Counted from the stretch's first letter, positions 1 through 39,060 are shown. The stretch is DNA of 39,060 nt from Nitrospira sp. CG24A (GCA_002869925.2 NEWT02000016.1:431-39490); one strand, 5' to 3'. Numbers and translations: made by a program. Notes: generated from the sequence alone by a model not told the origin.

Positions 1-375
1 CGCCGTGGCGTTCGCGCTGTTCTCGTCGAGTGCCACCGTCGCGTCTACGATGGAGGGGGCGTTGTCGTTCAGATTGTTCAGGTTCACCGTGATCGCCGCC
101 GTATCGGTGAGGGTCCCGTCGCTCGCCTGCACGGTCAGGGTAAAGCTCGGCGTGGTTTCGAAGTCGAGGGCCGCGCTGCTCGCCACCGTGATCGCCCCGG
201 TCGCCGCGTTGATCGCAAAGGCCCCGCCCGTGTTGCCCGCCGTAATACTGTAGGTGAGGGCCTGGCCGTCCCGATCGAGGTCGGTCCCCGTGAAGCTGTC
301 GCTCACGTTCGTCACCGCCGTGGCGTTCGCGCTGTTCTCGTCGAGTGCCACCGTCGCGTCTACGATGGAGGGGGC
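1..375 (-). repeat. Tandem cadherin-like repeat with perfect 60-bp DNA identity
   Basis: Bases 1-60 are identical to bases 316-375, giving a 315-bp (105-residue) period. The unit reads as a cadherin-like domain, with DENSANATAV near its start and LDFETTPSFTLTVQASDG near its end. The array evidently continues past the window. Perfect identity suggests recent duplication or gene conversion. Confidence 0.85.
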
Positions 376-3300
376 ATCGTTCACCGCCGCCACGGTAATT
401 GCCACTGAGTCTGTATCGGTCAGGCTCAAGTCGCTGGCCAGATTGGCTAGCTCAGTTGCACTTAGGACGCGATTATAGAGGCGGACATCGTCCAGATTAC
501 CCGTTGCGTACCACTTCCCACCGGAAGAATCCTGATTGCGGCCGATGGCCATGGCATCCAGGCTGGACACATTGCTGAAAAATCTCTGGGTCGACGCATT
601 CCCGGTATCGTAGGTCAGCTGCCCTGAGGTGGCGAGTACCCCGTCGACGTACAACAAAATTCCTGAAGCGCCCACCGTGACTGCTACATAGTGCCAGTTT
701 CCATCGTTAATAGGGGCACTGCTCCGATAAACCGCCAACTGCATGACCCCGTTTTCCATGACCTCGTATGTAAGGTACCCCGAGGCTCCCAGGAACAATG
801 CGGCGTAGCTCCCGGTATCGGCGGTGTCGGAGACGGAGAAAATCGTTTCAAAGGTGCCAGTGGTCTTGATCCATCCGGAAATGGTGCCCTGCGTGAATCC
901 TGCAAAGTCGGCCGTATGGGACGATACGTCGACGTAATCGTTGACGCCGTTGAGGCTAAGTACCTGGCCTCTGGTGCCATCGGTAACCGTGGTGGCTCCA
1001 TTAGTCAATGTACCGCTCTGCGCCGTCCCGGGCGCGACATCGTTCGCATTCCCTTCGAACGTGTAGCGGGCCTGGAGATTGGCATCGATGTCGAGCGAGA
1101 CAAGCGTATTGTCGCGAGTCGCGATGGTCAGCGTGGCGCCACCGTTGAAGTCAGCCGTCGGGATGTAGGTGAGACCGTTCAACGCCGTGTTGATATTCGT
1201 CACCGTGCCACGGAAGGTCATCGTCGTATCGGTCGTGCCGTCGCCGTTGGTGAAGGTCAGGTTCGTTGTGCCGGATAAGCTGAGGACGCCATTGGTGACC
1301 GAGAGCGTCACTTCGACCGGATTACTGCCGGCATCAAGATCGCTGATGGAAATCTGGTTGCTGGTGCCGGAGGAGAAGACAAGATTCACATCTTCATTGG
1401 TGCTCTGCGCGCCGGGCACGGTGTTCACCGGCGCAGAGTTCGCAACTGCCGTGTTAAGGCTGAACTCCGATGTGTTGTTGGTCGAGTCGGTGGCCGTGGC
1501 GGTCACCCGATCGCCTGTGATCAATGTGCCCACGGCAAATGTGAAGGAGAATTGTCGGGCCGTGGCATCGACCGTGCCGGGCGTCGCGCCGCTCACTATG
1601 CCACGTCCGATGAAGGTCTGACCCTCACCATTGGCGCCTGCCGCGTCGGGGCTTTCGAAAAATTCCACGGTGGCTCCTGGCCGTGCCTCACCGGTGATCG
1701 TGACGCTGCCGCCGGAGATCGTGACGCTGTAGATCACCGGAAAATTCATCAGGTTGTTGCCACCGGTGTCACCATCACCGGCGTCGTTCGCGGTGAGGCC
1801 CTGAGGGCCAATGTCGATCCCCTGCTCGGTGTTGCTATAGATGCTGTTGCCGAGGAAGGCGTTCCCGGTGCCGGAACCGTTCAGGCGAATCCCGTCCCAT
1901 CCGCTATTGGCAATGAGGTTGCCCATGGCCGACAGGGTTCCGCCGACGATGGTGTTCGCGGCTCCGGCGTCGAGGTAGATGCCTGCTTGGGTGTTGCCGC
2001 GCGCGAGGGCGCCCGTCGCATCCGTGCCGATGTAATTGCCGCGGACCAGCGTGCCCGTGGTCCCAGCGCCGGTGATCTCGATGCCATAGGAGCCACTGCT
2101 CGCGATGATGTTCCGCTCGGCGGTGTCGTTCGTGCCATCGGCGTTGGTGCCGATGAGCGTGCCCGTCGAAGCGTCCCTAACTTGAATGCCATCACCGCCA
2201 TTCATCAGCGAAGTCGCGCCATCGGACCCGACGCCGATGTAATTGCCCTGAATGGTCGCGCTCGTGGCGGCATTGCCGACGAGCACACCGATGCCGAGGT
2301 TTCCCGAGATCACGTTGCGCGCGCCGGCCGCGCCGCCGCCGAGCACGTTACCGGTGCCCGCGCCCCAGAATGAGAATCCGCCGTTGGTATTGCCCAACGC
2401 TGCAAGGCCGGTCGCCGTCGTCCCGATGTAGTTGCCCTGCACCACGTTGTTCAGCGAGGTGGCGTTTAAAATCTCGACGCCATAGTGATTGTTTCCCGAG
2501 ATCACGTTGCGCGCATTCGCACTCGTGCCGCCGACCGTGTTCCCGCTTGAGCCGTTGCCGATGTAGATGCCGCTCTGCAGCGTGTTCGGCCCGGTTCCGG
2601 TCACATCGCCGGTGCCGGCAACATTGGTGCCGATGTAGTTTCCCGAGATGGTGCTGTTGTCGGTGTTGTCGAAAAGGATGCCCTGCTGCGCATTGCCCGA
2701 GATCACATTGCGCTCCGCCGCCGTCGTGCCGCCGATGAGCAACCCGCTGCTATTGAGCGCGTAGATGCCTTCCCCACCGTTCGCCGAAGCGGCGGCGCCC
2801 GCGGCGTTCAGCCCGAGCCAGTTGCCCTGGATGGTGTGATTGCTCGAGCCGAGGATGTCGATGGCGGTGCCGGTGAAGCGATTGATCGTCAGCCCCCGGA
2901 TCGTGCTGCCGCTGCTGCCCGCGCCCAGTTCGAGGCCCTTGACGCCGCTGCCAAAGTTGCCGCCATTCAGCTCGATCACCGGCGTGCCGGCAAAATCGGG
3001 TTCGCTCCAGCCGTCGATGATGATCGCGTCGGTGATGATCGGCAGCGCATCGGGCACCGTGCCGGCATCGGGACCGTCGTAGGCGAGCGTGATGGTATGC
3101 ACCCCGCCGACGAGCGCGTCGGGGATGTTGAAAAGGATGGTGTCCGTGCCGGCGGTGTTATTCGCGGCGAGGATCGCTTCGCGCAGCGAGATGCGACCGT
3201 CCGCGCCTTTATTCGCGACGAGCGCCGCGATGGAAGTCGGCGTGCCGTCGAGCACGTCGTTCGCCGTCGTCACGGCGAACACCTGCGCCGCGACATTCAC

Positions 3301-6300
3301 GGAAAACTCGGAGGTATTGCCCGACCCATCCATCGCGGTGCCCGTGACGCGATCGCCGGCCACGATCGAGCCGACCACAAAGGTGAACGAAAATTGCCGT
3401 GCCGTGGCATCGACCGTGCCCGCCGTCGAGCCGCTCACCGTGCCGCGACCGAGGAAGGTCTGCCCCTGGCCATTCGTGCCGGCGGCATTGGGCGTTTCAA
3501 AGAAATCCACCGTCGCGCCGGGCCGCGCCTCGCCGGTGATCGTGACGTTCCCGCCGACGATGACGACGCCGTAGATCACCGGGAAGTTCATCAGGTTGTT
3601 GTCGCCCGTGTCGCCATCGCCCGCGTCATTCAAGCTGATCCCATCGGTGCCGAGGTCGATGCCCTGGATGCTGTTGGAAAAGATCGAATTGCCCTGGATC
3701 GCCACGCCGGTCGCGCTGCCGATGAGCCGCACGCCATACCGGTTGTTGGCGATGAGATTCCCCGCGCCGCTGGCCGTGCCGCCGATCGTCACCGAAGTCG
3801 ATCCACTCACGGACACGCCGCCGTAGTAATTGCCGAGCGCGGTGGTGCCGTCGGCTCCGACGCCGAGGTAATTGCCTTGAATGACGGTGCCGGAACCGCC
3901 GGTGACGTAGATGCCGTCCGCCAAAGCGACGCCGTTGTCATTTCCCGCGATGACATTGCGCGCGCCCGCGGTCGTGCCGCCGATGATCGTGCCGACGGCG
4001 TTGCTGAGGTCGATGCCGTCCCCGTCGTTGCGCAGGCTGGCCGTGCCCGCGGCGTTGGTGCCGATGAAGTTGCCCTGAATGACGGTGCCGATCGACGCCG
4101 CGCCGTTGACGGAGATGCCCTGCACCGCGTTGCCCGAGATCAGATTACCCATGCCGATCCCGCCGATGATGACGCCGGCCGCATTGTCGATGCCGATGCC
4201 GTGCTGGCCGTTGCCGAGATCAATCGTCCCGGTGAGATCGGTCCCGATGTAGTTGTTGCGGATGATCGTGGCCGTCGCGCCGGTGAGGGAGATGCCGCGA
4301 AGTCCACTGCCCGCGATGACATTGCGATCCGCCGCCGTCGCGCCGCCGATGGTATTGGCCGCGCCGATCACCTCGATGCCGTATCCCGTATTGGCCTCGG
4401 CGGCTCCGGCATCGCCGCCCGTGGCGGTCAGCCGTCCGATGAAGTTGCCGGCGAAAGTGCTGTTATCGGAGTTGGCGGAAACCTCGATGCCGTCCCCGCC
4501 GAAGTCGCGAATGACCAGCCCGCGAATCGTGCTGCCGTCCGCCGTCGAGGTGAGCGTCAGCGCATTCACGGCCAGATCGTTGCCGTCGAGCACGATCACC
4601 GGCGTGCTCGTAAAATCCGGCTCGGTCGTGCCGTCGATGACGACTGCTTGCGCGATGGTGGGCAGCGCGTCCGCCACCGTGCCCGCGTCGACCCCGTCGT
4701 AGGTCACGTTGAACGTGTGCGGCCCGGCGCCGGAGATATTGAAAAGGATGAGATCGATCCCGGCGGTGTTGCCCGCCGCAGTCATCGCTTCGCGCAGCGA
4801 GATGCTGCCGCCGCCCGGCGTGGTGAGGAGGTTCGCGACGGAACTCGTGTCGCCGTCGAGGGCGTCGCTCGTGGTCGTGACGACGAGCGCCTGATTCACC
4901 GTCGAGATGTTGGCCGCGAACTCCGAAGTCTCGACGGGATTGAACGACGCATCGAGCCGCGTGGCCGTCGCCGAGATCACCGCGCCCGTCGCGACATTGG
5001 CAAAGATCTCCGTGCCCCAGGTCGCGTTGCCCGAGGCATCCGTGCGCACATTCACAAAGCCGAGATAGGTCTGCCCCTCACCATTGCCGGAAGCATCGCC
5101 CGCGGTGTTCGAGAAGATCTCGATTCGATAGTTGGTGCTCACAGCGCTGGCGAGCGTGCCCCCCACCGCCAACCGATTGCTGGCATTCGTCACTGCGCGG
5201 GTCAGCACGGGAAAGTTCTGCAGATTGTTCGCGCCGGTGTCGGCGTCATGCGGTGGTGTTGGAGGCGTTGCGCTGATGTCGTTAGCAGTGACGCCGTCTG
5301 CGTTCAGATCAATTCCGAGCGAGCTGTTGGAGAAGATCGAATTTCTGAGGAAGCTGTTGCCGACGCCGTCAGCAACCCGCATACCTCGACCGGTGCTGAA
5401 GGCGATGATGTTGCCCGCACCGGCGGCCGTTCCGCCGATCATGTTGTTGTTGGTTCCCGCATCGACGATGCGGATATTTTCGGTTGAGTTGGCAAGGGCG
5501 AGCGTACCCGTCACATCGGTGCCAATGTAGTTGCCCGAGACAACGTTGTTGTGGGCACCGAGGTTGATGCGCACCCCCTGCGTGTTGTTACCGGAGATGA
5601 GATTCCTCTCCGCAGCCGTGGTGCCACCAATCACGTTGTTGAAAGCGGTCGCGCCTTCGATCCGTAAGCCGACGAACGAATTACCGAGATCGGCTGTTCC
5701 AGCAACGTTGGTACCGACGTAATTTCCTTGGATGACGTTGCTGTTGCCGGTAACGACCAAGCCGTCGTCCCCGAAGCGATTGATGACGAGCCCGCGAATC
5801 GTACTGTTGTTTGCCGCAAGGGTTAGGCCGTCAACCGCACCCGCCGACGTGCCGTTCAATTCGATGATCGGCGTGCCGGAAAAGTCGGGCTCGCTCCAGC
5901 CGTCGATGATGACCGTGTCGGTGATGGTCGGCAGCACTAAGGCAACATTGATCGTGTGTGGTCCGGTGCCAGCGATGTTGAATGCAATCGTGTCGGTCAC
6001 CCCGACGCTGGCATTGGCTTGGGTGATGGCCCAGCGCAACGTACCGACAGTCGTATCGGCGCCCACTCCATCGAAGGTACTGGTGACCGTGTACGTAGCC
6101 AGCACATGATCCCATGCCGATTGCGCGTATGACCCGATGATCACCGACGTTTCGATACCGCCTGTCGTCGCCTCCAGGACCCAATCCCCTGTTTGCCCAG
6201 CATGTCCAGTATAATCTGTGCTGGCGGCAACATCTGCGCCCGTAAGAGCGGCCAACGTTTGGATGGCCGCCTCCCCGGCTTCACCGCGACCAAAGTTACA

Positions 6301-6933
6301 GCCGTAGATCAGGAGGTCGGCATCCGCCGATAAGGTCCGGCCGATCTGTTGAAACTGTTCGGCGTAGCGTGCGCTGATCGAGTTTTGCGTCAGGAAGCTA
6401 GCTCCGAGGTGCATTTCGGCTTCGGTGCCGTCGCCGACCAGGTGGATAGCGTCAATGCCAGTCCGACCGGTGAGCGCTTCCGCCATTTGCGACACGCCGT
6501 CGCGGGCAGGATCGAGGATGATCACCTCGGCGTTGGGACTGATGCCGTCGAGGAGCTGCTGGTAGTCGCGAACGCTGGGGGATAGGAACAGGATCTCCTG
6601 GCGAGCTGCCGAGGTATCGTACGCCGCCAGGGCATCGAATAACGCTTGGTCGCCTGTGCTGGGTTGCGGTTCGCCCGTCGGGGCAGCGGGCGTGCTGTCA
6701 TCTGACGTCGAGTCATCGACCCCGAAGGACGCATCAGCCTGGCTTTGCGCGATTTGCTCAGTGGTCACGGTACCAACCGTGGCCACGGCAGCGCCGTCGA
6801 ACATGATGCGCGACTCGAGCGCCAGCAACGAACCGGCGAACGTTGACAAGGGGGTATGCGCGCCCGCGGAGGCAGAACGATGCCCTCGTGTTGGCGTGAC
6901 CGACCTTTTCTTATTCCTACGTAGTATCCTCAT
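1..6933 (-). CDS. Giant DUF4347 / beta-helix / LamG / cadherin-like surface protein (C-terminus beyond window)
   Basis: The frame stays open for 2311 codons from an ATG at 6933 to the window edge, so the C-terminus is missing. In order I read a basic N-terminus with an LEPR-XLL-like motif (LESRIMFDGA, residues 39-48), a low-complexity linker, a DUF4347 domain (about 111-270) and three blocks that each open with a CSLREA-like motif (GTLRWAITQAN, ISLREAMTAAG, ISLREAILAAN). The blocks continue with beta-helix repeats of the GNYIGT...GN...IGGT...RNVISGN type. Then come a cadherin-like region, a LamG domain (about 480-1050 in DNA) and at least one 105-residue cadherin-like repeat. There is no classical cleavable signal peptide. 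It is probably an exported adhesin or matrix protein. The gene follows the M50/HlyD/TolC operon on the same strand after a 197-bp gap, which suggests it is the cargo. The start is supported by the conserved motif, not by a good ribosome binding site. Confidence 0.88.
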   Translation of the reverse strand, partial: MRILRRNKKRSVTPTRGHRSASAGAHTPLSTFAGSLLALESRIMFDGAAVATVGTVTTEQIAQSQADASFGVDDSTSDDSTPAAPTGEPQPSTGDQALFDALAAYDTSAARQEILFLSPSVRDYQQLLDGISPNAEVIILDPARDGVSQMAEALTGRTGIDAIHLVGDGTEAEMHLGASFLTQNSISARYAEQFQQIGRTLSADADLLIYGCNFGRGEAGEAAIQTLAALTGADVAASTDYTGHAGQTGDWVLEATTGGIETSVIIGSYAQSAWDHVLATYTVTSTFDGVGADTTVGTLRWAITQANASVGVTDTIAFNIAGTGPHTINVALVLPTITDTVIIDGWSEPDFSGTPIIELNGTSAGAVDGLTLAANNSTIRGLVINRFGDDGLVVTGNSNVIQGNYVGTNVAGTADLGNSFVGLRIEGATAFNNVIGGTTAAERNLISGNNTQGVRINLGAHNNVVSGNYIGTDVTGTLALANSTENIRIVDAGTNNNMIGGTAAGAGNIIAFSTGRGMRVADGVGNSFLRNSIFSNSSLGIDLNADGVTANDISATPPTPPHDADTGANNLQNFPVLTRAVTNASNRLAVGGTLASAVSTNYRIEIFSNTAGDASGNGEGQTYLGFVNVRTDASGNATWGTEIFANVATGAVISATATRLDASFNPVETSEFAANISTVNQALVVTTTSDALDGDTSSVANLLTTPGGGSISLREAMTAAGNTAGIDLILFNISGAGPHTFNVTYDGVDAGTVADALPTIAQAVVIDGTTEPDFTSTPVIVLDGNDLAVNALTLTSTADGSTIRGLVIRDFGGDGIEVSANSDNSTFAGNFIGRLTATGGDAGAAEANTGYGIEVIGAANTIGGATAADRNVIAGSGLRGISLTGATATIIRNNYIGTDLTGTIDLGNGQHGIGIDNAAGVIIGGIGMGNLISGNAVQGISVNGAASIGTVIQGNFIGTNAAGTASLRNDGDGIDLSNAVGTIIGGTTAGARNVIAGNDNGVALADGIYVTGGSGTVIQGNYLGVGADGTTALGNYYGGVSVSGSTSVTIGGTASGAGNLIANNRYGVRLIGSATGVAIQGNSIFSNSIQGIDLGTDGISLNDAGDGDTGDNNLMNFPVIYGVVIVGGNVTITGEARPGATVDFFETPNAAGTNGQGQTFLGRGTVSGSTAGTVDATARQFSFTFVVGSIVAGDRVTGTAMDGSGNTSEFSVNVAAQVFAVTTANDVLDGTPTSIAALVANKGADGRISLREAILAANNTAGTDTILFNIPDALVGGVHTITLAYDGPDAGTVPDALPIITDAIIIDGWSEPDFAGTPVIELNGGNFGSGVKGLELGAGSSGSTIRGLTINRFTGTAIDILGSSNHTIQGNWLGLNAAGAAASANGGEGIYALNSSGLLIGGTTAAERNVISGNAQQGILFDNTDNSTISGNYIGTNVAGTGDVTGTGPNTLQSGIYIGNGSSGNTVGGTSANARNVISGNNHYGVEILNATSLNNVVQGNYIGTTATGLAALGNTNGGFSFWGAGTGNVLGGGAAGARNVISGNLGIGVLVGNAATSATIQGNYIGVGSDGATSLMNGGDGIQVRDASTGTLIGTNADGTNDTAERNIIASSGSYGIEITGAGTTGTLVRGNYIGTDATGALARGNTQAGIYLDAGAANTIVGGTLSAMGNLIANSGWDGIRLNGSGTGNAFLGNSIYSNTEQGIDIGPQGLTANDAGDGDTGGNNLMNFPVIYSVTISGGSVTITGEARPGATVEFFESPDAAGANGEGQTFIGRGIVSGATPGTVDATARQFSFTFAVGTLITGDRVTATATDSTNNTSEFSLNTAVANSAPVNTVPGAQSTNEDVNLVFSSGTSNQISISDLDAGSNPVEVTLSVTNGVLSLSGTTNLTFTNGDGTTDTTMTFRGTVTNINTALNGLTYIPTADFNGGATLTIATRDNTLVSLDIDANLQARYTFEGNANDVAPGTAQSGTLTNGATTVTDGTRGQVLSLNGVNDYVDVSSHTADFAGFTQGTISGWIKTTGTFETIFSVSDTADTGSYAALFLGASGYLTYEVMENGVMQLAVYRSSAPINDGNWHYVAVTVGASGILLYVDGVLATSGQLTYDTGNASTQRFFSNVSSLDAMAIGRNQDSSGGKWYATGNLDDVRLYNRVLSATELANLASDLSLTDTDSVAITVAAVNDAPSIVDATVALDENSANATAVTNVSDSFTGTDLDRDGQALTYSITAGNTGGAFAINAATGAITVASSAALDFETTPSFTLTVQASDGTLTDTAAITVNLNNLNDNAPSIVDATVALDENSANATA
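1440..6105 (-). repeat. Three large intragenic CSLREA/beta-helix blocks
   Basis: Within the giant gene, three blocks at roughly 4910-6105, 3300-4895 and 1440-3290 repeat the same architecture. Each has a CSLREA-like opening, a segment of the type IIDGWSEPDF..TPVIELNG, many GN.IGT.. beta-helix turns, and (in the last two) a closing segment with TGEARPGATV.FFE and GQTF.GRG. Blocks 2 and 3 are clearly similar at DNA level, for example around 1545-1600 and 3390-3450. Block 1 resembles block 3 around 5868-5935 and 2971-3045. This points to growth by internal duplication. Block edges are approximate. Confidence 0.75.
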
Positions 6934-7130
6934 GGCATAGCGACGAGACCACGAGTCCTTGATTCTCCACAAGAATTTAGCAAGGAAAGTGCCACTTCAC
7001 GTAGCGAATTCTGCTTTTATACAGAGCCGTTAGACTCTATCCAGGGGGAGGTTCGCGGAGAGCCGCAGAATGCGCCAGAATACGACAGTTCTGGTGCGTG
7101 GCGCGTCGTCTGCGAAGCAATGAACGCGTG

Positions 7131-9263
7131 TTACGCGCCGCTTTCACGAATGAAGATACGGGCGGTCTGTTCCCAGGCTCGTTGGGCGAAGCTAATACGA
7201 GGGCCTTTCACCAGCACGGTCCCTCGCACCGCTTGGTTCCATTGGGGCGGAGACTCGACGAGGTGCAGCGTGACGCGATAGACAGAGATTTCCAGTTTCA
7301 AGCGATGATGGGCATCTTCACGAACCGGCACCTCTCCGCCATAGACTGAGAGGAGGTAGGGCACCGTGAAGCTGCGTTCGTCGATGTCTCGAATCTCGGC
7401 AACCTGCGCCTCTACGCTAGGCCGATCCGAACCCTCGGGGATGAATCGAGCTGATTGACCGGTGTGAAGATAGCCCACCACCGTCTCAGGAGCCAGCGCG
7501 TGCAACTCCTCACCAGCCGGATCGATCACATACGCAATCGCCATCTCCTTGTTGATCCACTGACCCACATGCAGAGCCTCTGCTTGGTCGGTCACCACTC
7601 CCGCAATCGGCGCCGTGAGTGACAGATCCTGCTGCTGCTGGAGGAGGCCTTCGAGCTGTGAGAGGTGAGCCTTCAGCGTCTCCAGCGTGACTTGATGTTT
7701 GGTGAGTGCTTCTCGATCGACGAACTGACGCTGACCTCTCAATCGCTCCACCTCAATCCGCTTGCTGGTCAACGCCATATCCTTTTCAAGCGCCGGGGAT
7801 TCCAGCACCACCAGCCGGTCTCCGACCCCTACTTGTAGCCCTTCTTTCACCGAGAGTTCGACGATCCTCCCAGGCACCGGCGCGTAGATGGTGGCATGTG
7901 GCGTCGATTCCAACACGGCAGGGAGACTGATGCGATCGGACCAGGGCACGAACAGCAAGGCGAGGACGCAGGCCAGCACCCCGGCAGAAAGCCAGCCCCT
8001 GCGACGTTCGACGATCTCTCCACGCATGCTCCACCAGGTCTTCAGTTCCCCCACCATCGGGAGCACGATGAACCACCCGATCTCAACAGCAAAAAGAATG
8101 AGGCCCAGGAGTTTGAAAAAATAGTGATACACCATCAGCGCAATGCCGAGAAACAGCATGAAACGATATGCCCACGCTCCCCAGGCGAAACAGATCAGGA
8201 ATCGGCGTCGGGCCGCGGTCACCGGCTCGGGCATCGGCCTCTCCAGACCGAACAGGAGTCGCCGTAGCTGCCACCGCCCGAAAGCAAAGGCCCGATCGTG
8301 CAAGTTGGGAATGCCCAGCCAGTCGGAGAGCACATAGTACCCATCGAATCGCATGAACGGGCTCAGATTAATAGCTGCGCCGACCATCAAACTCGTGGTC
8401 GCCACGATAAACACCAGGCTTCGCGCCACGCCGTCATCGAGAAAGTTCCATGCGAAGAGCGCTAGGGCAGCCAACGCGCATTCGACGATCATTCCGGCGG
8501 CGCCGATGGCGGCACGCCGGCGACGGAAGGTCAATGTCCACGCATCGGAAGTGTCCGAATACAGCATCGGCACCATCACGACCATGGCAAGGCCCATGGT
8601 GGGAACTCGACAGCCATAGCGCGTCGCCGTATAGGCATGCCCGAGTTCATGGAATATTTTGACGACGGCCAGACAGAGGATATACAGCGCGAATCCACGG
8701 GGGGTGAAAAAATGCAGGGCCGTGGCGACAAACGTATCCCACTGGCGCGAGACCAGGTACAGCCCGATGAGCCCGATCCCGCCGATCGCCCAAGCCACAG
8801 CCGGCGAATAGAGCCAGTTCACGAGCGGGAGCGTGGCGCGGAGGAACCGATCAGGCCGGACCAACGGAATCTGGAAAAACAGATAGTGATGGACCAGCCA
8901 GATCACCCACGAGGGCCGCGCCGCCTCTGCTTGCTCGGCATAGGCTCGATACCCACCCTGCGGCGGATCGCGCATCAAATGGTTGGCGTACAAGAACTTG
9001 AGGAGGTCCTCGACGTCCTGCTTCATAGCCCGGCAGGTCGTGTCGGCGTGGATCTGTGCCAGAACAGTTTCCGCGGATCGGGCCTCCCAGCGCGAGAGAA
9101 TCTGGTAGGCCGCCCAGCCGATCTGAAAGTATTTCCCACGGACTGGATCGACGATCACCCATGTCGGGGAACCATCGGCGGATGAGGCGCCCCCGATGAG
9201 CTGAAGATCCTCACGCAATGGCGGCAGCGCGACATCTTGCTTGAGGAGTGTGGACCGTGTCAT
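7131..9263 (-). CDS. PqqD-like / M50 metalloprotease / HlyD fusion membrane protein
   Basis: This 710-residue protein belongs to the putative peptide zinc metalloprotease type related to YydH. Residues about 30-98 resemble a PqqD-like peptide-binding domain. A multi-pass membrane region follows with the M50 zinc site HELGH (205-209) and the probable third ligand Asp307 in RFDGYY. After a last membrane segment near 425-440, a biotinyl-lipoyl/HlyD region (about 455-560) starts with TIYAPVPGRIVEL and contains a coiled coil. I chose the ATG at 9263 because it overlaps the upstream stop codon as ATGA; the frame runs further upstream only inside the previous gene. It probably cleaves or hands over a substrate at the inner membrane and links to the adaptors and TolC partner. 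The giant DUF4347 protein next door is the obvious candidate substrate. Confidence 0.9.
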   Translation of the reverse strand: MTRSTLLKQDVALPPLREDLQLIGGASSADGSPTWVIVDPVRGKYFQIGWAAYQILSRWEARSAETVLAQIHADTTCRAMKQDVEDLLKFLYANHLMRDPPQGGYRAYAEQAEAARPSWVIWLVHHYLFFQIPLVRPDRFLRATLPLVNWLYSPAVAWAIGGIGLIGLYLVSRQWDTFVATALHFFTPRGFALYILCLAVVKIFHELGHAYTATRYGCRVPTMGLAMVVMVPMLYSDTSDAWTLTFRRRRAAIGAAGMIVECALAALALFAWNFLDDGVARSLVFIVATTSLMVGAAINLSPFMRFDGYYVLSDWLGIPNLHDRAFAFGRWQLRRLLFGLERPMPEPVTAARRRFLICFAWGAWAYRFMLFLGIALMVYHYFFKLLGLILFAVEIGWFIVLPMVGELKTWWSMRGEIVERRRGWLSAGVLACVLALLFVPWSDRISLPAVLESTPHATIYAPVPGRIVELSVKEGLQVGVGDRLVVLESPALEKDMALTSKRIEVERLRGQRQFVDREALTKHQVTLETLKAHLSQLEGLLQQQQDLSLTAPIAGVVTDQAEALHVGQWINKEMAIAYVIDPAGEELHALAPETVVGYLHTGQSARFIPEGSDRPSVEAQVAEIRDIDERSFTVPYLLSVYGGEVPVREDAHHRLKLEISVYRVTLHLVESPPQWNQAVRGTVLVKGPRISFAQRAWEQTARIFIRESGA

Positions 9264-10624
9264 ACGCCGATCCATGGCCGGATGGCGGAAATTGGGCGAC
9301 GGAACAGATAGGTGAAGAGGGTTACTTGCTCTCCGTAAATTTTGGCACTGCCTTGCCAGCCAATACGGAACTCCGACGACCTCTGTTCGAGCTGTGCCGT
9401 CACACGGTAAGCCAGCGTATTGTTCGGCAAGACCTCGGCATGATAGCTCGCATGGCTGATCGTGGAAGGCACACTGGAAAAAGGGTTGGCATTGAGGAAC
9501 AGCGTCGCCGATGCGCCTTCGTGCAGCACGATGGCATCCTCCACCGGGAGATCGATCCGCACTTCCAACTGCTGCGGATTCGCCAATTCCATGATGCGTT
9601 GGCCGACTACAACTGGTTTTCCGATCCAATCGGATTTGTCCGAGTAGAGCAACAGCCCAGCCTGCTCTGCCTTCACCTCAACCTTCGTCAATCGTTCATG
9701 GGCATAGTTCCGCTCGGTTTCTCGCAACTCGACTTCGGCTTTCAACAACGGGACATCGGCTTTTTGCTCAGCGTCTCCGAACGAGCCTTGCGCCGCGCGC
9801 CGGTACTGCGCCATCGCCACATCAAGGTTCCGTTCCGCGACGTCATACTCGCTTCTAAACGTCGTGTCTTCGTACGTGAACAGTACTTGGCCTTCGGACA
9901 CAACGGTATTTGGGAGGACGAGAATCTCGGCGATGACACCGTCGATCGGCGCGCTCACGATCAGAGGATCCTTTGCGACAATCTTCGCAGGCGCCAACGT
10001 CGACATCGGAACGGGAATGGCCAATGCGCCCAGCATGGCCACCGCGAGTATCCACATCGTGGTCCGGCTCAACCCCCATCGCCACCGGCGACTGTTCGAT
10101 GAGCCGACGGCACGCCAGGCATAGGCATAGGCTTCACTGAGTCGCTGCAGGACCGTTGTCTCGTGGTCAGCCCAGGGCTGGTCCAGCGTCAGCCACAGAC
10201 CGCCAAGGATCTGCCCCCCAGGATGCTTGAGAGGACACCACAATCCATAGCCGGGAGTAAATTCCTTCCAGTCTGGTCTAAGCTCGGCAGGACACTCCGC
10301 TTCCGTGATGTGAAGGATGTCAGGCCCCATCGAGGTGTTGCGCAGATCTCGGATCAACCGCTCGGTCCATTGCATCAAGGGCACGGTGCGATCCACCACC
10401 GGCACGCTGGATACGGCTTGCACCTGGTAACTCTGAGCAGATGGGGTCGGCGGGGTCAGTAAAATAGCTTGTCGATAGGGAATCAACCGGCGCGTTTCAT
10501 TGACGAAGAAAAATTGCAGTTCCTGCTGGGTCTGGGCGGCGCGGACCATCCCTTCCAGTTGAAGCAGGACAGAGAGCGCCTGGTTCGTCGGCGGACTATG
10601 AGGCCTGACTTCTGCGGCGATCAT
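9260..10624 (-). CDS. GAF-like domain fused to HlyD-type membrane fusion protein
   Basis: This 454-residue protein has a cytoplasmic GAF-like region (about 20-170), one membrane segment (about 188-206, TMWILAVAMLGALAIPVPM) and a periplasmic HlyD-like part. The lipoyl half-motif is at 220-250 (PLIVSAPIDGVIAEILVLPNTVVSEGQVLF), followed by a helical hairpin and beta-barrel. The ATG at 10624 lies 1 nt after the upstream stop codon, and the stop codon overlaps the next start as ATGA, so translation is probably coupled. A GAF domain on an adaptor is unusual and suggests that the export complex senses a cytoplasmic small molecule or a partner protein. I cannot name the ligand. Confidence 0.85.
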   Translation of the reverse strand: MIAAEVRPHSPPTNQALSVLLQLEGMVRAAQTQQELQFFFVNETRRLIPYRQAILLTPPTPSAQSYQVQAVSSVPVVDRTVPLMQWTERLIRDLRNTSMGPDILHITEAECPAELRPDWKEFTPGYGLWCPLKHPGGQILGGLWLTLDQPWADHETTVLQRLSEAYAYAWRAVGSSNSRRWRWGLSRTTMWILAVAMLGALAIPVPMSTLAPAKIVAKDPLIVSAPIDGVIAEILVLPNTVVSEGQVLFTYEDTTFRSEYDVAERNLDVAMAQYRRAAQGSFGDAEQKADVPLLKAEVELRETERNYAHERLTKVEVKAEQAGLLLYSDKSDWIGKPVVVGQRIMELANPQQLEVRIDLPVEDAIVLHEGASATLFLNANPFSSVPSTISHASYHAEVLPNNTLAYRVTAQLEQRSSEFRIGWQGSAKIYGEQVTLFTYLFRRPISAIRPWIGV

Positions 10625-10625
10625 A

Positions 10626-11414
10626 TCAGTGTGGGAGTTCAGCGAACGAGGCGGTCCCGCTCATCCCCGCAAGCACGTTGTCTGGTTGGGTACGGAACAG
10701 GCCTTTCACCTTCACCGTCTGACTGGCAGGATCGACATTGGCGCCGATGTCCTGAACGACGGCGGGATACCGGAGTCCTGTTTCATCGACGGCGTACTCG
10801 AAAGATGTGCCGACCTTCAGCCACGCCAGGGACTTCGACGGAAGAATCAATTCGATCTCCAGCAGGCTGTCGTCCAACAGGCTGATAAGCTGATCGTTGG
10901 GAAACACATTCTCATGTTCATTCACGATCATTTTGACGACACGCCCGGGAAACGGCGCGCGTACGGTGCAGCCGTTCACCGTAACTTGTGCAACCTTCAC
11001 GGAGGCGAACGCCTTCTCGGCTTCGGCATGAGACACTGCAAGTTCGAGTTCACCGACGGCATGGTGTTTCGCGAGCCGGAGGTTGTTCTCGTAGGTTTTC
11101 TTTTTTCCGCGATATTCCGCTTGGATGCTCGACAGTTCCGCTTCATACTTCGAACAGTCAAGGGAGACCAGGAGGGCGCCTTTCTCAAACCGTTGTCCTT
11201 CTTTGAAGGGCAGTTGACTGATCCGGCCCTGGACCTGGCTGGCCAAGGTCGCTTGTGCGGTTGCCTTTACCAGCCCGCGGATCGTGCTGAGTTCCGCCGC
11301 GCTGCTTGCGGGCTTAGGATCCGATTTGGGAGCGGCTGTTGCCATCACAATCGGTATGAGGAGGCACACGCTCATGACACAGCCGCCGGCCAACCACCAG
11401 CCAATGCGGGTCAC
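10626..11414 (-). CDS. Short HlyD-family periplasmic adaptor (GTG start)
   Basis: This is a 262-residue adaptor with an N-terminal signal or anchor (GWWLAGGCVMSVCLLIPIVMATAAP). It has a lipoyl motif split around a short helical hairpin (QVQGRISQLPFKEGQRFEKGALLVSLD and VRAPFPGRVVKMIVNEHENV) and a beta-barrel ending in GMSGTASF. The frame opens further upstream, but I chose the GTG at 11414. It overlaps the TolC stop codon as GTGA and has AAGGAG 8 nt upstream; the alternative ATG at 11441 has no ribosome binding site. It should bridge the inner-membrane M50/HlyD parts and the outer-membrane TolC-like protein. Confidence 0.87.
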   Translation of the reverse strand: MTRIGWWLAGGCVMSVCLLIPIVMATAAPKSDPKPASSAAELSTIRGLVKATAQATLASQVQGRISQLPFKEGQRFEKGALLVSLDCSKYEAELSSIQAEYRGKKKTYENNLRLAKHHAVGELELAVSHAEAEKAFASVKVAQVTVNGCTVRAPFPGRVVKMIVNEHENVFPNDQLISLLDDSLLEIELILPSKSLAWLKVGTSFEYAVDETGLRYPAVVQDIGANVDPASQTVKVKGLFRTQPDNVLAGMSGTASFAELPH

Positions 11415-12949
11415 TTGAGCAACTCCTTGCTTTTTGCCCATCGTGCCCGAAGTTCGAGGGCAAGATCGGACAGGCTCTGTTCCCGCGTCAGATCGTTGGG
11501 CAAGACATCTTCTCCGACGGCGGCCAGGAGCGAGGCCCAGGACACTTGGAGTTCGGATTCGATAGCATCGTATCGCAATTGCGCCGCGACTTGATTGACT
11601 CGTTCGCGCAGCACCGCCTGTTCGCTCTGCCGTCCGAGCCGCCAACCCAGGCGAGTCTGCTCGGAGATTTGAGATTGCGTTTCGTGATAGAGCTTCGCCG
11701 TCGAGGTTTCTTTCTTCGCGTGTGCCACCTGCGCAACGCTGATATGCACTTGCGACATGATGGCCATGGTCAGCGCAAGTGTCTGCGTGTGCAGAACCTG
11801 ATCTTGCGCTTCAATGGTCTTCGCCCGGGCCGGATACCGGAAGATGCTCAATAAATTCCAGCTGGCCCGAGCGGCATAGGCCGCCCAATTCTGATTGAAG
11901 AGAAACGCATTGCTGTTGTAGTTTCCACCGGCTTGGAGATTCAGGCTGGGGATCATTTCGAGGATCGCCGCTTTGGTTTCTCGCGCGTTGATGCGACGAC
12001 GGTAGTCGATCATCCTCAGCTCCGGACGTGACTCCAGCGCCCGATCTTCCAGCACCGTCATATCGGATGGAAGGTTCAACGCTCCGGCCTCTCGCTCCGG
12101 AACCAGGAGCATCATCTTGCGCTCTTCGCCGGGAGGAAGATTGATGAGCGCGGCCAATTGAAGTTTCGCTGTGGAAAGCTCCCGAAACAGCTGTTGCACA
12201 TAGCGTTGCGTATTGAGGAGGTCCAGCTTGTACTGCAAGGGAACCAGCGGCGTACTGAGCTTCTCGTCCTGAACAGCCTGCGCTTGTTCCAGCGCGTTCT
12301 TCACCCATTCATCCAGCATCTTGAGTGAGGGAAGGATGCGCTCCGCGCTGACCGCGCGCCAATAGGCCACACGCACATCTTGCATGACACGATTGGCGAC
12401 ACGCCGACGCTCTTCTTCGGCGATCAACACGTCATCGGCTGCCTGCTTCGCCCTGATATAGGACAATCCGAAATCCAATACATTCCAACTGAGCGACAGA
12501 TCGGCGGAGAAAATGTTCTTCTCGGCGGAGGTAAACGGTGTGAGATTCTGCGCGCCGGAAATCAAAGACTGCCCGACTCCTCCCGAGAAATTATTGCGGC
12601 CGTCGAATCCTGCGTTCGCTGCAAGACGAGGCAACATGGCATAGTGAGACAGGTCGAGTTGCGTCTGCGCCAGCATCTTGTGCATCAGCTCGACGCGCGC
12701 GTCGAGGTTATACTTCAACGCCCTCGCCATCGCTTCGTAGAGATCAATCGGACCCGAGACAGGCTCTTGATCCTTTGCCACATCCGCCCGGTCTACTTGC
12801 GCTCGTGATCGCACCTCGTCCGCCGTCAACGGTATCGGCTTGATCGCACAACCGCTCAGACCGATGACAGCAAGAATCGTCAGCACGGCCGGTATGCGGG
12901 CGCTCACGCCGAGAGATCGTTCGGCTGAAACATGTGATCCGTTCACCAC
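11411..12949 (-). CDS. TolC-family outer membrane efflux lipoprotein
   Basis: This 512-residue protein has a lipoprotein signal peptide with lipobox LSGC (Cys34) and then two TolC-type repeats rich in long amphipathic helices. It should form the outer-membrane and periplasmic channel of the export system. The start is a GTG at 12949 with AGGA 6 nt upstream; an out-of-frame ATG just upstream meets a stop at once. It is the first gene of the four-gene operon TolC, HlyD, GAF-HlyD, M50-HlyD, all joined by overlaps or a 1-nt gap. Confidence 0.9.
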   Translation of the reverse strand: MVNGSHVSAERSLGVSARIPAVLTILAVIGLSGCAIKPIPLTADEVRSRAQVDRADVAKDQEPVSGPIDLYEAMARALKYNLDARVELMHKMLAQTQLDLSHYAMLPRLAANAGFDGRNNFSGGVGQSLISGAQNLTPFTSAEKNIFSADLSLSWNVLDFGLSYIRAKQAADDVLIAEEERRRVANRVMQDVRVAYWRAVSAERILPSLKMLDEWVKNALEQAQAVQDEKLSTPLVPLQYKLDLLNTQRYVQQLFRELSTAKLQLAALINLPPGEERKMMLLVPEREAGALNLPSDMTVLEDRALESRPELRMIDYRRRINARETKAAILEMIPSLNLQAGGNYNSNAFLFNQNWAAYAARASWNLLSIFRYPARAKTIEAQDQVLHTQTLALTMAIMSQVHISVAQVAHAKKETSTAKLYHETQSQISEQTRLGWRLGRQSEQAVLRERVNQVAAQLRYDAIESELQVSWASLLAAVGEDVLPNDLTREQSLSDLALELRARWAKSKELLK

Positions 12950-13249
12950 ATCACGTCCTAGTCAGACACATCCCTTCAGAGCTATCCAGCTCTATGCGAG
13001 GCCACACAGACCTGCCCGCCGATCATCAATCGGCCCTAGACCCACCTCGCTAGCTACCAAGGTACGTGTTTGATGCGAATTGTCATCATTTTTCCACCTT
13101 TGGCACATGCTCCATGTGTTCATGGGAACGATCGCGCAAACCGTGTTTTTCCTTTTTGCATATCCTATTTTTTGGTAGCGTGCGTACAAGAGTTGAAAAT
13201 GTGTCCTGGTCGGTCAGTAGCAGTTTCTTCCATCACAAAGGAGCTATGC
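12950..13249. promoter_or_regulatory. Divergent intergenic region between the TolC operon and the DUF3467 gene
   Basis: This 300-bp gap must hold promoters for both divergent transcripts. I see two small dyads: AGAGCT-ATCC-AGCTCT at 12978-12993 and GCCGAT-CATCA-ATCGGC at 13018-13034. The second resembles the 16-bp activator dyad found elsewhere in this window but has the wrong spacing. I found no convincing -24/-12 promoter and no gene here. Confidence 0.4.
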
Positions 13250-13609
13250 ATGAAAACGGCAGGATTACCGGCGAATGCAACAAACCTATCCCCGGCAAGC
13301 CCATCGCAACCAAACCAACCCATCACTGCCGGTCCAACGGTCCAGTTCGATGTCTCCAACCTTCAGAGTTCCTACGCGAACGTGTGCAACGTGTCGTCAA
13401 CCCGCGAAGAAGTGGTGCTGGCTTTCGGCGTCAATACTGTGTGGGAGCGTGGGCAGGCGAATATGCAGGTGCAGCTGACGAACCGTATCGTGCTGAATCC
13501 CTATGCCGCGAAGCGGTTAGCAACCGTGCTCACCCGCGTGGTCGCCGAATATGAGGCCAGGTTTGGAGCATTGAAGGATGACCAGAGACCGCAAGCCAAT
13601 GCAGCCTAA
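13250..13609 (+). CDS. DUF3467 family protein
   Basis: This 119-residue protein matches the DUF3467 pattern: SSYANVCNVSSTREEVVLAFG in the middle, then IVLNPYAAKRLATVLTRVVAEYEARFG near the end. The function of the family is not established. I chose the ATG at 13250 because AAAGGAG lies 6 nt upstream; the frame extends upstream without family-like sequence. The N-terminal 30 residues are rich in Pro, Ser and Asn and look disordered. It is divergent from the export operon, so shared regulation is possible but unproven. Confidence 0.8.
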   Translation: MKTAGLPANATNLSPASPSQPNQPITAGPTVQFDVSNLQSSYANVCNVSSTREEVVLAFGVNTVWERGQANMQVQLTNRIVLNPYAAKRLATVLTRVVAEYEARFGALKDDQRPQANAA

Positions 13610-13840
13610 GAGAGCAGCGTTCTCCAAATGTCCACTGGCCCAGAAAGACTGGTCCGGTCGCTCTCCGAGTAATCTGATCGACCACAGGCTACAACGCCAG
13701 GCCCATCGGAGGGTGGACCTGCCGATTGCAAAAGTAGCCAGTGGAGGTCACAACGTCCGCCCACGGAGTCAAGACCTTGGCGTCGTTTATTTCGTGTTGC
13801 CGCGATGCTTTAAGCCACCCACCCGCCTGCCCGTCCCTCT

Positions 13841-13891
13841 TTGAACTGATTGACAATTACAAAGTAGAATTGTTGACAATACGTTGACAAT
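13841..13891 (+). promoter_or_regulatory. Three TTGACAAT repeats and a possible promoter ahead of the HTH-ATPase gene
   Basis: The octamer TTGACAAT occurs at 13850, 13872 and 13884, the last two 12 bp apart. A dyad ACAATT-N9-AATTGT spans the first pair. TTGAAC (13841-13846), an 18-bp gap and TAGAAT (13865-13870) could form a sigma-70 promoter, which would place the repeats over the promoter and start site as an operator. This AT-rich patch is unlike the surrounding DNA. The rest of 13610-13840 shows no convincing gene. Confidence 0.4.
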
Positions 13892-13908
13892 GTGACAGCG
13901 TCACCCCC

Positions 13909-14946
13909 GTGGATACCAAGGCAAGAATCATTGCATTCCTCTCGCGAAGCCAATCAGCAACAGGCGGAGCGCTACGCGCCCATCTCAAGCTCAGCCGGCA
14001 AGCAATGAACCTTCACCTCCGCAGTTTACTCACGGACGGCACAGTGTTGCGATCTGGCGCCACCAGGGGGGCTCGTTATATGCTCCCGAATCGAGCGGCC
14101 CAGCCCGCCGTACTGGCTCGCTCTCTTGTGACGCGTGGCTGCGACGAAGATCGTATTTGGGATGAGGTGGAGGTACGCCTTCAGCTTAAACGGACGCTAC
14201 GCCCTAACGTACTGGCCATCATGCGCTATGCGTTTACAGAAATGCTCAATAATGCCATTGAGCATTCACAGGCAGACCGATGCGCCATTCGAGTGGCATT
14301 AAGCCAGAGCCTCGTATCCTTTGAGATCCGCGATCACGGCATCGGGGTCTTTCACTCCATTGCGTCGAAGTTCAAACTTCCCGACGAAGAAGCCGCACTG
14401 ATCGAACTGCTCAAAGGCAGAACCACAACCATGCCGGAGGTCCACACAGGTGAAGGGATTTTTTTCACCTCACGGACCGGTGACGACTTTTCGTTGAAGT
14501 CTCACCGTATCCAAATTGAATGGAAGCGGGCGAAGCAGGACATCTTCGTATCTCAGCCCCGCTTGTCAGCCGGAACACTCGTACGGTTTTCCATCCAACG
14601 CAACGCCAGGCAGACGATTGAAGAAGTGTTCGGCGAGTTCGCTCCGAAGCAATATGATTTCCAGTTCCTGAAGACCCGAGTCCTAATCAAGTTGCTGCAA
14701 CCTGACTATGTTTCTCGTTCCGAGGCGCGGCGTCTCTTGGCGAATTTAGAGAAGTTCAGAGAAATCGTTCTGGACTTTCGTGATGTCCGATCGGTGGGGC
14801 AAGGTTTCGCCGACGAAGTGTTCCGCGTGTTTGCCAGCCGCAATCCCAGTATCGCCATCCATTCTGAGAACACCAGCCCCCCCGTCACAGCCATGATCCG
14901 GCACGTAGGCCATACTGGCAGCGACAAGGCCACGACAGAGCGTTAG
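13909..14946 (+). CDS. HTH / histidine-kinase-like ATPase / DUF4325 regulator
   Basis: This 345-residue protein has three parts. A winged-helix-like DNA-binding region covers about 1-60 (GGALRAHLKLSRQAMNLHLRSLL). A GHKL ATPase domain covers about 85-225, with N-box EMLNNAIEHS (111-120), G1 box DHGIGVF (142-148) and GEGIFF (181-186). A STAS-like DUF4325 domain covers about 255-330 (EIVLDFRDVRSVGQGFADEVFRVF). The arrangement resembles anti-sigma-factor/STAS partner switching fused to a repressor-type HTH. The GTG start has no clear ribosome binding site. The target is unknown, but the AT-rich repeats just upstream suggest autoregulation. It sits beside the DUF3467 gene. Confidence 0.85.
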   Translation: MDTKARIIAFLSRSQSATGGALRAHLKLSRQAMNLHLRSLLTDGTVLRSGATRGARYMLPNRAAQPAVLARSLVTRGCDEDRIWDEVEVRLQLKRTLRPNVLAIMRYAFTEMLNNAIEHSQADRCAIRVALSQSLVSFEIRDHGIGVFHSIASKFKLPDEEAALIELLKGRTTTMPEVHTGEGIFFTSRTGDDFSLKSHRIQIEWKRAKQDIFVSQPRLSAGTLVRFSIQRNARQTIEEVFGEFAPKQYDFQFLKTRVLIKLLQPDYVSRSEARRLLANLEKFREIVLDFRDVRSVGQGFADEVFRVFASRNPSIAIHSENTSPPVTAMIRHVGHTGSDKATTER

Positions 14947-15023
14947 TACGACCTCTGCTCACCGCATGTCGCACTGGTCAAGGGGATACCAGAGAAGGGC
15001 TGATACTCGTACGTGGCGAAAAT

Positions 15024-15754
15024 TTACATGAACTTGCGGCGTTCAAAAGCTTTGATATCTTCTGCTGTCAGTTCAAACCATTCACCATTACCACGCTTCG
15101 CCTCGAACCGTTTGTGCCAATAGGCCTCAATCCCTCTCGGATCGTCGGTCTTGATCACGTGAACGGTATTGGCCTTTTCTGGGAGCTGAATTGCTAGTTC
15201 ATATTGTCGTCTCCCAACCGCGTTTGTCATCCCGATCTTATCGTGACGACCGGACTTGATCAGGTATACGAAACCAAGGTCGTCATCATTGGGCAATTCT
15301 TTTTCGGTCTTTGCCAAACGAGCGTTGACGCTAGCAACCTTTGCACAAACATCAATGACGTCGTCGAACCCGCCACGGACCTAGCAGTGCTCAATGATTG
15401 CTGCGGCCAGATTACTCTTCCCACCGAATCGCCTAAACGATGTATGGCTTGGAAAGGTTGGGTCCATCGTGGATTGGCGACGTACCTCACCCTCCAATGG
15501 AAAGTGGCCCAATTTCTTGATAAGGGCAATATACTTCTCAAGAAGTGCTTCGGGAGTCCATGCTATTTCCATCTCATTTGGAGAGAAGCCTGTTTCTCTC
15601 AGTGCCTCACCCCATCGGAGCCAGTGTCCGGATACCAATCACTTTTCTTTATTCCTGTATCGCCCTTGAACCGCAGGATGCCCGGAGACTTGCCACCATT
15701 TTCTTTTGCGACTCGCTTAATCTCGTTAAGTATGTGCTGGTTATCAATTGCCAT
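15024..15754 (-). pseudogene. GIY-YIG (T5orf172/MUG113-like) gene broken by a frameshift and an in-frame stop
   Basis: Three fragments reassemble into one recognisable protein of about 240 residues. Fragment one starts with MAIDNQHILNEIKRVAKENGG at 15754 and runs to KSDWY near 15632, where the frame shifts. Fragment two continues with GHWLRWGEALRETGFSP to AAAIIEHC and meets TAG at 15381-15383. The same frame then continues through VRGGFDDVIDVCAKVA into LGFVYLIKSGRHDKIG and ends with FERRKFM. The last part has a good GIY-YIG-like domain, and an ATG at 15317 could still give a 97-residue product. The intact family carries an N-terminal region of two helical repeats. Sequencing error could explain either lesion, but two independent ones make decay more likely. 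Confidence 0.8.
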
Positions 15755-16061
15755 CGCTACTACACCAGGGTTCTGAAGCACAGCACAGAATCAGATGGAC
15801 TCTTGCTTCGCAACGCTGGACCCTAGCGGGAAGCCCGCAGGCCGTCAACACCTCCGTCGTCTCTCTGGTTCGGCTCTTTCCCCACGACGGTTCGTGGTGA
15901 AATCGCAAAGCCGCGTTGCGAGACCGACGCGCGGAAACGCGCAGGACCGAGGCGTACTGAAGAAGTACGTTGAGGGACTACGCGACGAGCCCGTCGGCCT
16001 GGCCACGCTCGGCAGTGGCCAGGCTTGTCGTAGCAGCGGATCTGCGATTGCAGCAGAACCG
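15755..16061. repeat. Non-coding stretch with a strong hairpin
   Basis: No supportable gene lies here. The main feature is a perfect inverted repeat at 15997-16024, GCCTGGCCAC and GTGGCCAGGC around an 8-nt loop. A smaller dyad GTACT-GAAGA-AGTAC lies around 15953-15968, and GCGCG/CGCGC patches lie near 15930. The large hairpin has no T-run on either side, so it is not a standard terminator. It could slow transcription leaving the MFS gene or be a REP-like element. Confidence 0.6.
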
Positions 16062-17696
16062 TTATGCGCTCTTGAAGCGGGTGACTTTCGCAAACACAAT
16101 CGCGGCGAACGGGAGGGCCAGTCCCAGAATCAATTGCGCGATGAGGAGCGTGCCAAGCTGGCTGTAGTCGGCGGGGGTTTGGACAACGCCGGACGCTTGA
16201 TCACGGACTTCCCGGCTGACCACGAAGATTTCGTTCATGTACTTGGTGCCGAGCTGACTCAATGACAAGGCAAGGTTCGTAAACGAGGCCATCACGGCAA
16301 AGAAGGTGGCTTTCAAGTTTGCAGGGGCGCTGTTCGCAATCCACGCCAACAATGGGACCATGGAAATCTGACCGAGCGGTGATTCGAGCGCCGTATCGAT
16401 CAGCGCAATGAATCGCGCATCCACGATCCCACCCGTCATCCTCGCCGTCCATTCGTGCAATCCGTAGAACATGCTCACGATCGGGAAAGTCAAAATGGTT
16501 CCAACCACCGTCAGAAACCCCACGACATAGGCGATGGACCGTTCAGCCATGAAACGGCGAAAGACGAACATGCCTACCAAGGTCAATGTGCTCCCGATCA
16601 GCGAGAGGACGGAGAGAAACTGCTGATCGAATTTCAGATAGTCGATCATCCACCAGGTCGTCCCTGGCCCGGTCCCAGGAATGGCGCGGAAGATGAAGAC
16701 CACGACCGCCGTCCCGACCAGGGTGAATTGTTTATCCGGCTCCAGTTCTCGGACCAGCCTCGCCATCAAGAACAAGACGATGGCCATCGAGCCGACAAAG
16801 ACAATCTCTTCACTATAGGAGAAACCGCCGAACCCGATCGTGAGCGTGAACAGGACAAACGCGAGGCTCCCGCCAAGAATCCACCAGTTGGGCTTCGTCG
16901 GTTCATGCGTGTCGTCGCGCACATTCACGAGGCGCTCAATGTGATCGGGAGAGAGGCCTTGCCGGAGCAGCGTCTGTTTCTGTTGCCGCCTCAACAACCA
17001 GGCCATACCGACGCCGAGTACTGAGACGAATGGGATGACGAGTGCCATGAGGTAGACCTGTTGGTAGAGACGAACGACTTCTGTCTGTGGGAGCCCTTCG
17101 ACCCCGGTGAAGACATACACGTTGATCATCGCTACCAGAATCCCGCCACCGATGATCGCCACCCGCCCGAGTGTCTGCATGGTGGTGTGCATGAGCTTGG
17201 CGGTCGGTTGGTCGAACGGCTGTCCCCCTTCATCTACTCGGGGCACCGCTTCGACCGTCATCGCATCCGCTACCGCGTCTTGCACCACGTAGCCGATCGG
17301 GCCAAGCAACGTGCTAAGCACAAACCAGACTTCCGCCGGCAGGATCGCGGTCATCGTTTCCCGATTCCCGATCAATGCCGCCATGATTCCAAGGCTGACA
17401 GCCAGCAAACCGGCTCCCAGGCCCACGAGCCAGCCCTTCCAACGCCACAATAGATCGATGAGATGTCCGATCGGCATCTTCAGCGCCCAAGGAATGCCGG
17501 CCCAAAATCCCAGCGCGGCGAGGAAGGAGGCGGAGAGGCCGAGGTAGTCTTTGACGAAAAAGGTGCCGACGATGCCGGTGAGGCCGGAAATCCCGTAGGC
17601 CATGTAGACCATGAGGGGCGGCAGGTAGGACAGCCGCATCTCACGACCGAGGGACAGCAAGTTGCGGTCGATCCACTGGGCGAACCGCATGAACAT
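16062..17696 (-). CDS. MFS transporter, folate/biopterin (BT1)-like
   Basis: This 544-residue protein has about 12 to 14 membrane segments and MFS-type features. They include an early helix pair reading YMAYGISGLTGIVGTFFVKDYLGLS, a cytoplasmic loop GIPWALKMPIGHLIDLLWRWKGWLVG, and GPIGYVVQDAVADAMTVEAVPR, which is typical of the BT1-like branch. Substrate is not certain; pteridines or folates are known for some BT1 members. The ATG at 17696 lies 2 nt after the stop codon of the upstream metallo-beta-lactamase gene. The frame is open further upstream but only inside that gene. The two are therefore probably cotranscribed. Confidence 0.8.
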   Translation of the reverse strand: MFMRFAQWIDRNLLSLGREMRLSYLPPLMVYMAYGISGLTGIVGTFFVKDYLGLSASFLAALGFWAGIPWALKMPIGHLIDLLWRWKGWLVGLGAGLLAVSLGIMAALIGNRETMTAILPAEVWFVLSTLLGPIGYVVQDAVADAMTVEAVPRVDEGGQPFDQPTAKLMHTTMQTLGRVAIIGGGILVAMINVYVFTGVEGLPQTEVVRLYQQVYLMALVIPFVSVLGVGMAWLLRRQQKQTLLRQGLSPDHIERLVNVRDDTHEPTKPNWWILGGSLAFVLFTLTIGFGGFSYSEEIVFVGSMAIVLFLMARLVRELEPDKQFTLVGTAVVVFIFRAIPGTGPGTTWWMIDYLKFDQQFLSVLSLIGSTLTLVGMFVFRRFMAERSIAYVVGFLTVVGTILTFPIVSMFYGLHEWTARMTGGIVDARFIALIDTALESPLGQISMVPLLAWIANSAPANLKATFFAVMASFTNLALSLSQLGTKYMNEIFVVSREVRDQASGVVQTPADYSQLGTLLIAQLILGLALPFAAIVFAKVTRFKSA

Positions 17697-17698
17697 TG

Positions 17699-18580
17699 CT
17701 ACGTGACTACCCTGGTGGTCTGGCGACGTTGGACCAGGGCTTGCAGTTGCGCGCGCATCTCGTGAACCGGCAAATGCGTCCGGTCTCCATGTCCGGCCAG
17801 CACCCATTCGAAGGGATAGTCGAGAAGTTTTTTAATGGAGCTCACCAGCACATGTTTTCTCCACACCAGCTGACTGGGAGCACTAAGCCTCTGCTGTGCG
17901 GAGTCCCACCAGAGATGGTCCCCTGTAAAGAAGAATCGGTTCTTGTAGAGCAAGGCCATGCTGCCCGCCGTGTGGCCTGGCACCGGAATGATCTGAAACT
18001 GCGGCATGACTTGGATACTGTCAGCGCCCTCGATGACCCATTCTGCATTCGGAGCCGCTTCGATGTCCGCCCGATGAATGATCCGTTTCGCGCCAAAGTG
18101 TGCGGCATACTTCTCTGCATCGGCCACATCATCTTTGTGCGTGAGGAATATATAGGCGATGCCGCCCTTGCGTTCGAAAGCCTCGACAAGATGTTTGAGA
18201 TACCGAGGTGAATCGACGAGCCAGTTGCCCTCAGGATGTTCGATGAAAAAACTATTCGCGCCAAACGACTTCTCAGAATTAAAACCGCAGTACGACACCT
18301 CGCCTTCCAGTTGGACCGGGAAGCTCGCCATCGCATCTTTCATCTGCAACGGGTCGCTGTGCTCAGTGCCGATCGAACCGACCGGGCAGGCAAGAAGCGC
18401 TTGATAGGCCTGACGAGTGGGCCCTTTATCGGTTGGCTGTGTGGTGACTGCGGAAAACTTGCCGACTTCCTCGAAACTTGTCGGCGCCAACTGACGGCAC
18501 GTATCGCAGTTGATGCAGGTCGAATCGACAAAAAAATTACCTGCAACATTGGAGTCGAGTCGTTTTTTCTCATCGGCCAT
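17699..18580 (-). CDS. Ferredoxin-like domain fused to metallo-beta-lactamase-fold hydrolase
   Basis: This 293-residue protein starts with a ferredoxin-like module with cysteines at 22, 25, 28 and 65 (CINCDTCRQ, CPVGSI). An MBL-fold domain follows. Its first metal motif reads LTHKDDVAD (147-154), not the usual THxHxDH. Later ligands look normal: PGHTAGS (His203), TGDH (Asp221) and LAGHGDR. The ferredoxin-MBL pairing with an HxDD-type motif is a known variant subgroup, so it may bind one metal or have redox-linked activity. I chose the ATG at 18580 (AGGG 6 nt upstream) over a TTG six bases earlier. It leads the pair with the MFS transporter. Confidence 0.82.
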   Translation of the reverse strand: MADEKKRLDSNVAGNFFVDSTCINCDTCRQLAPTSFEEVGKFSAVTTQPTDKGPTRQAYQALLACPVGSIGTEHSDPLQMKDAMASFPVQLEGEVSYCGFNSEKSFGANSFFIEHPEGNWLVDSPRYLKHLVEAFERKGGIAYIFLTHKDDVADAEKYAAHFGAKRIIHRADIEAAPNAEWVIEGADSIQVMPQFQIIPVPGHTAGSMALLYKNRFFFTGDHLWWDSAQQRLSAPSQLVWRKHVLVSSIKKLLDYPFEWVLAGHGDRTHLPVHEMRAQLQALVQRRQTTRVVT

Positions 18581-18597
18581 GGTCAACCCTGTCGTTC

Positions 18598-18684
18598 GTG
18601 AAAGGTGAAAAGTAAAACGTGAAAGGCTTAGGAGGAAGAGTGCTCAGCAACCCCATATTTCACCTTTTACGTCTTACGTTTCAC
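18598..18684. repeat. Imperfect inverted repeat of GTGAAA/GTAAAA words
   Basis: The arms at 18598-18624 and 18658-18684 pair over 27 bp with about five mismatches, around a 33-bp loop. They are built from words such as GTGAAAGG, AGTAAAA and CGTGAAA. It sits just upstream of the ferredoxin-MBL gene and may be a mobile intergenic repeat or a hairpin in its leader. Confidence 0.65.
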
Positions 18685-18686
18685 AG

Positions 18687-18735
18687 TTTCTCTGAGCGAT
18701 GTGAGAACGCCGCTGGCGGTCTTTTTCAGCATCAT
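18687..18735 (-). repeat. Half copy of the GGATGCTGAAAAA hairpin repeat
   Basis: On the minus strand this reads TGATGCTGAAAAAGACCGCC and continues to a GTTCTCACATCGCTCAGAG block, matching the first half of the full repeats at 19780, 20757 and 34608. The second arm is missing. It overlaps the stop codon of the AlkA-like gene. Confidence 0.7.
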
Positions 18736-19337
18736 GATTCCTTCGCACGATCAGCTGCCCGCCACAGATACCAGGCTGCGGCAGTGCGGTAAGGCTTCCA
18801 GCGCTCCCCATATTGCCGCACTTCTTTCGGCGTCGGCATCGAACGCTTGCCATAGGTGATGCGAAATCCGTTGCGCACGCCGAAGTCATCGACCGGCAGA
18901 ACGTCCGGCCGTCCCAGTTGGAAAATCAACAACATTTCAACCGTCCAACGGCCAACACCACGGACTGCAATGAGGCGCTCGATGATCGCCTCGTCGTCGA
19001 GCTTCCGAACGATGGCCCCTGCCGGCACCGTGCCATCAAGTGTCTTGGCAGCCAGATCGCGGAGCGCCGCAACCTTGGCCCGTGAAAAACCGGCGCCACG
19101 AATCGCTTGCTCGTCTATCGCCAGCAGATCGCTTGGTTGAGGGAACCGTCCTCTCGGAAACAACGCCACGAAACGGCGCAAAATACTTTCCGCCGCCTTG
19201 TCATGGAGTTGTTGATACGCAATCGCTCGTGCCAACGATTCAAACGGCGACCGCTTCGATCGGGGACTCAAGGTGAAGCGACCCACCTCACGGATCAACC
19301 GGCGCATGACCGGATCCGCCTTGGACAAATGCGTCAT
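18732..19337 (-). CDS. DNA-3-methyladenine glycosylase II, AlkA-like
   Basis: This is a helix-hairpin-helix base-excision glycosylase of about 201 residues. The HhH motif is IAVRGVGRWTVEMLLIF (123-139), and the catalytic aspartate lies in DVLPVDDFGVRNG (Asp150/151). YQQLHDKAA near 41-49 is the typical early helix. It should remove alkylated purines from DNA. The start is uncertain. The ATG at 19337 begins just where family similarity begins. Another ATG at 19397 would add 20 residues and overlap the RidA gene by 23 bp. The 3' end runs into a partial hairpin repeat. Confidence 0.85.
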   Translation of the reverse strand: MTHLSKADPVMRRLIREVGRFTLSPRSKRSPFESLARAIAYQQLHDKAAESILRRFVALFPRGRFPQPSDLLAIDEQAIRGAGFSRAKVAALRDLAAKTLDGTVPAGAIVRKLDDEAIIERLIAVRGVGRWTVEMLLIFQLGRPDVLPVDDFGVRNGFRITYGKRSMPTPKEVRQYGERWKPYRTAAAWYLWRAADRAKES

Positions 19338-19374
19338 TTCCGGTGTCTGCCGATTCCTCTGAGAACTCGGGCTC

Positions 19375-19764
19375 TTACCCTTGACTGATGATGGCATCGG
19401 CTTCGATCTCAACCAACATCTCCGGATCGATTAACCGTTTCACTTCCACGATCGTCGTCGCCGGCCTGACAGTCCCAAATATTTCGCCATGGGCTCGGCC
19501 AACTTCTTGCCATTGATCGATATTGGTTAAAAACATACGCGTTCGCACGACATCGGTAAGCGACGCGCCGGCCTGCTGGAGCGCCGCTTCAATTGTCTTC
19601 AACGTCTGGATCGTCTGGGCATAGGGATCTCCCTTGCCGACCAAACCAGATTGGGTCATCGCTGTCGAACCGGAAACGGATATCGACGCCCCGACTCGTA
19701 CCGCTCGCGAGTAGCCGAGTTTGGCTTCCCACGGACCACCAGTAGAAATATTCTGCCGCCCCAT
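19375..19764 (-). CDS. RidA/YjgF/UK114 family protein
   Basis: This 129-residue protein shows the RidA fold pattern: VSGSTAM near residue 30, DVVRTRMFLTNIDQW, and the signature RPATTIVEVKRLIDPEMLVEIEADAI at the end. RidA proteins hydrolyse reactive enamine/imine intermediates; this one belongs to a divergent subgroup, so its substrate is open. AGGAGG lies 6 nt before the ATG. A complete hairpin repeat begins 16 bp upstream of the start codon, directly against the ribosome binding site. Confidence 0.88.
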   Translation of the reverse strand: MGRQNISTGGPWEAKLGYSRAVRVGASISVSGSTAMTQSGLVGKGDPYAQTIQTLKTIEAALQQAGASLTDVVRTRMFLTNIDQWQEVGRAHGEIFGTVRPATTIVEVKRLIDPEMLVEIEADAIISQG

Positions 19765-19779
19765 CCGGTTCCTCCTACC

Positions 19780-19899
19780 AGGATGCTGAAAAAGTCCGCC
19801 AGCATCGTTCTCGCATCGCTCAGAGGCTCAACGTACCGAAGCGTACGCCTCGCCTCTTCGCTCGCTGCGGCCTTGCTGGACAGCCTTTTTGAGCATCCT
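19780..19899. repeat. Hairpin repeat, copy 1 (120 bp)
   Basis: The element starts AGGATGCTGAAAAAGTCCGC and ends with CCTTTTTGAGCATCCT. Its ends form an inverted repeat, and inner GC-rich arms (AGAGGC..GCCTC) form a second stem. It lies between the SDR and RidA genes. A further similar stretch reaching GAGTTTTTCCGCAGCCTG ends by the SDR stop codon near 19979. Related copies are at 20757 and 34608, with a half copy at 18687. Confidence 0.85.
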
Positions 19900-19976
19900 G
19901 ACGTTATTCTGATGTTCCCGCCGTACGGAAAATTCCAGCCATATTTTCGGCATCAACCGAGTTTTTCCGCAGCCTG

Positions 19977-20708
19977 CTACATCACGATGCCGCCACCGGC
20001 ATGGATATTTTGTCCTGTCAACCATCGCGCTTCCTCACTCACGATGAACGCCACCACGTCGGCGATATCCTTGGGAAGCCCCAGCCGCTTCAACGGCGAC
20101 AGCTGGATGCCGATCTGACGGAACTGATCGGTCATCATCCCCGTCTCGGTAAAACCTGGCGAGACGGTATTGACCGTAATGCCTTGAGGCGCGAGTTCCT
20201 GCGCCAGACCTTTCGTGTACTGCTCCAATGCACCCTTGCTACCAAGATACGCTGTCGCTCCAGGAAAACTCAAATGGGTTCCATCGGTCGAAATGTTTAC
20301 GATGCGGCCACCCTCTTTGAGCGCGTTGGCCGCTTCCTGCATCGCGAAATAGGGGCCTTTTGCGTTCAAGGCAATGATCTGATCGAAGTCGGCTTCGGTC
20401 GTATCGAGAAGCGCCTTGGGCATAAACCGCCCGGCATTGTTGACCAGAATATCGAGCCGGCTAAATTGCTTGACCGTGTCGATCACAAGGCGGCGGGCCT
20501 CTGCAACCTGGCTCATGTCGGCTTGAACGGCGACGGCCTTCCCGCCTTTGGCTTGAATACCCGTCACCACTTGCTGCGCTTTCTCCACACTCATGCCGTA
20601 ATTCACCACCACAATCGCCCCGTCTTCGGCCAATCGCTCTGCGATCGCCCGCCCAATCCCGCTGGAGGCCCCGGTAACGATCGCGATTTTTCCACTGAGT
20701 GATGCCAT
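19977..20708 (-). CDS. Short-chain dehydrogenase/reductase (SDR)
   Basis: This is a 243-residue classical SDR. It has the Rossmann motif TGASSGIG (13-20), NNAG near 90, a catalytic Ser in VNISTDG, YLGSK (YxxxK) and PGFTETGM after the active site. It should be an NAD(P)H-dependent oxidoreductase related to FabG/3-ketoacyl reductases; the substrate cannot be told from sequence. The stop codon TAG falls at the end of a hairpin-repeat-related stretch, and another copy lies 49 bp upstream of the start. Confidence 0.9.
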   Translation of the reverse strand: MASLSGKIAIVTGASSGIGRAIAERLAEDGAIVVVNYGMSVEKAQQVVTGIQAKGGKAVAVQADMSQVAEARRLVIDTVKQFSRLDILVNNAGRFMPKALLDTTEADFDQIIALNAKGPYFAMQEAANALKEGGRIVNISTDGTHLSFPGATAYLGSKGALEQYTKGLAQELAPQGITVNTVSPGFTETGMMTDQFRQIGIQLSPLKRLGLPKDIADVVAFIVSEEARWLTGQNIHAGGGIVM

Positions 20709-20756
20709 GATATCAACCTGTCCCTTTCCTGTATGCGACCGACTCTCCCCTTTAAC

Positions 20757-20880
20757 AGGATGCTGAAAAAATCCGGCGGCGGCGTTCTCACCTCGAAAGC
20801 ATCCTCAACGTAGCCAAGAGGCTACGCCTCCGGTGCTTTCATCGGCTGCGGCCTTGCTGGACGGCTTTTTTGAGCATCCT
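20757..20880. repeat. Hairpin repeat, copy 2 (124 bp)
   Basis: It begins AGGATGCTGAAAAAATCCGG and ends GGCTTTTTTGAGCATCCT, with an inner GTAGCC...GGCTAC pairing. A trailing stretch reaching GAGTTTTTCCGCAGCCTG, as at copy 1, ends near 20959, about 20 bp from the nitroreductase stop codon. It lies between the nitroreductase and SDR genes and could separate their transcripts. Confidence 0.85.
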
Positions 20881-20981
20881 GCAACTATTGTGATATCAGC
20901 GCCATACGTAAGATTCTATTCGCGTATTCTGTATCACACCGAGTTTTTCCGCAGCCTGTTAAAACGCGCTGCGCTACGCCC

Positions 20982-21581
20982 CTACTGGAGAAATGGCAGC
21001 GATTGCTCCCAGGTTGTTGAGTAGACAAACTCCGTCACTGGTTTTCTGACTCGCGGTTGAACCTCCCGTGCACGCAGATGATCCGATAACAGGGCAGAAT
21101 CGCCTGGATAACCGACCGCCATCATCGCCACAGGTTCATAGCCATTTGGGATCTGACAGTCCGTTCTCGCCTGATCGATTCTGAAACCCGCCATCTGATG
21201 GGCCACAAGCCCAAGCGCCGTGGCCTGGATTACGAGATTCTCTACCGCCATACCCGTATCGTGATACGCGTGGCGATTCGGCGAACCATCCTCGAACTGC
21301 AGTTCCGCCACCGAGAGCAGCAACACCGGTGCACGATAGGCCCATTTCTGATTGGCTTCGACCAGACAGTTGAACAACCGATCGTACTCAGCCTGGTTCT
21401 CTTTCGTCGCCACCAGGAATCGCCAGGGCTGCCCGTTATTCGATGAAGGCGCCCACCTCGCCGCTTCGAAAAGGCTCAGAAGCTTGTCTGCTTCCACCGG
21501 CCGTTCGTCGAACGCGCGCGGACTCCAACGCTGCCGCAACAAGTCATGGATTGGGTATTGTGTATCGGCCGGTTTTTTCAT
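20982..21581 (-). CDS. Nitroreductase family protein
   Basis: This 199-residue protein has the flavin-binding nitroreductase pattern: LLRQRWSPRAFDERPV near the start, EAARWAPSSNNGQPWRF, and NLVIQATALGLVAHQMAGF followed by PVAMMAVGYPG. It should use FMN and NAD(P)H. I chose the ATG at 21581, 5 nt after the outer membrane factor stop codon, with AGGA upstream; the frame runs further into that gene without similarity. It is the last gene of the STAS-RND operon. That suggests a shared response to nitro- or quinone-type toxic compounds, which is inference. Confidence 0.88.
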   Translation of the reverse strand: MKKPADTQYPIHDLLRQRWSPRAFDERPVEADKLLSLFEAARWAPSSNNGQPWRFLVATKENQAEYDRLFNCLVEANQKWAYRAPVLLLSVAELQFEDGSPNRHAYHDTGMAVENLVIQATALGLVAHQMAGFRIDQARTDCQIPNGYEPVAMMAVGYPGDSALLSDHLRAREVQPRVRKPVTEFVYSTTWEQSLPFLQ

Positions 21582-21585
21582 GACT

Positions 21586-23001
21586 TCACGATCCTTTGCT
21601 GTTTCTCTTTGGTCCATCCATCTCTGGAGACCAACCACCGCCAAGAGCCTTGTAGAGTTGCACGACCGAAACCAGATGGAGTCGATGGGTAGCGACAAGT
21701 GCCAATTCCGCCTCAAAAAGGCTCCGCTGCGCAATGAGGACATCCAAATAGTTTGCCAGGCCGCCTTTGTATCTCAGGCTAGCAAGATGCAAGGCCGACC
21801 GCAACGCGTTGACCTGCCTTTCCTGGGCAGCCGCCTGCTCACGGGCCGTGCTGACTCCCACCAACGCGTCTTCAACCTCCCTGAACGCGACGAGAATCGT
21901 TTGTTCGTACTGGGCCACAGCCTGTTTGGTTTGGGCTTCTACGGCCTGCTGCTGAAACCCTAACGTTTGGGCATTCAACAAGGGGCCGGTCAGTACCGGA
22001 GCGAGGACTCCGAAATTGGTTGCCGGCGACACAAAATCCGTCAGGGTGGGACTTGCCACACCGAGGAAGCCCGTGAGCGACAGTTTTGGAAACCGTTCGG
22101 CTTTCGCTACCCCGATCCTGGCGGTGGATGCAACCAATTGTTGCTCCGCCTGCACAACATCGGGACGGCGTTGGAGCAGTTCTGAGGGAAGACCGGCGGG
22201 CACCACAGGCGGCATCATTTGTTCGATCAGCGATCGCCCCCTGGCGATTTGACTGGGATTTCTCCCCAGCAGCACGCTGAGCTCGTTTTCTTTCTGAATC
22301 ATATGACGCTTCAGTTCCGCAATGCGAGCAGCGGCATTTTCACGCTCCGCCTCAAATTGGTCGACATCCAGCTTGTTGATCATTCCCTGCCGGAGCCGTG
22401 CATGGCCGATTCTCACTGACTCTTCCCATGCCGATAATGTGCGCGTGGCGATCTCCAACTGCATGTCGAATTGCCGAAGATCGAAATAGGCCTGCGCCAC
22501 TCCGCCCACGATTTGCAGAGTGACGGCTCGTCGGTTCTCCTCCTGGGCCAAGAGATCCGCCAAGCCCGCCTCATTCGCCCTGCGGATTCGCCCCCAGATA
22601 TCTAGTTCCCAGGATAGGGATCCTTGCCCATAGTAGTTAAAAGGACTCGCAAATCCAGGGAACCTCACGCCACCCAGGCGAGCGGCGGGAACATTGCCCG
22701 TTGCGCTGAGTTGAGGGGCAAAGTCCATTCGAGCCGTAAACAAGCGCGCCTGGAATTCGTCGATACTGGCAACCGCTCGTTTGAGATCTTTGTTCTCTTC
22801 GAGTGCAATACGGATCAAACGCTGGAGCTCTTCGTCCCGGTAGAGTTCCCACCACGGCATATTCGCCAAGGAAGGCAAATCTTTCGAGGCTTCGGCCATG
22901 CGAAAGGAGCCGGATGTGGGAATGTCTGGACGAGAATAGTCGGGCCCCATCGCGCACGCGAGCAGGAGAAACGAAAAGACTGCGAGAACGAGACTGCGCA
23001 T
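21586..23001 (-). CDS. RND efflux outer membrane factor, NodT/OprM-like lipoprotein
   Basis: This 471-residue protein has a short lipoprotein signal with LLAC (Cys16) followed by AMGPDYSRP, the typical start of NodT-type factors. Two TolC-like repeats follow, including WELDIWGRIRRANEAG, LLQRRPDVVQAEQQLVAS and RYKGGLANYLDVLIAQRSLFEAE. The ATG at 23001 lies 1 nt after the RND pump stop codon, with a GGGGAG ribosome binding site. It completes a tripartite pump with the two genes upstream. Confidence 0.93.
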   Translation of the reverse strand: MRSLVLAVFSFLLLACAMGPDYSRPDIPTSGSFRMAEASKDLPSLANMPWWELYRDEELQRLIRIALEENKDLKRAVASIDEFQARLFTARMDFAPQLSATGNVPAARLGGVRFPGFASPFNYYGQGSLSWELDIWGRIRRANEAGLADLLAQEENRRAVTLQIVGGVAQAYFDLRQFDMQLEIATRTLSAWEESVRIGHARLRQGMINKLDVDQFEAERENAAARIAELKRHMIQKENELSVLLGRNPSQIARGRSLIEQMMPPVVPAGLPSELLQRRPDVVQAEQQLVASTARIGVAKAERFPKLSLTGFLGVASPTLTDFVSPATNFGVLAPVLTGPLLNAQTLGFQQQAVEAQTKQAVAQYEQTILVAFREVEDALVGVSTAREQAAAQERQVNALRSALHLASLRYKGGLANYLDVLIAQRSLFEAELALVATHRLHLVSVVQLYKALGGGWSPEMDGPKRNSKGS

Positions 23002-23002
23002 G

Positions 23003-26000
23003 TCACTCTCCCCTTTCTATCCCTAGCGGAATTGAGCCTGTCCCAGAACGGGGAGTCGCTTCACCGGCACCTCGCCGACTCAGCTTCCGAACCAGCACAA
23101 AAAAGAGCGGCACGAAGAAGATGGCCAAGAAGGTCGCGGCAAGCATACCACCGAATACGCCGGTGCCGATGGAGTTACGGCTGGCTGCGCCCGCACCGCT
23201 GGCGAGGACTAATGGCACGACGCCCAGAATAAAAGCCATGGAGGTCATGACGATCGGCCGGAACCGAATCATGGCGGCTTCCATCGCAGCATCGACCAGA
23301 GAGTGTCCGGCTTCATAGCGTTTGTTCGCGAACTCGACGATCAGAATGGCGTTTTTGGCAGAGAGTCCTATCAGCGTGACCAATCCGATTTGGAAGTAGA
23401 TGTCGTTGGACATCCCCATCACCCACACGGCGGACAAGGCTCCGAACACACCAAAGGGCACGGCGAGGAGCACGGCAAAGGGCACGGCCCAGCTCTCATA
23501 CTGCGCGGCCAATACAAGAAACACCATCAACAAGCCGAAGCCAAAGACAAACAATGATTGCTGCCCGACCATTCGTTCCTGGTAGGAGATCCCGCTCCAA
23601 TCGATCCCATACCCTTGAGGAACTAACACCTCCTTGGCGACTTGATCCAGCGCATCGAGCACCTCCCCGGAACTGTACCCCGGAGCCGCGGCTCCCAAGA
23701 CCAGGGCCGTGTTATAGCCGTTGAAATGGGTGACCGGATCAGGTCCACTGGTGAACTCCGTCGTGACCACGGTATCGAGCGGAATCATGGTGGATCTCTG
23801 TCCATTCACGGCACGCACGTAAATCTTGGCGACGTCTTCAGGCGTGGATCGAAATTGCGCCTCAGCCTCCGTCTGCACCCGATAGACACGGCCGAATTTG
23901 AGGAAGTCATTGATGTAGAGATTGCCGAAATAGGCCTGCAGCGTGTCGAACACTTCGGAGATCGGCACGCCCAACGATTTGGCTCGCTCTCGGTCCACAT
24001 GGGCAAAGATTCGTGGTGCACTCACGCGAAAGCTGGAGCCGATCGCTCCAATCGCCGGGTGCTGTCTGGCTTTGGCGAGAAACTCTTGTGCCACGCCAGA
24101 GAACTTGTTGAAATCCCCGCTGCTGGGATCTTGAAGCTGAAGGGAAAACCCGCCCGTGGCGCCGAGTCCTCGAATCGCCGGGGCGTTAAAGGCCAAAATC
24201 AGCGCCTCGGGAATTTTCGCGAACTCTCCATATGCGGCGCCGATCAGAGCCTTCACGTGGTTCTGCGGTCCTTGCCGTTCGTCCCAGTGGTGCAAGGGCA
24301 GAAACATCGTTGCCGAGTTCGGGCCTCTGGTACCGAACACGAAGTTCTGGCCGGCCAACGCATCGGTCGAATGGATCGCAGGAACTGAGAGAAAGTATTT
24401 TTCAATTTTGCTCAGCACCGCATCGGTTCGTTGCTTAGACGCGCCATCCGGCAGTTGCACGATCGTGATGAAGTAACCCTGATCTTCTTCCGGCAAGAAG
24501 CTGGAGGGAATCGTCTTGAATAGCCCGGCGGCGAAGAGGCCGATGATGCCAAAGATGACCATGGACAAGACCGACCGGTTGAGGATCGTTCCCACAACGG
24601 CCGTATAGCGAGCCTGCGTCCAGCCGAAAAATCGATTGAAGACACCGAAAAAACCTCTACGCTGGCTATGGCCTGGCTTCAACACCAGGGAACAGAGGGC
24701 TGGACTCAGCGTGAGGGCCGTGATCCCGGAGATGATGACGGAGATGGCGATGGTGATGGCAAATTGTTTGTACAACTCGCCCGTGATGCCGCCCAGGAAA
24801 CCCACCGGCACAAACACGGCGCAGAGCACAAGCACGATCGCGATCACTGGTCCCGTCACCTCATCCATCGCCTTCTTGGCGGCATCCTTCGGCGAGAGTC
24901 CCTCTCCCATGTGGCGCTCGACGTTCTCTACCACCACGATGGCGTCGTCGACCACCATCCCGATGGCCAGAACCATCCCGAAGAGCGTGAGGGTGTTGAT
25001 CGAAAAGCCGAGTGCCTGCATGCCCGCAAAGGTCCCGATGAGGGAAACCGGGACGGCCACGCCTGGAATCAACGTCGCGCGCCAACTTTGGAGGAACAGA
25101 TATACGACAAGGATGACCAACACCATCGCTTCCGCCAGGGTCTTGACCACTTCTTGGATGGACACTTCGATAAATTTGGTCGTATCGTACGGAATATCGT
25201 AGGAGACCCCCTGTGGAAAGCTCTTCGATACCTGGTCCATTTCCTTCCTGACTCGCTTCACTGTGTCGAGGGCATTGGCGCCTGGCGACAGGAAGGTCAA
25301 GAGAAACACATTGGGTTTGCCGTTCCACCGGCCCTCGAGACTGTAAGATTGAGCCCCCAGCTCGATCCGGGCTACATCTTTTAGACGGATCATCGACCCG
25401 TCGGGGAGCGCCCGGACGATCATCTCCTCGAAATCCTTCACGTCCGTGAGACGGCCTTGTGTGATCACCGGGATCGTCAGTTCGGTGCCTTTCGGCGCCG
25501 GTTCTCGCCCGATTGTCCCAGCGGGAAAGTCTCGATTTTGTTCACGGACGACATTGGCAATGTCGGTGGGCGTGAGGCTGAGTTGCGCCATCTTGGTCGG
25601 GTCCAGGATCAAGCGCATTGAATAATTCTGTCCACCGAAGACCACCGCGTCTCCGACGCCACGTATTCGCTTGAGATTATCGATCACGTTGAGGAGCGCG
25701 TAGTTGGAGATAAAGACGGTATCTTTCGTGGGATCGCTGGAACTGAGCGCGACGACCGCCAGCAGGTCCGGCGACACTTTCTTGACCGAAATGCCTTGGC
25801 GGACGACTTCGGGCGGCAACTGGGGCTCCGCCAGCTTCTGGCGGTTCTGAGCCTGTACCTGCGCAATGTCCACGTTCGTTCCAATCTCGAACGTGAGCTT
25901 GATGGTCATGTGCCCGTCATTGGTGCTGGTGGAGTCGTAGTAGAGGAGGTTGTCGATGCCGGGAAGCTGCACTTCGATCGGACGCGCGACTGAATTCGCG

Positions 26001-26173
26001 ATCACTTCCGCGCTCGCGCCTGGATAGTCCGCGTCGATCTGGATGACGGGCGGTGTGATTTCAGGAAACTGAGCGATGGGCAGGCCTTGTAAGGCGACCA
26101 ACCCCAGGACGACGATCACGATGGACAGGACCGACGCGAAGATCGGACGATCGATAAAAAAGTGCGAGATCAT
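23003..26173 (-). CDS. RND multidrug efflux pump, HAE1/AcrB-like
   Basis: This 1056-residue inner-membrane pump starts MISHFFIDRPIFASVLSIVIVVLG, as in AcrB-type proteins. It keeps the proton-relay aspartate pair in TM4 (GMVVDDAIVVVENVERHM) and the duplicated 12-helix plan with two large periplasmic loops. The ATG at 26173 overlaps the adaptor stop codon as ATGA. The upstream extension of the frame lies inside the adaptor gene. The substrate is unknown; HAE1 pumps export hydrophobic drugs, dyes and solvents. Confidence 0.94.
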   Translation of the reverse strand: MISHFFIDRPIFASVLSIVIVVLGLVALQGLPIAQFPEITPPVIQIDADYPGASAEVIANSVARPIEVQLPGIDNLLYYDSTSTNDGHMTIKLTFEIGTNVDIAQVQAQNRQKLAEPQLPPEVVRQGISVKKVSPDLLAVVALSSSDPTKDTVFISNYALLNVIDNLKRIRGVGDAVVFGGQNYSMRLILDPTKMAQLSLTPTDIANVVREQNRDFPAGTIGREPAPKGTELTIPVITQGRLTDVKDFEEMIVRALPDGSMIRLKDVARIELGAQSYSLEGRWNGKPNVFLLTFLSPGANALDTVKRVRKEMDQVSKSFPQGVSYDIPYDTTKFIEVSIQEVVKTLAEAMVLVILVVYLFLQSWRATLIPGVAVPVSLIGTFAGMQALGFSINTLTLFGMVLAIGMVVDDAIVVVENVERHMGEGLSPKDAAKKAMDEVTGPVIAIVLVLCAVFVPVGFLGGITGELYKQFAITIAISVIISGITALTLSPALCSLVLKPGHSQRRGFFGVFNRFFGWTQARYTAVVGTILNRSVLSMVIFGIIGLFAAGLFKTIPSSFLPEEDQGYFITIVQLPDGASKQRTDAVLSKIEKYFLSVPAIHSTDALAGQNFVFGTRGPNSATMFLPLHHWDERQGPQNHVKALIGAAYGEFAKIPEALILAFNAPAIRGLGATGGFSLQLQDPSSGDFNKFSGVAQEFLAKARQHPAIGAIGSSFRVSAPRIFAHVDRERAKSLGVPISEVFDTLQAYFGNLYINDFLKFGRVYRVQTEAEAQFRSTPEDVAKIYVRAVNGQRSTMIPLDTVVTTEFTSGPDPVTHFNGYNTALVLGAAAPGYSSGEVLDALDQVAKEVLVPQGYGIDWSGISYQERMVGQQSLFVFGFGLLMVFLVLAAQYESWAVPFAVLLAVPFGVFGALSAVWVMGMSNDIYFQIGLVTLIGLSAKNAILIVEFANKRYEAGHSLVDAAMEAAMIRFRPIVMTSMAFILGVVPLVLASGAGAASRNSIGTGVFGGMLAATFLAIFFVPLFFVLVRKLSRRGAGEATPRSGTGSIPLGIERGE

Positions 26174-27405
26174 TTTATCTGCTCTGGCTTCGCATCTGCC
26201 GGCTGGCCGGAGGCGGCTGGGTCGGATTGAGTATACGGAACGGTTTTCACCGGCGCGCCTGGTGCGATCATGTGGAATCCCGCAATGATCACCCGCTCTC
26301 CCTCGCGTAACCCGTCTTCGATGGACCACTGACTGCCGCGCCAGGACGTAGCCCGAACAGGGCGGATCTCCACCTTATTGTCGGGGCCGACGACAAAGAC
26401 GATAGGTCCCTTGGGTCCCTGCTGAACGGCGCTCTGGGGGACCAGGATGACGCCGGTTCTCACGGCGCCCAAAATTCGGACTTTCACAAACTGTCCCGGG
26501 AACAGGACGCGATCCGGATTAGGGAAGATCACGCGAAAATCCCTGGTGCCGGTGGCCGAGCGCACGCCGACTTCGAGCAAATCAAACTTGCCTTCATGGG
26601 CATAGACGCTGCCGTCCGTAAATGTGATGACACCGCGCAGCTCGTAGAGCGTCGCGCCTTGGATTCGATGAGTCGCGCGGTCTCGGAAACGTTTGAGGAC
26701 AAACGTTTCCGGAGCGCTCGCGTTCACATACATGGGATCTAACTGGTGGATCGTGGTCAGCAGATCGGTCTGCGCGGAAATGAGGCGCCCTTCGTAGAGC
26801 CGGCTCCGTTCGATCCGACCGCTGATCGGCGCCGTGATGAGCGTGTTGCCGAGATCGAACTTGGCCTTTACCTGATCGCCTTTGGCTCCCTCCAGCGCCG
26901 CCTTGGCAGCCATTTCCTCCGCCACCGCATCGTCCACATCTTTTTGGCTGACGGCCTGTTCTGCCAGCAACGGTTTCACACGAGCAGAATTTTGCTTGGC
27001 TTGCACCAGCCTTGCTTCTGCCTGCGCCACCCTGGCATTGGCGCTGCTCATGGCCGCTTTGAACGGAATCGGATCGATTTGATAGAGCCGGTCGCCTCGC
27101 TTGACGTCGCGCCCTTCCGTGAAAAATCGTTCCTTGAGGATACCAGTCACCTGGGAACGGATCTCGACCGGTCGCGACGCTTCGGTCTGACCGATGAACT
27201 CAGGTTCATCCGGCATCGTGCCGGACGACACCGTGACCACCGGTACCTCCGGGATGGAAGGCGCCGGCGCGGAAGCCGCCTCCTGCTTGCAGCCAAGTAG
27301 TCCGGTAAGGCCGAGAACGAGCAGAAAACTGATCACGCTGAACGTGAGTCTAGGTATTGGATTCTGTGTCGTCATGTTTGCCATCAATCGTTCTACTGAA
27401 ATCAT
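26170..27405 (-). CDS. RND periplasmic adaptor (AcrA-like lipoprotein)
   Basis: This adaptor of about 411 residues has a lipoprotein signal ending LTGLLGC (Cys39 from this start). It has a lipoyl domain (RPVEIRSQVTGILKERFFTEG), a helical hairpin (KPLLAEQAVSQKDVDDAVAEE) and the second lipoyl half (ITAPISGRIERSRLYEGRLI). Barrel and membrane-proximal domains follow, with VLFPGQFVKVRI and VPQSAVQQGPKG. The start is uncertain among ATGs at 27453, 27405, 27384 and 27375. I chose 27405 because it follows the STAS stop codon by 4 nt. It pairs with the pump gene that it overlaps. Confidence 0.88.
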   Translation of the reverse strand: MISVERLMANMTTQNPIPRLTFSVISFLLVLGLTGLLGCKQEAASAPAPSIPEVPVVTVSSGTMPDEPEFIGQTEASRPVEIRSQVTGILKERFFTEGRDVKRGDRLYQIDPIPFKAAMSSANARVAQAEARLVQAKQNSARVKPLLAEQAVSQKDVDDAVAEEMAAKAALEGAKGDQVKAKFDLGNTLITAPISGRIERSRLYEGRLISAQTDLLTTIHQLDPMYVNASAPETFVLKRFRDRATHRIQGATLYELRGVITFTDGSVYAHEGKFDLLEVGVRSATGTRDFRVIFPNPDRVLFPGQFVKVRILGAVRTGVILVPQSAVQQGPKGPIVFVVGPDNKVEIRPVRATSWRGSQWSIEDGLREGERVIIAGFHMIAPGAPVKTVPYTQSDPAASGQPADAKPEQIK

Positions 27406-27409
27406 CCGG

Positions 27410-27706
27410 TCACTTCGCACGTTCACCTCTTCGAGGCACTTGTACAATCTCATTCACGATACAGCTTGTCAGACAGCCGGAAGCAACAAGCCTGGCCCCT
27501 TGTCGATGGAGCTTCTTCAACAGATCCTTCCCATCTGAATCAACATAGGTCACGGCTGAGAGGTCTACAGTCAGAGGGTGAGACGTCATCGTGCCGACGA
27601 CAGAGTCCCAACACCGTTCAAGCTCCTGCACCCAAGGTCCCGCGAGACGTCCCTCAAGCTTGAAGGTTGTCGATTCTGCATGAATCAGTGTTGTTATTTT
27701 CAGCAT
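27410..27706 (-). CDS. STAS-domain protein leading the RND operon
   Basis: This 98-residue protein is a lone STAS domain. It starts MLKITTLIHAESTTFKLEGRL, with the core LTVDLSAVTYVDSDGKDLL (45-63), where DSDG sits at the usual phospho-acceptor loop. Such domains act as anti-sigma-antagonist-like or scaffold modules. I chose the ATG at 27706; the longer frame begins upstream of the predicted sigma-54 start site. It is the first gene of the STAS-adaptor-pump-OMF-nitroreductase operon. Confidence 0.82.
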   Translation of the reverse strand: MLKITTLIHAESTTFKLEGRLAGPWVQELERCWDSVVGTMTSHPLTVDLSAVTYVDSDGKDLLKKLHRQGARLVASGCLTSCIVNEIVQVPRRGERAK

Positions 27707-27734
27707 GGATTCTCTACTTTGCTTGTATGGAAGC

Positions 27735-27749
27735 GCAAGGGGCATTCCA
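27735..27749 (-). promoter_or_regulatory. Predicted sigma-54 promoter of the STAS-RND operon
   Basis: The minus strand reads TGGAATGCCCCTTGC, with GG and GC 10 bp apart as in the -24/-12 consensus. The predicted start is near 27724, leaving an 18-nt leader before the STAS ATG. Paired activator dyads lie about 115-135 bp upstream. Confidence 0.72.
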
Positions 27750-27844
27750 GCAGCCACGATCGTGTCTATTTTTATAACCCATTGTTATTTCGGTAAAGAG
27801 TTAAAGCCCCATCTAGCAGGCAGATCTCACTGCCGAGGACGTTC

Positions 27845-27878
27845 TGCCGATATTCCGGCACACGACGAACCATCGGCA
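27845..27878. promoter_or_regulatory. Tandem activator-type dyads upstream of the STAS-RND operon
   Basis: TGCCGATATTCCGGCA (27845-27860) is a near-perfect 16-bp dyad. CGACGAACCATCGGCA (27863-27878) keeps one full half-site. Their centres are 18 bp apart. The same paired arrangement occurs at 33484 and 36308. Confidence 0.68.
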
Positions 27879-27951
27879 GAAAATAAAGGAACAGCTACAG
27901 GATGGGCTGCCAAGACGAATTTCTAAACGTAAGACGGCGTAGGCCAGCCGT

Positions 27952-30900
27952 TCAACCAGCGGAAACTGTCTGCTCAAGCGACCGACCGTTCACTTCTGTC
28001 GGCAACTCGTCGCGCTCATGATCCTCCTGCGAGGGGCTCGGCTGGTGCTGCGCCGCAATCAGCGAGTAGAACACCGGCACGACGAAGAGCGTGAAGACTG
28101 TGCCCACGGTCATACCGGTAACCAACACCATGCCGATGCTATTGCGGGCAGCGGCTCCCGGCCCCGAAGCCAGCACCAGAGGGAGATGCCCGAAGACGGT
28201 GGCCGCCGAGGTCATCAGCACCGGCCGCAGCCGCGTCAACGTCGCCTCGCGCAACGCGGCAGCCTTCGAGAGACCGCGAGCCTGCAGCGTGTTGGCGAAT
28301 TCCACGATGAGGATGCCGTTCTTCGCGATCAGTCCGACCAGCGTAATCAGCCCGACCTGGGAATAGATGTTGATCGTGGTCAGGTCCAGGAAGCTGAATA
28401 TGAGCGCGCCGGAAATCGCGAGCGGAACCGAGCCCACCAGGACGATCAACGGGTCCCGAAAGCTCTGGAACTGCGCCGCAAGCACCAGATAGATGAGCAC
28501 GACCGCGAACCCGAGCGTGACAATGAGCGCAGATCCCTCGTGACGGATCTGTCGTGACTCGCCCGCGTAGTCGATGGTGACGCCGGATCCGCTTGCTGCA
28601 GCGGCTGCGGTTTCGAGGACGCGCAGCGCTTCTTCCTTCGTGAACCCTGGGATGACGCCGCCGAATATACGCACCGCATTGCGCTGCTGGAAGCGGTTCA
28701 GGGTGCGCGGTGCAGTGCTCGTTTCGATGTGCGTGAACGTCGAGACCGGCACAAGCTGGCCGCCCGGGGTCTTGATCTTGAGATCGAGAAGCGGATCGAC
28801 CGTCGCGCGGTCTTTGTCGCCGATTTGAGGAATGACCTTGTAGCTGCGATCGAAATAGTTGAACCGGTTGACATACGCGCCGCCGAGGAGGGTGCCGAGT
28901 TCTCGGCCGACCCCTGCCAGGTCAAGCCCTAAGTCGGCAACACGCTCACGGTCCAGCACGACACGCGCCTCAGGGAGATCGATCTTGAGATCGGTGTCCA
29001 CATACATGAACTTGCCGCTTTGCCAACCGGCGGCGAGCACGGCGCCGACCGTTTCGAGCATTTGCTCGGGCGGCACATCGTTCTGCAACACGAGTTCGAC
29101 GTCATACTGGCCGGGAGTGGGCAGCGGCGGGTCCAAGCGCGGGAACACGCGCAGACCCGGGACCTGCGACACCGCGCCGTACACTGCACCGAACATCTCT
29201 TCGGTCGAGCGTGCTCGCTCATGCCAATCTTTCGCGACCAGACCTCCGAATCCGCCCCATGCCGCCGTCAGCGACCAGGTAAATTCTGCTTCGGGAAAGG
29301 ACGTGATGGCCTTGACGGCCTGCAAATGCTCACGGTTCGTGGCGGCCACTGTGGAGTCCGGCGAGGCTTGGAAAAAGAAGCTGATATGGTTTTGATCCTC
29401 AACGGGAGCGAGTTCTTGCCGCGAAAACATGTACAAGGGCCACACCGAAACCATGATGAGCAGTGAGGCCACCACGACCGCCCAGCGCATCTCCAGCGCA
29501 CGGTCGAGCAGCCAGGCGTAGATACGGCGCACCTCTTCAAACCTTCTGTTGACAAAGGCGGTCATGCGGCCTTCCTTGCCCTCAGCATGCACAAACCGCG
29601 AACTCATGACCGGCGACAGCGTGACCGCCACCATCCCCGATATGACCACCGCCACGGCGAGCGTCATCGCGAACTCCAGGAACAGCGAGCCGGTCAAGCC
29701 GCCCTGGAAACCGATCGGCGTGTAGACCGCGGCCAGCGTGATCGTCATGGCGATGATCGGACCGATCAGCTCGCGCGCACCGGCCAGCGCCGCCTCGATC
29801 CGAGACTTGCCCAGACGCACATGCCGCTCGACGTTCTCCACGACGACGATCGCGTCGTCCACGACCAGCCCGACCGACAACACGATCGCGAGCAGCGTCA
29901 AGAGATTGAGGCTGAAGCCGAACGCGAACATGAACGTCGCCGCTCCGACCAGCGAGACCGGCATCGCGACGAGCGGCACCAGCGCGGTGCGCACCGAACC
30001 CATAAAGAGAAACACGACTACCGCCACGATCAAAATCGTCTCCGCTAACGTCTTGCTGATCTCTGTCAGCGCATTCCGCATGAACATCGTGCCGTCCCAG
30101 ACGAGCTGCATATCGATGTCCTTCGGCAATGTCGGCCGGATACGATCCATCTCATCGCGCAGCCGGTGTGCGACATCGATCTCGTTCGAGCCGATCAACG
30201 CCCAGATCCCAAGGTAGACCCCTTCTTTCCCGTTGTACTTCGCGATCATGTCGGGTTCTTCAGCCCCATGCTCGACCTCGGCCACGTCTTTCAGCCGCAC
30301 GATCGCGCCTCCCCGGTCGGCGACGATCAGGTTTTCGAACTCCTCGGCAGAGCGCAGGTCGGTATTCGCCAACAAGTTGACCTGTACGAGGTTACCTTTC
30401 GTTCGACCGACGGCCGCCAGGAAGTTGTTGCGCTTGAGGGCTGCCTGCACGTCTCCGGGCGAAAGATTGAGCGCGGCGAGGCGATCGGGGTCGATCCAGA
30501 TTCGCATGGCGACCTGACGACCGCCCTCGAAGGTGACCCGCTGAACACCTGGTAACGTCGAGAATTGGGGCTGCAGCGTGCGCAACAGCCAATCCGTGAC
30601 AGCCGGCACCGTGCGTTCCGTAGAGGTAAAGCTGAGATAGAAGGATGCGTAGGGGCGATCGGCGCGTTGTACTTCGATTGCCGGCGGCTCGGCTTCCGCC
30701 GGCAGCTCGGATCGTACTTGTTGGAGCCGCGCCGTGACCTCGGCCAGGGCCGCCGTGCTGTTGTGGTTCAGCTTCAAGTGCACCGTGACGGTGCTGACGC
30801 CGGCTCGACTGGTCGACTCCACATAGTCCACACCGCCGATCGCGGAGACGACCCGCTCGATCGGCGTGCTGAGAAAACCGCGGACGGTTTCGGCGCTGGC

Positions 30901-31062
30901 GCCATAGTAGACCGTCGTGATGACCACGGACGAGCTTTCGATCTTTGGATATTGCTGCAACGGCAAAGTCGTCAGCGCCCGCCACCCCGCGAGCAGGATC
31001 ACGAGATTCACGACGATCGCCAGCACCGGGTGCTTGATGAAAATATCGGTGAACGAGCGCAT
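27952..31062 (-). CDS. RND multidrug efflux pump, MexW/MdtB-like (second RND system)
   Basis: This 1036-residue HAE1-type pump starts MRSFTDIFIKHPVLAIVVNLVILLAG. It carries the TM4 relay motif SVGLVVDDAIVVVENVERHV and the mirrored C-terminal half with IAKNGILIVEFANTL. AAGGA lies 8 nt before the ATG. It follows its adaptor gene by 32 bp, and no outer membrane factor gene follows, so it must borrow one, possibly either OMF in this window. It is unlike the first pump, so this is not a local duplication. Confidence 0.93.
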   Translation of the reverse strand: MRSFTDIFIKHPVLAIVVNLVILLAGWRALTTLPLQQYPKIESSSVVITTVYYGASAETVRGFLSTPIERVVSAIGGVDYVESTSRAGVSTVTVHLKLNHNSTAALAEVTARLQQVRSELPAEAEPPAIEVQRADRPYASFYLSFTSTERTVPAVTDWLLRTLQPQFSTLPGVQRVTFEGGRQVAMRIWIDPDRLAALNLSPGDVQAALKRNNFLAAVGRTKGNLVQVNLLANTDLRSAEEFENLIVADRGGAIVRLKDVAEVEHGAEEPDMIAKYNGKEGVYLGIWALIGSNEIDVAHRLRDEMDRIRPTLPKDIDMQLVWDGTMFMRNALTEISKTLAETILIVAVVVFLFMGSVRTALVPLVAMPVSLVGAATFMFAFGFSLNLLTLLAIVLSVGLVVDDAIVVVENVERHVRLGKSRIEAALAGARELIGPIIAMTITLAAVYTPIGFQGGLTGSLFLEFAMTLAVAVVISGMVAVTLSPVMSSRFVHAEGKEGRMTAFVNRRFEEVRRIYAWLLDRALEMRWAVVVASLLIMVSVWPLYMFSRQELAPVEDQNHISFFFQASPDSTVAATNREHLQAVKAITSFPEAEFTWSLTAAWGGFGGLVAKDWHERARSTEEMFGAVYGAVSQVPGLRVFPRLDPPLPTPGQYDVELVLQNDVPPEQMLETVGAVLAAGWQSGKFMYVDTDLKIDLPEARVVLDRERVADLGLDLAGVGRELGTLLGGAYVNRFNYFDRSYKVIPQIGDKDRATVDPLLDLKIKTPGGQLVPVSTFTHIETSTAPRTLNRFQQRNAVRIFGGVIPGFTKEEALRVLETAAAAASGSGVTIDYAGESRQIRHEGSALIVTLGFAVVLIYLVLAAQFQSFRDPLIVLVGSVPLAISGALIFSFLDLTTINIYSQVGLITLVGLIAKNGILIVEFANTLQARGLSKAAALREATLTRLRPVLMTSAATVFGHLPLVLASGPGAAARNSIGMVLVTGMTVGTVFTLFVVPVFYSLIAAQHQPSPSQEDHERDELPTEVNGRSLEQTVSAG

Positions 31063-31094
31063 GCGGATGTCCTTCTCCTATCGTTCCGGATCTC

Positions 31095-32225
31095 TCAGCG
31101 TTCGCCGACGACCATCTGACCCGATCCGCTCTTATCCTCTGGGCTGCCGGCGATCACGACGAGCGCGGCCTCTCGCAGTTTGAAGGACCCCGAGACCGCT
31201 ACTTGTTCGCCGGCGGACAGCCCGGCGTAAATCACCACCTCATCGCCGAGCATCGCGCCGCTCTCGACCGGCCGCACGTGCGCACGCGTCTTGCCACTCT
31301 TGTCCAACTCGATCACGAACACCTGATCGCCGCCCGGCCCCTTGCGCATTGCGCTCGCAGGAACCGCGACCGCCTTGCGTGGGGAGCCGACCGGTACTCG
31401 AACACGCACCGAAGCGCCGGGAGACGGCGCGTTGGCCGCACCCTCGATTCTCGCACGCACCGTGGCGTTGCGAGTCGTAGAATCAATGCGCGCGTCCACC
31501 GCGACGATTCTGGCAGAGATCGGAGACGATTGGCCGGCGGCGGAAACCTCGACGCTGTCGCCTGCCCGCAGGCCTGCGGCAACCTGCTGCGCGACTGTGA
31601 AGTCCACATGCACGGCGTCGTCGATACCCTGCAGCGTCGTGAGTTCAGTGCCCTCGTTCAGATACTGGCCAAGGTGAAGGTCCGCCATGCCGACTCGCGC
31701 ACGGAACGGCGCTCGAATGGTCTTGCGGGCAATGATCGCCTTGGTGCGCGCGATCTGCGCCAACGCGATATCGAGGTCTGCCCGCGCGCGATCCACTTCC
31801 TCCTGGGTCGTGGCACGGTCATGACTCAAGTTCTTCCTACGGTCGAGCACCGTTCGCGCGAGAGCAGCCTGCGCTTCCTGCGCTTTCAGCTCAGCTTCCT
31901 CGACGGACACATCGAGCGCGACGAGCACCATGCCGGTGTCGACGATTTGCCCGGGTGTGAGACTGACATAACGGACAGTGCCGGGGAGCTCATTACGCAA
32001 GGTGATCGAGCGCAGTGCCAGAATAGTCCCGATGGACGTGGCAGTGTGGCGGTGCTCAATTTCCTTCGCGAAAGCGACCGTCACCGACTCCATCGGCTCC
32101 GGCTGGTTCGCGGAAGCTGCCACGGCTGCCTGTATGGACGTATACTTCCAGGCCGCCAGGCCTACGCCCACCGAGACAACCGCGACGAGCAGTAGAAAAG
32201 ATGCTATCCAGCTCCGACGATTCAT
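31095..32225 (-). CDS. RND periplasmic adaptor of the TetR-controlled system
   Basis: This 376-residue adaptor has an N-terminal membrane anchor (WIASFLLLVAVVSVGVGLAAW) and no lipobox. It has a lipoyl half LRNELPGTVRYVSLTPGQIVDTG, a hairpin and second half IRAPFRARVGMADLHLGQYLNEG, then barrel segments ending with VPASAMRKGPGGDQVFVIE. The ATG at 32225 overlaps the tetR stop codon as ATGA and has GGAGGG upstream. It should dock on the pump encoded next. Confidence 0.92.
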   Translation of the reverse strand: MNRRSWIASFLLLVAVVSVGVGLAAWKYTSIQAAVAASANQPEPMESVTVAFAKEIEHRHTATSIGTILALRSITLRNELPGTVRYVSLTPGQIVDTGMVLVALDVSVEEAELKAQEAQAALARTVLDRRKNLSHDRATTQEEVDRARADLDIALAQIARTKAIIARKTIRAPFRARVGMADLHLGQYLNEGTELTTLQGIDDAVHVDFTVAQQVAAGLRAGDSVEVSAAGQSSPISARIVAVDARIDSTTRNATVRARIEGAANAPSPGASVRVRVPVGSPRKAVAVPASAMRKGPGGDQVFVIELDKSGKTRAHVRPVESGAMLGDEVVIYAGLSAGEQVAVSGSFKLREAALVVIAGSPEDKSGSGQMVVGER

Positions 32226-32845
32226 ACGCGACGCCCTCCCAAACGCTTCCTTGGCGTACTCTTGGACTTGGATGAACGGCGATCCTGTGTCACGTGGGCG
32301 AGCATGTCCTCCAGCGCGCGGCGCACCCGAACGACGCGGACTTGTTCGAGTGGAACGATTCCCAGCACCCAGTCGAGCCAGAGTCCATCGATCGCGGCAG
32401 CGACCGCTTCACCAACCCCCGGCGGCAGGCCATCCTGCGCGATGCGCCGGTGGAGGTCGGCGTAGACCGCGCGCATGGGCTGGATCAATGCGGGGTTCTG
32501 AGCAAGCGCTGCAAACACCGCGGAGGAACTGCGCCGCAGTTCCTCCGTCCAGCACTTGGCGTCCGACAGGCAGTGGTCCAAGAGCGCGCGCGCCATGCGC
32601 CCGGGTCCTTCCGGCGTGCGCTCGTATGCTTCGGTGTAGCAGGATCGCCAGCCTTCAGCTGTGCGGATGACCAGCGCTTCGACGAGCCGGTCCTTCGACG
32701 GGAAATAATGCAGCAGCCCGCCTTTGCTCATCCGCGCCTCGGCGGCGACGGCGTCGAGCGTCAGATTCGCGATGCCCTGGCGGGCGACCACGGCTTCAGT
32801 GGCGTCGAGAAGCATGTCTTGTAGCTTCGGGGTTGTCCGTTTCAT
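32222..32845 (-). CDS. TetR-family repressor of the second RND operon
   Basis: This 207-residue protein has the TetR HTH near the start (VVARQGIANLTLDAVAAEARMSKGGLLHYFPSKDRLVEALV) and a divergent ligand-binding C-terminal domain. I chose the ATG at 32845 where the family begins; the longer upstream frame crosses the operators. There is no ribosome binding site, and the predicted transcription start coincides with this ATG, so the mRNA is probably leaderless. It is cotranscribed with the adaptor and pump, giving an autoregulated efflux operon. Confidence 0.93.
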   Translation of the reverse strand: MKRTTPKLQDMLLDATEAVVARQGIANLTLDAVAAEARMSKGGLLHYFPSKDRLVEALVIRTAEGWRSCYTEAYERTPEGPGRMARALLDHCLSDAKCWTEELRRSSSAVFAALAQNPALIQPMRAVYADLHRRIAQDGLPPGVGEAVAAAIDGLWLDWVLGIVPLEQVRVVRVRRALEDMLAHVTQDRRSSKSKSTPRKRLGGRRV

Positions 32846-32851
32846 GGATAA

Positions 32852-32893
32852 AGAATACCGACCGGTCGGTCTGGTGTCAACCGTCCGGTCGGT
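32852..32893 (-). promoter_or_regulatory. tetR promoter with two palindromic operators
   Basis: On the minus strand TTGACA (32880-32875), a 17-bp spacer and TATTCT (32857-32852) form a good sigma-70 promoter. The perfect palindrome ACCGACCGGTCGGT (32857-32870) fills most of the spacer. A second copy with one mismatch, ACCGTCCGGTCGGT (32880-32893), touches the -35. The centres are 23 bp apart. Repressor binding would block RNA polymerase directly. Confidence 0.85.
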
Positions 32894-32988
32894 CGGTTCA
32901 TGGTCTCCGGCGTATGCAGTCGATTTATTCGATGGACTGAGCGCCACGTTCATCCCCCACCCCGGCCGGCCAACGCCACCGCTCCACT

Positions 32989-33291
32989 TCAGTTCCTGAG
33001 CGCGCGTTGCGCGACCGACCTTAGTCGCCAGGCCGAGTGCGGTGGCGCCACGGCGTACCGAATCGGACGCGGCTGCGCCTTTCCGTCTTGCACCATGATG
33101 CGGATCTCTTCGATGACTCTGCCGCACCTCGCGCAAGTCCAAGCCGTAATAGCCAAAGCCCCGCTGTCATCCAGCACAGTCCGGCCTGTTCCACCGATGA
33201 CCGTGTCATAACAGTGCCGGCACGCGGTCTGATTCTTCCGTTGCAAAAAGTCGAGTGCGACTGAGTTGCGTGGCTTCGTATCTGATCGCAT
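32989..33291 (-). CDS. Small zinc-ribbon protein, predicted sigma-54 target
   Basis: This 100-residue protein has two CxxC knuckles (CRHC at 24-27, CARC at 53-56), as in a zinc ribbon, and an Arg-rich C-terminus. No function is known to me. The ATG at 33291 has AGGAGG 5 nt upstream, so the gene is very probably real. A weak -24/-12 promoter and paired activator dyads lie upstream. The zinc-ribbon gene at 35847 shares this layout. Confidence 0.75.
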   Translation of the reverse strand: MRSDTKPRNSVALDFLQRKNQTACRHCYDTVIGGTGRTVLDDSGALAITAWTCARCGRVIEEIRIMVQDGKAQPRPIRYAVAPPHSAWRLRSVAQRALRN

Positions 33292-33359
33292 GTCTCCCTC
33301 CTATGGCATTCTCGTATGGCACAGGTTCGTATTCACATTGCTTTCTCGACCGACATATC

Positions 33360-33374
33360 GCATAGACTATTCCC
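33360..33374 (-). promoter_or_regulatory. Possible weak sigma-54 promoter
   Basis: The minus strand reads GGGAATAGTCTATGC, with GG and GC at the right 10-bp spacing but a poor match elsewhere. It is the only such candidate between the zinc-ribbon start at 33291 and the dyads at 33484. The predicted leader is about 58 nt. Confidence 0.4.
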
Positions 33375-33483
33375 AATTCATGGCGATTCGCTGTAGCCTG
33401 CATAAGTGATTGAATGATAAGGGATTAGTGAGCGGTATGTGGGGTTCTGGGAGGATTCGAATGCGCCGTGACGACATCACCGC

Positions 33484-33517
33484 TGCCGACATCTCGGCAG
33501 ATGACGATAGATCGGCG
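33484..33517. promoter_or_regulatory. Tandem activator-type dyads, perfect plus imperfect
   Basis: TGCCGACATCTCGGCA (33484-33499) is a perfect 6-4-6 dyad. TGACGATAGATCGGCG (33502-33517) is a weaker copy, with centres 18 bp apart. They lie between the TerB-COQ4 gene end and the zinc-ribbon gene start. The rest of 33292-33599 holds no gene that I can support. Confidence 0.7.
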
Positions 33518-33599
33518 CTGGCCAGGGCTTCTAGGAGTAAATCGTGAGGCGGATCTCGCTCTATGAGTCCTTGTGCGTCTGTTTGTGGAGTCCCTCACA

Positions 33600-34592
33600 T
33601 TACAGCCGGAGTCTCTCTGGTGTATTCGAAAAATTCGCCGGAGAGAACGCTTCCGCTGGAAGAATGTTGTACCGCCTTCGAAGTTCTTCGACTTGTTCAC
33701 CCATCACAGGCCAGTAGTCCCAGCCATTGTTCAGATCCACGTTCATCGCAGCCCCCCGTCCAATCGCGATCAGCGCCTTTGTCGGGTCGAAGAATCCCGT
33801 TCTGGCCTCAGCGATCGGCGTCATACGAATGCCCACGTGAAATTGCAGTAGGACGAAGAAGACGAAGAGCCACGGGTCGCGCCGCTGGAAACCGGCGCTG
33901 AAACAGGCCACCTGGACCTCTTCCTCCGGAGCCGTTCCATAACCGGATAGAAGGTGCGCGCAATCGTGAAACAAAATTTGTTCTGGCGCGCCACCTTTTT
34001 CTCCCGGTAGAGCGAACCCATTCTTGCGGCAGTACTCCCAATACGCGCGCCCCAAAGATCCCGATGGATAATGCTCCAACGCTTGGTAGCGGGCCGCGAG
34101 CGCCGTATCTTCGTACGCGCCGAGCATCCCGCGCATAAACGTGTAGAGGCCCCGGATGCCCTCTGTATTCCAGATCTCTTTGACCTTGTCTCTCAGCCAG
34201 AATCGGCGCACCAGATCAAGGCGCAGTTGGAGGATCTCTCCCTTGAGAACATGTCGCAAGCCCTTCACCTCAAGAGCGCTGACCTCGAGCGCCTGCGCGA
34301 ATTGCTCAACCAGGTTCGTCTCCTGGGCATTGGCTTTCCCATCAATGAGGGACATCACGATCAATCCCTGCACCAGTTGCTGTCTGAGCTGCGGATCGGG
34401 AAAGGACCGGGCCAACTCGTCTGATGTAATTGGATCAAGCTCTTCCGGTGAATAGGTCGTGCCGAAGATCCGCTGAACCGCTTCCATCATATGCCGCTCC
34501 GAATCGTCGAGCATCCCATCCGCCAGTGCGACGGTCTTCATCGCCCGCAACCCCCAATAGGCTTGCTCTGGACTCGGTATTTTCAGTTCCAT
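33600..34592 (-). CDS. TerB-like / COQ4-like fusion protein
   Basis: This 330-residue protein has an N-terminal TerB-like helical domain (about 12-110) with acidic ALADGMLDDSE and LIDGKANAQE loops in equivalent places. Its C-terminal half contains HDCAHLLSGYGTAPEEE (209-225), an exact fit to the COQ4 metal motif HDxxH-x11-E. COQ4 proteins bind a metal and assist ubiquinone synthesis in eukaryotes and many bacteria; the role here may concern quinones or another lipid. AAGGAGG lies 5 nt before the ATG at 34592. A hairpin repeat begins 4 nt beyond that ribosome binding site. Confidence 0.82.
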   Translation of the reverse strand: MELKIPSPEQAYWGLRAMKTVALADGMLDDSERHMMEAVQRIFGTTYSPEELDPITSDELARSFPDPQLRQQLVQGLIVMSLIDGKANAQETNLVEQFAQALEVSALEVKGLRHVLKGEILQLRLDLVRRFWLRDKVKEIWNTEGIRGLYTFMRGMLGAYEDTALAARYQALEHYPSGSLGRAYWEYCRKNGFALPGEKGGAPEQILFHDCAHLLSGYGTAPEEEVQVACFSAGFQRRDPWLFVFFVLLQFHVGIRMTPIAEARTGFFDPTKALIAIGRGAAMNVDLNNGWDYWPVMGEQVEELRRRYNILPAEAFSPANFSNTPERLRL

Positions 34593-34607
34593 CGAAACCT
34601 CCTTGGC

Positions 34608-34729
34608 AGGATGCTGAAAATGTCCGCCAGCTTTGTTCTCGCATCGCTCAGAGGCTCAACGTACCCCTGAGGGTACGCCTCGCCTCTTCGCTCGCTGCGG
34701 CCGCGCCGGACGGCCATTTTGAGCATCCT
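34608..34729. repeat. Hairpin repeat, copy 3 (122 bp)
   Basis: It begins AGGATGCTGAAAATGTCCGC and ends GGCCATTTTGAGCATCCT. The centre (CATCGCTCAGAGGCTCAACG and on) matches copy 1 closely. It sits directly upstream of the TerB-COQ4 ribosome binding site. The 200 bp beyond, to 34928, show no gene or clear terminator. Confidence 0.85.
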
Positions 34730-34928
34730 GCTTAACCGCCAGCAGAAAGAGCCACGTTCTCACACTCTACTGAGTTTGGCGACCAAGGTTGCTGGAAGAT
34801 CGATCGTTCATGCGCACTAGTGACGTCATAGTTTTACTCTTTACATGGCTCTAGCTGTATCAGAATTACACGCCCATGCCCGCTCTCACTTGTAAACCAT
34901 ATGCCTGCGGGCCGGAACACCCGGATTC

Positions 34929-35516
34929 CTACGACCGGAGAGCCGTCCACCAATTTCGCAACCACGTCGACCGTATGAGCTTGTACCCGAGCCAGGCCGC
35001 GAGCAGCACGCCAAACAGCGGGACGGCCACGGTCTGCACCAGCTTCTGATAGTCGGTCATGTGGACCCGCAAGAGATACTGCGGGCGCTTCATCAGATTC
35101 TGTTTCTCCGTCGAGATGGTGACGGCATACAAGCCCTCATCCAGCCGAACTTCGCTCCTCAGTACGCCGTCCGGGTGGAGACTCGGCCGAATATCGGCCA
35201 CAATCTGATCGTCCGCCCCTTGGCTCCCATTCCCCTTCATGATCCGCATCCCGACCGGCTCATGGCGCAAGGCTGGATCCACGAGGTCGACGACGAGAAA
35301 GATGTCGCCGGACTGGGGAATGTCGGTGCAGTATTGATCTTTCAACTGGTATTGCGGCTGATAGGCGTTGAAATGGATCACCTGCTCCCCGATTCGGCGC
35401 AGACAGGGGTCGTCTTCCCCACTCACGGCGCCATGGGCCGCGGCCACGTCAGGGTGGGACAGTACGGCAACCAGAAGGAGCCCCAGCACACCGATCCCTC
35501 TCATATGTGTCATCAT
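34929..35516 (-). CDS. Periplasmic protein with signal peptide and C-terminal membrane anchor
   Basis: This 195-residue protein has a signal peptide (GIGVLGLLLVAVLSHPDVAAAHG), a periplasmic domain with two cysteines (DDPCLRRIG and QYCTDIPQSGD), and one C-terminal membrane helix (VAVPLFGVLLAAWLGYKLI). I do not recognise a named family. The domain has an all-beta look with FLVVDLVDPALRHEPVGMRIM. The start was set at the ATG at 35516, since GAGGAGG lies 8 nt upstream and the longer frame begins with TTG. A 45-residue membrane peptide gene lies just upstream. Confidence 0.75.
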   Translation of the reverse strand: MMTHMRGIGVLGLLLVAVLSHPDVAAAHGAVSGEDDPCLRRIGEQVIHFNAYQPQYQLKDQYCTDIPQSGDIFLVVDLVDPALRHEPVGMRIMKGNGSQGADDQIVADIRPSLHPDGVLRSEVRLDEGLYAVTISTEKQNLMKRPQYLLRVHMTDYQKLVQTVAVPLFGVLLAAWLGYKLIRSTWLRNWWTALRS

Positions 35517-35558
35517 GGTCAAGCCCTCCTCATCGGCCTCTTCCGTTCAACGGCTCAG

Positions 35559-35696
35559 TCAGAAACGGTTCCGTCTGCGCCGCAGCGAGACGCGCTGGGC
35601 GACAGGCGCACGTGCCGGCACCGGTTTCCCTGGCCGGCCACGGACGGCCCACCAGAGCGCCACGAGTGCCAGTACTCCCACGATTATCTGGTCCAT
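35559..35696 (-). CDS. 45-residue single-span membrane peptide
   Basis: This short frame starts MDQIIVGVLALVALWWAVRG and ends in a basic tail (QRVSLRRRRNRF). It has one hydrophobic helix (4-18) followed by positive charges. AGGAG lies 6 nt before the ATG, which strongly supports translation. It precedes the membrane-anchored periplasmic protein by 42 bp on the same strand and may be cotranscribed with it. No family is recognised. Confidence 0.6.
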   Translation of the reverse strand: MDQIIVGVLALVALWWAVRGRPGKPVPARAPVAQRVSLRRRRNRF

Positions 35697-35772
35697 GCTG
35701 TTCTCCTTTGTCGCTGCCGACGGTCCCCTTCATCCATAGCTGTCACCCATCTCTGTGGCTCACCGAGTAGAC

Positions 35773-35801
35773 AGGCCCCTCCGGGGTGTAGAGAGGGGCC
35801 T
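35773..35801. terminator. GC-rich hairpin, possible terminator or attenuator
   Basis: AGGCCCCT (35773-35780) pairs with AGGGGCCT (35794-35801) around a 13-nt loop. It lies 46 bp beyond the zinc-ribbon stop codon, so it may end that transcript. No T-run follows on the minus strand, so it is not a strong intrinsic terminator. Confidence 0.45.
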
Positions 35802-35846
35802 ATCCACCCCAGCGAGAAACGCCGTGAGTATTCCGGCGCCACCTCT

Positions 35847-36125
35847 CTATCGATTTTTCGTCAGGCAATTGCTCAGCAACGTTTTCCCTGCAAGATGCGT
35901 GGCCATTGATCCATACAGTGCCCCCCGGTTGTGCAGGATGACCGGATCGATCATCTCGCCACATTGCACACAGCGCTGAGCACGGTAGTCCGACAGATCT
36001 TGGGACCATTCGTCGACCATGAGTCCGCTGCATCGTGGACAACGACCCGCGCTATGCATGCTTGCCCAGTTTCGAGTCGCCACCTCAATCGATTGCTGGA
36101 GTGTCATCGCTCGTGCCGTCTCCAT
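35847..36125 (-). CDS. Small zinc-ribbon protein, predicted sigma-54 target
   Basis: This 92-residue protein has CPRC (29-32) and CVQC (52-55), a zinc-ribbon pair 20 residues apart. Basic and hydrophobic residues follow. I chose the ATG at 36125, which has GGGAGG 6 nt upstream; the ATG at 36146 has no ribosome binding site. It resembles the zinc-ribbon gene at 32989 in size and layout but not closely in sequence. It lies just downstream of the sigma-54 activator gene, with its own -24/-12 promoter in between. Function unknown. Confidence 0.78.
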   Translation of the reverse strand: METARAMTLQQSIEVATRNWASMHSAGRCPRCSGLMVDEWSQDLSDYRAQRCVQCGEMIDPVILHNRGALYGSMATHLAGKTLLSNCLTKNR

Positions 36126-36187
36126 TTGATGCCTCCCTTCAGCCATTCATCAATTTTCCATCACACCAGTCATGACAAGATTGAATC

Positions 36188-36202
36188 GCAACTCGCGTTC
36201 CA
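36188..36202 (-). promoter_or_regulatory. Predicted sigma-54 promoter of the zinc-ribbon gene
   Basis: The minus strand reads TGGAACGCGAGTTGC, a good -24/-12 match with correct spacing, and resembles the promoter at 27735-27749. The predicted start is near 36177, giving a leader of about 52 nt before the ATG at 36125. Paired dyads lie about 125-145 bp upstream. Confidence 0.75.
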
Positions 36203-36307
36203 GAGAGTTCCCACCCAATCTGAATGTCGATGTCGCTGAAAATACGAGAGATTGAGTGATTTATTTCAGGAATATCTCTCGCGAAAAATGAAGTGCCGAA
36301 GATAATC

Positions 36308-36342
36308 TGCCGACTCGACGGCATGCTGCCGAAATGTCGGCG
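36308..36342. promoter_or_regulatory. Tandem activator-type dyads near the activator gene end
   Basis: TGCCGACTCGACGGCA (36308-36323) and TGCCGAAATGTCGGCG (36327-36342) each keep the 6-4-6 dyad with one mismatch. The centres are 19 bp apart. They lie just past the stop codon of the sigma-54 activator gene and upstream of the zinc-ribbon promoter. Confidence 0.72.
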
Positions 36343-36382
36343 CGAGCCTTGAGCATTCATGGAGGCTGGAGGAGAAAGCAGA

Positions 36383-38977
36383 CTAAGATGGTCGAGAAAT
36401 GCCCAGCTTCTGCATCTTGGATTGGAGAGTGGTCCGCTTCATGCCAAGCTTGGCCGCAGCCCCTGCAGGACCACCGATGATCCATTCCGACTCGCGAAGA
36501 GCTTTAAGAATGTGTTCACGTTCGGCTTGTTCAAGCGTCGTCGTCCCGGAATTCACGACGTGACCCGGCGTCCGCTTTAATTCTGCGAGCGACACAAACA
36601 GAGCCTGCCCTTGGGTCAGAATGACCGCTCGCTCGATAAAATTCTCCAGCTCCCGCACATTACCTCGCCAGTCATAGGCTTGTAGCGCTTGCATGGCCTC
36701 AGACGGGATCGTCTCGATGCGCTTCTTCATCCGTTGGGCGAATTTCTGAGCAAAGTGTCGGACCAGCAAGGGAATATCTTCCACGCGGTCGCGCAGGGGC
36801 GGGACGGTCACCGGAAAGACCTTGAGCCGGTAATACAGATCGCTACGAAACCTCTGTTCCTCGACCATCCGATCAAGATCGCGATTGGTTGCGGCAATGA
36901 TGCGAACATTGACGCGTATCGTCTTGGTGCTCCCCAGGCGTTCAAACTCCTGCTCCTGGAGCACTCGAAGCAGCTTCACTTGTAGTTCCAACGGGATTTC
37001 TCCCACCTCGTCGAGGAAGATCGTCCCGCGGTCGGCCAATTCAAACCGGCCGACCTTGGTGGCAATCGCGCCGGTAAATGCACCTCTTTCATGCCCGAAG
37101 AGTTCGCTTTCCAACAACCCAGTCGGAATCGCAGCGCAATTGATCTTGACGAATGTTCGCTCCCGCCTATTGCTGTGATTGTGGAGCGCCCGCGCGACGA
37201 GTTCCTTCCCGCTCCCTGTTTCGCCCAAGATCAGGACTGTCGAATCGGTCGCCGCCACGGTCTGAACCTCTTTGAGCACCAGCTTGAGAGCCCGGCTATC
37301 CCCAACGATTTCCTCGAAGTTATAGGCGGTCTGGATCTCTTCTTCGAGATACAGCTTTTCCTTTGCCAGCTTGTCCCTCAGCGATGAAATTTCCTGATAG
37401 GCCATCGCATTCTCAGCGGCAAGCGCAACCTGCGCACCGATCCGGCTGAACAGTTTTGCGTCGTCGTCGGTGAACGCGTCTTCCTGCATGCTGACGACGC
37501 TCAACGTGCCCAGCGCTCGCCCGTGCAAAATCAGGGGAACCGCGCATCCCGACTTCAGACCTTCGGCCTCTGCCCGTTTCATGATCTCCGCCGGAAACTC
37601 CGTGAGGTTGAGACGTCTGACATGAACCGTCTGCTGAGTCGTGAACGCTAACCCTTCCGGGGTTCCTTTCAACGGAATGGGATCTCCCGCTCCGACAAAG
37701 TCTTGATTGCCGGGGAAGTCGAGCGCATGAGCCCGCAACTGGTGTGTCTCGGGATCGTAGAGACAAAACGACGCGAAATCGTGCGGGATAACACGACCGA
37801 GGCAGGCGGAGATCGCTTTCAAGAGTCCTCTCAATTCGAGGTGCGACACGACGGCGTTGTTGATCTCCAGCACCAAACTGAGCCGATCTCGCTCCCGAGC
37901 CAGAGACCGCTGCGCGGCTTCCGTGCTGGAGAAATGGAGCACGTTGTCTACGGCCACGGCCACTTGTTTCGCCACCTGACCGAGCAATCCCAAGTTCTGG
38001 TCTCCGAATGCACGGGGCTCGAGACTCCCGAACCCGATCGCCCCGAGACGTCGCATGGCGGTCGTCAAGGGAAACAGACAGACGGACTGGACGCCGATGT
38101 CTTTGAGGGCTGCCATCCCCATCGAAAATCGAGTTTCCTCGTCGAGAGACGGGATGATCAAGGGTTGCTGGTGGGTCCAGACCCAGCCGCTGGAGGACTC
38201 CTCAATCGGCAGCTCCAACCCGTCCAATCTGGTGGCGAGGTGGTGAGCGGCTGCGGTTTCCAATACGTGGACCTTCATTACGTTCTTTGTGGGATCGTGG
38301 AGAATCAAGCCGATGAAATTGAACGGAGCCACTGTCGGGAGGCGTTGCGCGAGGTCTCGAAAGAGCGCGGACAGGTCGCGGTGCGACACGATGGCTTCCG
38401 ACACCTCGAGGAGAAGCCGTAACCGGTCGTGATCGTGAGTCAAGTCTTGGTGATGGAGGACATTATCCACCGCCACTGCGACCTGCTTGCCTACTTGTTG
38501 TAGGAATTCCAGGTCCATTTCGCTATAGGCCTCTTTCTTCACACTCGAAAATCCCATGGCTCCCAAGCGTCGTACAGCCGTGGTCAGAGGAACGAAGCAA
38601 AACGAGTTCACGCCGTCCTCCTGCATGCGCTGAGTCACCTTCGGCCAGTGCTGCTCTTCAGCGATATTCGGTACAAGGACGGGCTGCTGCGTTTGCCACA
38701 CCAACCCGGCGGGACTCTCTTCGACCGGCCCTTCGTGGCCACCCACGAGATCCGCCGGCACATTCGCCTGAATACTGTGCAATCGCATCGTGTCACGCGC
38801 AGGATCGTGCAAGGACAGGGCGACAAAATTCACATGAATCACGCGAGGAAGGCGCTGAGCGAGATCTCGAAAGAGTTCGTCGAGGTCGCGGTGTGTGGAG
38901 ATCGCCTGCGCAACCTCCAGCAGAGCTTGGTACCGCTCCGCGAGAGTTTCACAGGGAGATGTGGGATGCGTTTCCAT
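36383..38977 (-). CDS. Sigma-54-dependent activator with three GAF domains (FhlA-like)
   Basis: This 864-residue regulator has three GAF domains (about 14-175, 185-345, 370-525). The first two are clear duplicates, each beginning HRDL..LFRDLAQRLP. A coiled linker leads to the AAA+ domain with Walker A GETGSGKE (585-592), the sigma-54 loop GAFTGA (632-637) and Walker B TIFLDE (652-657). The C-terminus carries a Fis-type HTH (GGPAGAAAKLGMKRTTLQSKMQKLGI). No receiver domain is present, so it should sense a ligand directly through the GAF domains, as FhlA does. Paired 16-bp dyads near -24/-12 promoters elsewhere in the window are likely targets. The ATG at 38977 lacks a good ribosome binding site. 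No gene is visible from 38978 to the window end. Confidence 0.93.
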   Translation of the reverse strand: METHPTSPCETLAERYQALLEVAQAISTHRDLDELFRDLAQRLPRVIHVNFVALSLHDPARDTMRLHSIQANVPADLVGGHEGPVEESPAGLVWQTQQPVLVPNIAEEQHWPKVTQRMQEDGVNSFCFVPLTTAVRRLGAMGFSSVKKEAYSEMDLEFLQQVGKQVAVAVDNVLHHQDLTHDHDRLRLLLEVSEAIVSHRDLSALFRDLAQRLPTVAPFNFIGLILHDPTKNVMKVHVLETAAAHHLATRLDGLELPIEESSSGWVWTHQQPLIIPSLDEETRFSMGMAALKDIGVQSVCLFPLTTAMRRLGAIGFGSLEPRAFGDQNLGLLGQVAKQVAVAVDNVLHFSSTEAAQRSLARERDRLSLVLEINNAVVSHLELRGLLKAISACLGRVIPHDFASFCLYDPETHQLRAHALDFPGNQDFVGAGDPIPLKGTPEGLAFTTQQTVHVRRLNLTEFPAEIMKRAEAEGLKSGCAVPLILHGRALGTLSVVSMQEDAFTDDDAKLFSRIGAQVALAAENAMAYQEISSLRDKLAKEKLYLEEEIQTAYNFEEIVGDSRALKLVLKEVQTVAATDSTVLILGETGSGKELVARALHNHSNRRERTFVKINCAAIPTGLLESELFGHERGAFTGAIATKVGRFELADRGTIFLDEVGEIPLELQVKLLRVLQEQEFERLGSTKTIRVNVRIIAATNRDLDRMVEEQRFRSDLYYRLKVFPVTVPPLRDRVEDIPLLVRHFAQKFAQRMKKRIETIPSEAMQALQAYDWRGNVRELENFIERAVILTQGQALFVSLAELKRTPGHVVNSGTTTLEQAEREHILKALRESEWIIGGPAGAAAKLGMKRTTLQSKMQKLGISRPS

Positions 38978-39060
38978 GGGTGGGCAGTATGGCGTAACAA
39001 ACAGTCACGGCTCAAGAGGGGGGAGAAGGGAGCGGCCAGGTGCCCTCTTTGCTCGCAGAA

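Follow-up and report, generated by a model that had tools for sequence, protein, structure and literature searches.

Organization of the operon and its genome context

The locus raises the question of how a giant repeat protein may be exported when the genes beside it encode an outer-membrane channel, two adaptors and a membrane protease, and no ABC transporter. The window, i.e., the whole stretch of 39,060 nucleotides that was analysed, corresponds to positions 431-39490 of contig C8 in a Nitrospira MAG of 3.36 Mb and 40 contigs, the closest named genomes being those of Nitrospira. The initial annotation described four coupled envelope genes followed by a giant, without an ABC transporter gene among them. 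All five genes were found on the minus strand, at coordinates corrected here, and the operon in the window indeed holds no ABC transporter gene. The features are as follows.

11411..12949, minus strand: TolC-family outer-membrane channel, 512 aa (PF02321, E=1.6e-32), conserved as the first operon gene in Nitrospira loci
10626..11441, minus strand: HlyD/RND-type periplasmic adaptor 1, 271 aa (PF13437, E=1.9e-16; TIGR01730, E=1.3e-32)
9260..10624, minus strand: GAF-HlyD adaptor 2 (PF13437, E=5e-14)
7131..9263, minus strand: PqqD-M50-HlyD protein, 710 aa, with M50 and HlyD_3 matches
8964..9221, minus strand: PqqD-like N-terminal domain of the M50 protein (residues 15-100; PF05402), candidate leader-binding module
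8637..8651, minus strand: HELGH zinc motif (residues 205-209), with the third ligand D307 in NLSPFMRFDGY
7194..7946, minus strand: C-terminal HlyD/MFP domain of the M50 protein, MacA/ZneB/HlyD fold in a predicted model (Z about 14)
1..6933, minus strand: giant DUF4347/beta-helix/LamG-like cargo, at least 2311 aa, ATG at 6933 (MRILRRNKKR...), open at the window start
6790..6819, minus strand: leader motif LESRIMFDGA, cargo residues 39-48, after a basic N-terminus
6100..6594, minus strand: DUF4347 domain, caspase/CHAT-like predicted fold, with Cys212 of the cargo at 6298-6300
13250..13609, plus strand: divergently oriented DUF3467 gene, possible accessory (PF11950, E=2.8e-21)

The genes are tightly packed. 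The start of adaptor 1, for which the codon at MGKKQGV was chosen, overlaps the end of the TolC gene, a one-base gap separates the two adaptor genes, and the GAF-HlyD and M50 genes are joined by an ATGA overlap; about 200 bases lie between the M50 gene and the giant. A promoter and terminator scan of the operon stayed at chance level. Since the contig ends 430 bases past the window, the 3' part of the giant is not contained in this assembly. A second copy of the whole five-gene unit (L056) was located on contig C29 of the same genome, with a sequencing gap inside its cargo. At window-type Nitrospira loci, and in a Methylosinus operon, a DUF3467 gene stands next to the operon genes; a SecB-like origin considered for it was dropped, as the sequence profile gave no such relative in the PDB.

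The protease and the GAF-containing adaptor

The zinc site of the M50 protein is intact: HELGH at residues 205-209 and D307 are invariant in 31 homologs, and HExxH and D-G-Y are kept in nearly all M50 proteins of a divergent type described below. Together with the PF02163 match, HExxH and the distal Asp place the protein in the site-2 protease family M50. The daptide intramembrane metalloprotease model NF041824 matched at E=2.8e-48, reaching 165 of the 300 bits of its cut-off. The PqqD label in the initial annotation is weak and probably right, PF05402 being the top Pfam match of the domain (E=0.003 here, 1.6e-6 in the homolog L090), and distant M50 homologs carry the name "PqqD family protein" in public annotation. 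The fold search with the predicted model of the M50 protein matched only the MFP half, and the M50 and PqqD parts were barely probed by it. Adaptor 2 comprises a cytosolic GAF-like domain (about residues 1-180), one transmembrane segment (185-203) and a HlyD domain. The GAF assignment was right, since PF01590 was found in 14 of 26 homologs, 1.9e-6 being the best value, and scores above the Pfam cut-off in the divergent type. Profile searches of the PqqD and GAF domains against PDB sequences returned nothing useful.

The giant cargo

The DUF4347 identity of the cargo was upheld (PF14252, E=1.9e-51). Two features of these giants had been overlooked in the earlier reading, namely the caspase-like nature of DUF4347 and the probable membrane anchor ending the Nitrospira proteins. 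The predicted DUF4347 model adopts the clan CD caspase-like fold, with Z scores of 11.6 to Tce1, 8.8 and 8.0 to CHAT proteins and about 6.5 to caspases. Tce1 (PA0256), itself a carrier of DUF4347 (PMC8262886), has been reported to be a putative cysteine protease bearing a His/Cys dyad (PMC13323088). Most homologous cargoes have both dyad residues. In the window cargo the His-Gly...Gly-Cys dyad is incomplete, GDG replacing HG so that Asp stands at the His position, and Cys is kept; its DUF4347 domain may thus be inactive or altered. Cys212 is the sole cysteine among the 2311 cargo residues read in the window. Of 50 leader-bearing giants, 33 have no cysteine other than that of the dyad in the portion read, which argues that it is retained for function.

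Fourteen complete cargoes share a conserved C-terminal hydrophobic segment with a basic tail, and the complete Nitrospira cargoes mostly end in this way. Judged from sequence, the segment is probably an inner-membrane helix serving as anchor, its hydropathy being borderline in several Nitrospira cargoes. No such anchor was found in the proteobacterial giants, which share a short C-terminal pattern noticed by eye only. RTX-like repeats occur in some cargoes.

Distribution of the operon and its association with the cargo

The M50 protein was found at 45 loci, nearly all of which are in Nitrospira and have the order TolC-HlyD-GAF-HlyD-M50-cargo wherever the contig was long enough; many of the loci are MAG fragments. 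The Nitrospira loci form two paralogous groups about 50% identical, and the genomes carry the unit in one or two copies, some with several cargoes. The same genes, with the giant placed upstream, were found in Geobacteraceae and in one Comamonadaceae MAG, in which the M50 frame is interrupted. On plasmids, the set giant-TolC-HlyD-HlyD-M50 was encountered in Azospirillum, Variovorax, Burkholderia, Kosakonia and E. coli, as well as, unannotated, in Cupriavidus; Citrobacter plasmids carry the M50 gene. The E. coli M50 gene was matched in 24 of 5426 complete E. coli genomes and is mostly plasmid-borne. The E. coli, Burkholderia, Cupriavidus and Kosakonia plasmids, and other gammaproteobacteria, combine the operon with leader-bearing giants in clusters without an ABC gene.

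The association between operon and cargo, predicted from the single locus, held when it was examined across genomes. DUF4347 was present in 26 of the 27 Nitrospirota genomes with a strong M50-HlyD match and in 3 of the 171 without (198 genomes, Fisher p=4e-28), and a table restricted to the same family gave 24/25 against 0/22 (p=1.6e-12); as the genomes are related, both p-values overstate independence. Because only a few candidates from each genome were scored for M50, weaker M50 types are under-counted. For 25 of 29 M50 copies in Nitrospirota, the DUF4347 gene lies within a few kb downstream. An apparent loss of the cargo at one locus (L014) turned out to be a run of N in the assembly.

The leader and its pairing with the M50 type

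By regular expressions, written after the first cases had been seen, the leader LExRxxFD[GA]A was conserved in 53 distinct cargoes. Behind a basic stretch, cargoes of Nitrospira operons carry LE[SPQ]R[IL][ML]FD[GA]A, and this leader recurs, with one exception (L073), in giants whose genes lie at a distance from the operon. Elsewhere the motif reads LESRQLFDGA (E. coli), LEPRLLYDAA (Cupriavidus), LEPRVVYDAS (Burkholderia) and LEPRMLFDGA (Kosakonia). Operon-adjacent giants mostly start with LExR-x-x-[F/Y/L]-D; some have no leader, such as those of Phyllobacterium and a HrpK-like protein. No Sec-like hydrophobic core was detected near the leader in 69 cargoes, that of the window included, where the best 12-residue mean never exceeded 1.93, whereas the lowest among 15 TolC/HlyD controls was 2.07.

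The label LEPR-XLL, given to the cargo in the initial annotation, is right in a loose sense. Its model NF012209 gave no match to the window cargo, but a homolog of the same type (L076) scored 19.9 with a cut-off of 17, and three others (L075, L088 and L089) fell just under it. The model matches a group of LLSAD leaders and, weakly, several cargoes with FDGA leaders. This grouping emerged from a search for DUF4347 in 321 genomes of the class to which the Comamonadaceae MAG belongs, in which 34 loci were read. Leaders of the FDGA type were mostly accompanied by the window-type M50, at the locus or in the genome. The second group has LEPRxLLSAD (LEPR-XLL) leaders, and a divergent M50-HlyD adjoins eight of them. 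The third consists of leaderless DUF4347 proteins, none of eight having an M50 gene nearby in the fetched stretch. Among gammaproteobacteria, M50 accompanied 10 of 25 with the motif and 0 of 8 without (p=0.07), and 31 of 39 genomes had DUF4347 without the window-type M50, part of them carrying the divergent type. DUF4347 itself was discarded as the determinant of pairing, given a leader-bearing cargo without recognizable DUF4347 (L021) and the leaderless DUF4347 proteins without nearby M50.

In an M50 tree built by a quick method, 36 FDGA-type and 7 LLSAD-type rows were split by one branch (support 100; 0 of 500 shuffles). The leader type changes once on this tree and the split thus represents one evolutionary event. 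That the leader subtype follows the M50 clade agrees, at the level of sequence, with recognition of the leader by the M50 protein.

Alternative routes of export

In type I secretion terms, the operon provides the TolC channel and the HlyD adaptor and lacks the dedicated ABC transporter. Type I substrates carry an uncleaved C-terminal secretion signal; the window cargo is cut off before that end, where complete Nitrospira cargoes have the hydrophobic segment and basic tail. The giant might be exported by a type I ABC transporter encoded elsewhere, leaving the M50 operon to act as conduit or in trimming only, and contig C9 of the source genome does encode HlyB, HlyD and TolC as a complete set (TIGR01846, 1025 bits); the RTX-like repeats of some cargoes point the same way. 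That set, however, owns its HlyD and TolC, lies far from the operon and has no giant beside it. No type I ABC gene was found adjacent to Nitrospira operons, including that of the closed chromosome CP092081, where opposite-strand genes follow the unit. Three genomes that are 98-99% complete (G117, G137 and G191) have operon and cargo without an HlyB- or PrtD-type ABC, their only ABC proteins of this kind being MsbA-like. Likewise 12 of 15 gammaproteobacterial operon carriers show no type I ABC in their assemblies, which may be incomplete; it is present in G315 and G392, and doubtful in G423. Conversely, none of 12 HlyB-positive, M50-negative relatives has a DUF4347 cargo. Taken with these counts, export through a distant type I transporter appears improbable, though an ABC exporter of another family may act in trans. 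ABC genes in four operon loci (L034, L046, L056 and L103) were rejected as partners, being not conserved and in some cases ABC-F-like.

We regard as somewhat less remote, yet still unlikely, the view that an unusual signal directs the giant to Sec, or to a different general translocase, for crossing the inner membrane, with the operon responsible only for processing and outer-membrane passage. It would fit the positively charged N-terminus of the cargo, the C-terminal membrane helix with its basic tail, which suits membrane insertion, and the operon, which encodes no ATPase or other energy source. The 69 leader regions without a Sec-like core speak against it, as does the agreement of leader subtype with M50 subtype. 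PqqD modules serve in RiPP systems, and the resemblance of the M50 protein to the daptide metalloprotease model leads to the thought that the exported product is a small peptide or some different molecule, by analogy with daptide or bacteriocin clusters, the giant being only a neighbour with related ecology. We give this very little credence, for the giant is nearly always present, with the same leader even when encoded elsewhere, and no small precursor gene recurring with the operon was noticed in a non-systematic look at the loci.

Proposed mechanism

Two findings would have refuted the secretion role suggested by the initial annotation, namely a want of genomic association between motif and operon, or a type I ABC transporter gene beside the giant. 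Neither was made, and the role is partly supported. Gene content, catalytic site, association, the pairing of leader and M50 subtypes and the missing type I ABC are read from the sequences and the DUF4347 fold is predicted from them, whereas the substrate identity of the giant, leader binding, cleavage, secretion and energy source are inferred. We consider it probable, with some reserve, that the operon serves specifically to export and mature giant surface proteins with a LEPR-type N-terminal leader. TolC and HlyD domains belong to families that build conduits across the envelope, and here they would form such a conduit, the M50-HlyD protein being the inner-membrane component in place of an ABC transporter. 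Its cytosolic PqqD-like domain would most likely bind the basic LExR-x-x-F-D-G-A leader, the site-2-type zinc protease would most likely trim it, and the GAF domain of adaptor 2 most likely gates the system. The giant would be delivered N-terminus first and, in Nitrospira, stay tethered through its C-terminal membrane helix and basic tail. The caspase-like DUF4347 domain behind the leader is likely a built-in processing site. A dedicated type I ABC transporter would not be needed; transport might be powered by the proton-motive force, by extracellular folding or by some partner that was not recognised. More tentatively, at somewhat under even chances, the system would be of a new type, a one-step export in diderms in which the protease-MFP fusion replaces the ABC transporter, the PqqD-like domain reads the LEPR-type leader, the leader is cut, and proteins of several thousand residues pass on to TolC.

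Relation to known systems

The cluster of TolC-type channel, HlyD-type adaptor and giant repeat surface protein recalls the type I giant adhesins of the LapA/BapA/SiiE type; unlike these it has no ABC transporter, a protease-adaptor fusion at the inner membrane and a putative N-terminal signal. LapA-type retention is N-terminal, whereas the probable anchor of the Nitrospira cargoes is C-terminal. The LEPR-XLL proteins of NF012209 are likewise giants with an N-terminal LEPR motif, and their model recovers giants encoded next to the divergent M50-HlyD as well as one giant of the window's type, but the leader LESRIMFDGA escapes it. Daptide and YydH-type M50 peptidases resemble the system in being intramembrane metalloproteases that have a part which is PqqD-like or handles leaders; here, however, M50 is fused to an MFP domain and the partner is a large protein, not a peptide. 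In peptidase-containing ABC transporters (C39, bacteriocin/T1SS), a single inner-membrane protein couples export to the recognition and cleavage of a leader, as is proposed here with a zinc protease instead of a cysteine protease and without the ATPase domain. DUF4347 is alike in fold and His/Cys layout to Tce1 (PA0256, from the T6SS of P. aeruginosa) and to CHAT/caspase-fold proteases, and differs in being one domain of a giant protein, placed after an export-type leader. Our literature search, outside which most subscription journals lay, found no paper on the pairing of M50-HlyD with the leader or with LEPR-XLL.

Environmental bacteria commonly encode giant proteins of the LEPR-XLL, DUF4347 and tandem-95 kinds, which are met with on enterobacterial plasmids too. 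They are now matched to a candidate machine, a leader and a testable rule, i.e., that leader subtype pairs with M50 subtype. The operon and giants that mostly bear the leader travel together through distant bacteria, even where the genome has no type I transporter, and this suggests that giant proteins are exported and trimmed by a route that has drawn little notice. If true, DUF4347 could plausibly be seen as a caspase-like domain for processing, and the Nitrospira that carry the operon, organisms central to nitrification, would possess a way of export that dispenses with the ATPase by which type I secretion is defined.

Genes on the TolC side of the operon

The following genes of the window were recorded on the TolC side of the putative export operon:
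13250-13609, +, DUF3467 gene, in divergent orientation to TolC
13909-14946, +, HATPase protein that carries a STAS-like DUF4325 domain, adjoining the operon

The divergent DUF3467 gene is common to the window-type Nitrospira loci, and in Methylosinus a DUF3467 gene (L090:9363-9683) is placed within an operon of the divergent type, between the giant protein and HlyD.

Giant proteins of Proteobacteria

A Variovorax tandem-95 gene of 48.7 kb was found immediately upstream of an operon of the window's kind:
L083:1-10715 (CP063167.1 19413-68132), tandem-95 protein gene

The operon is also present on enterobacterial plasmids (L085, NZ_CP081687.1; 24 E. coli genomes), where the adjacent giant comprises approximately 4,460 residues with one cysteine. 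By eye only, leader-bearing proteobacterial giants (read from L082, L085, L086, L088, L089, and L101) share a short C-terminal pattern like [SA][FL]xxQ[LVI], e.g., SFTDQIRQLA, SFSEQLQQSA, and SLAAQVDALA, which stands where the membrane helix would be.

Genes behind the cargo

The giant protein, or cargo, is directly followed by a sensor protein gene in many of the Nitrospira loci; in one gammaproteobacterium the sensor adjoins an LLSAD-type giant (leader LEPRxLLSAD). Recorded positions of the sensor:
L010:9785-12672, sensor protein
L014:12651-15505, sensor protein
L076:14525-16072, sensor protein
L080:6908-9543, sensor protein
L127:11020-14148, sensor protein

Other Nitrospira cargoes are followed by genes for a class A penicillin-binding protein and for a bactofilin (L020:16528-19398, and similar loci). 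The sensor proteins listed above have a common N-terminus, ..LLSIGLVSLTVSIMLAGD.., and PAS/histidine-kinase domains; the one in L010 has a receiver/HisKA partner. The sensor protein beside the cargo is likely a regulator.
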